From positions 1 to 64,000 of the forward strand of contig JACPOB010000160.1 in assembly GCA_016185145.1 (NCBI GenBank): DNA of 64,000 nucleotides, written 5' to 3'. Below the pieces are notes generated by a model that was not told where the DNA came from, ran no database searches, and worked only from the letters and a program-made list of their open reading frames with translations. The DNA comes from Rhodospirillales bacterium. GTDB lineage: Bacteria; Pseudomonadota; Alphaproteobacteria; Reyranellales; Reyranellaceae. Numbering within the stretch: the first letter of the stretch is position 1; each line of letters opens with the position of its first letter. The position numbers were made by a program, and so were the translations under genes. Shown here piece after piece: positions 1-64,000 of the stretch.

Positions 1-1
1 C

Positions 2-829
2 ATCGCCGCCGTCGAGGCCACCGCGTCGCGCAAGGTGCGCGTACCGATGGGCAATGGCGGCAAGATGATGTGGCACGTCGGGGGGGAGACTTCCGGCAAG
101 CCGATCCTGCTGCTGGTCCACGGCGGCTCGGGCTCGTGGATCCACTGGATCCGCAACGTGCAGCCGCTGTCGCAGCATTTCACGGTCTACGCCTACGACG
201 CGCCGGGGCTGGGCGACAGCGATCCGCCGAGCGACGTGCGCGACGTCTGGTCGGTGACGCATTGCGTCGAGACGGCGATGAAGGAGTTGCTGCCCGCCAA
301 CAAGGATTTCGCCATCACCGGATTCTCCTTCGGCGGCATGGTGGCGGGCCATATCGCGACGCTGTTTTCCGAGCGCATCCGCCGCATCGTCATGGTCGGC
401 GCCGGCGGCCTCAAGGCGACACGCAAGCCCGGTCCGAAACTGCGCAAGCTTCTGGCCGACATGCCGGCCGAAACCCTGGCCGCCGAGGCGCGGCGCAATC
501 TCGAGATCCTGATGCTGCACGATCCTGCCAACGTCGATGGCGTCGCCATCCACATGCAGATCATGAACACCACGCGCGCCAAGACGCGCAGCCGCAACAT
601 GGGGCAGGCCTACAAGCTCAGCGAAGTGCTGCCGCGGGTGAAGGTTCCATTGACGGGCATCTGGGGCGAGTTCGATTCGACCACCTATCCGCACATCCAG
701 GAACGAATCGACCTGTTCCGTGCCCTGCAGCCCGACTTCCAGATGCATGTGATCGAGGGAGCGGGACACTGGGTTGCCTACGAGGCGGCCGAGGCGTTCA
801 ATGAGAAGCTGATACACGTCCTGTCTTGA
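2..829 (+). CDS. alpha/beta hydrolase, 5' end outside the window
   Basis: Alpha/beta-hydrolase fold enzyme of unknown substrate, probably a cytosolic esterase or C-C bond hydrolase. The oxyanion segment LVHGGSGSW is followed by the nucleophile elbow GFSFGG, an acid in WGEFDS and the terminal histidine in GAGHW, so the Ser-Asp-His triad looks complete. The frame is open to the first base of the window. The GTG at 35 has no ribosome site and sits inside what reads as normal coding sequence, so the true start very likely lies upstream and the gene is listed as partial. It is followed by a 24-bp-arm hairpin and then an MBL-fold gene in the same direction. The family is clear; the substrate cannot be read from the sequence. 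Confidence 0.85.
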   Translation: MAAVEATASRKVRVPMGNGGKMMWHVGGETSGKPILLLVHGGSGSWIHWIRNVQPLSQHFTVYAYDAPGLGDSDPPSDVRDVWSVTHCVETAMKELLPANKDFAITGFSFGGMVAGHIATLFSERIRRIVMVGAGGLKATRKPGPKLRKLLADMPAETLAAEARRNLEILMLHDPANVDGVAIHMQIMNTTRAKTRSRNMGQAYKLSEVLPRVKVPLTGIWGEFDSTTYPHIQERIDLFRALQPDFQMHVIEGAGHWVAYEAAEAFNEKLIHVLS

Positions 830-830
830 T

Positions 831-892
831 TCGGACCGCGGGCGTCCCGCCCGCTCACGACTCATGAGGCGGGCGGGACGCCCGCGGTCCGA
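831..892. repeat. palindromic repeat, GGACC family, copy 1
   Basis: Perfect inverted repeat: arms 831-854 and 869-892 (24 bp each) around a 14-base loop. It starts two bases after the hydrolase stop codon. No T-run follows, so it is not a classical intrinsic terminator, though it could slow transcription or protect the mRNA end. The arm begins CGGACCGCG, the same core seen in palindromes near 32.7, 48.3 and 49.7 kb. Confidence 0.85.
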
Positions 893-912
893 ACATGAGA
901 AGTGGAGTCCGC

Positions 913-1629
913 ATGCAAACCGAAGTCTCCGAGATCGCCGACAAGATCTATCGCTTGTCGACCTTCGTCCCCCAGATCGGACCGACCGGCTTCACCTTCA
1001 ACCAGTTCCTGATCGATGCCGACCAGCCGCTGCTGTTCCACTACGGCCAGCGCTCGCTGTTCCCGCTGGTCTCCGGCGCCGTGAAGCGCGTGATCCCGCT
1101 CGACAAGCTGCGCTGGACGACCTGCAGCCACGTCGAGGCCGACGAGAGCGGCGCGCTCAACCAGTGGCTGGCCGCCGCGCCCAACGCCACGCCGGCGCAC
1201 GGCCAGGTCGGCTGCAACATCTGGCTGACCGACATGGCCGACCGGCCGCCGCGCGCCCTGAAGAACGACGAGGTGCTCGACCTCGGGGGCAAGAAGGTGC
1301 GCTGGCTCGACACGCCGCACGTGCCGCACAACTGGGACGCCGGCGTGATCTACGAGGAGACCACGGGCACGCTGTTCTGCAGCGATCTGTTCACCCAGAC
1401 GGGACCGGCGACGCCGACCACGGAGAGCGACATCGTGGGACCGGCGATCGCCGTCAGCGACCGCCTGCCCTACATGCCGCCCACGGCGATGCTCGATCCG
1501 ACGCTACGGCGTCTGGCAGCACTCGAGCCCACGACCATCGCACTGATGCATGGTCCGGCGTTCAAGGGCGACGGTGCGGCGGCGTTGACGGCGCTGGCGG
1601 ATCATTATGCAAAGCAGCCGGCCGGCTAA
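913..1629 (+). CDS. MBL-fold metallo-hydrolase, flavodiiron-like (ODP type)
   Basis: 238-residue single-domain protein of the metallo-beta-lactamase fold, closest by motif to the di-iron oxygen-binding domain of flavodiiron proteins. The metal-ligand pattern is visible: SHVEADE for the usual HxExDH, HVPHNW, CSDLF and the late LMHGP. The last residue of the first motif is Glu where His is usual, so the metal site may differ from the classic one. No flavodoxin domain is attached. The ATG at 913 was chosen because GGAG lies about 8 bases upstream; the ATG at 895 abuts the preceding hairpin. The substrate is unknown. Oxygen or NO reduction is only a family-level possibility. Confidence 0.8.
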   Translation: MQTEVSEIADKIYRLSTFVPQIGPTGFTFNQFLIDADQPLLFHYGQRSLFPLVSGAVKRVIPLDKLRWTTCSHVEADESGALNQWLAAAPNATPAHGQVGCNIWLTDMADRPPRALKNDEVLDLGGKKVRWLDTPHVPHNWDAGVIYEETTGTLFCSDLFTQTGPATPTTESDIVGPAIAVSDRLPYMPPTAMLDPTLRRLAALEPTTIALMHGPAFKGDGAAALTALADHYAKQPAG

Positions 1630-1647
1630 CCACCGTCACGACGGGAT

Positions 1648-2838
1648 TTACGGAGCTCCCTTCAGCCCCAACGACTCCAGATAGCTCCACCGTACCACGC
1701 CGTTCCTGAAACGGATGCCGTCGAGATACTCGGCGATCGCGCGGTCGATCAGTGCCGCGTCGGGCTTGGCCGTACGCTTGCCGTCGGCAAAGGCCACGAT
1801 CTCGTTCCAGCCGTCGGGACGCGGAATGGAGACGATGGTCGAGGGCGTGTCGAGGTTCTTGTAGGTCCAGAACGACCAGCCGATGCCGTGCGCCTCGTGC
1901 AGCTTGCGGAAGCCGGCGTTCCATTCGTCGGTGAGCTCGCCGGTCTCGCCGAGGAACAAAGGCACGTCGTAGCGCGCCGAGAAGTTCAGGTGCCGCTGGA
2001 TCGAATCGCGCTTCGTGCTCGCCCAGAACGAGTGATACGTGTAGGCGAGATTGTCGGTGAAGGGCGTGCCGAACATGTCGAAGCTCGAACTCCACTGCCC
2101 GCCGGCCAGGATCACGACGCGGCCGGGATCGACCTCGCGGATCGCCGCCGTCACCTCCTTGTAGAAGGGCTCCAGCCGCGGATTGAGCGTCGCCACGTCG
2201 TGATAAGGTGCGATCGGCTCGTTCAGGATGTCGTAGCCCAGGATCGCCGGATTGCCGGCATAGCGGCGGGCGATGGCGCGCCACAGCTTCACGGTGAGCT
2301 GCCGGTCGCGCGGCACGTAGAACATCAGGGGATAGCCCGGACCGTCGTCGTGGTTGATGCCGGTCTGGCCGCCGGGTGCGGCGTGCAGGTCGACGATGGC
2401 GAACAGCCCGGCCTCGCGCACCCAGCCCAGGACGCGATCGAGCAGGGACCAGCCCTCGCCCGCGATGTTGCCGTCGGCGTCCATGAACAGCCGGTAGTGG
2501 AGCGGGATGCGCACGGTGTTGAAGCCGACCGACTTGATGAAGGCAACGTCGTCTTGCGTGATGTAGCTGTCGCGGAACTGCCGCCAGAAGGCCTGTGCAC
2601 GCTCGCGGCCCAGCAGGCGGTCGAAGGCGCCGTAGATCTGGCGCGGCGACTTCGCCACCTCGAACTTGAACATGTAGCCCTCGGGCATCAGCCAGTTGCC
2701 GAGGCTGATGCCCTTGATCAGCAACGTGCCGCCGTCGGGCGCGATGAAGTTCCTGCCCTCGATGCGAACCAGCCTGGTGTCGGCCAGCGCCGGAACAGCC
2801 ATCGCCATGAGAACGAGCAAGGTCGATAGGAACCGCAT
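1648..2838 (-). CDS. secreted GH5-family glycoside hydrolase (cellulase-like)
   Basis: 396-residue exported glycosidase. It opens with a typical signal peptide (MRFLSTLLVLMAMAVPALA) and continues as a GH5 TIM barrel: GISLGNWL near the first strand, FNTVRIPLHY, IVDLHAAPGGQ, the acid/base motif YDILNEP, YTYHSFW, and the nucleophile region LFLGETGE. These are the landmarks of endoglucanase/exo-glucanase GH5 enzymes and both catalytic glutamates are present. The frame stays open far upstream, but that extension lies antisense to the next gene and is not coding. The gene is divergent from the pseudo-CHAT operon. Its role is probably breakdown of a beta-glucan outside the cytoplasm. Exact specificity (cellulose, beta-1,3-glucan, mannan) cannot be read. 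Confidence 0.88.
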   Translation of the reverse strand: MRFLSTLLVLMAMAVPALADTRLVRIEGRNFIAPDGGTLLIKGISLGNWLMPEGYMFKFEVAKSPRQIYGAFDRLLGRERAQAFWRQFRDSYITQDDVAFIKSVGFNTVRIPLHYRLFMDADGNIAGEGWSLLDRVLGWVREAGLFAIVDLHAAPGGQTGINHDDGPGYPLMFYVPRDRQLTVKLWRAIARRYAGNPAILGYDILNEPIAPYHDVATLNPRLEPFYKEVTAAIREVDPGRVVILAGGQWSSSFDMFGTPFTDNLAYTYHSFWASTKRDSIQRHLNFSARYDVPLFLGETGELTDEWNAGFRKLHEAHGIGWSFWTYKNLDTPSTIVSIPRPDGWNEIVAFADGKRTAKPDAALIDRAIAEYLDGIRFRNGVVRWSYLESLGLKGAP

Positions 2839-2907
2839 GTCGATCAACGTAGACCAGATCGCCAGGCTTTGAACGACCAATTCTCTCCAGACCGCAGCAA
2901 GTAACGA

Positions 2908-2937
2908 TTGCCCTAAGGAGATGATTGCGTGTAGATT
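2908..2937 (+). promoter_or_regulatory. possible sigma70-type promoter of the pseudo-CHAT operon
   Basis: TTGCCC (2908-2913) and TAGATT (2932-2937) are separated by 18 bases and lie 28 bases before the ATG at 2965. A GGGGGA ribosome site follows at about 2953. The match to consensus is only moderate. The 126-bp divergent gap makes a promoter here likely on position alone. Confidence 0.35.
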
Positions 2938-2964
2938 GATACCGTAGGTTGTGGGGGACAACGA

Positions 2965-5352
2965 ATGGCACGGCCCAAGGCGAAGGGTGACGGTACGTCG
3001 TCGGTCCAGCCGGATCTCGGCGGGGGAACCTACCTGATCTGCTACAGCCGCAGGAGCGGCTATAGCAGCGAAAAAGATGAAAGAGAGGGCTGGTGTCGTA
3101 TTCCGATCATCAGGTCGAGCGACCTGTTGAGGTATCACGCTTTCCGATGGTCTTACCTGATCCGCAACCGCAATCGCTGGGCCTACAAGGATTCGAAGCA
3201 GGCCAACCAGCTGGTTGACGACGCAGTCGCCCTCCTCCTCTGGTTGCTGGGACAGACCGATAGTCCGGACAGGGCCAAAGCCGGAAAGCCGGCAGATTCG
3301 GACATCCTCGAACGACTGGCGAAGGCCGAGATGATCGAGGTCTCGATTCCCTTCAGGGACGAGCCGACGGGCTGGGAGTATCGGATCCTGCCTTGGGAGT
3401 ATGTGCTCTCCGCCGCGACCGAGGCCGTCAGGCGGGCGCCGCTGTTCGTCGTCCGTCATCTTCGCCGCGATCTGCCGCACGGGCAGCCATCGACCAGCGG
3501 CTTCCTCTATGTCGAAGCGGCGCCTGGCAAGCTGAGACAGCAGTACGACTTTGCGTCCGAACGTGCCCTCGGCCATCAGCTCGCCGGCCTGTTGAAGTCT
3601 GATGCCGACTTCGAACAATCCCTGCTGGCCGATCCGACCCTCGACGAGATCGGCGAGGCCGTCCGAAAGCTTCCGCCGAGGACCATTCACATATCCGGCT
3701 TCGACAGTTGGCTCGCGGCGGCCGAACTCAAGGAAGGTGCCTATGCCAAGCTGCACCAGGACGGCTATCTGTTGCGGGATCCGAACAGCGGCTGGGGAAT
3801 AGCCGAAGCCGAGGAGTTCGCCGAACACCTCATCAATCCCAAGGTCCCGCCACGCCTGGTGGCGTTCACCATATTCAATTCGGGCACGCGCTTGGCGGCG
3901 ATGTGCGTCGCCAAGGGAGCGGCCGCCGCCATCGGCTATCAGGATACGTTCGACGCACGCCTGGGCGAGCGGTTCTTCGCCGCGTTCAACCGGGCCTGCA
4001 CCGCCACGGACTGGGATGTCGCCGGCTCGGCGCGGTACGCCTGGGACCTGCTGAAGAACAGCGACGAGCCCCTGACGGGATCGGGCATGATCGTGTGGCA
4101 GGCGCAGTCCATACAAGAGCGCCGGCCGGCGCCGATCCAGGCCATCAAGCAGGCGGTCGAGAAGGCGTTCCACGATTCGAGCGCGGAAGCGACGGTCGGC
4201 GACAGCCTGGAATGGGAAATCAAGCCGAAAGCCGCGATCAACTACTCGACGCTGCATAATCAGGGCGCATTGTTCGATTGCTTCATCCTGAGGCGCAAAC
4301 CCCAGGTAACAGCCGAAATCCGCGGCATTCTCGTGTCTGTCAGGCTGCAGATCGGGCCGCATGCCTATCCGTTCAAGATGAACACCTCGCTTTCGGTGCA
4401 CCAGACCGCCATCGACGTCGCGAAGGACATCGTGATCTCGCTAACGGCGGACCTCGTGCGCGAGCTGCGGGACCACGTGCAGACGACCTTGTTCATAGAA
4501 GTCTCGCACCACGACCATGTCTTCTACTGCCGCACCCATCGCATCATGCTGCTGCCGATCGACCAGTGGGTAGACGACGACGATAACCGTCGGTGGCTGC
4601 CGTCGTTCGTGTTGCCGCGCGATCCGGCCGTGCGACGGATCATCGACATGGCTCAGAAATATCTCGTTGCCTTGACCGATGATCCGGGCGCGGGCTTCGA
4701 CGGTTACCAGAGCGTCGATGTCGACAAGCTCGACAGCGATCCCGACGAGGCCTGCCAATCCGTCGACTTCCAGGTCCGCGCCATCTGGTCGGCCCTTCTG
4801 CTCGATTCGCCGCTGGCCTACATCAATCCGCCGCCGACCTTCACCGACAGCTCGCAGCGCGTCCGCACGCCTTCGGACACGATTTCCGGGCGCCGCGGCA
4901 CCTGCATCGACCTCGCTTTGCTGTTCGCGGCCTGCCTGGAGTACGTCGAGATCCATCCCGTCATCGTCCTGCTCGCAGGTCACGCGTTTCCGGCCTACTG
5001 GCGCCACAGCGACTATCTCGACCGCTTCATGGCCGGACAGGACATCGACCTGCCGGCCAAGGATGACGACCTCGACCCCGACTACGTGTCGGCCTTGCTT
5101 GGCCAAAGCGGTCGATGGAGCCTTGGCAAGGGCTACTACAAGCGGATCATGCAGGTCGTCGACGAGGGCAAGCTCGTGCCCGTCGAATCCGTGATGCTGA
5201 CGACGCGAGACAGTTTTGCCGACTCGGTCGATCAGGGCCGCGAGAATTTTCTGGGCCAGGATGATTTCGACAGCCTGCTCGACATCAATCGTGCACGCAC
5301 CGACCCGGCGCAACCCGTCACGCCGCTGCCCATTCGGAGCGAAGAAGCATGA
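2965..5352 (+). CDS. pseudo-CHAT / transglutaminase-like two-domain protein
   Basis: 795-residue soluble protein with no signal peptide or membrane segment. Residues about 130-370 follow the CHAT (caspase-like) pattern: a strand ending IHISGF (H242-F246), then LVAFTIFNSGTRLA, GAAAAIGY and FFAAFNRA. The catalytic GHG histidine and NAC cysteine positions both read Phe (F246, F304), so this half looks catalytically dead. Residues about 600-795 resemble the transglutaminase-like domain found in DUF4011-type helicase proteins: GTCIDLALLFAACLE (C647), LLAGHAF (H673), VPVESVMLT (E741), a plausible Cys-His-Glu triad. The middle (about 390-560) is unrecognised. The stop overlaps the hydrolase gene by four bases. 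Codons such as ATA, CAT and AAA are commoner than in flanking genes, which hints at acquisition. A conflict or defence role is inference only. Confidence 0.72.
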   Translation: MARPKAKGDGTSSVQPDLGGGTYLICYSRRSGYSSEKDEREGWCRIPIIRSSDLLRYHAFRWSYLIRNRNRWAYKDSKQANQLVDDAVALLLWLLGQTDSPDRAKAGKPADSDILERLAKAEMIEVSIPFRDEPTGWEYRILPWEYVLSAATEAVRRAPLFVVRHLRRDLPHGQPSTSGFLYVEAAPGKLRQQYDFASERALGHQLAGLLKSDADFEQSLLADPTLDEIGEAVRKLPPRTIHISGFDSWLAAAELKEGAYAKLHQDGYLLRDPNSGWGIAEAEEFAEHLINPKVPPRLVAFTIFNSGTRLAAMCVAKGAAAAIGYQDTFDARLGERFFAAFNRACTATDWDVAGSARYAWDLLKNSDEPLTGSGMIVWQAQSIQERRPAPIQAIKQAVEKAFHDSSAEATVGDSLEWEIKPKAAINYSTLHNQGALFDCFILRRKPQVTAEIRGILVSVRLQIGPHAYPFKMNTSLSVHQTAIDVAKDIVISLTADLVRELRDHVQTTLFIEVSHHDHVFYCRTHRIMLLPIDQWVDDDDNRRWLPSFVLPRDPAVRRIIDMAQKYLVALTDDPGAGFDGYQSVDVDKLDSDPDEACQSVDFQVRAIWSALLLDSPLAYINPPPTFTDSSQRVRTPSDTISGRRGTCIDLALLFAACLEYVEIHPVIVLLAGHAFPAYWRHSDYLDRFMAGQDIDLPAKDDDLDPDYVSALLGQSGRWSLGKGYYKRIMQVVDEGKLVPVESVMLTTRDSFADSVDQGRENFLGQDDFDSLLDINRARTDPAQPVTPLPIRSEEA

Positions 5353-6689
5353 GCGGATCCTCTCTACCAGATCTCCCTTCGGTACTGAACTCGATCCAGG
5401 CCGACTTGGCCAAACTCGGCATGTCGGCCACCATGCAGCCCGCCGCACAGCCAGCGTCAGGCGGCACACGGAAGGCCGTGGTTCGGCGCCGTGGTCGAGC
5501 GATGAGATTGGGCGAGCAAAAAACCGTCGTCCGGCTCATTCGACAGAGCGACGGCCTGCTGATTTGGCATCCGGGTCCGATCGGCCGGCCGATTGCCACC
5601 GGACGGCGGCGTGTGCTGCGCGCGGCGGCGCCCACGCCGCCTGGCCAGGTCGTCGAGATGTATCGCTACGATCTTCTGACGCACAATCAGATCAACGACC
5701 TGGTGATCAAGACAGACAAGCTCCTGACGGGCGAGCAGTTGGGCCTGCTAAGGCTCGCGCCGACAGGCGACTCTTTCATGCCCGTCGACACAGTGGAGCA
5801 GACCGGACCTCGACTGCTTGTCGTCCACGGCACTTTCAGCAATACGGAAAAGATGCTGAAGGGATGCGATCCTGCATTCCTTCAATGGGCTCGGCAAAAG
5901 TACGGTGGACGCGTCTATGCGTTCAATCATCCGACGCTGGCCGTCAGTCCAATGATGAACGCATTCGACCTCTGGCGCGTATTTCGCGACGTCGAAGGCG
6001 ATCTCGACATCGTCGCCCACAGCCGCGGCGGACTCGTCGTGCGCTGGTTCCTCGAGGCCTTGGGCCCACCCAAACTCGCCCGGGTCCGCGCAGTGCTCGT
6101 CGGCTCTCCCTTGGGAGGCACCAGCCTCGCTGCGCCACGCCAGTTGCGGGACGCCCTGAGCGCAATCAGCAGCTTCGCGTCTGCCATCAGCCAGGGCGCC
6201 GGTGCCTTGGCGTCCGTCGGTGGGCCATGGCTGGCGGTGCCGGCGATGATGGTGCAGATCGGATCGTCCGTCATCGGCAAGACCGTGCAAGTCGCAGCCG
6301 ATCTGCCCATTCTGGATGCCGTGATCTCGATGGTGCCGGGCCTCTCGGCGCAGGCGCGCATCAACGGCAATCCCGAGATCAGCCGCCTGCACGGCATGCC
6401 CGATCGAACGACACTGCACTATTATGGCATCACCTCGAATTTCGAGCCAACCGATCCAGGCTGGAAGTTCTGGCAGCGGCTGCGGCGGACGAACCTCGCC
6501 GACACGGCCGCCGATTGGATCTTTCCCACAGAGAACGACATGGTGGTCGATACCGGCTCGATGTCCGAACTCGGCATCGGGCGCTTGTTGCGCGACTTCC
6601 ACAGCTACGGCACTAACCCCGACGTTCATCATCTCAACTACTTCGTCAATCCGACGACAACACAGAGCATCAGGAGCTGGCTGCCCTGA
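5349..6689 (+). CDS. alpha/beta hydrolase (lipase-like) coupled to the pseudo-CHAT gene
   Basis: 446-residue cytosolic hydrolase. An N-terminal region of about 150 residues of unknown fold precedes a lipase/esterase core: LLVVHGTFSN (oxyanion), YAFNHPTL, the elbow IVAHSRGGLV with nucleophile S225, VGSPLGGTSLA, and late acid and His candidates in TENDMVVDT and DVHHLNYF. Such cores occur next to CHAT proteins in many bacteria, in families that act on lipids or on unknown partners. The start ATG at 5349 overlaps the upstream stop (ATGA), so the two proteins are probably made in similar amounts and work together. Hydrophobic stretches around residues 275-330 could contact membrane or form a lid. 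The substrate is unknown. Confidence 0.75.
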   Translation: MSGSSLPDLPSVLNSIQADLAKLGMSATMQPAAQPASGGTRKAVVRRRGRAMRLGEQKTVVRLIRQSDGLLIWHPGPIGRPIATGRRRVLRAAAPTPPGQVVEMYRYDLLTHNQINDLVIKTDKLLTGEQLGLLRLAPTGDSFMPVDTVEQTGPRLLVVHGTFSNTEKMLKGCDPAFLQWARQKYGGRVYAFNHPTLAVSPMMNAFDLWRVFRDVEGDLDIVAHSRGGLVVRWFLEALGPPKLARVRAVLVGSPLGGTSLAAPRQLRDALSAISSFASAISQGAGALASVGGPWLAVPAMMVQIGSSVIGKTVQVAADLPILDAVISMVPGLSAQARINGNPEISRLHGMPDRTTLHYYGITSNFEPTDPGWKFWQRLRRTNLADTAADWIFPTENDMVVDTGSMSELGIGRLLRDFHSYGTNPDVHHLNYFVNPTTTQSIRSWLP

Positions 6690-6757
6690 TCTGCAGAGGG
6701 CGAACAAGAACTTCTGCGATTCCGTCCTGAGCGGAAAGACTCTAGGGTCCTTCCGCC

Positions 6758-7948
6758 ATGCTCCTCGCCTCTCTCCTCGTGCCGATCGCCGTGCTCGCGA
6801 TCGTGTTCCTGGTCCAGCGCCTGCATCTTCCAGCGTTCCTCGCCATCATGGCGACGGTCGTGGTCTACGGCATCGCGGCCGACATGACGTTCATGTCGGT
6901 CGGCAAGGCGTTTGGCCTCGGCTTCACGGCGGCGATCGAGCAAACGGGCCTGTTGGTGGTCGCGGGCGCGCTGGTCGCCGCCCTGGTGCTGCGTCAGCCG
7001 CTCGGCACCGGCACGGCGGCGGCCGCGGGCGCGCTGGCGGGACTCGGCGCCTCGGCCACGGGCGGCCTGGCGCTGCTGCAGCCGGCCGGTCAGGACGCGC
7101 CGCGTCGCGCGCTCGGCCTCGCCCTCACCCTGCTCGCCTTCGCGGCGCTCGCGACGCCCTCGCCGCTCGCCGTCGCCGCGGCGTCGGTGATGAAGATCCC
7201 GCCGCGCACCATGGCCATGGTCGGCCTGCCGCTCGCCGCAATCGCCGCCATGATCGGCTGGTGGCACGTCTCGCGCCAGGTGCCGGCGAGCACGATGCCC
7301 GGCCGCATCGGCTGGGCGTGGCTCGCCGTCGCGATCCCGATCGGCCTGCTGCTCGTGCAGGCGGTGGCGCAGATGCCGAGCGAGCCGCTCGGCAAGGGCG
7401 GCGCGCGCGAGTTCTATATCGGCATCTCCAAGCCGCTGATGCTGGCGGCCATCGCCATCACGCTCGGCGTGCTGTTCGCCGGCAAGTGGCAGCCGTCGGC
7501 GCTGGCCGGGCGCGGCTGGGCACCGCTGCTGCTGGCCGTGGGCGCGGCCGGCGGCCTGAGCCGCGTGTTCGACGAGACCGGCATGGCCGAGCTTCTGGCA
7601 GAAGCTGCGATCCATCCGCGCTACGGCATCCTCACGCCGTTCCTCGCCGCAGCCATCGTCAAGACCATGCAGGGCAACTCGCTCACCGCCATCCTCACCG
7701 CCTCGGGCATGGTCGAGCCGATGCTGCCCGCCCTCGGCCTCGACAGCACCATGGGCCGCACACTGGCCGCCGCCGCGGTGGGCGCGGGCTCGATGGCGAT
7801 CTGCCACGTCAACGATCCGTTCTTCTGGATCGCCGCCGCCATGGCGCGGCTGTCACCGGGACGTGCGCTGTATGTGATCTCGCTGGGCAGCGTGGTGATG
7901 GCGGTCGGCGCGCTGGTGGTGCTGGCGGCGCTGCGGCAGTTCTTGTAG
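6758..7948 (+). CDS. GntP-type gluconate/organic acid permease
   Basis: 396-residue integral membrane protein with about 11-12 hydrophobic helices, starting MLLASLLVPIAVLAIVFLV. The layout and the late segments LTPFLAAAIVKTMQGNS, GAGSMAICHVNDPFFWI and ISLGSVVMAVGAL match the GntP/CitM-like carboxylate permeases, which import gluconate-type sugar acids with protons. It is somewhat shorter than the usual 430-460 residues. It stands alone, with no kinase or regulator beside it, so the substrate is open. Its last 96 bases overlap the 3' end of the convergent DNA ligase gene. Confidence 0.78.
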   Translation: MLLASLLVPIAVLAIVFLVQRLHLPAFLAIMATVVVYGIAADMTFMSVGKAFGLGFTAAIEQTGLLVVAGALVAALVLRQPLGTGTAAAAGALAGLGASATGGLALLQPAGQDAPRRALGLALTLLAFAALATPSPLAVAAASVMKIPPRTMAMVGLPLAAIAAMIGWWHVSRQVPASTMPGRIGWAWLAVAIPIGLLLVQAVAQMPSEPLGKGGAREFYIGISKPLMLAAIAITLGVLFAGKWQPSALAGRGWAPLLLAVGAAGGLSRVFDETGMAELLAEAAIHPRYGILTPFLAAAIVKTMQGNSLTAILTASGMVEPMLPALGLDSTMGRTLAAAAVGAGSMAICHVNDPFFWIAAAMARLSPGRALYVISLGSVVMAVGALVVLAALRQFL

Positions 7949-8971
7949 GCGCATCTCGCGCGTCAATCGCGACGGCCGGGCCTCGCGCTGAAGCTGCTCC
8001 ATGGTGCATTGGCGCGGCAGCTTGTCGGGACGCCAACGTACGAAACGCGTGCCGTGGCGGAAGCGCTGTCCCGTCACATGATCGTACTGCACCTCGACGA
8101 CCAGCTTCGGCTCGAGCGGCTCCCATTGGCCACTGCGTTCGGTCGACCAACGGCTGGGACCTCCCGGCGCGCCACCGGTGAAACCGGGGCCGCCGCGCAA
8201 CTTTTCGAGCCTGCGAGTCAGCGCCGGCCGCTCGGCATCGGATATCGCCGACGTGAAGCCGACATGATCGAGCAGACCCTGATCGTCGTAGAGGCCGAGC
8301 AACAGTGAGCCCACCTGCCTGCCGGCGGTGGCGTAGCGGAAACCGCCGACGACGCAGTCGGCCGTGCGCAGGCGCTTGATCTTGAGCATGGCCCGCTCCC
8401 CCGCGCGATAGGGCTCGTCGAGCCGCTTGGCGACCACGCCGTCGAGCGCGCCGCCGCCGGCGCGCGCCAGCCAGCGTATCGCTTCCGCGCGCCGCGTGGT
8501 CGCGGGCGACAGACGCAGCCGGAGCGCATCGCCGATACGGCCAAACAGCTGCTCCAGCGCCGCACGCCGTTCGATCAACGGCCGCCCGCTGACGTCGGCA
8601 TCGGGCGTGCGCAATACATCGAACGCGATCAGCAATGCCGGCGTCTCGGCGGAAAGCTTCGCGATCCTGCTCGCCGCCGGATGCAGGCGCATCTGCAGCG
8701 CCTCGAACGACAGCACCTTCCCGACAGGGACGACGAGCTCACCGTCGATGGTGAGATGCCGAACCGGCAGCTTGGCGAGGGCGGCAACGATCTCGGGGAA
8801 ATAGCGGGCCAGGCTCTTGCCCGACCGGCCCATCAACTCGACCTCGGCGCCGTCGCGGCTCGCCAGGCAGCGAAAGCCGTCCCATTTCGGCTCGAATTGC
8901 CAACCCTTGTCGCGCGGCAGCTCACCGACCTGCTGCGCTTCCATCGTCGCCCGAGGAACAGCCCTTGCCAT
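7853..8971 (-). CDS. ATP-dependent DNA ligase (LigC/LigD ligase-domain type)
   Basis: 372-residue ligase that would seal DNA nicks using ATP. The adenylation motif EPKWDGFR places the nucleotide-accepting lysine at about residue 29. IDGELVV, LIAFDVLR, DGVVAKRLDEPYRAG and MLKIKRLRTADCVVGGFRY follow as motifs III-V, and an OB-fold tail carries RPKLVVEVQY-like sequence (here PKLVVEVQYDHVTG). Such stand-alone ligases accompany Ku in bacterial end joining or act in base-excision repair, but no Ku or primase gene is visible here. The ATG at 8971 is the first reasonable start, and the ribosome site is weak. The 3' end runs 96 bases into the convergent permease gene, and the last 25 or so residues are low-complexity Arg/His/Gln. 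Confidence 0.87.
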   Translation of the reverse strand: MARAVPRATMEAQQVGELPRDKGWQFEPKWDGFRCLASRDGAEVELMGRSGKSLARYFPEIVAALAKLPVRHLTIDGELVVPVGKVLSFEALQMRLHPAASRIAKLSAETPALLIAFDVLRTPDADVSGRPLIERRAALEQLFGRIGDALRLRLSPATTRRAEAIRWLARAGGGALDGVVAKRLDEPYRAGERAMLKIKRLRTADCVVGGFRYATAGRQVGSLLLGLYDDQGLLDHVGFTSAISDAERPALTRRLEKLRGGPGFTGGAPGGPSRWSTERSGQWEPLEPKLVVEVQYDHVTGQRFRHGTRFVRWRPDKLPRQCTMEQLQREARPSRLTREMRLQELPQRRQHHQRADRHHHAAQRDHIQRTSR

Positions 8972-9057
8972 CACGTGGCAACGACAAAGCTGCATGGCCG
9001 TTGCGGCAACCCGCGTACCTGCGAGGCGTTGGCTCCGAAACGGCCCAGGAGTACGTG

Positions 9058-9267
9058 ATGCGAGGCTCGACCATCGATCAAGTGCGCCACGACATCGACG
9101 CGGCCCATAACGGCGAGACGGTATCCGAGCAGATCGATGCCGCGGAGAAGGCGGCGGGGCTGCAATCCATGCACCCACCGCAGCCGGCGTCGGACCACGG
9201 ATTATGGTTCGCCATCGGCGCCGGCCTCTCCACCGCGGCCATCGCCGTGGCGCTCGCGGTGACCTGA
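9058..9267 (+). CDS. small membrane protein, unknown function
   Basis: 69-residue protein: a polar N-terminal part starting MRGSTIDQVRHDIDAAHNGE, then a single C-terminal hydrophobic helix (LWFAIGAGLSTAAIAVALAV). An AGGA ribosome site lies 7 bases before the ATG at 9058, which supports this start over an upstream in-frame ATG at 8965. It is divergent from the ligase gene. Short proteins with a VRHDID-like N-terminus are frequent in alphaproteobacteria but have no known role. Confidence 0.6.
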   Translation: MRGSTIDQVRHDIDAAHNGETVSEQIDAAEKAAGLQSMHPPQPASDHGLWFAIGAGLSTAAIAVALAVT

Positions 9268-9271
9268 CGCA

Positions 9272-10252
9272 TCAATCCAGCTTCACACCCGACGCCTTGA
9301 CGACGGGAGCCCATAGCTTGCGGTCCTCGGCCAGGAACTTGTCGAAGCCGGCGCGGCCGGGCGGCGGCATGTCGAGGCCGAGATCGTCGGCCCAACGCTT
9401 CTGGATCTCCGGCTGCTTCATGGCCTCGGCGATGGCGGCTTCGAGCCTGGCCAGGATCGGCTCGGGCGTGCCGGCCGGTGCGCCGACGCCGTACCACGAC
9501 GTGGCGACGTAGCCCGGCAACGTCTCGGCGATGGCCGGGATGTCTGGTGCCGCCTTCGACCGCTCGGCGGAGGTCACGCCCAGGCCCTTCAGCTTGCCGC
9601 CGCGCACCTGCGGCAGCATCGACGGCATGTTGGCGAACATCATCTGGACCGTGCCGGCGATCAGGTCGTTGTAGGCGGGGCCGGCTCCCTTGTAGGGCAC
9701 GTGCACGATGTCGACGCCTGCCATGGTCTTGAACAGCTCGCCGCTGAGATGCAGCGACGTGCCCGGGCCCGACGAGGCGAAGGAGTACTTGCCCGGCTCC
9801 TTCTTGCAGAGCGCGATCAGCTCGGCAACGGACTTGACCGGCAGCGACTCCGGCACGCCCAGGAGGTTCGACAGCACGGCGACGCGAGAGATGCCGACGA
9901 TGTCCTTGTCGGCGTCGTAGGGCAGCTTGCTGTAGAGCATCGGGTTCAGCGTATGGCTGGCGACCGTTATCAGCCCGATCGTGTAGCCGTCGGGAGCGGC
10001 GCGCGCGAGCTCGGCGGTGCCGATGTTGCCGCCCGCCCCACCCTTGTTGTCGACCACGAACTGCTGGCCGAAGGTGCGGCCGAGCTGGTCGCAGATCAGG
10101 CGGCTCACCGTGTCGGTGCCGCCGCCCGGCGCGAAGGGCACGATGAAGCGCACCGTCTTTGCCGGCCACTGGGCCTGCGCCTCAGCGGCGAAGCCGCGCG
10201 CCACCATCGGCGCGGCAATCGAAGAAGCAAGCAGACCGCGTCTCAGCATCAT
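9272..10252 (-). CDS. Bug-family (TctC-like) periplasmic solute receptor
   Basis: 326-residue periplasmic binding protein. A leader with hydrophobic core ends at about AEAQAQ. The mature part has the Bug signature: VRFIVPFAPGGGTDTVSRL, the VVDNKGGAGGNIG loop, ASSGPGTSLHLSGELF, HVPYKGAGPAYNDL and GVGAPAGTP. These proteins bind small carboxylates such as tricarboxylates, nicotinate or terephthalate. No TctAB membrane genes are adjacent, which is usual for this expanded family. The start ATG at 10252 has GAGGAAAC immediately upstream. It is divergent from the MFS gene at 10292, which could transport a related acid. The ligand is unknown. Confidence 0.92.
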   Translation of the reverse strand: MMLRRGLLASSIAAPMVARGFAAEAQAQWPAKTVRFIVPFAPGGGTDTVSRLICDQLGRTFGQQFVVDNKGGAGGNIGTAELARAAPDGYTIGLITVASHTLNPMLYSKLPYDADKDIVGISRVAVLSNLLGVPESLPVKSVAELIALCKKEPGKYSFASSGPGTSLHLSGELFKTMAGVDIVHVPYKGAGPAYNDLIAGTVQMMFANMPSMLPQVRGGKLKGLGVTSAERSKAAPDIPAIAETLPGYVATSWYGVGAPAGTPEPILARLEAAIAEAMKQPEIQKRWADDLGLDMPPPGRAGFDKFLAEDRKLWAPVVKASGVKLD

Positions 10253-10291
10253 GTTTCCTCGTTCTCTTCGTTCTTCTAATAATGCCATGAC

Positions 10292-11758
10292 ATGACCGAC
10301 CCGCCGCGTAGCGTCCAGAGCTACATCGACCAAACGCCCGCCTGGCCCGACGGCACCCCCACAGGCTTCATCCCGATGACCGCCATGCAGTGGCGGATCT
10401 GGCTGCTGGCCTCGGCCGGCAAGTTCTTCGAGGGGCTGGTCGTGTTCATGACCGGCGTGGCCTTGCCGCTGATTGTGAAGGATTTCGGACTCTCGCCTGC
10501 CGAAAAGGGCATCGTCAGCGCCGCCCCTCTGGCCGGCATCATGGTCGGCGCCATCACGCTGGGCGGCCTGGCCGACATCTACGGCCGCCGCCGCATGTTC
10601 GTGGTCGAGATGGTGGTGTTCGCCCTGTTCCTGACAGGGCTGACCTGGAGTCCGAGCTACGGCTGGCTGGTCGTGTTCCTGTTCGGCGTCGGCCTGGCGC
10701 TGGGCTGCGACTATCCGACGGCGCATCTGGTGATCTCCGAGAGCATCGCCAGCAAGGATCGCGGCAAGCTGGTGCTGAGCGCCTTCGCCTTCCAGGCGAT
10801 CGGCGCGCTGGTCGGCACCGTCGTGGGTTTCGTCATCCTGTCGGAACTGCCCGAGATCAGGGCTTGGCGCTGGATGTACGCCACGGCCATCGTGCCGGCG
10901 ATCCTGGTGGTGCTGGGCCGGCTCAGGATCAGCGACAGCGGCCACTGGCTGATGAGCCAGGGCCGCAAGGCCGAGGCCGAAGCGGAGGTCGCGCGCCTGC
11001 TCGAGCGCGAGCCGCCCTACCCGAAGGAAGTGCGCCTGATCGACCCGTCGGCCGCCGGTCAGGGCACGGCGGCGCGCGGGCGCCGCGCCGGCGGCTGGCG
11101 CGATCTCTTCGTGCTGCCCGGCCGGCGCGCCACCATCCTCGCCTCGGTGCCATGGTTCCTGCAGGATCTCGGCACCTACGGCATCGGCATCTTCACGCCC
11201 ACCATCCTGGTCAAGGCGATCGGGCATGAGAACATGTCCGACAACAACATCAGCGCCCTGATCGCGCGCGACATCCTGGCCGCCAAGGGTGCGGCCCTGC
11301 TCGATGTGCTGCTGATCGTCGGCATCCTGGCCGCGGTGCTGCTGGCCGACCGGCTCGGCCGCATCCGCCTTCAGATCGCGGGCTTCATCGGCTGCGCGAT
11401 GGGGCTGGGCCTGGCGACCCTGTCCCTGCATACGCCCGAGCCGACGCGCACCGTTCTGCTGTTCGGCGGCTTCATGCTGTTCAACTTCATGACCAACGTC
11501 GGCCCCAACGCGCAGACCTATCTGCTGGCCGGCGAGGTCTTCGCGACGGAGGTCCGAGGCAAGGGTGCGGGCTTCGCCGCCGCCTTCGCCAAGGTCGGTG
11601 CGGTCATGACGGCTTTCCTCTTTCCGGTGCTGTTGGCCGACATCGGCGTCGATCTGCTGCTCATGATCCTGATCGCGAGTTCCCTGCTCGGCGCCTGGGT
11701 GACCTGGCAATTCCGCATCGAGACGACCGGCGTCAGCCTGGAGAAGATCGGGCGGTAG
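10292..11758 (+). CDS. MFS transporter, sugar/aromatic acid type
   Basis: 488-residue 12-helix major facilitator. The classic loop 2-3 motif appears as GGLADIYGRRR, and loop 4 carries GCDYPTAHLVISE, typical of the AAHS and sugar-porter-like branch that imports aromatic or aliphatic carboxylates with protons. A long central loop (about residues 220-270) is charged. It is divergent from a Bug receptor, 39 bases apart. The gene ends just before a 14-bp-stem hairpin (11776-11805). Substrate not determined. Confidence 0.87.
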   Translation: MTDPPRSVQSYIDQTPAWPDGTPTGFIPMTAMQWRIWLLASAGKFFEGLVVFMTGVALPLIVKDFGLSPAEKGIVSAAPLAGIMVGAITLGGLADIYGRRRMFVVEMVVFALFLTGLTWSPSYGWLVVFLFGVGLALGCDYPTAHLVISESIASKDRGKLVLSAFAFQAIGALVGTVVGFVILSELPEIRAWRWMYATAIVPAILVVLGRLRISDSGHWLMSQGRKAEAEAEVARLLEREPPYPKEVRLIDPSAAGQGTAARGRRAGGWRDLFVLPGRRATILASVPWFLQDLGTYGIGIFTPTILVKAIGHENMSDNNISALIARDILAAKGAALLDVLLIVGILAAVLLADRLGRIRLQIAGFIGCAMGLGLATLSLHTPEPTRTVLLFGGFMLFNFMTNVGPNAQTYLLAGEVFATEVRGKGAGFAAAFAKVGAVMTAFLFPVLLADIGVDLLLMILIASSLLGAWVTWQFRIETTGVSLEKIGR

Positions 11759-11775
11759 ACGCCGCCACGCCTCAT

Positions 11776-11805
11776 CGGAGCGCGGACCTCCAGGTCCGCG
11801 CTCCG
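11776..11805. repeat. short hairpin repeat with GGACCT core (terminator-like position)
   Basis: Perfect 14-bp stem (11776-11789 and 11792-11805) with a two-base loop, 17 bases after the MFS stop codon. There is no T-run. A second small palindrome (GCGCCACT/AGTGGCGC) follows at about 11819-11836. The same arm sequence forms the outer arms of the composite repeat at 49706-49865. Confidence 0.7.
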
Positions 11806-11863
11806 GAAGACCATGACCGCGCCACTGGAGTGGCGCGCCTCCAGCCCGTAGCCTGTGGCCTCA

Positions 11864-13075
11864 ATGAACGGGCCGATCGGGGAACTGCTCAAGACACCGG
11901 ACTTCCTACGGCTGTGGCTGGTGGGTGCGTTCGCCAACGCCATGCGCTGGCTGGAGCTTCTGGCCTCCGGCCTGTTCGCCTACGAGGCGACGGGCTCGGC
12001 GCTGGCGGTGACCGCCGTCGTGGCGGCGCGCCAGCTGCCGCAGCTCCTGTTCGGTGCGTTCGCAGGCGCTGTCTCCGAAGCGATGAACCGCAAGACCATC
12101 GTCATGTTGGCGCTCGTCGTCCCGGCGTTCGTCTCGACCGTGCTGGCCACGCTCGCCACCACCGGAGAACTCGCGCTGTGGCATGTGGCGCTGGGCAACC
12201 TGGTGTCGGGCACGATGTGGGCGACCGAGATGTCGACGCGGCGGCGCATGGTGGGCGAGGTCGCCGGGCCGCATCGCATCGTGCCGGCGATCGCGCTCGA
12301 TTCGGCGACCAACGCCGCCACCCGCATGGTCGGCCCATTGCTGGGCGGCATCGTCTTCGGCTGGCTCGGCATGAAGGGCGCCTACACCCTCACCGCCCTG
12401 GTCCAGTTCGCCGGCGCCTTCGCCCTCGCCGGCCTCGTCCATCCGCAGGTCGCGCGCCGTCTCGACCTCGCGCGCATCCCGGCCGAGATCGCCGAGGGCC
12501 TGGCCTACGCCTGGACCACCAAGCCCACCATCCTTTTGGTGTGGGGCATCACGGTCGTCACCAACGCCTTCGCCTTCGCCTATTCCGGCCTCGTGGCGCC
12601 CCTCGGCATCAGCGCCTTCCACGTCTCGCCCGCCCTGGTCGGGTTGCTGGCGGCGGCCGAGCCGATCGGCGCGCTGGTCGGTGGCGCGCTGATCGCCGCC
12701 GGCGTCGTGCGCATGGACCGGCGCCTCACCTTCGCCGGCGGCTCGGCGTTGTTCATGGTGGCGTTGATCGTGATGGCGCTGTCGCCGTCCTATTGGCTGG
12801 CCTTCGCCGTGCTGGTGCTGGGCGGCTTCGGCACTGCGGGCTTCGGCAACATGCAGACCACCCTGATGCTGACCGAAGCGCCGCCGGATATGCGCTCGCG
12901 GCTGATGGGCATCGTCACGGTCGGCATCGGCACCGGGCCGCTCGGCGTACTGGCGGCGGGCGTGATCGCCACCGAGTTCGGACCACGCACGGCCGTGCTG
13001 ATCATGGCCGTGACCGGACTGCTGCTCACCGCGGCGCTGACGATATGGCTGCGGCGGCGCGCGTCCGGCTCCTAG
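11864..13075 (+). CDS. MFS transporter, EntS/MFS_3-like exporter
   Basis: 403-residue major facilitator with 12 predicted helices. LLKTPDFLRLWLVGAFAN at the start, MNRKTIVMLALV in place of the loop 2-3 motif, and the GFGTAGFGNMQTTLM helix match the MFS_3 group (enterobactin exporter-like proteins), which mostly export small molecules. The ATG at 11864 is preferred over an in-frame GTG at 11855; no strong ribosome site is visible for either. It stands alone, so the substrate is unknown. A member of the dispersed repeat D begins 6 bases after the stop. Confidence 0.83.
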   Translation: MNGPIGELLKTPDFLRLWLVGAFANAMRWLELLASGLFAYEATGSALAVTAVVAARQLPQLLFGAFAGAVSEAMNRKTIVMLALVVPAFVSTVLATLATTGELALWHVALGNLVSGTMWATEMSTRRRMVGEVAGPHRIVPAIALDSATNAATRMVGPLLGGIVFGWLGMKGAYTLTALVQFAGAFALAGLVHPQVARRLDLARIPAEIAEGLAYAWTTKPTILLVWGITVVTNAFAFAYSGLVAPLGISAFHVSPALVGLLAAAEPIGALVGGALIAAGVVRMDRRLTFAGGSALFMVALIVMALSPSYWLAFAVLVLGGFGTAGFGNMQTTLMLTEAPPDMRSRLMGIVTVGIGTGPLGVLAAGVIATEFGPRTAVLIMAVTGLLLTAALTIWLRRRASGS

Positions 13076-13728
13076 TGGCTCGTCACAGGGGCTTCGACAT
13101 CAAGGTGCCGCGCGCCGCCCTCCGGCTTTACGGCAGGGATGCATGCACTGCAGTCCTCCCGCCGGACGGCGCTCGTTGGGCTGGCGGTTTGCCTCGGGAG
13201 CCGGCGATCAGGCCGATGGCGCGCGACGCGGCATGGCGGCGACGCCGGCCGGGCGCGCCCAAGGTGTCGGATAAACAATGCAAAGAACGGACGTCGCCGT
13301 GAGGCGGCGGCGAGACCCAAAATAACTGAAGTGCTTTATCCTGTCAACAACTGTGGTGCAGGGGAGCGGTCAGACTTACGGTCGGATGAACGATGCATAG
13401 AGCGAGAGACGCTTGCACAAGCCCTGCCTGCCGGCGAGACCGGGTTCATTTATTGCGACTTTTGATGCTCCAGGAGGGGCCATATCTGGGGCCCGCCACC
13501 GCAATCATACCACGACTTGCGTCGCTCGACCGACGTGCAGGCAGTGCTGTCATCGGTCCCTTCTTGGTGCATGCACTGCAGTCAGTAATGGTCAGGTTTT
13601 CCGCCGTTCCCGCCCAATCCATTTCGTAGTCGAGGGAGGCCGAGCCCTATCGGTTGGGCTGCCGCAGGATTCAGCCGAACGCCCCTTTTCGACGGACCGG
13701 CAGATGCCCATTCGTTGCGGCGAACGCT
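13076..13728. other. gene-poor stretch of about 650 bases
   Basis: No convincing coding frame: the open frames here lack ribosome sites, signal or domain features. It holds repeat D copy 1 (13081-13156), a partial D copy at 13567-13583 (the same GCATGCACTGCAGTC end), and a locally AT-richer patch near 13319-13350. It may be decayed sequence or carry an unrecognised RNA. Confidence 0.5.
13081..13156. repeat. dispersed repeat D, copy 1
   Basis: About 76 bases that match 62090-62165 in the same orientation: shared CGTCACAGG, GACATCAAGGTG, GCGCGCCGC and the end GGGATGCATGCACTGCAGTC, with scattered differences between. Both copies lie within 6 bases of a stop codon. The two middle blocks could pair weakly. 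It is not related to the palindrome families. Confidence 0.7.
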
Positions 13729-14091
13729 TCATGCGACGGTCGCATCCGCCTTTTGCACGACACAGAACAAGGCGCCGCTTGGATCCTCGAGCACGACGTA
13801 ATCCGCTCCAGCAGGATACCTCCAGGGATGCCGCCGTGCCCCCAAGGCGACGAGACGCTCGACCTCCGCCTGCTGATCCTCCGTATAAAGGTCGAGATGA
13901 ACCCAGCTGCGACTTCGCGGATGCCTCTCACGCCCCTGGAACGAAAGGTTCGGGCCTCTGCCAGTTGGATCACGCAGCACCACCCAGCGGTCCTTCGCAG
14001 GCTCACGCGGCACGTAATGAAGCGCCGCTCGCCAGAACGCCACTGTGCGATCGAAGTCGTGGCAATGGATGACGATGGAGCCGATCCGCAT
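13729..14091 (-). CDS. VOC-family (glyoxalase/dioxygenase fold) protein
   Basis: 120-residue protein with the paired beta-alpha-beta-beta-beta units of the vicinal oxygen chelate fold: MRIGSIVIHCHDFDRTVAFW at the start, then LRDPTGRGPNLSFQ, WVHLDLYTED and YVVLEDPSGALFCVV. This is the short VOC type that resembles glyoxalase I or bleomycin-binding proteins. Candidate metal ligands are His9 (VIHCHD), the His of WVHLDL and a late acidic residue; they are not proven. GGAG lies 7 bases upstream of the ATG. The gene is monocistronic in appearance and its substrate is unknown. Confidence 0.83.
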   Translation of the reverse strand: MRIGSIVIHCHDFDRTVAFWRAALHYVPREPAKDRWVVLRDPTGRGPNLSFQGRERHPRSRSWVHLDLYTEDQQAEVERLVALGARRHPWRYPAGADYVVLEDPSGALFCVVQKADATVA

Positions 14092-14186
14092 TCAGAATCT
14101 CCAGGAATGAGCCGGCCGGCGACGTTAGCGCCAACGTGATGCGGTCTTTCCCGTCCGCCATTGGCCCATCTCTATTGGGTCTAACC

Positions 14187-14600
14187 CTAATTCAGATCGT
14201 CGTGATATCGGACCGATTGCATGAAGTGCAGGATCAAGGCGTCGCCTGCGAGTTCCGGCGGGAAGATGGCGACCATCCGATAGGTCCGCCGGCCGACGAC
14301 GTGAGAGCTCATCTGCACGATGCGCTCGCTGTCCCAGGTCCAACCGTCGGCTGTCGGCATCGTCTGCGTCGCCCCGTTGCGGTCGACCACCTCGAAGCGC
14401 AGCACCAGCTGCGGCGTCTCGTGCACGTAAGCGAAGGTGACGGTGCCGTCGGGCGCGACCTCGGCCGGCGGCAGGTCGAACGGCACGGGCATCTCGAGCT
14501 GGAAACGGCCCTCGGCGTCCGCGACCGTGAGCCACGCCTGTGCCCGAGCTGCGTCAGCGCCCGAAATCAATCCAAGCAGCACGAATACGAGTGAACGCAT
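14187..14600 (-). CDS. secreted protein, unknown function
   Basis: 137-residue protein with a clear signal peptide (MRSLVFVLLGLISGADAARAQA). The mature part is a beta-rich domain that begins WLTVADAEGRFQLEMPVPF, a pattern seen in small alphaproteobacterial periplasmic proteins that describe themselves only as hypothetical. No catalytic motif is seen. It lies downstream of the peptidoglycan-binding gene on the same strand, 72 bases away, so the two may be co-transcribed. Function unknown. Confidence 0.65.
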   Translation of the reverse strand: MRSLVFVLLGLISGADAARAQAWLTVADAEGRFQLEMPVPFDLPPAEVAPDGTVTFAYVHETPQLVLRFEVVDRNGATQTMPTADGWTWDSERIVQMSSHVVGRRTYRMVAIFPPELAGDALILHFMQSVRYHDDLN

Positions 14601-14672
14601 CTCCCCGCCCCGCTGGTCGGACGAGGGTAGGGAGCCGTCCGTCGCCGCACTGTGACCTTGCGGTGATCTGGC

Positions 14673-15413
14673 CTACTGGCTGGCCTGGATTTCCGAGCGC
14701 AACCGGAGCAGCGTTTCCTGGGTCGCTTCCGGCGGCTTGGCGAGGCTGCGCGCCTGGGCGTAGCGGCGCAATGCGGCCTGGGTCTGCGGCCCGACGATTC
14801 CATCGATCGGCCCGACGGCGAAACCGACGGCACCGAGCTTGCCCTGCAGTTCCTTGATCTCGTCCTTCGACAGGGGCTGCGACGGCGCGACGGCGGCCGC
14901 CGGAGCCGGCGTCGGCTCAGCGGGCGCCGCAGGCGTCGGTGCAGGTGCGGGTGCAGGTTTCGCCTCGGCCACTTCCGGTCGTGCCGGCGGCGGAGGTTCG
15001 ATGGGCGGCGCCGTCTGGGTCACCTCCGGCTTCAAGTCGGCGACCGGCTTGGCCGTGACGTTCTGCGACGGCTCGAAATAGAGGAACCAGGCGATCGCGT
15101 AGCCGACGACGGCGACCGGCACGATCGACAGGGCGCGCCGCAACGCCGAGCCGCCGACCAGGGCGCTCAACAGTGAGGGGCGCGGGCTGTCCCACGCGTC
15201 GACATCGCCGTGAACGTCGTCGCGCGAAAAGGCGTCGTTGCGAAGCGGCGGCGCGAAGTCGGGCGCAAGCTGCTGACGGTGCTCGAACATGCGAGAGAGG
15301 GCATCGGCGAACTCGTTGCGCTCGGCAGGTCGCGGCCCGCCCGGCGCAGGTCCCGACACATGCGGCCCCGCCGGACGACCAAACGGCGGCGGAGGCGGAG
15401 AATGGGATTGCAT
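14673..15413 (-). CDS. membrane-anchored peptidoglycan-binding domain protein
   Basis: 246-residue envelope protein with four parts: a proline-rich cytoplasmic N-terminus (MQSHSPPPPPFGRP), one transmembrane helix at about residues 93-112 (ALSIVPVAVVGYAIAWFLYF), a long Pro/Ala/Glu linker (about 115-180), and a C-terminal peptidoglycan-binding type 1 domain (KDEIKELQGKLGAVGFAVGPIDGIVGPQT). The domain would sit in the periplasm and hold cell wall glycan, and the linker would span the gap. No hydrolase domain is attached, so a structural or anchoring role is likelier than cleavage. No strong ribosome site is seen before the ATG at 15413. Confidence 0.75.
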   Translation of the reverse strand: MQSHSPPPPPFGRPAGPHVSGPAPGGPRPAERNEFADALSRMFEHRQQLAPDFAPPLRNDAFSRDDVHGDVDAWDSPRPSLLSALVGGSALRRALSIVPVAVVGYAIAWFLYFEPSQNVTAKPVADLKPEVTQTAPPIEPPPPARPEVAEAKPAPAPAPTPAAPAEPTPAPAAAVAPSQPLSKDEIKELQGKLGAVGFAVGPIDGIVGPQTQAALRRYAQARSLAKPPEATQETLLRLRSEIQASQ

Positions 15414-15604
15414 TCCGGCGATCCGATGCTGACGCGTTGTCGGGCGAAACCCTCTCTAACGCCTTTGCCATTCGGCGGGCTGTGACCAGACTGCGACCAG
15501 GGAACTACGGAAAAGGAATGCTCGAGACCGACGAAGGTTGAACGAAACCTGCGCAACGCGGGCGCGGTGCGCCTTGTTGAATCGGCAAACGGCGGAGGTT
15601 TGCC

Positions 15605-15916
15605 ATGAAACGCGCAGTCCTGTTCGCTCTCGCTTTCTTCACCGCCTTGCCGCTCACTCTTTGTGTACCCGTCCTGAACGCTCAGGGCCCGAATCAGGCG
15701 ATTGACGCCTCGAAGATGCCGGAGTCCGGCCCGGCCATGGTCGGCGGCACGGGTTCCACCATCGGCCCGAATTCCAAGAACCAGGCCGTCATGCCGATGC
15801 CGGGTCTACGGCAGGATGAGCTGAGCGAACTGCCGCGCGACGCGACGCTGCCGGCGCCGGAGGTGCGTCCAATACCCGGCCCGCCACGGGCAACTCGCAC
15901 GCCGAGTCCCCGCTAG
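15605..15916 (+). CDS. small secreted proline-rich protein
   Basis: 103 residues: signal peptide (MKRAVLFALAFFTALPLTL) followed by a short disordered-looking chain rich in Gly, Pro and Ser, ending in PGPPRATRTPSPR. GGAGG lies about 5 bases upstream of the ATG. No known domain. It precedes a PRC-barrel protein gene by 40 bases on the same strand, so the two may form one transcript of stress- or envelope-related proteins. Confidence 0.6.
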   Translation: MKRAVLFALAFFTALPLTLCVPVLNAQGPNQAIDASKMPESGPAMVGGTGSTIGPNSKNQAVMPMPGLRQDELSELPRDATLPAPEVRPIPGPPRATRTPSPR

Positions 15917-15956
15917 GCCGGCACCGAGCCAGCTCTTCTTCAAGGGAGTGGCAGCG

Positions 15957-16736
15957 ATGCTCAAGCACATTGTACTCGCAGCGTTCCTGACCTGCGGCGC
16001 GGTGGTTGCGCATGCGCAGCCGCAACAGGCGACGAGTCCGCCGCCATCGACGGCGGCCGATACGACGATGGGCCCCTCGGCCACTGCCGATACCCGCAAG
16101 CTGATCGGTCGCAACATCAAGAACGCCGAGGGCGAGACGATCGGCGAGATCAAGTCGATCTACCTAAGCAGGGACGGCAGGGTCGACAGCGTCATGGTCG
16201 GCGTCGGCGGACTCCTGGGCATCGGCGATCGCGAAGTCCGCATCGCCTGGTCCGATCTCCGGATCACCGACAACGGCGAGAAGGTCGCGGTCAGCATGAC
16301 CAAGGACGAGCTCAAGGCCAAGCCCGAGTACAGATACCGGAACGAGGCATGGCGCGGCCAGATCTTCACCGACAACGGGCCGTGGGCGGCCCTTCCCGGC
16401 GAGACCACCACCTCGACCGGCGACTTCAACGCGGCAGGCGAGATGTCGGGCAACGCCCTGATCGGCGCCACGGTGCGCAACGACAGACGCGAGGCCGTGG
16501 GCAAGATCGAGGACGTCTATCTCGACGCCAACGGAGCCATCAAGACGGTCGTGGTCTCGGTCGGCGGCTTCCTCGGCGTCGGCTCCAAGAACGTCGCGGT
16601 CAGGTGGAGCGACCTGAAACTCTCGCGCGGCGACAAGTCCGTCGTGGTCACCACGAGTTGGACCAAGGATTCGCTAAAGGCCATGCCGGACTACAAATAC
16701 GAACGGCGCCAACCCGCCACCCGCTCAGGTGGTTGA
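15957..16736 (+). CDS. exported protein with two PRC-barrel domains
   Basis: 259-residue protein. A signal peptide (MLKHIVLAAFLTCGAVVAHA) is followed by two repeats of the PRC-barrel: KLIGRNIKNAEGETIGEIKSIYL ... VGVGGLLGIGDREVRI at about residues 45-110, and ALIGATVRNDRREAVGKIEDVYL ... VSVGGFLGVGSKNVAV at about 165-230. PRC-barrels bind RNA, protein or wall polymers; in exported alphaproteobacterial proteins the role is mostly unknown. AGGGAG precedes the ATG at 15957 by 8 bases, which decides the start over an in-frame GTG at 15948. Confidence 0.83.
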   Translation: MLKHIVLAAFLTCGAVVAHAQPQQATSPPPSTAADTTMGPSATADTRKLIGRNIKNAEGETIGEIKSIYLSRDGRVDSVMVGVGGLLGIGDREVRIAWSDLRITDNGEKVAVSMTKDELKAKPEYRYRNEAWRGQIFTDNGPWAALPGETTTSTGDFNAAGEMSGNALIGATVRNDRREAVGKIEDVYLDANGAIKTVVVSVGGFLGVGSKNVAVRWSDLKLSRGDKSVVVTTSWTKDSLKAMPDYKYERRQPATRSGG

Positions 16737-16746
16737 TGATGCCATT

Positions 16747-16902
16747 CCTCCCCATCGCGGATTCCGCGATGGGGAGGTGTCCGCTGGAGCGCCTGTGAAG
16801 GCGCGCAAGCGGGCGGAGGGGTCAGGGGCGACACCCAAGTCGCGGCCTATGACCCCTCCGCCCTCGTATGACGAGGGCACCTCCCCAGCGAAGCTGGGGA
16901 GG
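16747..16902. repeat. composite palindromic repeat, CTCCCC family
   Basis: Three inverted repeats in a row: a stem CCTCCCCATCGCG/CGCGATGGGGAGG (16747-16777), GCGGAGGGGTCA against TGACCCCTCCGC (about 16813-16861), and CCTCCCCAGC/GCTGGGGAGG (16880-16902). The first and last use the same CCTCCCC ends. It fills the convergent gap between the PRC-barrel and PEP-mutase-family genes. Confidence 0.65.
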
Positions 16903-16913
16903 AAAGTTTCGCG

Positions 16914-17801
16914 TCAGCCGGCGATGAACGGCTTGGCCTTGGTGTCGTAGTCGCCGTAACCCAGGATGGTGCGCAGCTCCGGTGGCGGAAGCGCGCTCTT
17001 GGCTTCCGATTCGCCGGCCTGGAGCGCCGCCAGGCCCGCCTTCATGCCGGCAGTCGCGGGCGACAACAGCCCGGTCGGGAACGTGCCGATCTTGAAGCCG
17101 AGCGCTTCGGCCTGCTTCTGCGACGGCGTGGCGCGCGGTGCACCGGGCGACAGCACGACGAACGACGGCCGGCCCTTGGCGGCGGCGATGGCGCGGCCGA
17201 TCTCGGCGTCGTCAGCCGGCGAATCGAGGAACAGGATGTCGGCGCCTTCCTCGACATACATTTCGATGCGCGCCACGGCCTCGTCGATGCCTTGCGTGGG
17301 CCGGCAGTCAGTGCGCGCCAGGACCAGGATGCCCGAGTCCTTGGCCGCCTCGACGGCGGCGCGGATCTTCATGCGCGCTTCAGCCCGCGGCAGGCAGGGC
17401 TTGCCGGCGGCGGTGAGCGCGCGCGGCGTGATCTTGTCCTCGATCAACACGGCGGCCGCGCCGGCGCGGCCGTAGGCGCTCACCGTGCGCTGCACGTTCA
17501 TGGCGTTGCCGTGGCCGTGGTCGCCGTCGGCGAGGATGAGCAGCTCGGGCGCTGCGCCGTGCACCATGTGGAAGGAATCGAACATCTCGCCGAACGACAG
17601 CAGGTCGAGGTCGGGACCGCCCAACCGGCTCGCCGCCACGCATGAGCCGGAGAGGAACGCGGTCTTGAAGCCCGCGGCGGCGGTGAGCTTGGCGGAAAGT
17701 CCGTCATAGACCGCCGGCATGACGATCAGTCCGGGCTCGGCCAGCATGGCGCGCAGGCGCTGCGGTGCGCTGAGGATGGGTTTGGCGGTCGGCGCGTTCA
17801 T
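16914..17801 (-). CDS. isocitrate lyase/PEP mutase-family enzyme (oxaloacetate decarboxylase-like)
   Basis: 295-residue enzyme of the isocitrate lyase/PEP mutase superfamily, which makes or breaks C-C or P-C bonds of 2-oxo or 2-hydroxy acids using Mg2+. Landmarks: AVYDGLSAKL, TAFLSGSCVAASRLG, the metal-site loop LADGDHGHGN, VLIEDK, LARTDCR and VVLSPGA. The loop has His where the family usually has DTGYG, and the catalytic-loop cysteine of true isocitrate lyase (KKCGH) is absent, so a decarboxylase or lyase for a branched acid is likelier. AAGGAG stands 7 bases before the ATG at 17801. Alone in its unit. Confidence 0.82.
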   Translation of the reverse strand: MNAPTAKPILSAPQRLRAMLAEPGLIVMPAVYDGLSAKLTAAAGFKTAFLSGSCVAASRLGGPDLDLLSFGEMFDSFHMVHGAAPELLILADGDHGHGNAMNVQRTVSAYGRAGAAAVLIEDKITPRALTAAGKPCLPRAEARMKIRAAVEAAKDSGILVLARTDCRPTQGIDEAVARIEMYVEEGADILFLDSPADDAEIGRAIAAAKGRPSFVVLSPGAPRATPSQKQAEALGFKIGTFPTGLLSPATAGMKAGLAALQAGESEAKSALPPPELRTILGYGDYDTKAKPFIAG

Positions 17802-18153
17802 GACATCTCCTTCAACAGATCCCGGCGGACGATAACAGACGGCCGGCCGGCCGTCGCAACAGCGATGCCGCGCGGATCGTTGTTCCGCGAGGAGGACAGC
17901 CATGCCGAACGACCCGACCCGGAGGCCGCGCGAGCAGTGACGCGACGGCGAGACGGAACGCACGGTCGAACCCGAGGACGAGGCCAGGGGATGAGGATTG
18001 GGCGCGTGCGACCCGGCAAGAAGCGGCCAGCCGGGACGATGCGCTGACACAGGCGTCGCCGCCGTCGATTCAGTGCCATTGCAAAGGGCAAGAGTCGACG
18101 ACCTGCGTCGAGCGGATTAGGCTGTCCGGACTCTGCGTTTGAAAGGGGAGTTC
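17802..18153. other. intergenic region with a possible tiny ORF
   Basis: 352 bases between divergent genes, with no established gene. A strong ribosome site (CGAGGAGGAC) lies at about 17888 and is followed by an ATG at 17902, but that frame reads only MPNDPTRRPREQ before a stop. The neighbouring frames encode Arg/Asp/Gly-rich sequence. It may be a leader peptide, a decayed small gene or chance. Confidence 0.35.
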
Positions 18154-18630
18154 ATGCGCAGCCCGCTTCGGTACATCACCTGCGCGATGGCGTTCGCCTG
18201 CGTCGGCGCCTGCGTGTCCGATGCTGGTCAGCATGTTGCCCATAATCCGGTCTCCCTCGTGCCGCCCTACAGCGAATTGCCGCCAGCGCCGGCAGGAACG
18301 ACGATCGAGGCCGGCACCAAGGTGACCCTCGATGCCCGCCAGCAGGAAGCCGTCGTGGCGGGCGTCAGCAAGTGGATGAAGACGCCGGCCTCGAGCCGGT
18401 TCGGAATCATGAACGGCGCACGCAACAGCCGCGGCACGATCACGGTGTGCGGCGAGGTCGACGGCCGCAACGGCAACGGCGCCTATGTCGGCATGAAGCC
18501 CTATGTCGGCGTGTTGATGGGCACGCCGACCAGTCCCGACTTCGTCGTGGTCGGCATCGCCGCCTCCGATCGCGAGCGCGCCGAGGTGGCCTCGCTGTGC
18601 CGCGAAAGCGGCGCCACCCAACCGTCATAG
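18154..18630 (+). CDS. putative lipoprotein, unknown function
   Basis: 158 residues. The N-terminus MRSPLRYITCAMAFACVGAC has a basic start, a hydrophobic core and a lipobox-like VGAC, so the cysteine at position 20 is a probable lipid attachment site. The mature part is small and beta-rich, with FGIMNGARNSRGTITVCGEVDGRN as its most regular segment. This pattern recurs in small exported alphaproteobacterial proteins with no known role. AGGGGAG ends 3 bases before the ATG at 18154 and favours that start over the one at 18139. It lies upstream of the peptide ABC permease genes on the same strand, but the gap of 81 bases leaves co-transcription open. Confidence 0.65.
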   Translation: MRSPLRYITCAMAFACVGACVSDAGQHVAHNPVSLVPPYSELPPAPAGTTIEAGTKVTLDARQQEAVVAGVSKWMKTPASSRFGIMNGARNSRGTITVCGEVDGRNGNGAYVGMKPYVGVLMGTPTSPDFVVVGIAASDRERAEVASLCRESGATQPS

Positions 18631-18711
18631 GAGTCGCCTCGGAGCCCGAACCGGCCCTATGATGCCGCCAACAACGGGCCAGCAAGGCCGAGTGGTATGT
18701 AGGGAGGCGCT

Positions 18712-19662
18712 TTGTACAGTTACATCGCGCGCAGACTGGCATTCGGCGCGCTGACCGTGGTCGGCGTGTCGATCATGGTCTTCGTGGTCATGCGTATCCT
18801 GCCCGGCGATCCGCTGGTCGCGATCTTCGGCCCTGACGGTTTCACCAAGCTCAGCGAGCAGGAACGCGCGGGCTACATGCGCGAGCTGGGGCTGAGCGAC
18901 CCGCTGTGGGTCCAGTACCTTGCCTGGATCAAGGACATCATCGCCTTCGGCCGTTCGTTCTTCCGCGCCGAAAGCGTCGCCGAGATGGTCGCGCGGCGCG
19001 GGCCGCTCACGGCCCAGATCGCGTTGCTCTCGGTCATCCTGTCGTGGCTGGTCGGCATCCCGGTGGCGATCATCAGCGCGCTCAGGCCCAACACCGTGGC
19101 CGACAGCGTCGCCCGCTTCATCAGCATCCTGTTCATCGCCGTGCCCGGCTTCTGGGTCGGCATGCTGATCGTGCTCGCGCTCCTGTTCTGGTTCGGCTAT
19201 CGCGCGCCTTTGGCGGGCGTGGGCTTCTTCACCGATCCGCTGGCCAACCTGCAGATCGTGATCGGCCCGGCGATCGTGCTGGGGCTGGGCCAGGCCGCCT
19301 ACATCGCCCGCATGGGCCGCTCGAGCCTTCTGGAAGTGATCCGCGAGGATTACGTGCGCACGGCGCGGGCCAAGGGCCTGAACCGGCGGCTGGTGATTGC
19401 GCTGCATGCGCTGCCCAATGCGCTCCTGCCGGTGATCACGCTGTCGGGCGTGCTGCTCGGCCTGGTGCTGGCGGGCTCGATCCCGGTCGAACGCGCCTTC
19501 GGCGTGCCGGGGCTCGGCTACTCGATGTTCCAGGCGGTGAGCGAGCGCGACGTCTTCGTCATGCAGAACCTGGTGTTCATCTACTCGGTGGTATTCGTGG
19601 CGCTGAACATCCTGGTCGATCTCACCATCGCCTTCATCGATCCGAGGATCCGCCTGCAATGA
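18712..19662 (+). CDS. ABC transporter permease, DppB/OppB type
   Basis: 316-residue inner-membrane permease with six predicted helices, first subunit of a peptide/nickel-type importer pair. The N-terminal helix MYSYIARRLAFGALTVVGVS, the ILPGDP motif, and the EAA-loop region EDYVRTARAKGLN before the last two helices are typical. The start is TTG at 18712 with AGGGAGG four bases upstream; no ATG lies nearby in frame. The stop overlaps the start of the next permease (ATGA). It works with the DppC-type permease, the two ATPases at 21054-23134 and the binding protein at 23249. The substrate is probably a peptide or an opine-like compound. Confidence 0.93.
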   Translation: MYSYIARRLAFGALTVVGVSIMVFVVMRILPGDPLVAIFGPDGFTKLSEQERAGYMRELGLSDPLWVQYLAWIKDIIAFGRSFFRAESVAEMVARRGPLTAQIALLSVILSWLVGIPVAIISALRPNTVADSVARFISILFIAVPGFWVGMLIVLALLFWFGYRAPLAGVGFFTDPLANLQIVIGPAIVLGLGQAAYIARMGRSSLLEVIREDYVRTARAKGLNRRLVIALHALPNALLPVITLSGVLLGLVLAGSIPVERAFGVPGLGYSMFQAVSERDVFVMQNLVFIYSVVFVALNILVDLTIAFIDPRIRLQ

Positions 19663-20552
19663 CCGCCATCACCCAAACCGTCGCGCCGCCGCCGTCGCGG
19701 TTGCGCCTGCTGGGCCGCGGCCTGCGCACCTTGTTCCGGCGCGCGCCGCTCTCGGCCTTCTGGGGCATCGTGGCGGCGCTGATCGTGGCCATGGCGATCG
19801 CCGCACCCGTCATCGCGCCCTATCCGCCGCTCAAGGCCGACTTCCGCGCCATGCAGAAGCCGCCCTCCGAGAAGCACTGGTTCGGCACCGATCAGGTCGG
19901 CCGCGATACGCTGAGCCGGGTGATCTACGGCAGCCAGACCTCGCTCACCGTGGCGCTGGGCGCCGTGCTGTTCGGCACGACATTGGGCGCGCTGTGGGGC
20001 TTGGCCTGCGGCTATTTCGGCGGCCGCTTCGACATGGTGAGTCAGCGTGTCATCGAGTTCCTGCAATCCTTTCCCGACCTGATCCTGGCGATGGCCATCG
20101 CCATGGCGCTGGGCGGCGGCATGGCGACCGTGATCGTGGCCATCGCCGTCACCCGAATACCCTTCGGCGGACGCGTCATCCGCTCGGTCGTGCTGTCGCT
20201 CAAGGAAATGCAGTACGTCGAAGCGGCGCGCGGGCTCGGCGCCTCGCACCAGCGGCTGATGTTCCGCCACATCCTGCCGCAATGCGTGGCGCCCTACCTG
20301 ATCCTCGCCACCACCCATCTCGGCGTCGCCATCATCATCGAGGCATCGCTGGGCTTCCTCGGTGTCGGCATCCCGCCACCGACGCCGACCTGGGGCAACA
20401 TGCTGGCCGACTCGCTGAACGCCGGCCTGGTGCCGCCGTGGTGGCTGGTGCTGTTCCCGGGCCTCGCCATTACGATCACGGTGCTGGCCTTCAATCTTTT
20501 GGGCGACGGCATCCGCGACCTGCTCGATCCGCGGCTGAGGGGATCGGTTTAG
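19659..20552 (+). CDS. ABC transporter permease, DppC/OppC type
   Basis: 297-residue permease, second half of the heterodimeric channel. A charged N-terminus is followed by the first helix (FWGIVAALIVAMAIAAPVIAPY), then HWFGTDQVGRDTLSRVIYGSQTSL, a marker of DppC proteins, and the EAA loop EMQYVEAARGLGASHQRLMFRHILP. It ends DLLDPRLRG as is usual. The ATG at 19659 overlaps the upstream stop by four bases. The transcript then runs toward the DUF559 element and the ATPase genes that come from the other side. Confidence 0.94.
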   Translation: MTAITQTVAPPPSRLRLLGRGLRTLFRRAPLSAFWGIVAALIVAMAIAAPVIAPYPPLKADFRAMQKPPSEKHWFGTDQVGRDTLSRVIYGSQTSLTVALGAVLFGTTLGALWGLACGYFGGRFDMVSQRVIEFLQSFPDLILAMAIAMALGGGMATVIVAIAVTRIPFGGRVIRSVVLSLKEMQYVEAARGLGASHQRLMFRHILPQCVAPYLILATTHLGVAIIIEASLGFLGVGIPPPTPTWGNMLADSLNAGLVPPWWLVLFPGLAITITVLAFNLLGDGIRDLLDPRLRGSV

Positions 20553-20600
20553 TCTCGCGCAAGTCCTGCAATCGCCATATTCACCTCTCAAGAGTCTTCC

Positions 20601-20643
20601 CTCATGTTCCTCTCCCCCTTGGGGGAGAGGTTAGGTGAGGGGG
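20601..20643. repeat. left arm of 43-bp inverted repeat around DUF559 gene
   Basis: Perfectly complementary to 20991-21033. Each arm also contains its own hairpin, CTCTCCCCC-TT-GGGGGAGAG. The arm contains an in-frame ATG (20604) that would extend the DUF559 protein, so coding and repeat may overlap. Confidence 0.9.
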
Positions 20644-20645
20644 TC

Positions 20646-21032
20646 GTGGCCCGAGACGATTACAACGCAACAAGAGCACGTGAACTGCGACGCGACGGCA
20701 GCCGTGCCGAGCAAAAGGTGTGGGAGCTCTTGCGTGGACGGCGTATCAACGGCGCAAAGTTTCGCCGGCAGCATCCGATTGGTCCCTACTTCGCCGATTT
20801 CGCCTGCATCTCGCGAAGGCTCGTCATCGAGGTCGACGGCGATCATCATGCGTTTCAAGTCGAGGCGGATGCCCGACGAACAGCGGCCATGGAACGCGAA
20901 GGCTGGCAGGTCGTGCGCTTCTGGGCGAATCAGGTCGTCCAGAATCCTGAGGGCACATGGGCGGAGATAGAGCGGGTCATCGACGCCCGTCCCCCTCACC
21001 TAACCTCTCCCCCAAGGGGGAGAGGAACATGA
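20646..21032 (+). CDS. DUF559 (Vsr/PD-(D/E)XK-like) endonuclease-domain protein
   Basis: 128-residue protein of the DUF559 family, related in fold to very-short-patch-repair and restriction-type PD-(D/E)XK nucleases. Seen: ARELRRDGSRAEQKVWELLRG, FRRQHPIGPYFADFAC (active-site Asp), RRLVIEVDGDHHAF (E-x-D metal site) and GWQVVRFWANQV. The GTG at 20646 was taken as start since GAGGGGG lies just upstream; an ATG at 20604 inside the left repeat arm is possible. The last 11 residues (PPHLTSPPRGR) and the stop are encoded by the right repeat arm. The gene is bounded exactly by a perfect 43-bp inverted repeat between two ABC-transporter units, so it may be a small mobile unit. Its role is unknown. Confidence 0.82.
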   Translation: MARDDYNATRARELRRDGSRAEQKVWELLRGRRINGAKFRRQHPIGPYFADFACISRRLVIEVDGDHHAFQVEADARRTAAMEREGWQVVRFWANQVVQNPEGTWAEIERVIDARPPHLTSPPRGRGT

Positions 21033-21033
21033 G
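20991..21033. repeat. right arm of 43-bp inverted repeat around DUF559 gene
   Basis: Exact reverse complement of 20601-20643. It encodes the C-terminus and stop codon of the DUF559 protein and ends 20 bases before the convergent ATPase stop codon. No short direct repeat immediately flanks the two arms, so a simple transposase-type target duplication is not evident. Confidence 0.9.
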
Positions 21034-21053
21034 TCGTTGAACTTGTTGTCTTC

Positions 21054-22079
21054 CTAGGCCGCCGCAGCACCCAGCGGGAACTTCACGCCAGCATCGTGCA
21101 GGTGGCAGGACACGAGATGGCCCGGCTTGACCTCGCGCAGGGTCGGCACGTCGGTCTTGCAGCGCGGCATGGCGTAGGGGCAGCGGGCGTGGAAGTGGCA
21201 GCCCGGCGGCGGGTTGATCGGGCTCGGCACGTCGCCGGTCAGGATCACGCGCTTGCGGCTGCGCGCGCTCGCCTTGGGGATCGGCACGGCCGACAGCAGC
21301 GCCTCGGTGTAGGGATGCAGCGGCATCTCGAACAGGCTGCGCTTGTCGGTCGTCTCGACGATGCGGCCGAGATACATGACGGCGACGCGATGGCTGATGT
21401 GCTCGACCACGGCGAGGTCGTGCGCCACGAACAGGTAGGACAGCTTGAGCTCGTCCTGCAGCTCCATCAACAGGTTCAGGATCTGCGCCTGGATCGACAC
21501 GTCGAGCGCCGACACCGGCTCGTCGCCGACGATCAGGTCGGGGCTGAGCGCGAGCGCGCGGGCGATGCCGATCCTCTGGCGCTGGCCGCCGGAGAATTCG
21601 TGGGGATAGGAGTTCACCGCCTCGGGCCTGAGGCCCACGCGATCGAACAGCGCGGCGACGCGCTCGCGCCGCTCCTGCGGCGTGCCGATGTCGTGGATCA
21701 TGAGCGGTTCGCCCACGATCTCGCCCGCCGACATGCGCGGGTTCAGCGAGGCGTAGGGATCCTGGTAGATCATCTGCATGCGCCGCCGGTAGGGCAGCAG
21801 CTGCTCGCGTTCCAGATGGGTGATGTCCTCGCCGTCGACGCGGATCTTGCCTTCGGTCGGCTCCATCAGGCGCAGCAGCGTGCGGCCGACCGTCGACTTG
21901 CCGCAGCCCGATTCGCCCACCAGCCCCAGCGTCTCGCCGCGGCCGATGCAGAAGGACACGCCATCGACGGCATAGACGTGACCCGAGACGCGGCTGAACA
22001 CACCCTTGTGGATCGGGAAATGCTTCTTGAGGCCGTCCACCTCGAGCAGAGGGACCTCGAGCAGGGTCGGCGCGCTCAT
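21054..22079 (-). CDS. ABC transporter ATPase, DppF/OppF type
   Basis: 341-residue ATPase that powers the peptide-type importer. Walker [11 protein letters not shown]-loop [13 protein letters not shown], signature [14 protein letters not shown], Walker [13 protein letters not shown] and the switch His in FVAHDLAVV are all present. The C-terminal oligopeptide extension has the usual cysteines ([14 protein letters not shown]). The start overlaps the upstream ATPase stop by four bases. The unit runs toward the permease genes rather than following them, which is unusual for this transporter class. Confidence 0.95.
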
Positions 22080-23134
22080 GCCGCCCCCTGCAGAAGGCGA
22101 TCGGCGTGCCAGCAGGCGATCCAATGGCCGGGCCGATGTTCCTCGAGGTCGGGCGCGCGCGCCCGGCACTGGTCGCTGGCGAGGCTGCAACGCGGCGCGA
22201 AGCTGCAGCCTTGGGGCAGGTTGAACAGCGACGGCACCATGCCCTTGATCTCGTTGAGCCGCGCCCGCGTCGTGTCGGCGCGCGCGGCGGTGTCGAGGTG
22301 CGGGATCGAGCCCAGCAGCCCCTTGGTGTAGGGATGCCCGGGCTGATCGAACAGCACATCGGCCGGCGCTTCCTCGACCTTGCGACCGGCATACATGACG
22401 ACCACGCGGTCGGCGTTCTCGGCGACCACGCCCATGTCGTGGGTGATCAGGATGATCGCGGTGCCGAAGGTCTCCTGCAGCTCGCGCATCAGGTCGAGGA
22501 TCTGCGCCTGGATCGTGACATCGAGCGCCGTGGTCGGCTCGTCGGCGATCAGCACCTTGGGATTGCACGACAGCGCCATGGCGATCATGACGCGCTGGCG
22601 CATGCCGCCCGACATCTGATGCGGATAGGAATGAACGCGCTTCTCGGGCTCGGGGATATAGACCCGACGCAGCATCTCGACGGCCTTGTCCATGGCGTCC
22701 CGCTTGGAGAGGCCCTGGTGCAGCGCCACGGCTTCGGCGATCTGCCGCCCCACCGTGTAGAGCGGATTGAGCGAGGTCATCGGCTCCTGGAAGATCATCG
22801 AGATGGCGTTGCCGCGGATCGCCTCCATCTCGGACTCCGTGAGATCGAGCAGGTTCTTGCCCTGGAAGCGGATGGCGCCGCCGACGATGCGGCCCGGCGG
22901 ATTGGCGACCAGTCGCAGGATCGACAGCGCCGTCACGCTCTTGCCGCAACCCGATTCGCCCACCACGCCCAAGGTCTCGCCGCTGCCCAGAGAATAGGAC
23001 ACGCCGTCGACCGCCCTCACCGTGCCGAGCGCGGTGAAGAAGTGGGTCTGCAGGCCTTCGATCTGGAGAATCGTCTGCGCCGGCATCACAGCCGGCTCAC
23101 CGACTGCACGCAGCGCCGGCTGGCGAGGATTCAA
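22076..23134 (-). CDS. ABC transporter ATPase, DppD/OppD type
   Basis: 352-residue ATPase, partner of the DppF-type subunit. Walker [22 protein letters not shown], signature [25 protein letters not shown] and [15 protein letters not shown] are seen, then the cysteine-bearing C-terminus ([14 protein letters not shown]). The TTG at 23134 has GGGAG seven bases upstream and is preferred; an ATG at 23086 lacks a ribosome site. It is divergent from the binding-protein gene, with a 114-bp shared control region. Confidence 0.93.
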
Positions 23135-23200
23135 GGCGAGACTCCCTAAGTTTTATCGTGTTAGTTTTGGCCTTACGGGGAAAGTAAAGGCCTTCCATCA

Positions 23201-23215
23201 GAGCACACAGTGCTC
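23201..23215. promoter_or_regulatory. small palindrome in the divergent dppD/binding-protein control region
   Basis: GAGCAC-ACA-GTGCTC, a perfect 6-bp-arm palindrome 34 bases before the binding-protein ATG. Three AAGGCC/GGCCTT blocks surround it (23169, 23187, about 23225). It could be an operator for either direction. No regulator gene is adjacent and no clear -10/-35 pair was found. Confidence 0.3.
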
Positions 23216-23248
23216 GGTAAGGAAAAGGCCAAACGGGAGGAAAGCTAG

Positions 23249-24940
23249 ATGAGCGATCATGAGTACCCGCGTTCACGCGTAAACCGTCGTCGCTTCATGC
23301 AAGGCTCGGCTGCCGCCACGGCCACCGTATTCGGCATGCCCTGGCAGTTGCTCGCCCAGAACGTGCCCAATGAGTTCGACGGTTCCAAGTTCCAGCTCAA
23401 GGCGCCGGAGCCCAACCCGAAGCCGGGCGGCGTGCTGAAGTACGCCATCACCTCGCGCCCGCCTCACTTCGACATGCACCAGTCGGGCACGATCAACAGC
23501 CTGGGCTGCCAGGGCTGCATGTTCGACAACTTGGTGCGTCGCGACCCGCGCGACAGCGGCAAGACCATCATTCCCGATCTCGCCCATAGCTGGGAGATCT
23601 CGAAGGACGGCAAGACCTACACCTTCCACCTGCGCGAGGGCGTGCAGTTCCACGACGGCGCCGACTTCACGTCGGAGGACGTCAAGGCGACCTACGACCG
23701 TATCGCCAAGCCGCCGGCCGGCGTCAGCATCCCGCGCAGCACGCTGTTCACGACCGTGAGCGAGATCACCGCGCCGGATAAGAAGACCGTGATCTTCAAG
23801 CTCTCCGAGCCCAGGCCCGCCAGCTTCATGATGGCGGCGTTCGCCAGCGGCTGGAACACGATCGTGCGCAAGAAGACGCTGGAGGACAACCAGTACAACC
23901 TGCGCCGCGTCGTCGACATCCCCGGCACCGGTCCGTTCAAGAGCAAGCGACGCGTCGAGAACGAAGTCTGGGTGATGGAGAAGAACCCGAACTACTGGAA
24001 CAAGGGCCTGCCCTATCTCGACGGCATCGAGTTCTACCACGCCCTGCCGTTCTCGCCCGAGCTGGGCTCGGCGCTGCTGTCGAACCGCGTCGATTACGGC
24101 CGCATCGTCGACCCCGTGACGGCGCGCAAGGCCAAGCAGACGCCCGGCATGTCGGCCACGGACTTCTATCAGTCGGTCATCCAGGGCACCTGGATGAACA
24201 ACAAGAAGAAGCCGCTCGACGATCCGCGGGTGCGCCGCGCCATCCATCTCTGCCTCGACCGGCCGGTCCTGGTCGACGTGGTGAAGGACGTGGCGCCGAT
24301 GATGATGGGCGGTTTCATCTACCCGTTCTCGGACGTCGCCACGCCGATCGATCAGCTCAAGAAGCGACTGGGCTACCAGGAGGACACGACCGCCGCGATC
24401 AAGGAAGCCAAGGCCCTGATGGCCGCCGCCGGCTACGGCAGCGGCTACAAGGGCACGCTCGACTACCTCGTGCGCGAGGTCGCGACCTTCAAGCTGTGGG
24501 CGCAGGCCGTGCAGGCGATGCTGCAGCAGGGCCTCGGCATCGATGTGAAGCTGCGCACGGTCGTCGAGTCGGTGTGGTTCGACGATATCAAGTCGGGCAA
24601 CTTCGACCTCGCGATCGGCGCCGTGGTCTCGACGCTTCTCGACCCCAGCGACTACTTCAACGCCTGGTACAAGAAGGACGGGCCGCAGAACTACGGCTTC
24701 TGGAACAACGAGAAGGTCAATGCGCTGCTGCCGCAGATCGACACCGAGGTCGACGCCAAGAAGCGCCTCGCCCTGATCCGCCAGGCCGAGGAGCTGATGG
24801 AGCAGGATCCGCCGGTCCTGCCGGTGTCGTGGGAGAAGATCAACGACGTCTGGTACAACTATGTGAAGGGCCACAATCCGAAGGATTACTTCGGCATCTA
24901 CGACGTCGTGCGCTTCGACACGTTCTGGCTGGACAAGTAG
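23249..24940 (+). CDS. ABC transporter periplasmic binding protein, peptide (SBP_bac_5) family
   Basis: 563-residue receptor for the peptide-type importer. The N-terminus SRVNRRRFMQGSAAATATV is a twin-arginine signal, so the protein is probably exported folded. Family landmarks follow: PPHFDMHQSGT, IIPDLAHSWEISKDGKTYTFHLREGVQFHDG, FTSEDVKATYDR, GTGPFK, and RVRRAIHLCLDR. The ligand may be a peptide, an opine or another medium-sized solute. GGGAGG precedes the ATG at 23249. An intrinsic terminator follows at 24963. Together with the permeases and ATPases it completes one importer spread over three transcription units. Confidence 0.93.
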   Translation: MSDHEYPRSRVNRRRFMQGSAAATATVFGMPWQLLAQNVPNEFDGSKFQLKAPEPNPKPGGVLKYAITSRPPHFDMHQSGTINSLGCQGCMFDNLVRRDPRDSGKTIIPDLAHSWEISKDGKTYTFHLREGVQFHDGADFTSEDVKATYDRIAKPPAGVSIPRSTLFTTVSEITAPDKKTVIFKLSEPRPASFMMAAFASGWNTIVRKKTLEDNQYNLRRVVDIPGTGPFKSKRRVENEVWVMEKNPNYWNKGLPYLDGIEFYHALPFSPELGSALLSNRVDYGRIVDPVTARKAKQTPGMSATDFYQSVIQGTWMNNKKKPLDDPRVRRAIHLCLDRPVLVDVVKDVAPMMMGGFIYPFSDVATPIDQLKKRLGYQEDTTAAIKEAKALMAAAGYGSGYKGTLDYLVREVATFKLWAQAVQAMLQQGLGIDVKLRTVVESVWFDDIKSGNFDLAIGAVVSTLLDPSDYFNAWYKKDGPQNYGFWNNEKVNALLPQIDTEVDAKKRLALIRQAEELMEQDPPVLPVSWEKINDVWYNYVKGHNPKDYFGIYDVVRFDTFWLDK

Positions 24941-24962
24941 CCCGAGACCTTTCGCGAATCGG

Positions 24963-24998
24963 ATGGGCCGGCGAGCAATCGCCGGCCCATTTCGTTTT
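24963..24998 (+). terminator. intrinsic terminator after the peptide-binding protein gene
   Basis: Perfect 12-bp GC-rich stem (24963-24974 with 24979-24990) closed by a GCAA tetraloop and followed by TTCGTTTT. It begins 22 bases after the stop codon. It is the clearest Rho-independent terminator in the window. Confidence 0.85.
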
Positions 24999-25010
24999 GG
25001 GCCAGGACCA

Positions 25011-25140
25011 CCTCACCCTGAGGAGCATCGCGCAGCCACGCGCATTCACATGCGCGCTTTGCGTCTCGAAGGGTGGGCAACACCAGGACTGGCTCCCACC
25101 CTTCGAGACGCGGCCCTTCGGGCCGCTCCTCAGGGTGAGG
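25011..25140. repeat. large palindromic repeat, CCTCACCCTGAGG family, copy 1
   Basis: 130 bases. The outer arms are CCTCACCCTGAGGAGC and GCTCCTCAGGGTGAGG. The inner arms are GCGTCTCGAAGGGTGGG and CCCACCCTTCGAGACGC. Between outer and inner arms are variable GC hairpins, and a variable loop sits in the middle. It is the longest of six copies (also 35171, 41577, 53744, 55523, 62369), with extra bases in its left spacer. It sits between a terminator and the liv promoter. Confidence 0.9.
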
Positions 25141-25182
25141 AGGTGCCGAAGCAAGCTCGTTTCGTTTTGGGAGCCGCGTAAA

Positions 25183-25211
25183 TTGACTTGGATCGGGTCG
25201 GCGGCAAAGAT
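25183..25211 (+). promoter_or_regulatory. promoter of the liv-type operon
   Basis: TTGACT (25183-25188, five of six consensus bases), a 17-base spacer, and AAAGAT (25206-25211) as a weaker -10. Transcription would start at about 25218, inside the palindrome at 25217-25234. Confidence 0.5.
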
Positions 25212-25216
25212 TTGCA

Positions 25217-25234
25217 TGAATAAACGCTTATTCA
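25217..25234. promoter_or_regulatory. palindromic operator candidate at the liv-type operon start
   Basis: TGAATAA-ACGC-TTATTCA: perfect 7-bp arms, AT-rich in a GC-rich genome, covering the predicted transcription start and ending just before the AAGAGGAAG ribosome region of the gene at 25248. It could be a repressor site. A hairpin acting on the mRNA leader is an alternative, though AT-rich stems are weak. Confidence 0.5.
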
Positions 25235-25247
25235 AAGAGGAAGCGCC

Positions 25248-26414
25248 ATGACACGGATCAAGCTCGGACGCCGGCAATTCACGATCACGGCGGCAGCCGG
25301 CGCCGCCTCGCTCGCCGCTCCCGCGCTGGCCCAGAGTGAGCCGATCAAGGTCGGTGCGATCTTCCCGTTGTCGGGACCGGCTGGCCCCAACGGCCAGGCG
25401 GTGGTCAGCGCCATCAAGATCGCGGCCGAGATGGTGAACGCCAAGGGCGGCGTGCTGGGCCGCAAGATCGTGGTGATCGCCAAGGACGACGAGAGCACGC
25501 CGGCGGTCGGCGTCACGCGCGCCAACGAGATGGTCGCCGAAAAGGTCGCCGTCGTGATCGAGGGCTGGAACAGCCCGGTGACATTGGCCGAGCAGCCGGT
25601 GCTGGCGCGCGCCAACATCCTCGACATCACCGCGGTATCGAAGGCCGACCCGATCCTGTCCGGCCAGGGCAATCCCTATGCGATCCGCTTGAACAGCTCG
25701 AATGGCCAGGACGGCGCCGTCATCGCCGAGATCCTGCTCAACAAGCTCGACGCCAAGCGCATCGGCTTCCTCACCCAGAACGACGCTTATGGCAACGGCG
25801 CCCAGGCGGTCATCGAGGCGGAGCTGAAGAAGCTCGGCAAGCCCTGGGAGAAGGTCGTCGTCGAGCAGTTCCCCTTCAAGCAGACCGACTTCCGCGTCAG
25901 CCTGGCCAACGTGAAGCAGGCCAAGCCGGATGCCGTCGTCGGCATCAACGCCGCCGAATCCTCGGGCATGCCGGCGCTGATCCAGCAGTACCGCCAGGCC
26001 GGCATCGACGGCACCTTCGTCGGCGCCGTCGGCACCATCCTGCCGACGGTGTTCAGGATCGCCGGCGCCGACATGACCGGCGTGGTCTCGGCCGACATCT
26101 ACTTCCCCGACCTGCCGCCCTTCGACAAGATCAAGGAGAACCTCGAATTCGTCGAAGCCTACAAGCAGGAGCACAAGGAGGCGCCCGACAAGGGCGCGGC
26201 CCTGGGTGCGGCGTCGCTCGAAGTGTGGGCGACGGCGGCCAATGCGGTGAAGAGCCTCGACCGCAAGGCCGTGGCGGAAGCAATCCGCGGCAAGACAGTG
26301 GGCGGCACGATCCTGGGCGACGTGACCTTCGAGGCCAACGGCCAAGCCAAGCACAAGGCGACCATCTTCAAGGTCACGGACGGCAAGACCGCGAAGATCG
26401 AGGTCCTGAAGTAA
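25248..26414 (+). CDS. branched-chain amino acid-type ABC binding protein
   Basis: 388-residue periplasmic receptor of the Leu/Ile/Val (Peripla_BP_6) family. A twin-arginine-like leader (KLGRRQFTITAAAGAASLAAPALAQ) is followed by IKVGAIFPLSGPAGPNGQ, GGVLGRKIVVIAKDDES, and the domain-crossover region GFLTQNDAYGNGA. It delivers its ligand to the permeases encoded downstream. The ligand could be an amino acid, an amide or an aromatic acid, since the family is broad. First gene of a tight operon; GAGGAAG is the ribosome site. Confidence 0.94.
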   Translation: MTRIKLGRRQFTITAAAGAASLAAPALAQSEPIKVGAIFPLSGPAGPNGQAVVSAIKIAAEMVNAKGGVLGRKIVVIAKDDESTPAVGVTRANEMVAEKVAVVIEGWNSPVTLAEQPVLARANILDITAVSKADPILSGQGNPYAIRLNSSNGQDGAVIAEILLNKLDAKRIGFLTQNDAYGNGAQAVIEAELKKLGKPWEKVVVEQFPFKQTDFRVSLANVKQAKPDAVVGINAAESSGMPALIQQYRQAGIDGTFVGAVGTILPTVFRIAGADMTGVVSADIYFPDLPPFDKIKENLEFVEAYKQEHKEAPDKGAALGAASLEVWATAANAVKSLDRKAVAEAIRGKTVGGTILGDVTFEANGQAKHKATIFKVTDGKTAKIEVLK

Positions 26415-27185
26415 TTGACGGGCGAACCGCTCCTCGCCGCCCGTGGCCTGACGGTCCGCTATGGCGCGCTGACGGCGCTCGTCGACATGTCGTGGCAGGT
26501 CGCTGCCGGCGAGATTTTAGGCATCATCGGTCCCAACGGCGCCGGCAAGAGCTCGTGCTTCGCCGCGATGACGCATGCCGTGCCGCGCCAGGGCGACGTC
26601 TTCCTCGCCGGCGAGCGCGTCACCGACCTGCCGACCTATGAGCTGGCGCGTCGAGGCCTGCGCCGGACGTTCCAGCAGAACGCCTTCTTCGGCGAGCTGA
26701 CGCTCTTGGAGAACGCCATGGCGGCGATGCTGCGCGAGCACTCGACCTCGCTGCCGCGCTCCATCGCGCTGCCGTGGAAGGAGATGGCGACGCGCCGGCA
26801 AGCCGAAGCGGCGGCGGCCGAACTGCTGTCGTCGTTCGGGATCGGTCCGGACGAACACGGCAAGCGGCCGGGCGACATCGCCTATGGAACGCAGCGCCTG
26901 CTCTCGGTCGTGCTGGCGTACGGCTCCGGCGCCCGTGCCCTGCTGATCGACGAGCCGGCCGCCGGCACCGGCGGCAGCGACATGAAGCGCCTGGCCGATC
27001 TGCTGGTCGATCTGCGCCGGCGCGGCGTCGCCGTGGTGGTGATCGAGCATCACATGGACCTGATCATGGCGATCGCCGACCGCATCGTCGTGATCGATCA
27101 GGGCCGCAAGCTCGCCGAAGGCACGCCGGCCGAGGTGCAGCGCAACGACGCCGTTCTCGAAGCCTATCTGGGACGCGCGGCATGA
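26415..27185 (+). CDS. ABC transporter ATPase, LivG type
   Basis: 256-residue ATPase. It starts with TTG directly after the preceding TAA, with no gap. Walker A GPNGAGKSS, the LivG-like signature region IAYGTQRLLSV, Walker B LLIDEPAAG and the switch VIEHHMDLIMAIADR are seen. The signature lacks the full LSGGQ, as is normal for LivG (PYGxQR). The TTG start and the absent spacer suggest translation coupled to the receptor gene at a lower rate. Four-base overlap with the next gene. Confidence 0.94.
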   Translation: MTGEPLLAARGLTVRYGALTALVDMSWQVAAGEILGIIGPNGAGKSSCFAAMTHAVPRQGDVFLAGERVTDLPTYELARRGLRRTFQQNAFFGELTLLENAMAAMLREHSTSLPRSIALPWKEMATRRQAEAAAAELLSSFGIGPDEHGKRPGDIAYGTQRLLSVVLAYGSGARALLIDEPAAGTGGSDMKRLADLLVDLRRRGVAVVVIEHHMDLIMAIADRIVVIDQGRKLAEGTPAEVQRNDAVLEAYLGRAA

Positions 27186-27913
27186 CAAACGCGCTGGAAG
27201 CCTCCGGCCTCTCGGCGCGCTATGGCGGCAATGTCGCCGTCGACGGCGTAGAGGTCACGGTCGCCGCCGGCCACATGGTCGGCATGGTCGGCGCCAACGG
27301 CGCGGGCAAGAGCACGCTGATCAACGCGCTCGCCGGCTGGTCGCGCGGCCGGCCGACGGTGCGCGGCAGCGTCCGGCTGGCCGGCGAATCGATGGACGGC
27401 CTGCCGCCGCATCGCCGCGCCGAGCGCGGACTGGTGCTGGTGCCGGAGGGCAAGGGCATCTTCGCCGACCTCACGGTGATGGAGAACCTCGCCCTGGTGC
27501 GGCCGCCCACCGACACGACCGGGCGGCACGTCTTCTCCATGGACGACATCTTCGATCTGTTCCCGCGGCTCGCCGAACGCCGCAGCCACAAGGGCGGCAT
27601 GCTGTCGGGCGGCGAGCGCCAGATGGTGGCGGTGAGCCGCGCGCTGCGCGCCGCGCCCAAGGTGCTGCTGCTCGACGAGCCGTCGGCCGGCCTGGCGCCG
27701 CGACTGGTCTACGACCTGCTCTCGACCATGCGCGGCCTGGTCGATCGCGGCCTGTCGCTGCTGCTGGTCGAGCAGAACGTGCGCGCGACCTTGGAAATCG
27801 TCGACGAGCTCTACCTGCTGGAGCGCGGCCATGTCGTCGCCAAGGGCGCCGCCGCCGCCATGAAGGACGATCCGCGCATCCTCGAAGCCTATCTGGGAAG
27901 CCTGAGCGCATGA
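27182..27913 (+). CDS. ABC transporter ATPase, LivF type
   Basis: 243-residue ATPase, second nucleotide-binding subunit. Walker A GANGAGKST, RGLVLVPEGKGIFADLTVMENL (typical LivF), signature LSGGERQMVAVSRAL, LLLDEPSAGLAP and VEQNVRATLEIVD. It starts at the ATG that overlaps the LivG stop and in turn overlaps the permease gene at 27910 by four bases. Confidence 0.95.
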   Translation: MTNALEASGLSARYGGNVAVDGVEVTVAAGHMVGMVGANGAGKSTLINALAGWSRGRPTVRGSVRLAGESMDGLPPHRRAERGLVLVPEGKGIFADLTVMENLALVRPPTDTTGRHVFSMDDIFDLFPRLAERRSHKGGMLSGGERQMVAVSRALRAAPKVLLLDEPSAGLAPRLVYDLLSTMRGLVDRGLSLLLVEQNVRATLEIVDELYLLERGHVVAKGAAAAMKDDPRILEAYLGSLSA

Positions 27914-28764
27914 ACCTCGCGCAACAGATCATCAACGGCCTGGTGCTGGGCTCGGGCTACGCCCTGATCGCGATCGGCTGGACGGTGCTGCTGGGCGCCG
28001 CGCGGCTGGTCAACTTCGCCCATGGCCAGCTCTACATGCTGGGCGCCTTCCTCGCCTGGGCGGCAATGGCCAAGCTCGGCGTGAGCTACTTCGTCGCCGT
28101 GCCGCTCGCGGTGCTGGTGCTCGGCCTGCTGGGCGTGCTGCTGCAGACCATGATGCTGCCGCTGGTCATGCAGCAGAACCTGACCAGCCTGATGATCGTC
28201 ACCCTGGGTTTCGGCTACGTCTTCACCGGCGGCGCGGCGCGCATCTTCGGCGGCGACCCCGAGCGCTTCATCAGCCCGTTGCAGACCGCCAGCATCCGCT
28301 TCGGCGAGATCTGGTTCACCTGGCAGGACGTGGTGACGCTGGCCGGCACGCTGCTGCTGTTCGGCCTGCTGTGGCTGGTGCTGAACCGCACGCGCCTCGG
28401 CGCTCTGGTGCGCTCGGTTGCCGAAGACCCCAAGCTGGCGCAGCTCTTCGGCATCAATGCCGCACAGGTCTATATCGGCGTCTTCGTCTTCGAATGCGCC
28501 GCCGTGGCGCTGGGCGCGGGTTTGGTGGCGCCGCGCAGCCCCATCCTGACCAGCATGGGCTTCGACGAGGTGATCCTGACTTTCGTCGTCGTCGTGCTGG
28601 GCGGCATCGGCAGCGTCGGCGGCAGCCTCCTGGCCGGCTTCGGCCTCGGCATGTTCACTGCGCTGTTCGGCGCGCTGGTGTCGCCGGCCTACACGACGGC
28701 GGCGGCATTCCTGCTGCTGCTGATCGTGCTGGTGACGCGGCCGCGCGGCCTGGCGGCGCGATGA
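27910..28764 (+). CDS. ABC transporter permease, LivH type
   Basis: 284-residue inner-membrane permease with about eight helices. The LivH markers are the first helix IINGLVLGSGYALIAIGWTVL with LVNFAHGQLYMLGAF, the EAA-like region VRSVAEDPKLAQLFGIN, and FVVVVLGGIGSVGGSLLAG. The start overlaps the LivF stop and the end overlaps the LivM start. It pairs with the next permease to form the channel. Confidence 0.95.
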   Translation: MNLAQQIINGLVLGSGYALIAIGWTVLLGAARLVNFAHGQLYMLGAFLAWAAMAKLGVSYFVAVPLAVLVLGLLGVLLQTMMLPLVMQQNLTSLMIVTLGFGYVFTGGAARIFGGDPERFISPLQTASIRFGEIWFTWQDVVTLAGTLLLFGLLWLVLNRTRLGALVRSVAEDPKLAQLFGINAAQVYIGVFVFECAAVALGAGLVAPRSPILTSMGFDEVILTFVVVVLGGIGSVGGSLLAGFGLGMFTALFGALVSPAYTTAAAFLLLLIVLVTRPRGLAAR

Positions 28765-29714
28765 AGCACCTCGCCACGCCCGCGGCCCTCATCCTCGCCG
28801 CCCTCGCCTGGTTCGTGCCCAGCGTCGCCGGCGGTGCGCCGGTGGTCTACGCCGCCTGCACCACCATCGCCATTCTCGCGGTGATGTCCTACGGCGCCGA
28901 CCTGATCCTTTCCTATCTCGGCGAAGTCAGCCTGGGGCACACGATCTTCTGGGCCGCCGGCGGTTACGTCGCGGCGATGCTGTCGGTGAATGCCGGCTGG
29001 AACGGCTGGCAGACGGCCGGCGCCTCGATCGTCGTCTCCATGGCGCTGGCTGCCGTGCTCGGCCTGGTCACCCTGCGGACGCGCGAGTTCGTCTTCTCGC
29101 TGGTGACCTACGCCGCCGCCGTCGTCGCCATGGAGGTCGCCTTCAACTGGTCGTTCCTGGGCGGCTCCGACGGCATCGTCGGCATCCCGCCGCTGCAGCT
29201 CACCCTGTTCGGCGTCGGCGTGACCGGCGGCGGCAATGAGGAGCTCTGGCCGGTCGCCTGGGCGCTCCTGCTGCTGACCTTGCTGTTCGTCCAGCGCTTC
29301 CGCCGCTCGCGGCTCGGCACCAGCGCGCTCATGGTTCAGATGAACCCCGACCTCGCGCAGGCGCTGGGCGTCAACGCCAGGTCGGTGCGCTTCCTGGTCT
29401 TCGTCGCCTCGGCGCCGATCTCGGCCCTGGCCGGCTGGCTCTACGCCTACCAGCGCGCCTATGTCGGTCCCGACATGTTCGAGAGCTACTTCCTGGTGCT
29501 GATGCTGACGGCGATCGTGATCGTCGGCCGGCGCCTGCTGCTGGGACCGCTGATCGGCACGGCGCTGATCATCGTGCAGCAGACCTTCTTCTCGATCGGC
29601 GGCGATGGTGACAAGATCATCCTCGGCGCCGTGCTCGCCGGCATCCTGCTGCTGTGGCCCTCGGGCATGATCGGCGTCTGGGAAGCACTGGGCGCGCGCA
29701 AGCGCCCCACCTAG
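28761..29714 (+). CDS. ABC transporter permease, LivM type
   Basis: 317-residue inner-membrane permease, partner of the LivH-type subunit. Hydrophobic helices run through most of the chain, with LILSYLGEVSLGHTIFWAAGGY as the family marker and LGTSALMVQMNPDLAQALGVN as the coupling loop. The late segment LMLTAIVIVGRRLLLGPLIG replaces the usual VVIGGLGS pattern and is slightly divergent. Last transporter gene of the operon; a GST gene follows after 13 bases. Confidence 0.93.
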   Translation: MKHLATPAALILAALAWFVPSVAGGAPVVYAACTTIAILAVMSYGADLILSYLGEVSLGHTIFWAAGGYVAAMLSVNAGWNGWQTAGASIVVSMALAAVLGLVTLRTREFVFSLVTYAAAVVAMEVAFNWSFLGGSDGIVGIPPLQLTLFGVGVTGGGNEELWPVAWALLLLTLLFVQRFRRSRLGTSALMVQMNPDLAQALGVNARSVRFLVFVASAPISALAGWLYAYQRAYVGPDMFESYFLVLMLTAIVIVGRRLLLGPLIGTALIIVQQTFFSIGGDGDKIILGAVLAGILLLWPSGMIGVWEALGARKRPT

Positions 29715-29727
29715 AGGGTTCTCCGCC

Positions 29728-30306
29728 ATGCTGACCTTGTATTACTCGCCCGGCTCCAGTTCGCTCGCGGTGCATATCGCCCTGAACGAAGTCGGCGCCA
29801 CGTTCGACGCCAAACCGCTGACCCTGGAAAAGGACACGCGCGCGCCCGCGTTCCGGGCCGTCAACCCGAACGGCAAGGTGCCGGTACTGATGATCGACGG
29901 CCGCCCGCTGACCGAGGTCGCCGGTTGCCTGTTCTACCTGGCGCGCGCCTATCCGCAGGCGAAGCTGCTGCCTGCGAACGATCCCGAGGCCGAGGCCCAG
30001 GTGGTGTCGTGGATGTCCTTCGTCGCCTCGGGCATCCATCCGTCGCGGCAGGCCGGACCGGAGCGCGTGCGCGAGGTCTGGCAGGTTGCCGAGAAGCGGC
30101 TCGGTGGCAAGGAATGGGCCGTCGGCGCCTATTCGATCGCCGACATCCACCTGTTCCGCCTCTACTGGCGCTTCCGCGGCCCGCTCGAGCTCAAGGCCAC
30201 GGACTATCCCGGCATCCACGCCCACTACGAGCGCATGCTGGCGCGACCTGCCGTCAAGAAGACCCTCGAGGCCGAGGAGAAGATCACCTCGTCGTTGCCG
30301 CGTTAG
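29728..30306 (+). CDS. glutathione S-transferase-like protein
   Basis: 192 residues in the cytosolic GST layout: an N-terminal thioredoxin-like domain (MLTLYYSPGSSSLAVHIALNE, with a Ser-rich active-site turn, then NPNGKVPVLMIDG and the glutathione-contacting LTEVAGCLFYLA) and an all-helical C-terminal domain with the conserved SIADIHLFRLY. It lies 13 bases after the last permease gene with GAGGG upstream, so it is probably the final gene of the liv-type operon. It may modify the imported compound or serve stress defence. Confidence 0.88.
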   Translation: MLTLYYSPGSSSLAVHIALNEVGATFDAKPLTLEKDTRAPAFRAVNPNGKVPVLMIDGRPLTEVAGCLFYLARAYPQAKLLPANDPEAEAQVVSWMSFVASGIHPSRQAGPERVREVWQVAEKRLGGKEWAVGAYSIADIHLFRLYWRFRGPLELKATDYPGIHAHYERMLARPAVKKTLEAEEKITSSLPR

Positions 30307-30312
30307 CGATGA

Positions 30313-30384
30313 CTGTCACCCCCGAGCGCAGCGAGGGGCCTTTGGGCAGCAGGAAAGGTCCCTCGCTTTCGCTCGGGATGACAG
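30313..30384. repeat. palindromic repeat, TGTCA-CCCGAGCG family, copy 1
   Basis: Imperfect inverted repeat (arms about 30313-30340 and 30357-30384) with the ends CTGTCA/TGACAG and the GAGCGCAGCGAGGG core. It lies between the convergent GST and oxidoreductase genes. A short relative is at 62515-62547. Confidence 0.65.
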
Positions 30385-30408
30385 CCATATCGTGCCAACG
30401 GCCGTGCG

Positions 30409-31386
30409 TCAGGCCTCGAGCAGCAACTTGCCGGCGACGTGACGGCCTTCCAGGCGGCGGTGCATCTCGGCCGCCTCGGCCAATGGGAACACGCCCTCGA
30501 TCGGCACCTTCAGCCAGCCGGCGGCAATGCCGCCAAGGACGTGGTCGATGCCCTTCTCCCATTCGGGCAGGGCATGGTCGACATGGCCGAGATGCAGGCG
30601 CGTGAAAGTCTGCGAGCGCGGCAGGATGCGCTCGCGGATGTTCTTGAAGGGCTGGCCCTCGGCCTCACCGATGCTGACGACGTGGCCGAGCTTCTTCACG
30701 ACGTTGAAGGTGCGGTCGAGCATGGTGGCGCCGTAGGAGTCGATGGCGAGATCGACTCCCCTGCCGCCAGTGAAGTCGATCACCGCCTTCTCGAAGTCCT
30801 CGGTTGAGGTCACGACCACGCGCTCCGCGCCGTATTCGAGCGCGCGCTTCTCCTTGCCAAGCGTGCCAGTGGTGCCGATGACGCGTGCACCCGCCTGCAC
30901 CGCAAGCTGGGTACACATCAACCCGACGCCACCGCCCACGGCATTGACCAGGATCGTATCGCCCTTGCCGACGCCGCCATAGACCGTCCACATCATGTGA
31001 TAGGCCGTCAGGGCCTGGATCGGAAAGGCGGCGGCGACGTCGAGCCCGACCGCGGCGGGCAGCCTGATCAGCCCCGACGCGCCGGCGACGCATCTCTCGG
31101 CATAGGCGCCGCCTTTTTCGGGGAAAGCGGCGACGCGGTCGCCTACCCTGACGCCCGTCACGCCTGTGCCGAGAGCGGCGACCGTTCCCGACACCTCGAA
31201 GCCCAGGACCATAGGATAGGTCATGGCATGCGGGTAGATCCCCATCCGCACCTGCGTGTCGGCCCAATTGCAGCCGGCATAGGCGACGTCCAGCAGCACC
31301 TCGCCGGCGCCGGGCACCGGATCGGGCATTTCAGCCAGGGTAAGTTGGTCCGGCCCGCCGAGCGCATGGATCACAACAGCTTTCAT
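30409..31386 (-). CDS. NADPH:quinone oxidoreductase-like (MDR family)
   Basis: 325-residue medium-chain dehydrogenase/reductase of the zinc-free quinone-reductase branch. MKAVVIHALGGPDQL at the start, AGCNWADTQVRMG, GFEVSGTVAALGTGV, the nucleotide-binding loop VNAVGGGVGLMCTQLA and VDLAIDSYGA are present. The catalytic-zinc and structural-zinc cysteines of alcohol dehydrogenases are absent. It would reduce quinones or unsaturated carbonyls with NADPH. GAGGAG lies 7 bases before the ATG at 31386. Confidence 0.9.
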   Translation of the reverse strand: MKAVVIHALGGPDQLTLAEMPDPVPGAGEVLLDVAYAGCNWADTQVRMGIYPHAMTYPMVLGFEVSGTVAALGTGVTGVRVGDRVAAFPEKGGAYAERCVAGASGLIRLPAAVGLDVAAAFPIQALTAYHMMWTVYGGVGKGDTILVNAVGGGVGLMCTQLAVQAGARVIGTTGTLGKEKRALEYGAERVVVTSTEDFEKAVIDFTGGRGVDLAIDSYGATMLDRTFNVVKKLGHVVSIGEAEGQPFKNIRERILPRSQTFTRLHLGHVDHALPEWEKGIDHVLGGIAAGWLKVPIEGVFPLAEAAEMHRRLEGRHVAGKLLLEA

Positions 31387-31471
31387 CGCGCATCTCCTCG
31401 GAGGCAGAGGGCGCAAGTCCCATGCCGACAATCGTCGGCATGTCGGCGGTCTCCGGCTGACCGTCGACTTC

Positions 31472-31735
31472 TTAAGATGACGGATAAAGGCCGCGGCCGC
31501 GGGCGAAGAGCCGCGTCAATCCCAGCAGGGCATCGATGTTCGGGGTCGGCACGGCCGTCACGATGGCGTCGAGCTCGATCGGACGGCCGCGCTCGGCATC
31601 GAGCAGCATCGAGGTCTTGAAGGCGCCGAGCTCGCGCGTCACGGCGTGGCGCGCCTCCGGATCCTGGTCGATGGCGATGGTGTGGCCGAAGTCCAGGACG
31701 CGAACTCCCTGGAGCGGTGCAGGCGAACGCGTCAC
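31472..31735 (-). pseudogene. CaiB-PanE chimeric remnant
   Basis: An 87-codon open frame that starts at a GTG overlapping the HMG-CoA lyase stop by four bases. The first part (PLQGVRVLDFGHTIA) is the N-terminus of a family III CoA-transferase (CaiB/BaiF). From IDQDPEARHAVTRELGAFKT onward it reads as the C-terminal domain of a ketopantoate reductase-like protein (SMLLDAERGRPIELDAIV, then PTPNIDALLGLTRLF). About ten residues usually found between those two blocks (after AVV) are missing. So at least one large deletion joined the ends of two unrelated genes in frame, and a second small deletion is likely. It lacks both active sites and is almost surely non-functional. Confidence 0.75.
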
Positions 31736-32691
31736 GCCGCCCTCCGGCGGAAGCCGTCGAGCGAGCCCGCGCGCAAGGCGGCGCTGGGCAGGCGATGGCC
31801 GACGATCGTCTCGGCGAGACGCCCGGCCTCGATCAGCGCGTCGAGATCGATGCCGGTCTCGATGCCCATCTCGTTGCACAGCATGACGAGTTCTTCCGAG
31901 GCGATATTGCCCGGCGCGCCGGGCTGCGCGGCGAACGGGCAGCCGCCCAGGCCGCCCACCGCGGCATCGAATTTGGTGACGCCGAGCCTCAGCCCCTCGT
32001 AGGCGTTGGATATGCCGAGCCCGCGCGTGTCGTGCAGGTGCAACGAAACTTCCAGCTCGGGCCAGCGCTCGCGCACCGCGCCGACGACGCGCGCCACCTT
32101 CTGCGGCGTCGCCCAGCCCATCGAATCGGCCAACCCGACGGTCTTGTAGGAAAAGCCGTAGTCGCGCGCGATGGCGAGACCGTCCTCGATCGCGCCGGTG
32201 ACCTGGCTGACGGCGACGTCGCCGGAGAAGTTGCAGCCGAACGAGGCCATGACCAGCAGCCGGGTCACCGGCACGCCGGCTGCAAGATGGGCTTCGGTGG
32301 TCTTGCGCATGGCGGCGAGGTGCCCGGCACGGTCGCGGTTGAGGTTCTTGAGCGAAAAGGCCTCGGAGGCGGAGAAGGCAACGGCGCCGTCGATCTGCAG
32401 CCGGTCCTTGAAGGCAAGCGCGCGCCGCATGCCGTGCGAGTTGAACCACAAGGCGGTGTAGGCAACGCCCGGCTTTGGCGTGAAACCTCCCACCACCGCC
32501 TCCGCATCCGCCCAGCCGGGGACCAGCGAGGTGTTGACGAACGAGGCGACCTCGATGGCGCGAAGGCCCGTCGCCGACAGCGCATCGATCAGCGCGATCT
32601 TGTCTTTCGTGGAGATCGGGCCGGGCTCGATCTGGAAGCCCTCGCGCGGTCCCTGTTCTTCGATGGCGATCTTCTTCGGCAGGTCGGACAT
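31732..32691 (-). CDS. hydroxymethylglutaryl-CoA lyase-like enzyme
   Basis: 319-residue TIM-barrel lyase of the HMG-CoA lyase/DRE-TIM group, which cleaves 3-hydroxy-3-methylglutaryl-CoA or similar acyl-CoAs to acetyl-CoA and a keto acid. IEEQGPREGFQIE carries the DRE-type metal residues in modified form (PRE), HLHDTRGLG supplies the metal histidines, and GGLGGCPFA is the lyase signature with the catalytic Cys. AAGGAGG is the ribosome site. The CaiB-type CoA-transferase start that overlaps its 3' end suggests it once sat in a two-gene leucine or itaconate-like CoA pathway, now broken. Confidence 0.92.
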   Translation of the reverse strand: MSDLPKKIAIEEQGPREGFQIEPGPISTKDKIALIDALSATGLRAIEVASFVNTSLVPGWADAEAVVGGFTPKPGVAYTALWFNSHGMRRALAFKDRLQIDGAVAFSASEAFSLKNLNRDRAGHLAAMRKTTEAHLAAGVPVTRLLVMASFGCNFSGDVAVSQVTGAIEDGLAIARDYGFSYKTVGLADSMGWATPQKVARVVGAVRERWPELEVSLHLHDTRGLGISNAYEGLRLGVTKFDAAVGGLGGCPFAAQPGAPGNIASEELVMLCNEMGIETGIDLDALIEAGRLAETIVGHRLPSAALRAGSLDGFRRRAA

Positions 32692-32739
32692 GGGCGCCTC
32701 CTTTGGACCTGAGATTGCGCTGGCTCAAGCTCGAATACA

Positions 32740-32802
32740 ATCTTCCGGACCGCGCGCATTTGAATACGCTTGAGCGCGCAGGATGCGCGCGGTCCGGAAG
32801 AT
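32740..32802. repeat. palindromic repeat, GGACC family, copy 2
   Basis: Perfect 20-bp arms: 32740-32759 and 32783-32802, sharing the core TTCCGGACCGCG with the copies at 48311 and 49736. The right end abuts the stop codon of the molybdopterin hydroxylase gene. Confidence 0.85.
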
Positions 32803-35144
32803 CATGAACCGTTCAGCACCCGCCATACCTTCTCAGGCGTCACCGGCATGTCGATGTGCGTGACACCGAACTCGCTCAGCGCGTCGACGACGGCGTTCAT
32901 CACCGACGGCAGTGCCCCCGCGCAGCCCGCCTCGCCGCAACCCTTCACGCCCAAAAGGTTGGTCTTGCAGGGGACCGAATGGTTCTGCACCGACATGTCC
33001 GGCGCATCGGCGGCGCGCGGCAGGGCGTAGTCCATGTAGGACCCGGCGACCGGCTGGCCCTGCGGGTCGTAGACCGTGCGTTCCATCAGCGCCTGGCCGA
33101 TGCCCTGCATCACGCCGCCATGCGCCTGGCCCGCGGTCAGCATCGGATTGATGACCGTGCCGAAGTCATTGACCATGGAATAGCGCACCACTTCGATCAC
33201 GCCGGTGTCGCGGTCGATCTCGACCTCGGCGACGTGGCAGCCGTTGGGGAACGAGAACGGCGGGTTGTCGGAGATGTGGCTGACGTCGAGCGACTGCGGC
33301 ACGTCGGCCGGCAGCTTCAGCCCCGCCCGCAGCTTGTCGGCGAGTTCGAGGATGCCGATGCCGCGGTCTGTGCCGGCGATAATGAAACGCCCGCGTAAAA
33401 ACTCGATGTCGACGGCCGAGGCTTCGAGCACGTGGGCTGCGATCTGCTTGCCCTGCTCGATCACCTTGTCGCCGGCCTCGAGGAAGGCCTGGCTCGCGAC
33501 CAGCGCCGACTTCGAGCCGCCGGTGCCGCCGCCGACCTTGAGCTGGTCGGAATCGCCCTGCAGCAGGCGGAAGCGGGTCACCGGGATGCCGAGCTTGCCG
33601 CCCAGCACCTGGGCGAACGGCGTGGCGTGGCCCTGGCCGTAGTCGAGCGTGCCGCTCAGCATGGTGATGGTGCCGTCGGCCTCGAAGCGCACGCCGCCAT
33701 ATTCCTTGGCCGGCGGGCCGGTGACTTCCAGATACGAGCCGATGCCGCGGCCGCGCAGCTTGTTGCGCGCGCGGCTCTCGGCCTTGCGCCGGTCGAAGCC
33801 CTGCCAGTCGGCGGCGGCCAGCGCCTTGTCGAGGACGGTAGTGAACTCGCCCGAATCGTAGTTCATGGCCGACGGCGCCTTGTAGGGCATCTGCGAGGGC
33901 GCGATGTGGTTGCGGCGGCGCAGTTCGACCTTGTCGATGCCCATCTCGCGCGCGGCGGCGTCGATCAGCCGCTCCATGTAGTAGTTGCCCTCGGGGCGGC
34001 CGGCGCCGCGATAGGCGCCGATCGGCGTGGTGTTGGTGAACACCACCTTGGAGTTCACCTCCATCGCCGGCGTGGCGTAGACATCGATGATGTTCTTCAC
34101 CGCGTTGGTCGTGGCCGGCATCGGCGGATAGATGTAGGCGCCGGCATTGCCGGTGCCGGTCAGCCGCACGGCGAGGAAGCGGCCGTCCTTGTCGAGAGCC
34201 AGCTCGGCCACGCGCTGGTGATCGCGGCCGTGATGGTCGCTTAAAAAGCTTTCCGAGCGTTCGTCGGTCCACTTCACCGGGCGCCCCAAAAGCCTGGCCG
34301 CGAGCAGCAGCGGTCCGTACTCGGGGTAGACTTGGCTCTTCATGCCGAACGAGCCGCCGACATTGCCGGTCAGCACGCGCACCTTGTCGGTCGGCACGTT
34401 CAGCACGTCGCGCGCCAGGCCGCCGCGCAGGCCCATCACGCCCTGGCAGCCGACGTTCAAGGTCCAGCGTTCCGTCTTGGGATCCCAGGAGCCGATCGCC
34501 GAGCGCGGCTCCATGGGATTGACGACGATGCGGTTGGAGACGATCTCCAGGCGCGTCACATGCGCGGCCCCGGCGAAGGCCTTCTTCACCGCCTCGGCGT
34601 CGCCGTAGTGGAAGTCGAGCGCGAGGTTGCCGGGGGCGTCGTCGTGGATCTGCGCCGCGCCGGGCTTCAGGCCTTCGGCTGGCGTGGTGACGGCGGGCAG
34701 CTCCTCGATGTCGAGCTCGACGGCTTCGGCGGCATCCTTGGCCTGCACGGCCGTCTCGGCGACGACGCAGGCCACCGCTTCACCGACGAACCGAACCTTG
34801 CCCTTGGCGAGCGACGGCCGCGGCGGCGTCTTCATCGGCGAGCCGTCGCGCTGCGGGATGTTCATCGGGCACTTCAATGGGCCGAAGCCCGCCGCGTCGA
34901 GATCGGCGTGGGTGTAGATCGCCAGCACGCCCGGCATGGCGCCCGCCGCCGTCGTGTCGATGCCCTTCAGGATGCCGTGCGCGATGCGGCTACGCACCAT
35001 GACGGCATAGGCCTGGCCCGCGAGGTTGATGTCGTCGGTATACCGGCCCTGCCCGCGCAGGAGGGTCGGATCCTCCATCCGCGGCACGGGCTGACCGACA
35101 CCGAATTTCATCAACGCGAGCTCGGTGTCGTCGTAGGAGTCCAT
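32802..35144 (-). CDS. xanthine dehydrogenase-family molybdopterin-binding subunit (orphan)
   Basis: 780-residue large subunit of a molybdenum hydroxylase (aldehyde oxidase/CoxL family), which inserts oxygen from water into aldehydes, heterocycles or CO-like substrates. The N-terminal domain reads VGQPVPRMEDPTLLRGQGRYTDD. The Mo-cofactor domain has VGGSFGMK and the active-site loop IGAYRGAGRPE around Y378 (form II type). Near the end, VKGCGEAG supplies the catalytic Glu (E738). No FAD-binding or 2Fe-2S subunit gene lies next to it, so its electron partner is unknown or encoded elsewhere. GAGGAGG five bases before the ATG at 35144 supports this start. Confidence 0.92.
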   Translation of the reverse strand: MDSYDDTELALMKFGVGQPVPRMEDPTLLRGQGRYTDDINLAGQAYAVMVRSRIAHGILKGIDTTAAGAMPGVLAIYTHADLDAAGFGPLKCPMNIPQRDGSPMKTPPRPSLAKGKVRFVGEAVACVVAETAVQAKDAAEAVELDIEELPAVTTPAEGLKPGAAQIHDDAPGNLALDFHYGDAEAVKKAFAGAAHVTRLEIVSNRIVVNPMEPRSAIGSWDPKTERWTLNVGCQGVMGLRGGLARDVLNVPTDKVRVLTGNVGGSFGMKSQVYPEYGPLLLAARLLGRPVKWTDERSESFLSDHHGRDHQRVAELALDKDGRFLAVRLTGTGNAGAYIYPPMPATTNAVKNIIDVYATPAMEVNSKVVFTNTTPIGAYRGAGRPEGNYYMERLIDAAAREMGIDKVELRRRNHIAPSQMPYKAPSAMNYDSGEFTTVLDKALAAADWQGFDRRKAESRARNKLRGRGIGSYLEVTGPPAKEYGGVRFEADGTITMLSGTLDYGQGHATPFAQVLGGKLGIPVTRFRLLQGDSDQLKVGGGTGGSKSALVASQAFLEAGDKVIEQGKQIAAHVLEASAVDIEFLRGRFIIAGTDRGIGILELADKLRAGLKLPADVPQSLDVSHISDNPPFSFPNGCHVAEVEIDRDTGVIEVVRYSMVNDFGTVINPMLTAGQAHGGVMQGIGQALMERTVYDPQGQPVAGSYMDYALPRAADAPDMSVQNHSVPCKTNLLGVKGCGEAGCAGALPSVMNAVVDALSEFGVTHIDMPVTPEKVWRVLNGS

Positions 35145-35170
35145 CTATGCCTCCTCGGGCAATATAAACG

Positions 35171-35279
35171 CCTCACCCTGAGGAGCGCCGCGAAGCGGCG
35201 CGTCTCGAAGGGTGGGCAACAGCATGACTGGTTCCCACCCTTCGAGACGCGGCCCTTCGGGCCGCTCCTCAGGGTGAGG
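35171..35279. repeat. large palindromic repeat, CCTCACCCTGAGG family, copy 2
   Basis: 109 bases with the family's outer and inner arms intact; the left spacer hairpin is GCCGCGAAGCGGC and the right is GGCCCTTCGGGCC, each self-pairing. It separates the molybdopterin subunit gene from the downstream NIPSNAP gene on the same strand. Confidence 0.9.
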
Positions 35280-35297
35280 TCTTTTCGCGAACGACGC

Positions 35298-35936
35298 CTA
35301 TTTCAGCGGCGAATAGTTCGTCGGCAGCAGCAGGGTCGAGTGCATCTCGGCGAGCTTGGCGGGACCCTTGGCGAGGTAGGCCTGCCACGCCGGATCCTTC
35401 ATCGCCGCAGCACGTGCCTCGAAGCGCTCCTGCAGGTTCTTGTAGCGCCAGAGATGGATCCACTCGTTGGGCTGCGGGAACTCGCCGGTCCAGGCGCCCC
35501 AGATCGGCGAATACTTGTCGCGCGCTTCCTTCACCTCGAGGAAATCCTTGCCGTACTGCTGCGCGCCGCCCAGCACGGTGCGGTAGATGCGCAGCTCATA
35601 GACGTTGCCCGTGGTGCCGTCGGACGGCTTGATGTCGACCACGGCGTTCATCACGCGCAGGTCCTGGCGCTGGATCCAGGGCCGGATGGTCGGCACGTAC
35701 TTCTCGGTCCAGTCCTTGTTTTTCGCGAGCTCGCCGCGCAGGCGCTCGCGGTCGTTCAGGCTATCGTACTTCCACAGGTGCCAGATCTGGTTCAGCGCGC
35801 CGAACTCGGCGGTCCAGTAGCCGTGGTTGACTCCGTAGTTGTTGCCGCGCGCCGGACGGCCGATCGTCTCGGCGGCCTTGAGGTAGTCCGGCATCTTGCC
35901 AGGCGCCAGGGTGTAGCAACGCAGTTCGTAGACCAT
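35298..35936 (-). CDS. NIPSNAP-family protein with two NIPSNAP domains
   Basis: 212 residues built of two ferredoxin-like NIPSNAP repeats: MVYELRCYTLAPGKMPDYL ... IWHLWKYDSLNDRERLRGEL (about 1-100) and VYELRIYRTVLGGAQQYGKDF ... WIHLWRYKNLQERFEARAAA (about 110-205). Bacterial NIPSNAP proteins are small, often catabolic-cluster-associated proteins without known chemistry. GGGAGAGG lies 3 bases before the ATG at 35936. It is 26 bases downstream of the enolase-superfamily gene and probably co-transcribed with it, which suggests a shared catabolic role. Confidence 0.88.
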   Translation of the reverse strand: MVYELRCYTLAPGKMPDYLKAAETIGRPARGNNYGVNHGYWTAEFGALNQIWHLWKYDSLNDRERLRGELAKNKDWTEKYVPTIRPWIQRQDLRVMNAVVDIKPSDGTTGNVYELRIYRTVLGGAQQYGKDFLEVKEARDKYSPIWGAWTGEFPQPNEWIHLWRYKNLQERFEARAAAMKDPAWQAYLAKGPAKLAEMHSTLLLPTNYSPLK

Positions 35937-35962
35937 ATGACCTCTCCCCTCACGGATGTGGG

Positions 35963-37147
35963 TTACGGATGCGGATTCCGGGGCGGATGCGCCCGCACCG
36001 CTTCTTCGTTGATGTCGGCGCCCCATCCCGGACGGGTGGGCACGATCAATTCGCCATTCTGGATGACCGGCGGATGGGTGACCAGATCGTCCTTCCACGG
36101 CACGTCGTCGATATCGATTTCCATGATACGGAAATTGGGCATGGCGGCGCACATGTTGGCGCTCATCAGCGTCGACATGTGACCGTAGAAATTGTGCGGG
36201 GCGCAGTTGATCTCATACGGCTCCGCCATGGCGGCGATCTTCAGCGACTCCTGCACGCCGTTCCACGGCGCGTCGATGATCGCCACGTCCATCGACCGGT
36301 TCTCGAAGAACGGCCGGAACTGGCGGCGGCCGAACAGCGATTCGCAGGAGGCGATCGGCATCGGCGCCCGGTCGCGGATCAACCGCAGCCCCTCCGCATC
36401 GTATGAATCGATCTCGAGCCAGAAGAGATTGTAGGGTTCGCAGGCGCGCGCGACCTTGATGTAGCCCTCGGTTTTGAAGTTGAAGTTGCTGTCGAGGAGG
36501 ATGCCCATATCGGGACCCGCACCCTGCCGGAACGCCGCCAACCCGTCGGCGATGGCGGCGAGCGTCGCGCCGTCGGCGTTCAACTCGGGATAGCCCGGCC
36601 CGCGCGCGAAGCCCGGCTGGTGCATGTTGGGCGGGTCCAGATCGAAGCGGAAGATGTTGGTCTTGAGCGCCTTGAAGCCACGCTCCTTCACGTGCTTGCC
36701 GAGCTTCACTAGGTCGTCGACTGAGCGGACCGGCTCCACACCCATGACATCGGCATTGCGGAAGCGATAGCTGCCGCAATGCGACCAGTAGAGCGGCAGA
36801 CGGTCGCGCACCGGCCCGCCGAACAATTCGTAGACCGGCACGCCCAGGGCCTTGGCCTTGACGTCCAGCAGCGCGTTCTCGATGGCGGCCATGGCCTGCT
36901 GGTTGAGCCCGCCCGGCGCCTGACGCGTGATGGCCTGCTGGCGCGCCATGATGCGCTCGATGGGACGCGGATCGTGACCGATCAGGTCCTGGGCCATACG
37001 GCGGATCACGGCGGTGAGGCCGGCGCTGCCATAGCCCTCATTGTATTCCGACCAGCCGATCACCCCTTCGTCGGTCGTGATCTTGAGGAACGAAAAATCG
37101 CGCCAGCCGGCGTTGCAGTGAAGGTCTTCGATCTTGACGATTTTCAT
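35963..37147 (-). CDS. mandelate racemase/enolase-superfamily enzyme
   Basis: 394-residue acid-sugar dehydratase- or racemase-type enzyme that removes a proton next to a carboxylate using Mg2+. The N-terminal capping domain (MKIVKIEDLHCNAGWRDFSF) precedes the barrel, with LLDSNFNF (first metal Asp), LFWLEIDSYD (Glu), IASCESLF (Glu), VAIIDAPWNG, and APHNFYGHMS with the catalytic His. The usual KxK motif at the second strand reads LKTNIF, so only one lysine is kept. The substrate is probably a sugar acid or a muconate-like acid, not read further. AGGAAA is 7 bases upstream of the ATG. Confidence 0.88.
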   Translation of the reverse strand: MKIVKIEDLHCNAGWRDFSFLKITTDEGVIGWSEYNEGYGSAGLTAVIRRMAQDLIGHDPRPIERIMARQQAITRQAPGGLNQQAMAAIENALLDVKAKALGVPVYELFGGPVRDRLPLYWSHCGSYRFRNADVMGVEPVRSVDDLVKLGKHVKERGFKALKTNIFRFDLDPPNMHQPGFARGPGYPELNADGATLAAIADGLAAFRQGAGPDMGILLDSNFNFKTEGYIKVARACEPYNLFWLEIDSYDAEGLRLIRDRAPMPIASCESLFGRRQFRPFFENRSMDVAIIDAPWNGVQESLKIAAMAEPYEINCAPHNFYGHMSTLMSANMCAAMPNFRIMEIDIDDVPWKDDLVTHPPVIQNGELIVPTRPGWGADINEEAVRAHPPRNPHP

Positions 37148-37213
37148 GGGTGTTTCCTCTCCGTCGCGGCCAGCATAGACCAAGTCGCGGCGGTGGCGGG
37201 ACGAAACCCCGTT

Positions 37214-39784
37214 TCACTCCATCAGCGTGGCGGGCTCGGCGAATTCCCGGTTCAGCCGTTCGGCGAGCTCGCCGACATGCGTGCTGACGCAGGTATTGTG
37301 CTGGCCGGGAAGACGGCCGCTCTGCACGTCGGGCGCCAGGCGCCTCCAGGGTGCCGCTTCATACTCCTTCCGCCCGACATACTCGTCGGACAGAAGGCAG
37401 ACGATCCGGGCGCGGATGCGCGGTGGCAGGTACCTCGACATGGCGCGGTAATAGGTCGTGCGCAGCGAGGCATCCCAGGCGCGCATGGAGCCGCTGTGGG
37501 CGGTTTTGGCCACGCGACGCAGGATCATGGGATCGCGCCGCAGCAGATGAGTGGCGAGCACCCACACCGACGGCATGCCGCTGCGCCCGACCTTGCGACC
37601 CAGGCCGCCCGGCAGCCGGCGTGCCATCCAGGACACGATGGAAACGATCGGACGCAGGGTCGGCCTCGCATTCAGCGAGAAGGCGTCGATCAGGACGACC
37701 TTCTCCACCGTCCGCCCTGCCGCCTCCAACCGCCGCACGAGCTCGATTGCCGCCAGGCCGCCGTGGCAATAGCCCGCGACCCGAACCGGGCCATCGGGCG
37801 CGGCAGCCTGCACGCCGGCGACGTAGCGCGATGCCATGTCCTCGATCGTCTCGATGCCCTTGGCGCCATCGAGCAGCGAGTGCAGCAGGTAGACGGGCCC
37901 GTTGCCCTCGAGCATCTCGCCCAGGCGAAAGCCATAGAAGCCCCAACCGCAGAAGTCGCCATGACAGAGGAACAGCGGCGTGCCCTCGCCGCCCCTCACC
38001 TTGGTCATCGCCTCGTCGCGGGCGGCCGCCGCGCCGGCCAGCCTGTCGCACAGCACGCGGATGGTGAGCTGGGCGCGGATGTCCGACGGGTTGATGCGAT
38101 GGTGCGTCGCCTCCTCGACCTCCAGCAGCATCTCGGTCGCCTGCAGCGAATCGCCGCCGATCTCGAAAAAGTCGTCGTCCATGCCGATGTCGTGGCGCTT
38201 CAACAGCCGCTGCCAGATCTCGGCGATCAGGATTTCCAGCGGCGCGGCCGGCGGCGGCGTATCCCGTCGCGCGTCGGCGAAAGCCGCCGAGAGCCGCGGC
38301 CGCGAGATCTTGCCGGTCGGACCGACCGGCAGGCTGTCGACGATATGGACGTGGCGCGGCCGCTGGAAGGGCGCCAGGCGCTCATAGACGAAATCGATCA
38401 GCTCGGTCGACGTCGCGCCGGCGCCGCCATGCAGGACGACGGCGGCTCCCACATTCTCGCCGAGCCGCGCGTGGGGCACGGCAAATGCCGCCGCTTCGCG
38501 TACCGCGGGGTGCGCCAGCAGCGCCTTCTCGACGTCATAGGGCGCGATCTTCTCGCCGCCGCGATTGATGATCTCCTTGGTGCGGCCGGCAATGGTGAGG
38601 AGCCCGCGTTCGTCAACGCTGCCGAGATCGCCGGTCGCCAGCCACCCGTCCAGAAGGCCGGTGGGCTCGCCTTCGATATCGTCCAGCAGATAGCCCGGCA
38701 TGACGCTCGGCCCGCGCAGCATGACCTGCCCTACCTGTCCCGGCCGCATGACGCCGCCTTTGTCGTCGCGAATCGCCAGCTCGCCGTCGGGGATGCGGCC
38801 GACCGTGCCCGACTCTTCCGGAGAAAGCAGCGGACCGCTCATCATGCCCGCTTCGCAGAGGCCGTAGAATTCGACGACGGGCTTGCCGAGCAGGCGTGTC
38901 AGCTCGCGCCGGGTGTGATCTGGAAGGTAGGAGGCCGTCGACAGGACGAAGCGCAGGGACTGGGCAGCCGATGCGCCGGACGAGGTACTGAGCTTCTCCA
39001 CCACCGCCTGCAGGAAGGCCGGCGAGGCGGTGAGCCAGGTCGGCCGCAGCTCGCCCAGCCATTGCTCGATGTCGTGTGCGCCGGCCTGCTCGGGCAGGGC
39101 CACGCTGCAACCGACCAGCAGCGGCGCAACCAGCGTCGCCTTGAAGCCGGCGTTGTAATAGATCGGCATGATGCAGGCGGAACGGTCGGCGGGCGTCAGC
39201 GCCAGCCAGCGCTCCATCTTGCGCGCCATCTCGATCAGGTTCTGGTGCGTCACGGGCACCCGCTTGGATGGTCCCGTCGTCCCCGACGTACGGAAGATCG
39301 CCGCCCATGATTGCTCGGTCACCTCGCCCGACGGCGCGGGACGACGGATGTCCTTCACCGGCACGAGGGCGATCTCGTCGAAGGAGGAAACGGCCTTGGT
39401 CGCCTTGAAGAGGACAAGGCTTTCCTCGTCTTCGTCGACCCACGGCGGAAGGCCATCCTCGCCGGGAATGACCAGGGCATGAAGGCGGATGCGCTTCAGC
39501 TCTTCGCGCAGCTCCGCCGGGGGAAGATTGGGATTGATCGGCAGGACGGTGGCGTTGGCCGAGATGCCGACGTTCAGCAGCGCCGCTTCCGGTCCGCGCT
39601 GCAGGGCGATGCCGACGCGCGAGGATGGGCCGATGCCGGCCGTGGCGAGCGCAGCGCGGATCCGATGGACATGGCGCGCCAGGTCGCCGAAGGAAAGCGT
39701 GCCGAGGCCGGCGCAGACGATCGCCGGCGCCTCCGGGTCACGCATCGCGTGGCCGGCCAGGACGTCGGCGATGGTCGCTGTCAT
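37214..39784 (-). CDS. NRPS-like A-T-TE synthetase
   Basis: 856-residue single-module synthetase without a condensation domain. Adenylation domain (about 1-500): IFRTSGTTGPSKRVP, YGLCEAGMM, WLATGDLG, GRTKEIINRGGEKI and the PTGKIS lysine. Carrier domain (about 510-590): FFEIGGDSLQ with phosphopantetheine Ser S546. Thioesterase (about 605-850): PLFLCHGDFCGWGF and GYCHGGLAA, where the nucleophile is Cys (C673) instead of Ser. It would activate one acid, hold it as a thioester and release or condense it, in the way A-T-TE enzymes make furanones, quinones or simple esters. No partner biosynthesis gene or PPTase is nearby. The start is 4 bases after the Bug gene stop. Confidence 0.85.
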   Translation of the reverse strand: MTATIADVLAGHAMRDPEAPAIVCAGLGTLSFGDLARHVHRIRAALATAGIGPSSRVGIALQRGPEAALLNVGISANATVLPINPNLPPAELREELKRIRLHALVIPGEDGLPPWVDEDEESLVLFKATKAVSSFDEIALVPVKDIRRPAPSGEVTEQSWAAIFRTSGTTGPSKRVPVTHQNLIEMARKMERWLALTPADRSACIMPIYYNAGFKATLVAPLLVGCSVALPEQAGAHDIEQWLGELRPTWLTASPAFLQAVVEKLSTSSGASAAQSLRFVLSTASYLPDHTRRELTRLLGKPVVEFYGLCEAGMMSGPLLSPEESGTVGRIPDGELAIRDDKGGVMRPGQVGQVMLRGPSVMPGYLLDDIEGEPTGLLDGWLATGDLGSVDERGLLTIAGRTKEIINRGGEKIAPYDVEKALLAHPAVREAAAFAVPHARLGENVGAAVVLHGGAGATSTELIDFVYERLAPFQRPRHVHIVDSLPVGPTGKISRPRLSAAFADARRDTPPPAAPLEILIAEIWQRLLKRHDIGMDDDFFEIGGDSLQATEMLLEVEEATHHRINPSDIRAQLTIRVLCDRLAGAAAARDEAMTKVRGGEGTPLFLCHGDFCGWGFYGFRLGEMLEGNGPVYLLHSLLDGAKGIETIEDMASRYVAGVQAAAPDGPVRVAGYCHGGLAAIELVRRLEAAGRTVEKVVLIDAFSLNARPTLRPIVSIVSWMARRLPGGLGRKVGRSGMPSVWVLATHLLRRDPMILRRVAKTAHSGSMRAWDASLRTTYYRAMSRYLPPRIRARIVCLLSDEYVGRKEYEAAPWRRLAPDVQSGRLPGQHNTCVSTHVGELAERLNREFAEPATLME

Positions 39785-39788
39785 CGAT

Positions 39789-40769
39789 CTACTCGGGCTG
39801 GATGCCGCGCTTGGCCACGATGTCGGCCCAACGCACGCGATCGCGCGCCGCGATCTCGCCCAGCGCCGCCGGCGTCGAGACGGCGGGAATGAGACCCTGC
39901 TTTTCGAAGGCAGTCTTGGCCTCCGGCGACTCCAGGATGGCGACGATCTCACGGTTGAGCCGGTCGATCACATCGGCCGGTGTGCCCTTGGGCGCGAAGA
40001 AGCCGTACCACATGTCGACGTCGGCATCCTTGAGGCCGCTTTCGCCGAGCGTCGGCACGTCCGGGAGCTGCGGACGGCGCTCGGGGCTGCCGACGGCGAG
40101 CGCCTTCAGCTTGCCGGTCTGGATGTAGGGAACTGCCACATGTACCGGCAGGAACATGTAGCCGACCTGCCCCGACAGGAGATCCTGCACCGCGCCCGCC
40201 GAGCCTTTGTAGGGAACGTGCAGCAGCTCGATGCCCGACGCGGTCTCCAGCAGCGCCATCGCCAGGTGATGCGGCGTGCCGACGCCCGGACTGGCGTAGG
40301 TCTGGGTCTGCGATCGATCCTTGGCCAGCGCGATCATCTCGGCGAGCGTGGCCGGCTTCTGCGACGGATGGGCGACCAGCACCAACGTGCCCCAGGCGCT
40401 GAGCCCCAGCGGCGCGAAATCCGTCACCGGATCGTAGGGCAGGTTGCGGAACAGGCTGGCATTCATCACCAGCGTGTTGACCGACGACATGATCGTGAGG
40501 CCGTCAGGCTTGGCGCGCGCAACCTGCAGGCTGCCGATGTTGCCCGAGGCGCCCGGCAGGTTCTCCACCACCACGGGCTGGGCGAGCCTGGGCGACAGGC
40601 GTTCGCCCACGAAACGGGCGATGAAATCAGGCCCGCCAGCCGGCGTGAACGGCACGATGAGCCGCATCGGCTGGTCCGGCCACGCACGGGCTTCCGACGA
40701 CAGAACGGTCGCGGCCACGACACCGCCAGCGTACGCCATGACATGGCGCCGCCGCACGAGGGTCCTCAA
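39789..40769 (-). CDS. Bug-family (TctC-like) periplasmic solute receptor
   Basis: 326-residue receptor, second of the family in this window. It has a leader (RRRHVMAYAGGVVAATVLSSEARA), MRLIVPFTPAGGPDFIARF, VVVENLPGASGNIGSLQVARAKPDG, YASPGVGTPHHLA and HVPYKGSAGAVQDLL. A TTG start at 40769 with GGAGG five bases upstream is chosen; an ATG lies later, inside the signal. The four-base gap to the NRPS-like gene implies one transcript, which is an odd pairing. It probably captures an organic acid; the ligand is unknown. Confidence 0.92.
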   Translation of the reverse strand: MRTLVRRRHVMAYAGGVVAATVLSSEARAWPDQPMRLIVPFTPAGGPDFIARFVGERLSPRLAQPVVVENLPGASGNIGSLQVARAKPDGLTIMSSVNTLVMNASLFRNLPYDPVTDFAPLGLSAWGTLVLVAHPSQKPATLAEMIALAKDRSQTQTYASPGVGTPHHLAMALLETASGIELLHVPYKGSAGAVQDLLSGQVGYMFLPVHVAVPYIQTGKLKALAVGSPERRPQLPDVPTLGESGLKDADVDMWYGFFAPKGTPADVIDRLNREIVAILESPEAKTAFEKQGLIPAVSTPAALGEIAARDRVRWADIVAKRGIQPE

Positions 40770-40864
40770 GCCTTCCTCCTCCGAAGCACGATTTTAGGAT
40801 AGCGTGGGCCCCAACCGGGGCCTGCGTCGAAGCTGTGACCAGGGAACCAGCGGGGAGGACGACG

Positions 40865-41542
40865 ATGCCGCTTCACGGCAAAGGCATGTTGATCGTGTTC
40901 TGCGAGGTGAAGGCGCGCGACGAACGCGACTTCAACGAATGGTACAACCGCGAACACATAGACGAGCGGATCAACCTGCCGGGCTTTCATCGGGGGCGCC
41001 GGTACGTCGCCGTGCGCGGCTCGCCCAAGTATCTCGCGACATACGAATGCGACACGGTCGAGGACTTGGCGACGCCGGGCTACCTGGCGCTGCTCGCCAA
41101 CCAGACGCCGTGGACGCAGGCGACGATGGCCAAGTTCACCAAGTTCACACGTCTGACGGTGCGCGTGCAGGCCGACCTAGCGCACGGCGTCGGCGGCGCA
41201 GTGGCCGCCGTGCGCTTCACGCCCAACCCGCGGGATCGCAAGGCCCTGGTCGAGTGGCTGAACGAGACGGCGCTACCCAAGGCAATCGAGCGGCCCGGCA
41301 TGGTCGGCGCCATGGCGGCGGAGAACGATCTCGAGGTCGCGAACGCACCGCTGCAGGCCAAGAGCATGGACTCTCCGCGGGCCGATGAGGCCGAGTGGGT
41401 GGCGCTGCTGGAGGGCAGCGACGCCGGCGTCGTCGGTGCGGCGGCGCGTGCGACATTCTCCCTGGCAAAGCTCAGGAATTTCGGTGTTTCAGCGGCACCG
41501 ACGATCGGGACCTACCGATTCCTGTTCGGGAACCAACGTTAA
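40865..41542 (+). CDS. conserved EthD/dimeric ferredoxin-like protein, unknown function
   Basis: 225 residues with no signal peptide. The N-terminal half has the pattern of dimeric alpha-beta barrel proteins (MLIVFCEVKARDERDFNEWYNREHIDERINLPGF, then YLATYECDTVEDL), the second half (about 105-225) repeats a similar fold more loosely. The NEWYNREHI segment is typical of small proteins annotated as DUF4286 or EthD-like. Catalytic chemistry is unknown. GGGGAGG stands 6 bases before the ATG at 40865. It is divergent from the Bug gene. Confidence 0.75.
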   Translation: MPLHGKGMLIVFCEVKARDERDFNEWYNREHIDERINLPGFHRGRRYVAVRGSPKYLATYECDTVEDLATPGYLALLANQTPWTQATMAKFTKFTRLTVRVQADLAHGVGGAVAAVRFTPNPRDRKALVEWLNETALPKAIERPGMVGAMAAENDLEVANAPLQAKSMDSPRADEAEWVALLEGSDAGVVGAAARATFSLAKLRNFGVSAAPTIGTYRFLFGNQR

Positions 41543-41576
41543 GATCGATCATTGCCGGTTGGCAGAGCCAACACCA

Positions 41577-41685
41577 CCTCACCCTGAGGAGCGGCTGAAG
41601 GGCGCGTCTTCGAAGGGTGGGCCACAACAAGGCAGGTTGCCCACCCTTCGAGACGCGTCGCTTCGCGACGCTCCTCAGGGTGAGG
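41577..41685. repeat. large palindromic repeat, CCTCACCCTGAGG family, copy 3
   Basis: 109 bases. The outer arms are intact. The left inner arm reads GCGTCTTCGAAGGGTGGG with one extra T. The left spacer (GGCTGAAGGGC) no longer pairs well, while the right spacer (GTCGCTTCGCGAC) does. It lies between two genes on the plus strand. Confidence 0.9.
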
Positions 41686-41768
41686 TGATCAAGTTGCCAG
41701 AGTGGCACGCCCCGGCAATGACGGAAGTTTGAGCTACCGTTGAGCGACGCATCGCGTAAGGTCGCGCC

Positions 41769-42620
41769 GTGACCGCCAAACAGAAGATTTTCTGGCTGCG
41801 CCTCGTGACGCTGATCGGGCTCTGCTTGCCCGCGCTGGAGCTTGCCTGGCGTTGGTACAACGGCGACCTCGAGCCGCGACCGGTGACGCTGGCCACGCAT
41901 GCGACTGGCGACTGGGCCGTCATCTTCCTGATGCTGTCGCTGGCCATGACGCCGGCGCGCGCGCTGTTCGACTGGATGCCGCTGGTGCAGATCCGCCGGC
42001 GCATCGGCGTCGCCGCCGCGCTCTATGCCGGCGCGCACTTTTTCATCTACGTGCTCGACCAGAAATGGAACCTGGTCGTGGTCGCGACCGAGATCGTCAA
42101 GCGCTTCTACCTCACCATCGGCTTCGTCACCCTGCTGGCGCTCGTCATCCTCGCCGTCACCTCGACCGATGGCTGGCAGAAGCGGCTCAAGCGCAACTGG
42201 AAGCGTCTGCACTGGTTGATCTATCCGGCGGCCTTCATCGCGATCGTCCACTTCTTCATCCAGTCCAAGGTCAAGATCGGCGAGCCCGCCTTCACCGCCG
42301 GCCTGTTCGCCTGGCTGATGCTGTGGCGCACCCTGCCGGCGAAGCTGCAGCGCAGCTACGCTGGATTGACGACCCTTGCCGTTGCCGCAACGTTCGCCAC
42401 GGTGGTCTTCGAGGCGACATGGTACTGGCTGGTGAACGGCCGCGATCCGACCGTCGCACTGTTGGCCAATCTCGATCCCGAACTCGCCTTCCGGCCCGCT
42501 CAGAAGGTCCTGATCGCCTCGCTGCTGGTCATCTCGGCCGTGGCGTTGCGCCGCCTCACACTCGCTGCAAACAAGCTCTGGACGAAGCGCTATATCCAGT
42601 CAACTATACCGACTCCCTGA
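41769..42620 (+). CDS. MsrQ-like heme membrane protein
   Basis: 283-residue protein with about six helices of the ferric reductase-like/MsrQ family, which passes electrons from quinol or flavin to the periplasmic molybdoenzyme MsrP for repair of oxidised methionines. Heme-ligand histidines appear in HATGDWAV, AGAHFFIYV and HWLIYP; VQIRRRIGVAAALYAG and IVHFF are typical. It is longer at the C-terminus than the usual 200 residues, with two added helices. The start is GTG at 41769, since no closer ATG fits. No msrP gene is present here, though modABC follows 14 bases later. Confidence 0.82.
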   Translation: MTAKQKIFWLRLVTLIGLCLPALELAWRWYNGDLEPRPVTLATHATGDWAVIFLMLSLAMTPARALFDWMPLVQIRRRIGVAAALYAGAHFFIYVLDQKWNLVVVATEIVKRFYLTIGFVTLLALVILAVTSTDGWQKRLKRNWKRLHWLIYPAAFIAIVHFFIQSKVKIGEPAFTAGLFAWLMLWRTLPAKLQRSYAGLTTLAVAATFATVVFEATWYWLVNGRDPTVALLANLDPELAFRPAQKVLIASLLVISAVALRRLTLAANKLWTKRYIQSTIPTP

Positions 42621-42634
42621 GTTCGGAGGCTGGT

Positions 42635-43423
42635 ATGTTGAAGAGACGGAGTTTGCTCGGCTTGGCGGTCGCCTTGTCGTTCCTGCCGGGCCTGGCGCAG
42701 GCACAGAACAATGTGGTGATCTTCGCCGCGGCCAGCCTCAAGAACGCGCTGGATGAGATCGCCGCGACCTGGTCCAAGGACACCGGCAAGTCCGCGCCCA
42801 AGATCTCCTATGCCGCGAGCTCGGCGCTCGCCAAGCAGATGGAGCAGGGCGCGCCGGCCGACATGTTCATATCGGCCGACCTCGACTGGATGGACTACGT
42901 CCAGGGCAAGAACCTCATCAAGAACGACACGAGGTTCAACCTCCTGGGCAACAAGATCGTCATCATCGCGCCCAAGGACTCCAAGACCGCGACCCTCGCC
43001 ATCAAGGGCGACGATCTCGCCAAGGCGCTGGCCGGCGGCCGCCTCTCCATGGCCAACGTCGACTCGGTGCCGGCCGGCAAGTACGGCAAGGCGGCGCTGG
43101 AAAAGCTCGGCGCGTGGAGTGCCGTGAAGGACAGCATCGCCCAGGCCGAGAACGTGCGCGCCGCCCTGCTGCTGGTCGGCCGCGGCGAGGCGCCGCTCGG
43201 CATCGTCTACAGCACCGACGCCGCCGCCGAACCGAACGTGAAGATCGTGGCCACCTTCCCTGAAGATTCGCATCCCCCGATCATCTATCCGGCCGCGCTG
43301 ACCAAGGACTCGACCAGCGGCGACGCGAAAGCCTTCCTCGACTTCCTGCGCAGCGCGAAGGCGCGCGCCTCCTTCGAGAAGCAGGGCTTCACGGTCCTGG
43401 TGAAGTCCAACTCCTCGACATGA
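42635..43423 (+). CDS. modA: molybdate ABC transporter binding protein
   Basis: 262-residue periplasmic receptor for molybdate/tungstate. The signal peptide (MLKRRSLLGLAVALSFLPGLAQA) is followed by VVIFAAASLKNALDEIAATW, a motif that includes the Ser ligand, SYAASSALAKQMEQGAPADMFISAD, and VPAGKYGKAALEKLG. These match ModA throughout. GGAGG precedes the ATG at 42635 by 6 bases. The stop overlaps the modB start by four bases. First gene of modABC and the regulator gene. Confidence 0.95.
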   Translation: MLKRRSLLGLAVALSFLPGLAQAQNNVVIFAAASLKNALDEIAATWSKDTGKSAPKISYAASSALAKQMEQGAPADMFISADLDWMDYVQGKNLIKNDTRFNLLGNKIVIIAPKDSKTATLAIKGDDLAKALAGGRLSMANVDSVPAGKYGKAALEKLGAWSAVKDSIAQAENVRAALLLVGRGEAPLGIVYSTDAAAEPNVKIVATFPEDSHPPIIYPAALTKDSTSGDAKAFLDFLRSAKARASFEKQGFTVLVKSNSST

Positions 43424-44106
43424 CGCCGGAGGAATGGACGGCGGTCAGGCTGAGCCTGCTGGTCGCCACCACGGCGACCCTGGCCAGCCTGCCCTTCGGC
43501 CTCGCCATCGCCTGGCTGCTGGCGCGCAAGGATTTCTGGGGCAAGGGCCTTCTGGACACGCTGGTCCACCTGCCGCTGATCCTGCCTCCCGTCGTCACCG
43601 GTTACCTGCTGCTGATCACCTTCGGAAGGCGCGCGCCGGTCGGCGCCTTCCTGGCTGACAATTTCGGCATCGTCTTCTCCTTCCGCTGGACCGGTGCGGC
43701 GCTGGCCTGCGGCGTCATGGGTTTCCCCCTGCTGGTGCGCGCCATCCGTTTGTCGATCGAGGCCGTCGACACGCGACTCGAGGCGGCCGCCGGCACGCTG
43801 GGCGCCAACCCGCTCTGGGTATTCGCCACCGTCACCCTGCCGCTCTGCCTGCCCGGCGTGATCGCCGGCGGTATCCTGTGCTTCGCCAAGTCGATGGGCG
43901 AGTTCGGCGCCACCATCACCTTCGTCTCCAACATCCCCGGCGAGACCCAGACCCTGCCCTCGCTGATCTACGCCTTCACCCAGATTCCCGGCGGCGATGC
44001 CGGCGCCTTCCGCCTGACCTTGGTGTCGATCGCCATCTCCATGCTGGCGCTGCTGGGGTCTGAGCTGCTGGCGCGGCGCATTGGCGTTCGCCAGATGACG
44101 GCATGA
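43420..44106 (+). CDS. modB: molybdate ABC transporter permease
   Basis: 228-residue inner-membrane permease with five helices. LVHLPLILPPVVTGYLLL, the TLGANPLWVFATVTLPLCLPGVIAG coupling loop (EAA-type), and FGATITFVSNIPGETQTLP are diagnostic for ModB. It overlaps modA and modC by four bases each, so translation is coupled across the three genes. Confidence 0.95.
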   Translation: MTPEEWTAVRLSLLVATTATLASLPFGLAIAWLLARKDFWGKGLLDTLVHLPLILPPVVTGYLLLITFGRRAPVGAFLADNFGIVFSFRWTGAALACGVMGFPLLVRAIRLSIEAVDTRLEAAAGTLGANPLWVFATVTLPLCLPGVIAGGILCFAKSMGEFGATITFVSNIPGETQTLPSLIYAFTQIPGGDAGAFRLTLVSIAISMLALLGSELLARRIGVRQMTA

Positions 44107-45167
44107 GCCTCGACGTCGACGTCGACCACACCCGCGGCAGCTTCCGGATCAACGCGCGCTTCTCGGCCGCGCCGGGGCTGACGGCGCTGTTCGGCCGCTC
44201 GGGGTCGGGCAAGAGCACGCTGGTCGACATCGTCGGCGGCCTGGTGAAGCCCGACCGCGGCCGTGTCGCCGTCGACGGCCAGGTGCTTTTGGACACCGAG
44301 CGCGGCATCTTCGTGCCCAGGCATCGCCGGCGCATCGGCTACGTCTTCCAGGACAGCCGGCTGTTTCCCCACTTCAGCGTGCGCCGCAACCTGCTCTACG
44401 GACGATGGTTCAATCGCGAAGCCGGCGCGGCAACCACGGACCTTGCATCGGTCGTCGACCTACTGGGCATCGGCCATCTGCTGGAGCGGCGTCCGGCTTC
44501 GCTGTCGGGCGGCGAAAAGCAGCGCGTCGCCATCGGCCGCGCCCTGCTCGCCCATCCCCAGGTGCTGCTGATGGACGAGCCGCTGGCCTCGCTCGACGAA
44601 TCGCGGCGTGCCGAGATCCTGCCCTACATCGAGCGCCTGCGCGACGAGATGGGCGTGCCCATCCTCTATGTCAGCCATTCCGTCGCCGAGGTCGCGCGGC
44701 TGGCCACGACGGTCGTCATCCTGACCGAAGGCAAGGTGACGGCGGTCGGTCCCGTTGCCGATATCCTGTCGCAGGCGGATTCGGGCGACGGCGGCAGCGT
44801 GCTCGATGCCCATGTGACGCGGCACGACGAGCCCTTCCAGCTCACGGTGCTCACCTCACGCGCCGGCGAGCTGCAGGTGCCGCGCCTCAACGCCCCGGTC
44901 GGCGCCGCCGTGCGCGCCTATATCCGCGGCCGCGACGTCATGCTGTCGCTCAAGCCACCCGAGGAGATCAGCGCGCTGAACGTGCTCGCAGGCCGCATCG
45001 TCGCCGTCGTTCCCGCCGACAATGGCGGACAGGCTGAGGTCCGGCTTGATTGCAACGGCGACGCCCTCACCGCGCGGCTGACGGCGAAATCGGTGCAGCG
45101 GCTCGGGTTGGCGCCGGGCCTGCCGGTCTATGCCGTGATCAAGAGCGTCTCGTTCGAGCGCAGCTAG
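44103..45167 (+). CDS. modC: molybdate ABC transporter ATPase
   Basis: 354-residue ATPase. Walker A GRSGSGKST, Q-loop YVFQDSRLFPH, signature LSGGEKQRVAIGRAL, Walker B LLMDEPLASLDE and SHSVAEVARLA. The C-terminal part (about 290-350) is a molybdate-binding TOBE domain (SALNVLAGRIVAVVPADNG), which lets ModC sense internal oxyanion and inhibit uptake. This may partly replace the missing sensor domain of the adjacent short ModE. Confidence 0.95.
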   Translation: MSLDVDVDHTRGSFRINARFSAAPGLTALFGRSGSGKSTLVDIVGGLVKPDRGRVAVDGQVLLDTERGIFVPRHRRRIGYVFQDSRLFPHFSVRRNLLYGRWFNREAGAATTDLASVVDLLGIGHLLERRPASLSGGEKQRVAIGRALLAHPQVLLMDEPLASLDESRRAEILPYIERLRDEMGVPILYVSHSVAEVARLATTVVILTEGKVTAVGPVADILSQADSGDGGSVLDAHVTRHDEPFQLTVLTSRAGELQVPRLNAPVGAAVRAYIRGRDVMLSLKPPEEISALNVLAGRIVAVVPADNGGQAEVRLDCNGDALTARLTAKSVQRLGLAPGLPVYAVIKSVSFERS

Positions 45168-45175
45168 GAGCCGCG

Positions 45176-45526
45176 ATGCCCCGCCTCAGCATCCGCATCG
45201 ATTTCGACGACGAGGGCCGGCTTGGGCCGGGCAAGGTGGCCCTGCTGGAGAGCATCGCCCGCGAGGGCTCGATCTCGGCCGCCGGCCGTTCGATGAACAT
45301 GTCCTACAAGCGCGCCTGGGAGCTGGTCGCCGACATCAACCGGAGCTTCAGCGAACCCCTGGTAGCCGCCCAGACCGGCGGCAAGACGGGCGGCGGCGCC
45401 GCCCTGACCGCGCGCGGCGAGGAGCTGGTGCGGCACTACCGGTCGATCGAACGCAAGGCCTTGTCGGCCACGGCCTCGCATCTCAAGGCGCTGCAGGCGA
45501 TTTCCCGCAACAGGCGCCGGGAATAA
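45176..45526 (+). CDS. ModE-like winged-helix regulator, DNA-binding domain only
   Basis: 116-residue transcriptional regulator. The winged helix-turn-helix of ModE is clear: LGPGKVALLESIAREGSISAAGRSMNMSYKRAWELV, then GGKTGGGAALTARGEELV. It stops there, without the TOBE molybdate-binding domains of full-length ModE (about 260 residues), so molybdate sensing must be lost or supplied by another protein. It starts at the ATG at 45176, 8 bases after modC, with GGAG upstream. It probably controls modABC; no clear operator was seen upstream of modA. Confidence 0.85.
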   Translation: MPRLSIRIDFDDEGRLGPGKVALLESIAREGSISAAGRSMNMSYKRAWELVADINRSFSEPLVAAQTGGKTGGGAALTARGEELVRHYRSIERKALSATASHLKALQAISRNRRRE

Positions 45527-45558
45527 CGCGCTATCCTCGGCGGAACTGGGAGGCCGCC

Positions 45559-46638
45559 GTGGCAAGAGCAAAAGTCCGCACAGGCATGCCGAGCGCGGCG
45601 CTGGACAAGGCCGAGTTCGACCGTCGGATGCGTCGGCGCTTCTACGATCCAGCCTTCAAGTCGGTCGAGAAGGAGATCGAGCGCATCATCGACGTGGCAT
45701 GGGACGGCTACAACGAGAGCCGCAAGTCGCCGCGCACCAAGCCCGCCGGCACTGGCTACGCCGATCCCACCTACGAGCTCTCGGTCGAATGGTCCGAGGC
45801 GAGCAAGGCCGTCAAGCAGGCCGAGCGGGAACAGAAGTCGCGCTCGTCGAAGTCCCGCATCCTGCTCATCAACGGTTCTGCGCGCAGCGACCAGACCTGT
45901 CCCGGCGAGATGTCCAAGTCCTGGCGCCTGGTGCAGCTCGCTCAGGAAATCTTCGCCGAGGAGCGCGCACTCGAGGTCGAATTGCTCGATCTCAGCCGTC
46001 TCGCCTCGGAGTACGGCCGTATCATCCATCCCTGCAAGGCCTGCGTATCGACGGCAATGCCGCTCTGCCATTGGCCGTGCTCCTGCTATCCCAACCATTC
46101 TCTGGGGCAGCACAACGACTGGATGAACGAGATCTATCCCATGTGGGCCCGCGCCCACGGCGTCATGATCGTGACACCGGTCAACTGGTATCAGGTGCCC
46201 GGGGGATTGAAGGCGATGATCGATCGGCTGGTCTGCGCCGACGGCGGCAACCCGGATCCGACCTCGACCGGCGGCAAGGACCCGCAGAAGGCCAAGGATC
46301 TCGAAATGAAAGGCTGGCCCTATCCGCGCCACCTGGCTGGCCGGGCCTTCTCGGTAGTGGTGCACGGCGATGCCGCCGGCGCCGAGACGCTGCGCCGCAT
46401 CCTGGTCGACTGGCTGAAGGACATCGGTCTGGTCTCGGCCGGCCATGCTGCTGAGCTCGACCGCTATGTCGGCTACTACGATGCCTATGCCACCAGCCAC
46501 GACGCGCTCGATCGCGACCAGGACTTTCAGGAAGAAACACGCAATGCCGCGCGGGCGCTCATTGCCGCCGTGAAGCTGCTGCGCCAGGGAAAGCTCGCCC
46601 AGCCCGACGCCCGGCTGCGCGACGTACGACCGAAGTAA
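45559..46638 (+). CDS. flavodoxin-fold NAD(P)H oxidoreductase with cysteine cluster
   Basis: 359-residue protein. A polar N-terminal region (about 1-95) precedes a flavodoxin-like FMN-binding domain: ILLINGSARSDQTCPGEMSKSW (phosphate loop), then HGVMIVTPVNWYQVPGGLKAMIDRL. Between the strands lies PCKACVSTAMPLCHWPCSCYPN, with five cysteines in 20 residues, suggestive of a metal or Fe-S site as in iron-sulphur flavoproteins. The start is GTG at 45559 with GGGAGG upstream. It follows modE and may be part of the same transcript. The electron acceptor is unknown. Confidence 0.82.
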   Translation: MARAKVRTGMPSAALDKAEFDRRMRRRFYDPAFKSVEKEIERIIDVAWDGYNESRKSPRTKPAGTGYADPTYELSVEWSEASKAVKQAEREQKSRSSKSRILLINGSARSDQTCPGEMSKSWRLVQLAQEIFAEERALEVELLDLSRLASEYGRIIHPCKACVSTAMPLCHWPCSCYPNHSLGQHNDWMNEIYPMWARAHGVMIVTPVNWYQVPGGLKAMIDRLVCADGGNPDPTSTGGKDPQKAKDLEMKGWPYPRHLAGRAFSVVVHGDAAGAETLRRILVDWLKDIGLVSAGHAAELDRYVGYYDAYATSHDALDRDQDFQEETRNAARALIAAVKLLRQGKLAQPDARLRDVRPK

Positions 46639-46663
46639 AGTAAAGGACGAAGCGAGGAAAACG

Positions 46664-48289
46664 ATGTCGCCGCTCCAACTGCCCTTCTCGCCGCGTTTCA
46701 TCACGCTGACGCTCGCCACGTTGTGCACCATCGTCTTCGGCCTCGCCTGGGTGTTCAGCCTGTGGTCGTTCCATTGGGCGATCCTGTTCGGCGTATCGCT
46801 GTTCCTGACCGGCGTCGGCATCATCGACCTCTTCCAGAAGTCGCACGCGATCCTGCGCAACTATCCGATCGCGGCCCATCTGCGCTTCATCTTCGAGGCG
46901 ATCCGCCCCGAGATGCGCCAGTACTTCTTCGAAGGCGAGAAGGACGGCATGCCGTTCAGCCGCGACCGGCGCGCCATCGTCTACCAACGGGCCAAGAACG
47001 CGCTCGACGTGCGCCCGTTCGGCACCAACTACGACGTCTACACACCGGGCTACGAATGGATGGCCCATTCGATCGCGCCGACGCCGGTGAGCCGCGAACC
47101 GCACCGCATCACGATCGGCGGCCCCGACTGCATGCAGCCCTACTCGGCGTCGGTCTTCAACATCTCCGCCATGAGCTTCGGCGCTCTCAGCGCCAACGCC
47201 ATCCGCGCGCTGAACGGCGGCGCCAAGATCGGCGGCTTCTATCACGACACCGGCGAAGGCGGTTACAGCCCCTACCACCGCGAGGGCGGCGGCGACATCG
47301 TCTGGGAGATCGGATCGGGCTACTTCGGCGCGCGCAACGACGACGGCACCTTCTCGCCCGAGCGCTTTGCCGAGGGAGCGAAGAACCCCCAGGTCAAGAT
47401 GGTCGAGCTGAAGCTGAGCCAGGGCGCCAAGCCCGGCCACGGCGGCGTGCTGCCCGCGCCCAAGGTCAGCCAGGAGATCGCGCTGACTCGCGGCGTGCCG
47501 ATGGGCCAGGACTGCATTTCGCCGTCGCGCCATTCGGCCTTCGCCACGCCCGTCGAGATGATGCAGTTCATCGCCGAGATGCGTCGCCTGTCGGGCGGCA
47601 AGCCCGCCGGCTTCAAGCTCTGTATCGGTCACGAGTGGGAATTTTTAGCAATCTGCAAGGCGATGCTGGCGACCGGCCTCTATCCCGACTTCATCGTCGT
47701 CGACGGCAAGGAGGGCGGCACGGGTGCGGCGCCCATGGAGTTCGTCGACCATATCGGCAAGCCGATGCACCAGGGCCTCTACTTCGTGCACAACGCCCTG
47801 GTCGGCATCGGCGTGCGCGACCGCATCAAGATCGGAGCGGCCGGCAAGATCATCACCGCCTTCGACGTCGTGCGCGCCATGGCGCTGGGCGCCGACTGGT
47901 GCAACGCCGCGCGCGGCTTCATGTTCGCGGTGGGCTGCATCCAGTCTCAGCACTGCCACACCGACCGCTGCCCGACCGGCGTCGCTACCCAGGATCCCAC
48001 CCGCCAGCGCGCGCTGGTCGTGCCCGACAAGATCCAGCGCGTGGTCAACTTCCACCGCGCCACGCTGCACGAGCTCGCCGAACTGACAGCGGCGGCCGGC
48101 CTGGATCATCCCAACGAGTTCAAGCCGATCCACATCTCGCGCCGCGTCTCGCCGAAGGAGGTCGTGACCTTCGACGACGTCTATCCGGCGCTGGACAACA
48201 AGGCCCTGACCAACGGCACGGCGCCGCCGCGCTGGACCCAGCCCTGGAACATGGCCGACGCCCATTCGTTCCGCGCCGTGACCCTGTAA
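46664..48289 (+). CDS. FMN-binding glutamate synthase-family protein
   Basis: 541-residue membrane-anchored protein of the glutamate-synthase large-subunit central domain family (GltB2-like). Two N-terminal helices (about 10-50) precede the barrel: VFNISAMSFGALSANAIRALN, GGGDIVWEIGSGYFG, GHGGVLPAPKVS, VVDGKEGGTGAAP and the Fe-S-ligand region CIQSQHCHTDRCPTGVATQDP. It lacks the glutaminase and ferredoxin-binding parts of real GOGAT, so an oxidoreductase of unknown substrate is the safer call. The unit starts 25 bases after the flavodoxin-like gene on the same strand, which suggests electron transfer between them. Confidence 0.9.
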   Translation: MSPLQLPFSPRFITLTLATLCTIVFGLAWVFSLWSFHWAILFGVSLFLTGVGIIDLFQKSHAILRNYPIAAHLRFIFEAIRPEMRQYFFEGEKDGMPFSRDRRAIVYQRAKNALDVRPFGTNYDVYTPGYEWMAHSIAPTPVSREPHRITIGGPDCMQPYSASVFNISAMSFGALSANAIRALNGGAKIGGFYHDTGEGGYSPYHREGGGDIVWEIGSGYFGARNDDGTFSPERFAEGAKNPQVKMVELKLSQGAKPGHGGVLPAPKVSQEIALTRGVPMGQDCISPSRHSAFATPVEMMQFIAEMRRLSGGKPAGFKLCIGHEWEFLAICKAMLATGLYPDFIVVDGKEGGTGAAPMEFVDHIGKPMHQGLYFVHNALVGIGVRDRIKIGAAGKIITAFDVVRAMALGADWCNAARGFMFAVGCIQSQHCHTDRCPTGVATQDPTRQRALVVPDKIQRVVNFHRATLHELAELTAAAGLDHPNEFKPIHISRRVSPKEVVTFDDVYPALDNKALTNGTAPPRWTQPWNMADAHSFRAVTL

Positions 48290-48310
48290 CCCGCGCAGCG
48301 GACTTGGAAT

Positions 48311-48409
48311 CATGGTCTTCCGGACCGCGAGCTTCCAGCTCGCTCATGATCATGAGCGCGCAGGGAGGTCGCGTCTGACGCGACCCAGCGCGCGGTCCGG
48401 AAGACCATG
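48311..48409. repeat. palindromic repeat, GGACC family, copy 3
   Basis: Perfect 19-bp outer arms (48311-48329 and 48391-48409), with two inner palindromes: GCTCATGATCATGAGC and GTCGCGTCTGACGCGAC. The core is nearly identical in sequence and orientation to 49736-49829, only two small changes apart. It lies just upstream of the aminotransferase gene. Confidence 0.9.
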
Positions 48410-48472
48410 AAAGACGCTTGCATCGCGGCGGACGTTGCCCCAGCAATGGGCCAAGCAAGAGAGGAACCGCCC

Positions 48473-49699
48473 ATGACCGCGCCCTTCGACGTCGCCCCCC
48501 TTCTGGCACCCGACACGCCGGCTCCCGCCGTGAAGTGGAACGGCTTTCCCAAGTACAATTTCATCGGCGGCCACATCGCCGCCGAGCAGGTCCCGGTCGA
48601 CGACCTGATCGCGGCGTCGACGGCGGTGCTGAAGCGCGAGGGCGCCATGCTCTCGACCTACAATCACACCGGACCGCTGGGCTACCGGCCGCTGCGCGAG
48701 TTCCTGACCCGCAAGCTCAAGAGCCATGCCGACATCGACTGCGCGGCCGATGAGATCCTGATCACGTCCGGCTCGACCCAGGGCCTCGCCCTGGTCAACA
48801 GCCTGCTGGTGGGCAAGGGCGACACCATCCTGGTCGAGCAGGAGACCTACGGCAGCGCCATCAGCCGCCTGGTCCGCATCGGCGTCAACGCCATCGGCAT
48901 CCCGCTCGACGACGAGGGGCTCAGGCTCGACGTGCTGAAGCAGAAGCTCGAGGAGCTGAAGCAGAAGGGCATCAAGCCCAAGTACATCTACACCATCCCG
49001 ACGATCCAGAATCCCACCGGCGCCATCATGGGCGAGGCGCGCCGGGCCGAGCTGCTGAAGCTCGCCGCCGAGTACGGCGTCATGATCTTCGAGGACGAGT
49101 GCTACTCGGATCTGATCTGGACCAACAAGCGGCCGCCGTCGCTCTACGCCATGGCCAAGGGCGAGGGCGTGATCTTCATCGGCTCGTTCTCCAAGTCGCT
49201 CGGCCCGGCGCTGCGCGTCGGCTACATCGTCGCCAAGTGGCCTGTCCTGTCGCGCCTGCAGGCGCTCAAGCAGGACGCCGGCACGGGCGGCATCGAACAG
49301 ATGATCCTGGCCGAGTACTGCAGCAAGCACTTCGCCGACCACGTGGTCCGCAGCAACAAGCTGCTGGCCGGCAAGATGCGGGTCCTTCGCGAGGCGCTGG
49401 CCGAGCAGTTCGGCACCGCCGCCGAGTTCGGCGACCCGCCGGGCGGCATCTATCTCTGGATCAAGCTGCCCGAGAACGTCGACACGGTAAAGCTCGCCCA
49501 GGCGGCGCTGGCAGCCGGCGTTTCGATCAATCCCGGTCCGGAATGGTCGGTGAACCCTGCCTATTCGAGGAACAGGCTCAGGCTGTGCTTCGCCAATCCC
49601 GAGCCCGAGGCCATCAAGCAGGGCGTGGCAGTGCTGGCCGAGGTCTGCCGCCGCGAGTTCGGCGTACCGCTGCGCAGCGCCAACGTCGAAAAGCGCTGA
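48473..49699 (+). CDS. PLP-dependent aminotransferase (fold type I, 2-aminoadipate-like)
   Basis: 408-residue aminotransferase of the class I/II group. Landmarks: YNHTGPLGYRPLREFL, ITSGSTQGLALV, YTIPTIQNPTGAIM, VMIFEDECYSDLIW and the PLP lysine in GSFSKSLGPALRVGYI. It has no GntR DNA-binding domain, so it is a plain enzyme and not a MocR regulator. The substrate range of such proteins includes aromatic, branched and 2-aminoadipate-type acids. The ATG at 48473 follows GAGGAA; an in-frame ATG at 48407 lies inside the preceding repeat. The gene is bracketed by two near-identical palindromic elements. Confidence 0.9.
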   Translation: MTAPFDVAPLLAPDTPAPAVKWNGFPKYNFIGGHIAAEQVPVDDLIAASTAVLKREGAMLSTYNHTGPLGYRPLREFLTRKLKSHADIDCAADEILITSGSTQGLALVNSLLVGKGDTILVEQETYGSAISRLVRIGVNAIGIPLDDEGLRLDVLKQKLEELKQKGIKPKYIYTIPTIQNPTGAIMGEARRAELLKLAAEYGVMIFEDECYSDLIWTNKRPPSLYAMAKGEGVIFIGSFSKSLGPALRVGYIVAKWPVLSRLQALKQDAGTGGIEQMILAEYCSKHFADHVVRSNKLLAGKMRVLREALAEQFGTAAEFGDPPGGIYLWIKLPENVDTVKLAQAALAAGVSINPGPEWSVNPAYSRNRLRLCFANPEPEAIKQGVAVLAEVCRREFGVPLRSANVEKR

Positions 49700-49705
49700 G
49701 GTCTT

Positions 49706-49865
49706 GCCGGAGCGCGGACCTCCAGGTCCGCTCATCGTCTTCTGGACCGCGAGCTTCCAGCTCGCTCATGATTCACGAGCGCGCAGGGAGGTCGCGTCTG
49801 ACGCGACCCAGCGCGCGGTCCGGAAGACGAAGACCATGAGCGGACCTGGAGGTCCGCACTCCGGC
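49706..49865. repeat. nested composite palindromic repeat
   Basis: Outer arms 49706-49735 and 49836-49865 pair over 30 bases with one mismatch and carry the GGACCTCCAGGTCC core seen at 11776. Between them lies a whole GGACC-family element (49736-49829; arms CGTCTTCTGGACCGCG and CGCGGTCCGGAAGACG, one mismatch) nearly identical to 48311-48409. It looks like one element inserted into another. Confidence 0.9.
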
Positions 49866-49872
49866 AGGAGTC

Positions 49873-50298
49873 CTAATTCGTCTCGGCCATCACCATCCAC
49901 ATGATGCCGAACTTGTCGGCCACCATGCCGAACTTGGAGGCGAAGAAGGTCTTGGTCAGCGGCTGCAGCACCTGACCGCCCTTGCCGACGGCCGTGAACA
50001 GCTTCTCGGCTTCGGCGTCGTTCTTAGCGTTGAGCGCGAGTCCGAAGCCTTGGAAGGATGGCTTGCCGGCACAGTGGCCATCCGAGGCCAGGACCTGGGT
50101 GGTGCCGACATGGAAGGCCGCGTGCATGACCTTCTCGCCCGTGTTGGGCTGCATCTGGCTTTGGTCGGGCGCTTCCTTGAAGCGCATCATCATGTCGACC
50201 TTGGCGCCGATCGCGCCCTTGTAGAACTCGATCGCTTCCTCGCACTTGCCGTCGAAGAAGAGGTAGGGCTGCACGGTAACGGTCTGTTGCACGGCCAT
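49873..50298 (-). CDS. PhnB-like VOC-family protein
   Basis: 141-residue VOC-fold protein of the PhnB/3-demethylubiquinone-like type (no known reaction). The start MAVQQTVTVQPYLFFDGKCEEAIEFY is typical, with MHAAFHVGTTQVLASDG and a C-terminal FGMVADKFGIMWMV, the standard ending of the group. It lies 16 bases downstream of the beta-lactamase-family gene and closes the five- or six-gene unit that starts at 53.6 kb. Confidence 0.9.
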   Translation of the reverse strand: MAVQQTVTVQPYLFFDGKCEEAIEFYKGAIGAKVDMMMRFKEAPDQSQMQPNTGEKVMHAAFHVGTTQVLASDGHCAGKPSFQGFGLALNAKNDAEAEKLFTAVGKGGQVLQPLTKTFFASKFGMVADKFGIMWMVMAETN

Positions 50299-50314
50299 GT
50301 CGTTTCTCCTTTGG

Positions 50315-51511
50315 TCAATCGTCGATGGCTTGGTAGGCGGACGTCCAGAAATCGGTGAAGACGCGCGGCAACCGGGGCGATTCCATCATGCGCGTCGTCA
50401 TCAGGATGCCGGCCATGTCCTCGGCCGGATCGAGATGGGCCGAGCTGCCATAGCCGCCGTCCCAGCCGTAACGCCCCGGCGTCGTCCAGAGATCCGTGCG
50501 ACGTGTGATCACAGCGCCGCCCAGGCCCCAGCTCGCATTCGCGCCGAAGAACAGCTCCGCACCCTGCTTCTGTGCCGGCGTCAGCTGGTCTGTCATCATC
50601 AGCTCGACCGAAGGCCGTGACAGGATGCGCTCGCCGCGATGTCGCCCCTTGTTCAACAGCATGTGCTGGAAGGCGAGATAGTCGTCGACCGTCGAAACCA
50701 GGCCGCCGCCGCCCGATTCGAAGATCGGCGGCCGGCTCCAGCGGCTGTCTCGGGCGTCGTCGAAGAAGGCGAGCTTCGCGTCGTCCTTCGGGTCGGTCAT
50801 GTAGTTGCTGGCGAGGCGCCCGACCTTGTCGGCCGACACCTGGAAGCCAGTGTCGTGCATGCCGAGCGGCCCGAACAGGTGGTCGTGCATGAAGGCGCCC
50901 AGCGACTGGCCCGTGGCGCGCGCAATCAGCACGCCCAGGACTTCCGAGCCGGTGTGATAAAGCCAGCGCTCGCCAGGCTGATAGGCGAGCGGCAAGCTGC
51001 CCATCCGCTTCATGTACTCATCCGGCGACAAGGTGGCGAGATAGGGGTTGGGACCGACGCCGGCCTCCTGCATCGCCGTCTGAATCGGGTGCTTGGGTGG
51101 CCAGACCATGATCGCGCCCAGGCCGAAGGTGAAGGTGAGCAGATCGCGCAGCGTGATCGACCGTTTCGCCGGCACGGTGTCGTCGATCGGGCTTTCGACG
51201 CTTTTCAGCACGCGCCGGTTGGCGAGCTCCGGCAACAGCGCATCGACGGGTTCGTCCAGCCGGAGCTTGCACTGCTCGACCAGGATCATCGCCGCGGCCG
51301 TCGTCACCGGCTTGGTCATCGATGCGATGCGAAAGATCGTGTCGCGCGTCATCGGCGCGTCGCCCTCGAGCGACCGTCGGCCGAGCGTCACGACGCGCGT
51401 CTCGCCGCGGCGGCTCACCAGGGCGACGATGCCGGGCACGTTGGTCGGCGACACATGTGCCGCCAGTGCATCGTGCAAGCGCGTCAATCTCGTCGCGGAC
51501 AGAGAACCCAT
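50315..51511 (-). CDS. serine beta-lactamase-family hydrolase (esterase/class C-like)
   Basis: 398-residue serine hydrolase of the beta-lactamase/transpeptidase-like (Beta-lactamase Pfam) family. RIASMTKPVTTAA contains the SxxK nucleophile motif, and LYHTGSEVLGVLI holds the Tyr of the YxN/S-like motif. No signal peptide, so a cytosolic esterase or amidase is likelier than a true antibiotic beta-lactamase. The start at 51511 lies 5 bases after the SRPBCC gene stop; a long upstream in-frame extension is antisense-like noise over the SRPBCC genes. Confidence 0.87.
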   Translation of the reverse strand: MGSLSATRLTRLHDALAAHVSPTNVPGIVALVSRRGETRVVTLGRRSLEGDAPMTRDTIFRIASMTKPVTTAAAMILVEQCKLRLDEPVDALLPELANRRVLKSVESPIDDTVPAKRSITLRDLLTFTFGLGAIMVWPPKHPIQTAMQEAGVGPNPYLATLSPDEYMKRMGSLPLAYQPGERWLYHTGSEVLGVLIARATGQSLGAFMHDHLFGPLGMHDTGFQVSADKVGRLASNYMTDPKDDAKLAFFDDARDSRWSRPPIFESGGGGLVSTVDDYLAFQHMLLNKGRHRGERILSRPSVELMMTDQLTPAQKQGAELFFGANASWGLGGAVITRRTDLWTTPGRYGWDGGYGSSAHLDPAEDMAGILMTTRMMESPRLPRVFTDFWTSAYQAIDD

Positions 51512-51516
51512 CGTCT

Positions 51517-51975
51517 TCACTTCTCCGACAGGGTGGTCGAAAAGCGATCGAAGCAGCGCGACCAGCCGGCTTCGTGGATGGCGTGCGCCGCATCGGTCTC
51601 GATGCCGGCGTGCCGCAAGGTCAATCGCGTGCGGCGGTCGCCGAGCCGCGTCAGCAGCACCGTCACCACGGTCTCGGGCTCGACGAGATCGGAGCCTTCG
51701 CTGTTGTAGGTGAAGACCAGGCGCTCCGGCGGCACGACCTCGCGATAGGTGCCGTATTCGATCAGGACCGTTCCGTTCGGCCGCCGCAACAGGCGACGCC
51801 AGGCGCCACCCGGGCGAACGTCCAACTCGCACGACAGCGTCGTATAGGTCCTGGCGGCCCACCAGCGCGCGAGCAGGCGCCTGTCGGTCCAGGCCGCGAA
51901 CACGGTCTCGCGCGGCGCCGCGAACTCGGCTTGCATGACGAGCTCGAAGCCGGCCGATCTGACGGCGAGCTTCAT
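51517..51975 (-). CDS. SRPBCC (AHSA1-like) domain protein
   Basis: 152 residues. The AHSA1/START-like helix-grip pattern is seen: ELVMQAEFAAPRETVFAAWTD, LARWWAARTYTTLSCELDVRPGGAW, YGTYREVVPPERLVFTY, TRLTLRHAGIETDAAHAIHEAGWSRCFDRF. This type binds hydrophobic ligands or acts as a stress-response chaperone-like protein. It overlaps the next gene upstream by four bases, and the two are paralogues, about half identical, from a tandem duplication. Confidence 0.9.
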   Translation of the reverse strand: MKLAVRSAGFELVMQAEFAAPRETVFAAWTDRRLLARWWAARTYTTLSCELDVRPGGAWRRLLRRPNGTVLIEYGTYREVVPPERLVFTYNSEGSDLVEPETVVTVLLTRLGDRRTRLTLRHAGIETDAAHAIHEAGWSRCFDRFSTTLSEK

Positions 51976-52430
51976 GGCTCGACCCCTTCGACGAAGGCCG
52001 CAAACCGTTCCAGGCTGCCGATCCAGCCGCCCTCGTGGTCGCGGGCCTGGGCATCGGTCTCGAAGAGGGTGTGGCGCAAGGTGATTCGCGTGCGATCGCC
52101 GAGGTCGGCGAAGGTCACGGTCACCAGGGTCTCCGGATCGTCGATGCCGCCGCCTTCGGTGTTGTAGGTGAAGACCAGGCGACCGGGGGCGTTTATCTCG
52201 CGATAAAGGCCGTACTTGGTGATCAACCTGCCGTCGGGCGCGCGCATGCGCCGCCGCCAGGCGCCGCCCGGGCGCACATCCATCTCGCAGGAAAGCGTCG
52301 TGAAGCCGCGCGGCGCCCACCAGTGGGCCGCTTGGGCGACGTCGGTCCAGGCCGCGAACACCCGCTCGCGCGGCGCGGCGACCTCACGCTTCATGACGAG
52401 CTCGGTGACGGGCTTTGCGACGACGTTCAT
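51972..52430 (-). CDS. SRPBCC (AHSA1-like) domain protein, tandem paralogue
   Basis: 152 residues, the same length and fold as its neighbour: ELVMKREVAAPRERVFAAWTD, AHWWAPRGFTTLSCEMDVRPG, YGLYREINAPGRLVFTY and LRHTLFETDAQARDHEGGWIGSLERF. It overlaps the YceI gene stop and the next SRPBCC start by four bases each. Tandem copies of AHSA1 genes are frequent near ArsR-type regulators, but no regulator is visible here. Confidence 0.9.
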   Translation of the reverse strand: MNVVAKPVTELVMKREVAAPRERVFAAWTDVAQAAHWWAPRGFTTLSCEMDVRPGGAWRRRMRAPDGRLITKYGLYREINAPGRLVFTYNTEGGGIDDPETLVTVTFADLGDRTRITLRHTLFETDAQARDHEGGWIGSLERFAAFVEGVEP

Positions 52431-53068
52431 GGCTCCCTCTGGAACTCGACGTCGATCACGAGCTCGATGGCGTCGCCGAACAGGGGCAGCAGCCCGAAAT
52501 CGACTGGATTGATGCTGCCTTTGGCATTGACGCCGATGCGCGGGCGATCGGCGAAACCCTTGCCGGCGCCGACCAGCTCGACGTCGAAGGTCACCGGCTT
52601 GGTCTTGCCCATCAATGTCAGCTGGCCGTCGACCTTGCCGCGCCGCGTGCTCATCTGCCGGAAGGCGGTCGACACGAACGTCGCCTCGGGGAAGGCCGAC
52701 GACTTCAGGAAGTTGTCACCCGAAAGCTCCTGGGCGAAGTCCTTGACGTTGGAGGTGATCGACGCCGTCTCGACCTTGGCCGTCAGCGACGAATTGGCGG
52801 TGTTCGCCGGATCCCACTTCAACGTGCCGCCGATGCGCTCGAAGCGGAAGATGCTCCACGAGTAGCGCAGGTGCGAGACCCGGGCGATCACCGAAGCATG
52901 GTCGGGATCGAGCGTGTAGGTACCGGCCGGCGCCTGCTTGTAGTCGGCCTCGCCCATGTAGACGCCGGGCGGCAGGCCGTTGGGCTGGGTGCCTTGCGCC
53001 TGCGCGGTGGCGATCAACGAGGACGACAAGGCAAACGACAGAACGAGCGCGCGCAGGGCACGAGACAT
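52427..53068 (-). CDS. YceI-family periplasmic lipid-binding protein
   Basis: 213-residue exported protein with a signal peptide (MSRALRALVLSFALSSSLIATAQA) and the YceI lipocalin-like barrel: GTYTLDPDHASVIARVSHLRYSW, ETASITSNV, FLKSSAFPEATFVSTAF, GQLTLMGKTKPVTFDV and NAKGSINPVDFGL. Members bind polyisoprenoids or similar lipids in the periplasm. The gene overlaps the first SRPBCC gene by four bases, so the two are translated together. Confidence 0.92.
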   Translation of the reverse strand: MSRALRALVLSFALSSSLIATAQAQGTQPNGLPPGVYMGEADYKQAPAGTYTLDPDHASVIARVSHLRYSWSIFRFERIGGTLKWDPANTANSSLTAKVETASITSNVKDFAQELSGDNFLKSSAFPEATFVSTAFRQMSTRRGKVDGQLTLMGKTKPVTFDVELVGAGKGFADRPRIGVNAKGSINPVDFGLLPLFGDAIELVIDVEFQREP

Positions 53069-53095
53069 TGCCTACTCCTGACTGTGATGGGCTGA

Positions 53096-53647
53096 TTACT
53101 TCTTCTCGGCGGCGGCCTTGAGATCGGCCAGGCCCTTCTCGAAATCGCGGCCGATCATGTCGTCGATATTCATGAACGTGCCAATTACCTTGGAGATATA
53201 GGGGCTGGGTCCGTAGACCGCCCAGGTGACGGACGTGCCGTCGCCCTTCGGGTCGATCAGGAACTCGCCCATGTTGTGGGCCTCGAAGGGCTTCAGGAAA
53301 TCGAGCTTGATCGCGATCTTGCGCGGACTGCTCTCGACGATCTCCAGGCTGCCCTGGCCGACCTCCTTGTTGCCTTCCCAGGCATAAGTGGCGCCTTTGC
53401 CAGCAGTGACAGCACCGTAGGTACGCTTCATCGCCGGATCCTTCTTCTCGTAGGGCGACCAGGCAGACCACGCCTTGAGATCGTCGATCAGCGGAAAAAC
53501 CTTGTCCGGCGGCGCATTGATGAGAACGACGCGCTGGACACGGAACGAATCGGGCTTGGTCGCGGCGTAGATCAGGATGCCGGCAATGACGACAACAACG
53601 ATCGCGCCGATGATGGCAACCGTCTTCAGCATCGATGCAGCCTTCAC
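53096..53647 (-). CDS. membrane-anchored SRPBCC/polyketide cyclase-like protein
   Basis: 183 residues: one N-terminal transmembrane helix (AIIGAIVVVVIAGILIYAATK) and a helix-grip domain (RVVLINAPPDKVFPLIDDLKAWSAWSPYEK ... GEFLIDPKGDGTSVTWAVYGP ... DDMIGRDFEKGLADLK). This is the common SRPBCC family of alphaproteobacteria. The start may be GTG at 53647 (GAGG five bases upstream) or ATG at 53632 (AAGG nine upstream); the first is listed. It lies 27 bases before the YceI gene and may head the unit. Confidence 0.85.
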   Translation of the reverse strand: MKAASMLKTVAIIGAIVVVVIAGILIYAATKPDSFRVQRVVLINAPPDKVFPLIDDLKAWSAWSPYEKKDPAMKRTYGAVTAGKGATYAWEGNKEVGQGSLEIVESSPRKIAIKLDFLKPFEAHNMGEFLIDPKGDGTSVTWAVYGPSPYISKVIGTFMNIDDMIGRDFEKGLADLKAAAEKK

Positions 53648-53743
53648 TTAACCTCGGGGTTAAGCATTAGAAAACGGACGCGATGCTGTCAATTGTATGA
53701 GAGAAATTCGGTCCCGCCACAAACCCTCCTCGGCCACGGCTCG

Positions 53744-53850
53744 CCTCACCCTGAGGAGCGACCCGAAGGATCGCGTCTCGAAGGGTGGGCAACAATAATG
53801 CTGCAGCCCACCCTTCGAGACGCGCACTTCGTGCGCTCCTCAGGGTGAGG
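53744..53850. repeat. large palindromic repeat, CCTCACCCTGAGG family, copy 4
   Basis: 107 bases with outer arms and inner arms intact; spacers GACCCGAAGGATC (left, partly paired) and GCACTTCGTGC (right, paired). It fills the gap between divergently transcribed genes. Confidence 0.9.
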
Positions 53851-53875
53851 TATTCATGTTAGTCACCAAACCATC

Positions 53876-55483
53876 ATGATCGAATTCAGCGCCGGTCGTC
53901 CGGCAACACGTTCGCCGCATGGCATGGTGACCAGTCCGCACGCGCTCGCGAGCCGAGCCGGCGCCGACGTTCTGCGCGAGGGTGGCACGGCCGTCGATGC
54001 GGCGGTCGCGACCAGCGCCGCGCTCTCCGTCCTTTATCCCCACATGACCGGTGTGGGCGGCGACGCCTTCTGGCTGATCTACGACGCCGCGGCGGATGCC
54101 GTGCGCTACATCGACGGCGGCGGGCGCGCCACGTCGCGCGGGACCATCGAGGCCTTCCGTCGTCGCGGCCTCGACGAGGTGCCCTATCGCGGCCCGTTGC
54201 CCGGTACGCTCACCGTGCCCGGCTCCGTCGCGAGCTGGGGCATGGCGCATGCCGCCCATGGCCGCCTGCCGCTCAAGCGTTGCCTGGAAAGCGCGATCGG
54301 CTTTGCGCGCGACGGCTTTCCGGTGACGGCCCGGCTCGCGCATTGGCGCGCGGCGACACGGGAGGACCTGGCCAAGAGTCCCGAAGCGGCGGCGATCTTC
54401 CTGAAGGAAGGTCCGGTGCTCACCAACCCCGACCTCGCGCGTACGCTGGAAGCAATCGCCAGCGACGGCTGGTACGGCTTCTACGCCGGCGAGGTGGCGC
54501 GCGAGCTCGTGCGCTACTCCGACGCCAACGACGGCTTCTTCACCGCCGACGATCTTCTGGCGCAATCGGCACGCTGGGGTAAGCCGCTCAAAGGCCGCTA
54601 CCGCGACATCACGATCTACGAGACGCCGGCGCCGACGCAAGGTTTCGCGGTGCTCAAGATGCTGAACCTGCTGGAGCCCTTCGAGCTGCACAACAAGCCG
54701 TTCCTCGGGCCCGACGCGGTGCATCTGATGGTGCAGTCCAAGCAGGTCGCCTATCACGATCGCGACCGGCATCTCGCCGATCCACGCTTCGCCGACGTGC
54801 CGATGGAGCGGCTGATCTCCAAGGACTATGCCGACGAGCGCCGGGCGCTGATGGATCCCGATCGCGCCCTGCCGTGGGACCGCATCCCCTCCTACGGCAG
54901 CCTGTCCGGCGACACGGTCTACATCGCCGTGGTCGACCGGGCGGGCAACGCCGTCTCACTGATCCATTCGCTCTATGGCAGCTTCGGCGCGGCGGTGGTG
55001 GCGGGCCGCACCGGCGTGGTGCTGCAGAATCGGTCCGCCTACTTCTCGCTCGATCCTGAAAGTCCCAACCGCGTCGAGCCGGGCAAGACGCCGTTGCATA
55101 CGCTGATCGCCTCACTTGCCTTCAGGAACGACAAGCTATGGGCCGTGCTGGGTTGCATGGGCGCCGACGGCCAACCCCAGATCCACATGCAGGTCTACAG
55201 CGCCCTGATCGACCATGGGCTGGACATCCAGCAGGCGCTCGACATGCCGCGGTTCCTCTCCGGCCGCTTCGGACTCCTCGAGCCGCGCGACACCCTGCAC
55301 ATAGAGGCGCGCTTTCCGAAAGAGACCATCGCCGAGCTGGACCGGCGCGGCCATCTGCTCGATCGCTGGGGCGACTGGGACGAGACGGCAGGCCATGCCC
55401 ACGGCATCACCATCGATGCCACGACGGGCGAGCGCCTGGGTGGCGCCGACCCGCGCAGCGACGGCGAGGCGGTGGGCTGTTAG
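53876..55483 (+). CDS. gamma-glutamyltransferase-family protein
   Basis: 535-residue N-terminal nucleophile hydrolase precursor of the GGT family, which cleaves itself to expose a Thr and then moves or removes gamma-glutamyl groups. MVTSPHALASRAGADVLREGGTAVDAAVAT opens the large subunit, and the cleavage site with the nucleophile is at SGDTVYIAVVD (T347). GYS-type glutamyl contacts read LHTLIASLAF and GCMGADGQPQ. There is no signal peptide, so unlike classic GGT it appears cytosolic. It may act on a gamma-glutamylated catabolic intermediate. No strong ribosome site was seen before 53876. Confidence 0.9.
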   Translation: MIEFSAGRPATRSPHGMVTSPHALASRAGADVLREGGTAVDAAVATSAALSVLYPHMTGVGGDAFWLIYDAAADAVRYIDGGGRATSRGTIEAFRRRGLDEVPYRGPLPGTLTVPGSVASWGMAHAAHGRLPLKRCLESAIGFARDGFPVTARLAHWRAATREDLAKSPEAAAIFLKEGPVLTNPDLARTLEAIASDGWYGFYAGEVARELVRYSDANDGFFTADDLLAQSARWGKPLKGRYRDITIYETPAPTQGFAVLKMLNLLEPFELHNKPFLGPDAVHLMVQSKQVAYHDRDRHLADPRFADVPMERLISKDYADERRALMDPDRALPWDRIPSYGSLSGDTVYIAVVDRAGNAVSLIHSLYGSFGAAVVAGRTGVVLQNRSAYFSLDPESPNRVEPGKTPLHTLIASLAFRNDKLWAVLGCMGADGQPQIHMQVYSALIDHGLDIQQALDMPRFLSGRFGLLEPRDTLHIEARFPKETIAELDRRGHLLDRWGDWDETAGHAHGITIDATTGERLGGADPRSDGEAVGC

Positions 55484-55522
55484 CTGGGAGCGCGCCGCTC
55501 ATGGGCGCCAACTTACTCTTAA

Positions 55523-55631
55523 CCTCAACCCTGAGGAGCGTCGCGAAGCGACGCGTCTCGAAGGGTGGCAACGCCAAGACTGGTTTCCATCCTTCGAGAC
55601 GCATCGCTTCGCGATGCTCCTCAGGATGAGG
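55523..55631. repeat. large palindromic repeat, CCTCACCCTGAGG family, copy 5
   Basis: 109 bases; the outer arms are CCTCAACCCTGAGGAGC (one extra A) and GCTCCTCAGGATGAGG, slightly decayed. Spacers TCGCGAAGCGA and ATCGCTTCGCGAT pair. It separates the gamma-glutamyltransferase from the FAD oxidase unit. Confidence 0.88.
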
Positions 55632-55703
55632 TGGTGTTGAGTCTCCTAGACCATAACGCGCGCACACTGAATCGAGCGACATTGTTCCTCCGGGCCAATC
55701 GCC

Positions 55704-57032
55704 ATGCCATCCTCAGCCGGAATGAGCGACATCGACTATCCCGCGAGCTGGTATGCCGCGACGCGAGACGCCGCCCCCGAGCGGCCGGCGCTCAGCACTC
55801 GCGTCGCCGCCGACGTCGTGGTCGTGGGCGGCGGCTTCGCCGGCCTACACACGGCGCGGCTGCTGGCGATGCGCGGCCTGAAGGTGGTGCTGCTCGAGCG
55901 CCGGCGCATCGGCTGGGGCGCCTCGGGCCGCAACGGCGGCTTCGTCGGGCCGGGTTATGCCCTGCGTTCGGGCGCGCTGATCGAGCAGTTGGGCGAGGAC
56001 CACGCCTGCCGGCTCTACACCCAGTCGAAGCGCGGCGTGGAGATCGTGCGCGCCTCGCTGAAGGAGATGGGGCGGCCCGACATCATGATGGGCTGGGGCC
56101 GGCTTTCTGTGTCGCGCACCGACCAGGGACCCGACTTCGCCGAGCGATCGCGTGCGTTGGCGCAAAAGCTCGGCGCCACGTTCGAGCCCTGGGAGACCGA
56201 CAAGATACGCGCCCTGCTGGTCACCGAGCGCTACTTTCAGGGCCTGCACGACGCGACGGGGTTCCAGATCCATCCGCTCAACCTCGCGCTGGCGCTGGCC
56301 GCCGATGCCGAAAAGCGCGGCGTGCAGGTGCACGAAGCGACCGAGGCGCGGGCCCTGGAACGCCACGGCACGGAATGGCGGCTGCGAACGGCCATGGGCG
56401 AGGTCACGGCGCGGCATGTCGTGCTGGCAGGCAACGCCGATCTCGGCCGCATCCATCGCCTGAGCGGCGCGGTCCTGCCGGTCGCGACTTATGTCGCGGT
56501 GACGAACAAGCTCGGTTCGCACCTCGGCGACGCCATCCGCTGGCGCGGCGCCATCGGCGACACGCGCCGCGCCGGCGACTACTACCGCATCGTCGACGAG
56601 GATCGCCTGCTGTGGGGCGGCCGCATCACCACCGACACGCGCGAGCCGGCGCGGCTGCGCGCCATGATGCGCGGCGACATCCTGTCGGTGTATCCGCAAC
56701 TCGGCGACATCGAGATCGAATACGCCTGGCCCGGCATCATGGGCTACGCCCTGCACAAGATGCCCCAGGTCGGCGAGATCGAGCCCGGCCTGTGGGCCTG
56801 CACCGCCTTCGGCGGCCACGGCGTCGCCCAGACCGCGGCCGGCGCCGACGCCGTCGCCGCCGGCATCGTCCACGAGGACGATCGCTGGCGCCTGTTCGCC
56901 CCGTTCGGCACGGCCTGGGCCGGCGGGGCGCTCGGCCGCATCGGCACGCAGCTCGTCTACTGGAAGCTGCAGGCCAGCGACTGGTGGGACGAGAAGCGCC
57001 AGGTGAAAAACGCGGAGACGTTGCGCACATGA
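55704..57032 (+). CDS. FAD-dependent oxidoreductase (DAO/PuuB-like)
   Basis: 442-residue flavoenzyme of the D-amino acid oxidase family. The dinucleotide motif VVVGGGFAGLHTARLL and GASGRNGGFVGPGY match the amine oxidase/gamma-glutamylputrescine oxidase branch; the C-terminal GLWACTAFGGHGVAQ closes the FAD site. It would oxidise an amine or amino acid to an imine. The ATG at 55704 is listed; an ATG at 55722 is an alternative and neither has a strong ribosome site. The stop overlaps the molybdopterin subunit start (ATGA). A gamma-glutamyltransferase gene upstream fits polyamine-like catabolism, as inference. Confidence 0.9.
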   Translation: MPSSAGMSDIDYPASWYAATRDAAPERPALSTRVAADVVVVGGGFAGLHTARLLAMRGLKVVLLERRRIGWGASGRNGGFVGPGYALRSGALIEQLGEDHACRLYTQSKRGVEIVRASLKEMGRPDIMMGWGRLSVSRTDQGPDFAERSRALAQKLGATFEPWETDKIRALLVTERYFQGLHDATGFQIHPLNLALALAADAEKRGVQVHEATEARALERHGTEWRLRTAMGEVTARHVVLAGNADLGRIHRLSGAVLPVATYVAVTNKLGSHLGDAIRWRGAIGDTRRAGDYYRIVDEDRLLWGGRITTDTREPARLRAMMRGDILSVYPQLGDIEIEYAWPGIMGYALHKMPQVGEIEPGLWACTAFGGHGVAQTAAGADAVAAGIVHEDDRWRLFAPFGTAWAGGALGRIGTQLVYWKLQASDWWDEKRQVKNAETLRT

Positions 57033-59329
57033 CCAATGCCCGTATCGGCGATTCGCCGCGGCGTCGCGAGGATGCGCGCTTCGTCACCGGCCATGGCGCC
57101 TACCTCGACGATCTCCGTTTCGACCGGCTGGCGCATGCCGTCGTGCTGCGCTCGCCGCATGCACATGCCCGCATGCGCTCGATCGACACGGCCGCTGCCC
57201 GGCGCGCGCCCGGCGTGCTCGCCGTGCTGACGGCGGCCGAGGCACAGGCCGATGGACTAAAACCGTTGCGGCCCTATGCCGAAGCCAACATCCAGACCGG
57301 CGAGCCGTTCGCCTTCGCGCCGCAGCCGCTGCTGGCGCACGGCAAGGTGCGCTTTGCCGGCGAGCCGGTCGCCGTGGTCGTGGCCGAGAGTGCCGCCCAG
57401 GCGGCCGACGCAGCCGAGCTCATAGGCATCGACTACGAACCCCTGCCCGCCGTGACGTCGGGCGAGGCGGCGCGCGCGGCCGGCGCGCCGCTGGTCGCCG
57501 ACGAGGTACCGGGCAACGTCTGCCTCGACTGGCGCACCGGCGACGCCCGTGCCGCCGATGCCGCCTTCGCGCGGGCGGCGCACGTTGTCTCGCTGAAGAT
57601 CGACAACCATCGCATCGTCATGAACCCGATGGAGCCGCGCGGCGGCGTCGGGCAGTTCGATCCTACGAGCGGCCGCTACACGCTGCACGTCTCCAGCCAG
57701 AACATCCATATCAACCGCGACCACGTCGCCCGTTCGCTCGGCGTTGGCTCCGGGGACGTGCGCTTCGTCGCGCACGATGTCGGCGGCGGCTTCGGCGCCA
57801 AGAACTTCGCCTATGTCGAGCATGCGCTGGTTCTGTGGGCGGCCAGGCGCACCGGCCGGCCGGTGAAGTGGATCGCAAGCCGCAGCGAAGTGTTCCTGTC
57901 CGACCACGCCGCGCGCGACACCGCGGCCGAGGCCTCGCTGGCGCTCGACGCCCAAGGCCGCTTCCTCGCCCTCAGGGTCGCCAGCGTCGCCAATCTCGGC
58001 GCCTACATGATCGGCGCCGGCGGCGCGGTGCAGACCTATCAGTACATCCATCTGCAGGGCACGGTGTACCGCATCCCCGCGATCGCCCTGCACGTCGCGG
58101 CCGTGCTGACCAACACCGCGCCGATCGGCGTGACGCGTGGGCCGGGCTTCGCCGAGACCGTGAACATCCTGGAACGCCTGATCGATGCCGCGGCAACGAC
58201 GGCGGGCTTCGACCGCGGTGAACTGCGCCGCCTCAACATGGTGCCGGCAGACGCCATGCCGATGACCAACTTCTTCGGCTTCCAGGTCGACAGCGGCACT
58301 TTCGCCGAGACGCTCGGCGCCGCGCTGACGCGCGCCGACATCGCGGGCTTCGCCCAGCGACGCCGGCAAAGCGAGGCCGCGGGGCGGTTGCGCGGCCTGG
58401 GCTTTGCCTACCACATCAAGGGCACGGGCGGTCCGCCGGAGGAGAATGTCGATGTCCGCTTCGAACGCGACGGCACGGTATCGCTGATCACCGGCACGCA
58501 GCATATCGGCCAGGGCCACGAAACGACGTTCCCGCAGATCCTGGCCGATCGCCTGGGCGTCGACAACGAGCGCATCCGGCTGCGCCAGGGCGACACCGAC
58601 CTGATCGCGCACGGCGGCGGCCATGGCAGCTCGCGCGCGACCTACATGGGCGGCACCGCGATCTGGCGCGCCTCCGACGCAATTATCGCCAAGGGTCTGG
58701 CCCTCGCCGCCGACGCGCTGGAGGCGGCCGAGGCCGACATGCGCTTCGAGGACGGACGCTTCGTCGTCTCCGGTACCGACCGCGCCATCGGCCTCCTGGA
58801 GGTGGCGGCGCTCGGGCGCGACAAGGGCCGGCCGCTCGACACCTATGACTTCTGGAAACGCGAGCACATGACCTTCCCCAACGGCGCCCATGTCGTCGAG
58901 GTCGAGATCGACCGCGACACCGGCCGCGTCGAGCTGGTCCGCTACACCGCGGTCGACGACTACGGCGTGCTGGTCAACCCGATGATCGTCGCCGGCCAGA
59001 TGCACGGCGGCATGGCGCAGGGTGCGGGCCAGGCGCTGCTGGAGCACGCGGCCTACGATGCCGGCTCCGGCCAGATGTTGGCGGGCTCGTTCATGGACTA
59101 CGCCCTGCCGCGGGCCGATGACCTGCCGTCGTTCGACGTGGGCTTCAACGGCACGCCCTGCACGACCAATCCGCTGGGCGTGAAGGGCTGCGGCGAGGCC
59201 GGCGCCATCGCGGCCTTCCCGGCCATCGCCAACGCCGTCCTCGATGCCCTGGCGCCGCTCGGCGTAACGAGCATCGAGGGGCCCGCGACTCCGGCCCGCA
59301 TCTGGCAGGCCATGCAGGCCGCCCGATGA
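57029..59329 (+). CDS. xanthine dehydrogenase-family molybdopterin-binding subunit (orphan, altered active-site loop)
   Basis: 766-residue large subunit of a molybdenum hydroxylase, the second in the window. RIGDSPRRREDARFVTGHGAYLDD starts the N-terminal domain; VGGGFGAKN and the Glu in VKGCGEAG (E723) are as expected. The substrate loop that reads AYRGAGR in relatives is here GVTRGPGF (residues 367-374), with the Tyr/Ala and the last Arg changed, so substrate range or activity may differ. No FAD or Fe-S subunit is adjacent; the flavoprotein upstream overlaps by four bases but is of the oxidase family. The DUF938 gene overlaps its stop by four bases. Confidence 0.9.
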   Translation: MTNARIGDSPRRREDARFVTGHGAYLDDLRFDRLAHAVVLRSPHAHARMRSIDTAAARRAPGVLAVLTAAEAQADGLKPLRPYAEANIQTGEPFAFAPQPLLAHGKVRFAGEPVAVVVAESAAQAADAAELIGIDYEPLPAVTSGEAARAAGAPLVADEVPGNVCLDWRTGDARAADAAFARAAHVVSLKIDNHRIVMNPMEPRGGVGQFDPTSGRYTLHVSSQNIHINRDHVARSLGVGSGDVRFVAHDVGGGFGAKNFAYVEHALVLWAARRTGRPVKWIASRSEVFLSDHAARDTAAEASLALDAQGRFLALRVASVANLGAYMIGAGGAVQTYQYIHLQGTVYRIPAIALHVAAVLTNTAPIGVTRGPGFAETVNILERLIDAAATTAGFDRGELRRLNMVPADAMPMTNFFGFQVDSGTFAETLGAALTRADIAGFAQRRRQSEAAGRLRGLGFAYHIKGTGGPPEENVDVRFERDGTVSLITGTQHIGQGHETTFPQILADRLGVDNERIRLRQGDTDLIAHGGGHGSSRATYMGGTAIWRASDAIIAKGLALAADALEAAEADMRFEDGRFVVSGTDRAIGLLEVAALGRDKGRPLDTYDFWKREHMTFPNGAHVVEVEIDRDTGRVELVRYTAVDDYGVLVNPMIVAGQMHGGMAQGAGQALLEHAAYDAGSGQMLAGSFMDYALPRADDLPSFDVGFNGTPCTTNPLGVKGCGEAGAIAAFPAIANAVLDALAPLGVTSIEGPATPARIWQAMQAAR

Positions 59330-59919
59330 AGCGCCACGCCCCGGCGACGGCGCGCAACCGCCAGCCCATCCTCGACGTGTTGCGCCAGCACCTGCCGGCC
59401 GACGGTCTGGTCCTCGAGGTCGCGAGCGGCACCGGCGAGCATGCCGTGCATTTCGCCGCGGCCTTGCCGCAGCTCGTATTCCAGCCGAGCGACCCCGACG
59501 ACGAGGCGCTGGCCAGCATCGATGCGTGGGCAGAGACCAGCGGACTTCCGAACATCCGGCCGGCGATGGCGCTCGACACCGAGGCGCCGGCTTGGCCGGT
59601 CGAGCGCGCCGACGCCGTGCTTTGCAGCAACATGATCCATATCGCGCCATGGACGGCGGCCGTCGGCTTGATCGCAGGCGCGGCCCGCGTCCTGCCGGAC
59701 CATGGTCTTCTTTATCTCTACGGTCCCTTTCGCCGCGACGGCCGGCACACCGCGCCGAGCAACGAGGCGTTCGACCGCGACCTCAGGCGACGCAATCCCG
59801 CCTGGGGCATCCGCGACCTCGAAGCCGTTGCCGAACGCGCCGCGGCCGCGGGCTTTGTCGCACCGGAGATCGTCGAAATGCCGGCGAACAACCTGTCCGT
59901 CATCTTTCGGCGGCGCTGA
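59326..59919 (+). CDS. DUF938 methyltransferase-like protein
   Basis: 197-residue protein of the DUF938 family, a Rossmann-fold SAM-dependent methyltransferase relative. RNRQPILDVLRQHLPADGLVLEVASGTGEHAVHFA contains the SAM glycine loop, then FQPSDPDDEALASI, MIHIAPW and LYLYGPFRRDGRHTAPSN, all hallmarks of the family. The target molecule is unknown. It overlaps the molybdopterin subunit gene by four bases, so it belongs to the same unit. Confidence 0.9.
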   Translation: MKRHAPATARNRQPILDVLRQHLPADGLVLEVASGTGEHAVHFAAALPQLVFQPSDPDDEALASIDAWAETSGLPNIRPAMALDTEAPAWPVERADAVLCSNMIHIAPWTAAVGLIAGAARVLPDHGLLYLYGPFRRDGRHTAPSNEAFDRDLRRRNPAWGIRDLEAVAERAAAAGFVAPEIVEMPANNLSVIFRRR

Positions 59920-59940
59920 CCCCGAACCGGATGAGGCGGC

Positions 59941-60501
59941 CTATGGCGAGGCCACCTGGCACGCCGCCTTGTCGACGAAGAAGTTGGTGCGCGGCCCCAT
60001 GACGACGATGCCGGCGCGCACGCCCGGCCCGATCTGCGTGACCTGGGCGCGCGTGTTGGTGACCGGCTTGCCGGCGTTGGTGAAGTTGCAATCGACGACC
60101 GGGTTGATCGTATTGCCGCTGTTGTTGTTGAGGTACATCACCACCTGCCAGCGCTGGCCCGGAATGGCGCGCAGGGTCGGGTTCTCCATGACGACGATCG
60201 GCACCGTGGGTCCGGCGGTGATCGGCACCGAGCCGACCGGCCTTGCCGTCGCCTTCTGCAGCACCGCCTGCATGGGCGACGTCTGGGCGCGTGGATCGAA
60301 AGCGGCGTCCTCGGGGCCGATCGGCCGGCCGTCCTGGCCGACCGTCTCGGGCGTCCAAACCTGGCCGGTCTTGGGATCGCGGAATTCCGGCGAGCCCGTG
60401 GTGGCCGTCACTTCGACCGAATTCTTGGTCTGGGCCAACACGGCCGGCGCCAGCATCATGCTAGCCAGGCAGAGCGACAATGCAGTCAGAGATCTAGTCA
60501 T
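59941..60501 (-). CDS. secreted protein, unknown function
   Basis: 186 residues with a signal peptide (MTRSLTALSLCLASMMLAPAVLA). The mature chain is beta-rich with VVMYLNNNSGNTINPVVDCNFTN as its most ordered segment; a late Cys (DKAACQV) may pair with the one in VDCNF. AGGAGG lies 7 bases before the ATG at 60501. It is 11 bases downstream of an HdeD-like gene and probably shares its transcript. No family recognised. Confidence 0.68.
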   Translation of the reverse strand: MTRSLTALSLCLASMMLAPAVLAQTKNSVEVTATTGSPEFRDPKTGQVWTPETVGQDGRPIGPEDAAFDPRAQTSPMQAVLQKATARPVGSVPITAGPTVPIVVMENPTLRAIPGQRWQVVMYLNNNSGNTINPVVDCNFTNAGKPVTNTRAQVTQIGPGVRAGIVVMGPRTNFFVDKAACQVASP

Positions 60502-60512
60502 CGCGTCACCTC

Positions 60513-61073
60513 CTATGAACGGGACTTCAAGCCGAGACCGACCGAGATCCAGCCGATTCCCGAGAAGATGAGATCGACGGCGAGGAAGATGCCGAGGATG
60601 TAGAGGCTGTTGACCGGCCACTGCGCCACGATCACCGCGCCGACGAATATGGTGACGAGGCCGGCCAGCACGACAACGGCCCACGACGATCCCACCTTCA
60701 TGCTGAAAGCGAGCACGATCTTGACGATGCCGGAGGCGATCAGCGAGGCGCCGAGCAGCAGCGTCAGCAGCTTGGCCGCGAACAACGGATTTTCGAAGGT
60801 CAGGATGCCGGCCACGACATAGAGCGCGCCCAGCAACAGCCAGAGGACGAACTTGCCCCACGACTTCACCTGCAGGGCATTGATGACCTCCGCGACGCCC
60901 GAGACGATCATCATGATGCCGACGAGAAAGACGCTGATCACGGTGGCCATGGCGATGCTCGACAGCGCGACGGCGCCGGCGACCAGGTACACGATGCCCA
61001 ACGCCACGATCCAACCGCTCTTGGCGCGCAACGGCTCCGTGCCGGCGCTTGACTCCTGGTCAGAGACGGCCAT
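60513..61073 (-). CDS. HdeD-family membrane protein
   Basis: 186-residue protein with six short helices in the HdeD/DUF308 pattern: WIVALGIVYLVAGAVALSSIAMATVISVFLVG, INALQVKSWGKFVLWLLLGALYVVAG and LIASGIVKIVLAFSMKVG. In E. coli HdeD supports acid resistance at high cell density; here the role is inferred from family only. Ribosome site GGAGG close to the ATG. Neighbour of a second HdeD-like gene. Confidence 0.87.
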   Translation of the reverse strand: MAVSDQESSAGTEPLRAKSGWIVALGIVYLVAGAVALSSIAMATVISVFLVGIMMIVSGVAEVINALQVKSWGKFVLWLLLGALYVVAGILTFENPLFAAKLLTLLLGASLIASGIVKIVLAFSMKVGSSWAVVVLAGLVTIFVGAVIVAQWPVNSLYILGIFLAVDLIFSGIGWISVGLGLKSRS

Positions 61074-61146
61074 GGAACCCTCCAGCTTCGCCTGCCGCGT
61101 ATTCTACGAAGGACTGCCGTCTACGCATTGACGCGAAGTCCCATGG

Positions 61147-61749
61147 CTATGCCGGGCGTCCCAATGTGGCGTCAGGTCGAGCCGCGGCTTTCCGCGAGGC
61201 CAGTGCGATGGCGATGTAGGCGCAGCCGGCGAACAGCAACGACACGCCGGCGACCGTGGCCGGCGTGAAGGAATGGCTGTAGGGCAGCTTGGCCACCAGG
61301 AGGCCGCTCACGATCAGCGCGATCAACCCTGATATCAGGAACCAGTGCCAGCCCGCCTGGCTGCGCACCCTGATGGCGAAGGCGATCTGCGTCAGGCCAT
61401 GGACGGCAAAGATGACGGCGATCAGGAGCGTGATCGCCACCACGCAGGCAAACGGATCCATGTAGATCAAAGCGCCACCGATCGTGGCCAGGACGCCCAG
61501 CATCAGATGCCAGATGAAACCGATCCAGTTCAGCATCTTGGCCGATTGCATCACCTGAACGAGACCGCTGACGACCAGCACGCTGCCCAGGATCTTGCTG
61601 GCCGGAATTTCCGAGACGGCCGGGACCAGGATGGCGAGCGCGCCCGCCAGGATCAGCACCGCCCCCAGCAGCACCAGCCAGAGCCAGTTGTCGCGAAAGA
61701 TTTCGGCGGTGTGACGGCGCTCTTTTCCGCCAGTGTAGTCGGCGCTCAT
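61147..61749 (-). CDS. HdeD-family membrane protein, second copy
   Basis: 200-residue relative of the preceding protein: WLWLVLLGAVLILAGALAILVP, SKILGSVLVVSGLVQVMQSAKMLNW, MLGVLATIGGALIYMDPF and the LIAVIFAVHGLTQIAFAIR segment. Six helices, charged ends. The two genes are 73 bases apart on the same strand, probably a tandem duplication. AGGAGC sits upstream of the ATG at 61749. Confidence 0.87.
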   Translation of the reverse strand: MSADYTGGKERRHTAEIFRDNWLWLVLLGAVLILAGALAILVPAVSEIPASKILGSVLVVSGLVQVMQSAKMLNWIGFIWHLMLGVLATIGGALIYMDPFACVVAITLLIAVIFAVHGLTQIAFAIRVRSQAGWHWFLISGLIALIVSGLLVAKLPYSHSFTPATVAGVSLLFAGCAYIAIALASRKAAARPDATLGRPA

Positions 61750-61838
61750 GTCCGCTCCTCCGTCGCGACGGGTTTGCGTTCGACGGTCGCCGGCGCAAAA
61801 TCGTCAAGCCCTGCAACCTAGTCCACAATGACTCAATA

Positions 61839-62087
61839 GTGAGGCCGCCGCCAGTGAAGGCAGAATTCCGATCTGCCCAGACGAGTGATGGCGATCACTT
61901 CGTCATCCAGACCATCGAGGGCTTCGTCGTGGCGCCATTGATCCGAAAGCCGGCCTGGACCCTGTTCGCCATCGTCATCCTGGGCGCGACGTTCGGCACC
62001 ATGGGCTCGCCGCCCCTGGTCGCCGTCGGCCGCCTCGCCCTGATGCGGTTCTACGTCGAGGACCGGCTGGGCGACCGGACCTGGTAG
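61839..62087 (+). CDS. possible small membrane protein
   Basis: 82 residues (GTG start at 61839, or GTG at 61854) with a hydrophobic middle (AWTLFAIVILGATFGTMGSPPLVAVG) that could span the membrane once, then FYVEDRLGDRTW. No ribosome site is strong and no family was recognised, so it may be chance. Repeat D copy 2 starts 3 bases after the stop, as repeat D copy 1 does after the MFS gene. Confidence 0.4.
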   Translation: MRPPPVKAEFRSAQTSDGDHFVIQTIEGFVVAPLIRKPAWTLFAIVILGATFGTMGSPPLVAVGRLALMRFYVEDRLGDRTW

Positions 62088-62089
62088 CG

Positions 62090-62165
62090 CGTCACAGGTG
62101 CTTTGACATCAAGGTGCTGCGCGCCGCGCTCCCGGCTAGCCGCCGGGATGCATGCACTGCAGTCG
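62090..62165. repeat. dispersed repeat D, copy 2
   Basis: Same orientation and length as 13081-13156, ending GGGATGCATGCACTGCAGTC. The gap 62088-62548 (about 460 bases) also holds a palindrome of the CCTCACCC family and a small one before the hydrolase stop; I saw no gene in it. Confidence 0.7.
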
Positions 62166-62368
62166 CTCGCCGGTGAATTTCTGCATTTTTTGCTAATTTT
62201 TGGCAGGCTGGCCGATGTCCGCCAAACCATTGAATCCACGCCGCGACCCGGATGGCGAGGGCGCCGTCCTCGTGGGACTGGGCACCGATGCCAGCAATGC
62301 CGGCATCCGCTTCAACCATAATCCCTGCTATTAGTACCCGCCTTCATTGAATGGTGATTCACAGATGA

Positions 62369-62472
62369 CCTCATCCTGAGGAGCCGCGCGCAGCGCGGCG
62401 TCTCGAAGGATGGCAACAAAGGCGATGTAGCCCACCCTTCGAGACGGCCCTGCGGGCCTCCTCAGGGTGAGG
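62369..62472. repeat. large palindromic repeat, CCTCACCCTGAGG family, copy 6
   Basis: 104 bases. The left arm reads CCTCATCCTGAGGAGC and the right CTCCTCAGGGTGAGG; the left spacer is CGCGCGCAGCGCGG, the right GGCCCTGCGGGCC. The left inner arm reads GCGTCTCGAAGGATGG and is one change away from the family. Somewhat decayed. Confidence 0.88.
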
Positions 62473-62514
62473 TCGGGCTGTATCAGCGTCCAATGAAAGC
62501 AGGCACTAGTCCTT

Positions 62515-62547
62515 GCTGTCATCCCTCGATGCGCTCGGGATGACAGC
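62515..62547. repeat. short palindromic repeat, TGTCA-CCCGAGCG family, copy 2
   Basis: Perfect 11-bp arms (62515-62525 and 62537-62547) with ends GCTGTCA/TGACAGC, like the longer copy at 30313-30384. It lies immediately after the hydrolase stop codon and could act as an mRNA 3' hairpin; no T-run. Confidence 0.7.
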
Positions 62548-62548
62548 G

Positions 62549-64000
62549 TCAGCGCTTCACTTCTTCCAGCCGCTCCAGGATGTAGGGAAAGAACGGGTTG
62601 GACGAGACTCGCACCAGCGCGTCGAGGTCGACGATCAGCACGCCGCGCTCGCCGCGCGGAGCGATGGCCCCGAGATTGACGCCGAACTTCTCCGGCTCGT
62701 CGGGCTGCAGGCCGTAGAGCGCGTCGTACATCGGAAACGGCAAGGCGACATGGGACAGCGAGAACAGTCCCGACGGGAAAGCAAGACCAAGATCTCGCGT
62801 CTGCACCGTCACGGCGCCGGCTTCGGTCACGCGCTCCTGGACCTCCTGCCGGTCGTCGCTGACATTGGTGATGATGGTCGTGCGGAAATTGCGCGGCGGG
62901 TCGGCGAGGATGCGCGTCAACACCGTCTCGGAGGCATTGCGCAGGAGATCCGAGCTGATCTTGGCGGCGCGGTTGAGATCGAACAGGACGAGCTCGCTGC
63001 CGTTGGCCGGCAACAGGGCGTAGAGCGAGGCGATGACCGCCCGCGTGCTCACCGTGAAGTCGACGACGGACTGGAAGGTCAGGATCGGCGGCATGCGCTG
63101 CAGCTGGCCGTCGCGCGCGGCGCGGGCCAGCCTGTCCTGCAGCGTGACCGTCAAACGGTGCGACTGGCGCGCGCCGTTGACCGGAAAGGAATTGTACTTG
63201 AACGGGTTGAACTCGGGCAGCAGGCCGAGCCAGGCGGCCTTGGCGAACGCCGGAAACATCGCCGGCAGCGCCGCCAGCCCGGCAAAGCGGGCAAAGGCGG
63301 TGATGCCGATCATGGGCGAGACCAGGATCAGCCGGTCGGCCTGCGCGAGCCGGCCGTCCTCCAGGGCGTCGAGGGCGTACTTGACGGCGAGCGCGCCGCC
63401 GTTGGAGAAGCCGACGATGTGCAAGGGCACTGCGGGACCCGCGCGCCGCCGCGCTTCGCGCACCGCAAGCCGCGTCGCAGCGTCCCAGTCCTCCCATTCG
63501 ACGTCGGTCAATGCGGCAGGCACGGTGCCATGCGCCGGCAGCCTGATGCCGACGGCGACGAATCCAAGGTCGCGATAGCGCCGCGCGATGTGGCGCAGGC
63601 TGTAGGGCGAATCGGTGAGGCCGTGCAGCAGGACCACGGCGCCGCGCGGCGTTCCGTCCGGCTCGAGGATATAGGAGCGGTTCCAGTCGTTCTTGAAACT
63701 GCCGGGGTAGATCGGGCTGCCGGCGAAGTAGCGATTGCTGGCGGTGCGGCTTTCCTCCGCGAGCTTGTCGACGACCTCCGCCCTCACCTCGCGGAAGACC
63801 GCTTCCTCGGCCTTCAGGTAAGCCGCCCAATCCGCCTTGTCGATGTCCGCAGCCCGCATGTCGTGCGGCACGTAGGTGTGCCAGAGCTGCAGCGGCGCCC
63901 CGCGCTGGGAGTCATAGGCGCGCACGGCAAGAAGAGTCGCGGCGACCACGACCACCAGCAGCAGCGTACGCCTCAAAAACCGGAACAACCTTGCCATCAT
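62549..64000 (-). CDS. membrane-anchored alpha/beta hydrolase (start at window edge)
   Basis: 483 residues if the ATG at the window edge is the start. A single N-terminal helix (FRFLRRTLLLVVVVAATLLAV) would anchor it in the membrane with the domain outside. The lipase/monoacylglycerol-like core has VVLLHGLTDSPYSL, GIRLPAHGTVP, HIVGFSNGGALAVKYAL (nucleophile Ser), LILVSPMIGIT, PILTFQSVVDFTV and a C-terminal region without further domains. The third triad residue was not placed with certainty. The frame could continue upstream beyond the window. The target may be a lipid or an ester outside the cytoplasm. Confidence 0.85.
   Translation of the reverse strand: MMARLFRFLRRTLLLVVVVAATLLAVRAYDSQRGAPLQLWHTYVPHDMRAADIDKADWAAYLKAEEAVFREVRAEVVDKLAEESRTASNRYFAGSPIYPGSFKNDWNRSYILEPDGTPRGAVVLLHGLTDSPYSLRHIARRYRDLGFVAVGIRLPAHGTVPAALTDVEWEDWDAATRLAVREARRRAGPAVPLHIVGFSNGGALAVKYALDALEDGRLAQADRLILVSPMIGITAFARFAGLAALPAMFPAFAKAAWLGLLPEFNPFKYNSFPVNGARQSHRLTVTLQDRLARAARDGQLQRMPPILTFQSVVDFTVSTRAVIASLYALLPANGSELVLFDLNRAAKISSDLLRNASETVLTRILADPPRNFRTTIITNVSDDRQEVQERVTEAGAVTVQTRDLGLAFPSGLFSLSHVALPFPMYDALYGLQPDEPEKFGVNLGAIAPRGERGVLIVDLDALVRVSSNPFFPYILERLEEVKR

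Follow-up and report, generated by a model that had tools for sequence, protein, structure and literature searches.

According to PMC7159879, a caspase domain in VMAP conflict systems always has an alpha/beta-hydrolase gene beside it, with transglutaminase-like peptidases occurring there as a rare alternative, and PMC8195603 counts alpha/beta hydrolases as effectors that hydrolyse membrane lipids. The cassette described here was found in a 64,000-nucleotide stretch of Rhodospirillales bacterium DNA (the window) and consists of gene 1 (2965..5352, plus strand; 795 aa), in which a pseudo-CHAT, a beta-sandwich and a transglutaminase-like domain are joined, and gene 2 (5349..6689, plus strand; 446 aa), which encodes a DUF7379 lipase-fold alpha/beta hydrolase and overlaps the gene 1 stop in an ATGA. 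A caspase-superfamily domain and an alpha/beta hydrolase side by side are common to the cassette and to the MoxR-vWA (VMAP) systems of PMC7159879. The cassette is unlike them in that its caspase-superfamily domain is dead, its transglutaminase-like domain is fused and only two genes are involved; no MoxR, vWA or VMAP gene was seen in the two-gene insert (flanks read by eye).

Gene 1 also differs from the caspase-like proteases SAVED-CHAT, Csx29/TPR-CHAT (Craspase) and separase: every aligned row lacks the catalytic His and Cys, a beta-sandwich and a transglutaminase-like domain are attached, and the two-gene insert showed no CRISPR partner. With ProA (NF058533) and other DUF4011 helicases such as Hhe, gene 1 has in common the N-terminal region of those proteins, including its Cys, His and Glu. 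Gene 1 is unlike these proteins in giving no Pfam hit to DUF4011, helicase, MTES_1575 or DUF3320 domains and in scoring 165 bits against 1500. A literature search (subscription papers and preprints outside its scope) returned nothing on DUF7379, on an inactive CHAT or on a dead-CHAT/transglutaminase pairing, and the cassette looks like a seemingly undescribed variant of bacterial protease-and-hydrolase conflict modules.

The CHAT half of gene 1

Homologues were collected by protein search (23 proteins including the window's own; best 8000 candidates scored) and by genome scan (87 loci confirmed, 80 kept), and were aligned in 105 rows (109 minus three spuriously aligned pieces and one duplicate). 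All features of gene 1 given below lie on the plus strand. Its N-terminal region (residues 11-170; 2995..3474) probably forms the first of two lobes in a caspase-like arrangement, and an invariant PWE at residues 143-145 aligns with the IPWE of a DUF7379-CHAT fusion (L126, below). It is followed by a CHAT lobe without catalytic residues (residues 178-389; 3496..4131), in which F246 (3700..3702) and F304 (3874..3876) align with the CHAT catalytic His and Cys positions. Alignments to Csx29, gingipain, separase and DdvA, of which the ranges only were used, cover residues ~11-386. A beta-sandwich resembling an alpha-2-macroglobulin domain (residues 414-532; 4204..4560) and a transglutaminase/PNGase-like domain (residues 538-784; 4576..5316) complete the protein.

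A confident fold other than CHAT, which the preliminary description had named as an outcome that would overturn its assignment, was not returned when the fold comparison was run: the profile match to 8tl0 and the model fold both placed this part in the caspase/CHAT fold. A chance likeness to CHAT was ruled out by the same two results and by Pfam hits in 22 of 61 members. Pfam CHAT (PF12770) itself gave no match to the window protein at E<=1, the gathering score not being reached, and the separately encoded CHAT of a split Bradyrhizobium gene 1 scored 18.2 bits against a cut-off of 24. The Pfam matches in gene 1 were confined to the transglutaminase-like DUF553 (18.5 bits, under the cut-off of 20.5), and PADLOC models gave no match at E<=1 to either gene.

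Position 246 was occupied by a letter in 101 rows (F 44, V 30, M 11, L 6, I 6, C 3, Q 1) and by His in none of them. Position 304 was occupied in 100 rows (Y 44, W 28, F 11, H 7, C 5, others 5); the CHAT dyad is found in no row, because the five rows with Cys304 carry V or Q at 246. The CHAT pattern with F246 and F304 had been reported in the preliminary description from the single protein; its details were confirmed and extend family-wide, and homologues with the CHAT His and Cys, sought as a refutation, did not turn up among the aligned rows. By this alignment, in which the window protein and its family alike are without the catalytic His and Cys, gene 1 is not a CHAT protease. An active site moved by one residue (Cys303 in some rows) was considered and is unsupported, because His at 246 is absent from every row.

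Columns conserved at 90% or more in the CHAT lobe include H242, G245, D247, D266, G267, S306, R309 and D327. Median dN/dS, drawn from 66 related, non-independent pairs, was 0.21 for the CHAT half (59 usable comparisons) and 0.11 for the transglutaminase-like part (63), and by this measure the CHAT half is under purifying selection. The conserved columns and low dN/dS together suggest that the dead domain has been retained for some purpose. A local quirk or pseudogene as the origin of the Phe substitutions was ruled out by the family-wide conservation and by dN/dS.

The transglutaminase-like half and its ProA relatives

A transglutaminase/PNGase-like fold was found for the C-terminal half of gene 1; Foldseek matches to PNGase were weak (E 0.03-0.05), and no PDB sequence match was obtained at E<=10. 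The Cys-His-acid triad was assigned from conservation. C647 (4903..4905), the predicted nucleophile, is present in 99 of 99 rows, H673 (4981..4983), the predicted base, in 98 of 99, and E741 (5185..5187), the predicted third triad residue, placed from the alignment rather than from coordinates, in 95 of 97 and also in two ProA N-termini. Three departures were seen, two of them in one frameshifted homologue (P0013) and the third a single Asp. In P0013 the transglutaminase-like part is out of frame, as in a decayed copy or through a sequencing error.

Residues 449-687 matched positions 22-244 of the NCBIfam profile 'anti-phage protein ProA' (NF058533) at E 1.5e-48, and a weaker match extended to 322, so that a ProA transglutaminase-like N-terminal region is recognised in gene 1. 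The full-length score was not reached (165.2 bits against the equivalog cut-off of 1500; profile 22-322 only) and Pfam gave no DUF4011, helicase or nuclease hit, and judged by these profiles gene 1 is not a ProA. The C-terminal half matched 76 plasmid records; among the 30 matches listed, nearly all of the annotated ones are DUF3320, DUF4011 or helicase proteins. At 2190 and 1978 bits, two of the plasmid-matched proteins exceed the cut-off of 1500 for a full ProA; DUF4011, helicase-type AAA and MTES_1575 domains are present in them, and their alignments to gene 1 show identical Cys, His and Glu. The intact-looking C647-H673-E741 triad and the connection to DUF4011 proteins, both proposed from the single protein, hold on this evidence, the triad as a prediction that is kept across the family and the connection through ProA/DUF4011 proteins aligning with the same Cys, His and Glu. 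No paper on the origin of the name ProA was found (search scope as above).

A Rhizobium plasmid (L090:1-13715) encodes a full-length ProA, upstream of which are genes with the annotations multiubiquitin, ThiF family, DUF6527, DNA repair exonuclease and YhaN family. Phage records gave one match, over part of the transglutaminase-like half only; carriage of gene 1 by phages was considered and is not upheld by this single partial match.

The downstream hydrolase and the mobility of the pair

Gene 2 scored 98.6 bits against DUF7379 (PF24096; gathering cut-off 33) and has an alpha/beta hydrolase fold with the expected Ser and His: S225 in HSRGG (6021..6023, plus strand), the predicted nucleophile, is kept in 71 of 71 rows and H428 in 70 of 71. 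A hydrophobic cap as proof of membrane insertion was dropped, because the same hydropathy threshold fires on the gene 1 core; the cap is merely charge-poor (12% vs 21%). A homologue of this hydrolase lies directly downstream of gene 1 in 69 of 80 loci, and in 47 of the 69 its start overlaps the gene 1 stop in frame. Distances within gene 1 and within the hydrolase correlate at 0.95 (63 loci; raw distances, shared genome ancestry included) and at 0.68 over 1824 pairs below 50% identity (maximum of 1000 shuffles, 0.11). On these comparisons gene 1 and gene 2 are coupled and co-inherited.

Because the hydrolase adjoins gene 1 in 69 of 80 loci, the unit is taken to be a two-gene module and not one protein. 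The preliminary description had treated gene 1 by itself and overlooked gene 2 at 5349-6689. Its proposal that the C-terminal half is the enzyme stands as regards the kept triad and fails as regards exclusivity, given the lipase-fold hydrolase downstream. Overall its interpretation is partly supported, a sensor or scaffold role for the dead CHAT and activity of the C-terminal half being still proposals. Its question whether a hydrolase always follows is answered positively for 69 of the 80 loci; of the other 11, five end within 435 bp of gene 1 (L005, L028, L054, L057, L059).

Among the remaining exceptions, each other partner being known from one contig, a DUF7379 gene lies upstream of gene 1 instead at L058 (183.8 bits). 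At L023 a caspase-like gene with GHG and DAC by eye starts 24 bp downstream, scores below both cut-offs (Pfam 17.8 of 21.4 bits, NCBIfam 22.3 of 140) and is followed by a gene with hydrolase motifs by eye and no family hit. At L075 the partner is a CHAT (46.7 bits vs 24) with its His and the NAC Cys present, followed by nSTAND1 (22.1 of 27.1 bits, below cut-off), and the contig end cuts the partner. At L011 (10297-11832) an HEAGH metallopeptidase-like gene (M36, 18.7 of 23.3 bits) lies 122 bp downstream, in the lipase's usual place, and may represent another exchange of partner. At L032 and L063 no partner of gene 1 could be recognised.

In six Bradyrhizobium loci gene 1 is split into a CHAT and a beta-sandwich/transglutaminase-like gene with an in-frame ATGA junction (6/6); the nearest relatives are fused, and fission is therefore the simplest reading. 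At L033 a Tle1-like phospholipase gene (11516-12778; PF09994, 6e-39) follows 26 bp past the DUF7379 hydrolase, so that this locus has two lipase-type genes.

The cassette occupies an inserted stretch with approximate borders 2793..6752 that relatives of the genus lack at this site: six of them align with the window up to 2757-2792 and again from 6753-6754. The flank genes (by eye a glycoside hydrolase and a permease) were compared in the 56 of 64 relatives that carry both on a single contig; in all 56 they are divergent direct neighbours separated by 33-345 bp, against 3919 bp in the window. No mobility gene was found within the two-gene insert, and no terminal repeats were recognised around it. 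A full-length copy occurs in 1 of 65 genomes of the genus, the window's own (up to 14 candidates scored per genome); G057 gave a short weak match. Gene 1 and gene 2 are thus present as one insert in the window's genus, which the sequence comparison suggests is moving horizontally.

A tree made by a quick method covers six phyla (Pseudomonadota, Planctomycetota, Acidobacteriota, Gemmatimonadota, Myxococcota and Verrucomicrobiota) and contains sister pairs that cross phyla, L003 and L009 for example; as both are MAGs, misbinning is possible for that pair.

Proposed function and related CHAT fusions

The anatomy is strong; the trigger, the substrate and an anti-phage role are inferences. The main reading, held tentatively (probability about 0.42), is of an autonomous, mobile two-gene protease-lipase effector module, with a regulating or docking role for the dead CHAT and with the cutting taken over by the transglutaminase-like domain. 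In its favour are the folds, the lost dyad beside the kept triad, purifying selection on the CHAT half, the coupling and co-inheritance of the two genes, their patchy presence as one insert, the spread over phyla, the other partners, the DUF7379-CHAT fusions, the split loci, and the match of the transglutaminase-like half to the N-terminal part of a family to which NCBI gives the name anti-phage. Against it count the other partners being single contigs, the loci with no recognisable partner, the weak PNGase matches and the neighbourhood results below. The dead CHAT would not cut and would still fold and bind; as the regulatory or docking half, it would detect a signal of infection or stress and keep hold of the lipase. 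On the trigger, the transglutaminase-like thiol peptidase would be released to cut a protein, most likely the lipase or its restraint, and the lipase would then harm the membrane of the infected cell and kill or stall it. A narrower form is rather doubtful: the pair would be a so far undescribed mobile cell-suicide system in which the dead CHAT, as the allosteric half, reads the signal for a live transglutaminase-like protease, and this protease activates a membrane lipase. In animals, a pseudo-caspase and an active protease share labour in c-FLIP and caspase-8; the cell-suicide form would resemble that pair and would have arisen by a protease swap with the dead one kept.

PADLOC models were run on 134 neighbouring proteins (two genes on each side of 41 loci, once 30 near-duplicates and proteins outside 100-1100 aa had been set aside). 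Hits included PD-T4-6 kinases, mad genes, LmuA and Avs1a, and no family was hit more than 3 times (mad2 3, mad8 2, the others listed 1 each; raw counts, 25 of 74 families listed). A defence-island signature was accordingly rejected, with no recurrent neighbour family at the 41 loci by raw counts, as was a fixed third gene, for example the sigma factor beside L065, since neighbours vary between lineages. These results, together with 20 neighbours scanned with Pfam that proved mixed and mostly metabolic or transport genes, and with a Roseateles/Pelomonas group in which 13-14 loci have one common neighbourhood, unlike a fast-moving defence gene, favour a stress-response or lipid-turnover module with no part in phage defence, whose likeness to conflict systems would come from shared domains only. 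Such a module sits poorly with the patchy, clean insertion in the window's genus, the transfer between phyla and the relatives from conflict-system families, and is considered somewhat improbable.

Gene 1 might alternatively be a keeper that binds, restrains or folds the lipase in the manner of a toxin-antidote pair, its transglutaminase-like domain processing or destroying a lipase that is the sole effector. Tight coupling and co-inheritance, the order of restrainer then effector, and a recognisable partner being absent only at L032 and L063 would all suit it; a dedicated lipase keeper could poorly tolerate a caspase-like or CHAT gene in the lipase's place, as seen at single loci, and gene 1 does occur without a partner, which makes a keeper unlikely. 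Transglutaminase-like folds are not always proteases, and PNGase is an amidase. The domain could be an enzyme other than a peptidase (amidase, deamidase or cross-linker) with some component of the cell as its target, the lipase acting in parallel, in keeping with PNGase and transglutaminases as the nearest solved folds and with a literature search that found no described activity for the ProA N-terminus. The alternative partners and fused CHATs look like proteases, and PMC7159879 and PMC8195603 put such domains among conflict-system peptidases; this non-peptidase reading is judged distinctly improbable.

If the protease-lipase module is the right reading, the family is a natural experiment in which a caspase-fold protease has turned regulator, with the dyad lost and the fold, conserved residues and purifying selection kept. 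Through gene 1, moreover, the transglutaminase-like N-terminus of DUF4011 anti-phage helicases, itself uncharacterised, is linked to a small protein suited to expression and assay, and DUF7379 lipase-fold proteins are indicated as effectors under CHAT-type control. With two genes, ~3.9 kb and a range of at least six phyla, the module is therefore directly testable.

DUF7379 scored over cut-off in 9 of 249 genomes of the phylum, the window's among them. The four strongest other hits (L123-L126) were read, and in 4/4 the open frame with DUF7379 also contains His and Cys motifs of CHAT type, these calls being motif-based and the L126 Cys being read by eye. DUF7379 stands there in one frame with a CHAT-type domain; unlike gene 1, the fusions have the CHAT His and Cys motifs. 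L126 aligned to gene 2 at E 1e-24 and to the CHAT half of gene 1, its His falling at 246, its Cys falling at 304 and the PWE being shared (hhalign probability 32%, E 4.8e-4). An active-looking CHAT fused to DUF7379 and the L126 alignment point to a protease swap. An active CHAT and DUF7379 would have formed the ancestral pair, and proteolysis would have passed to a ProA-type transglutaminase-like domain.

At L126 (2722-9103), three successive minus-strand ORFs encode a CHAT-like protein (HFIGHGG, VVLNSCSG), a protein of 540 aa that by eye looks like a membrane protein, and the 1121-aa DUF7379-CHAT fusion with its His and Cys motifs. The L123 fusion is a 2006-aa ORF (4437-10457) in which a CHAT-type His/Cys pair occurs along with two alpha/beta hydrolase motifs; just before this ORF lie two ORFs with caspase-like motifs (79-3066, minus strand; 3111-4379, plus strand), and L124 and L125 have ORFs of comparable size with CHAT motifs. 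The window's own genome contains one other CHAT match (G000:C92:79231-80115; 143 bits, cut-off 24), in a 1444-aa open frame.
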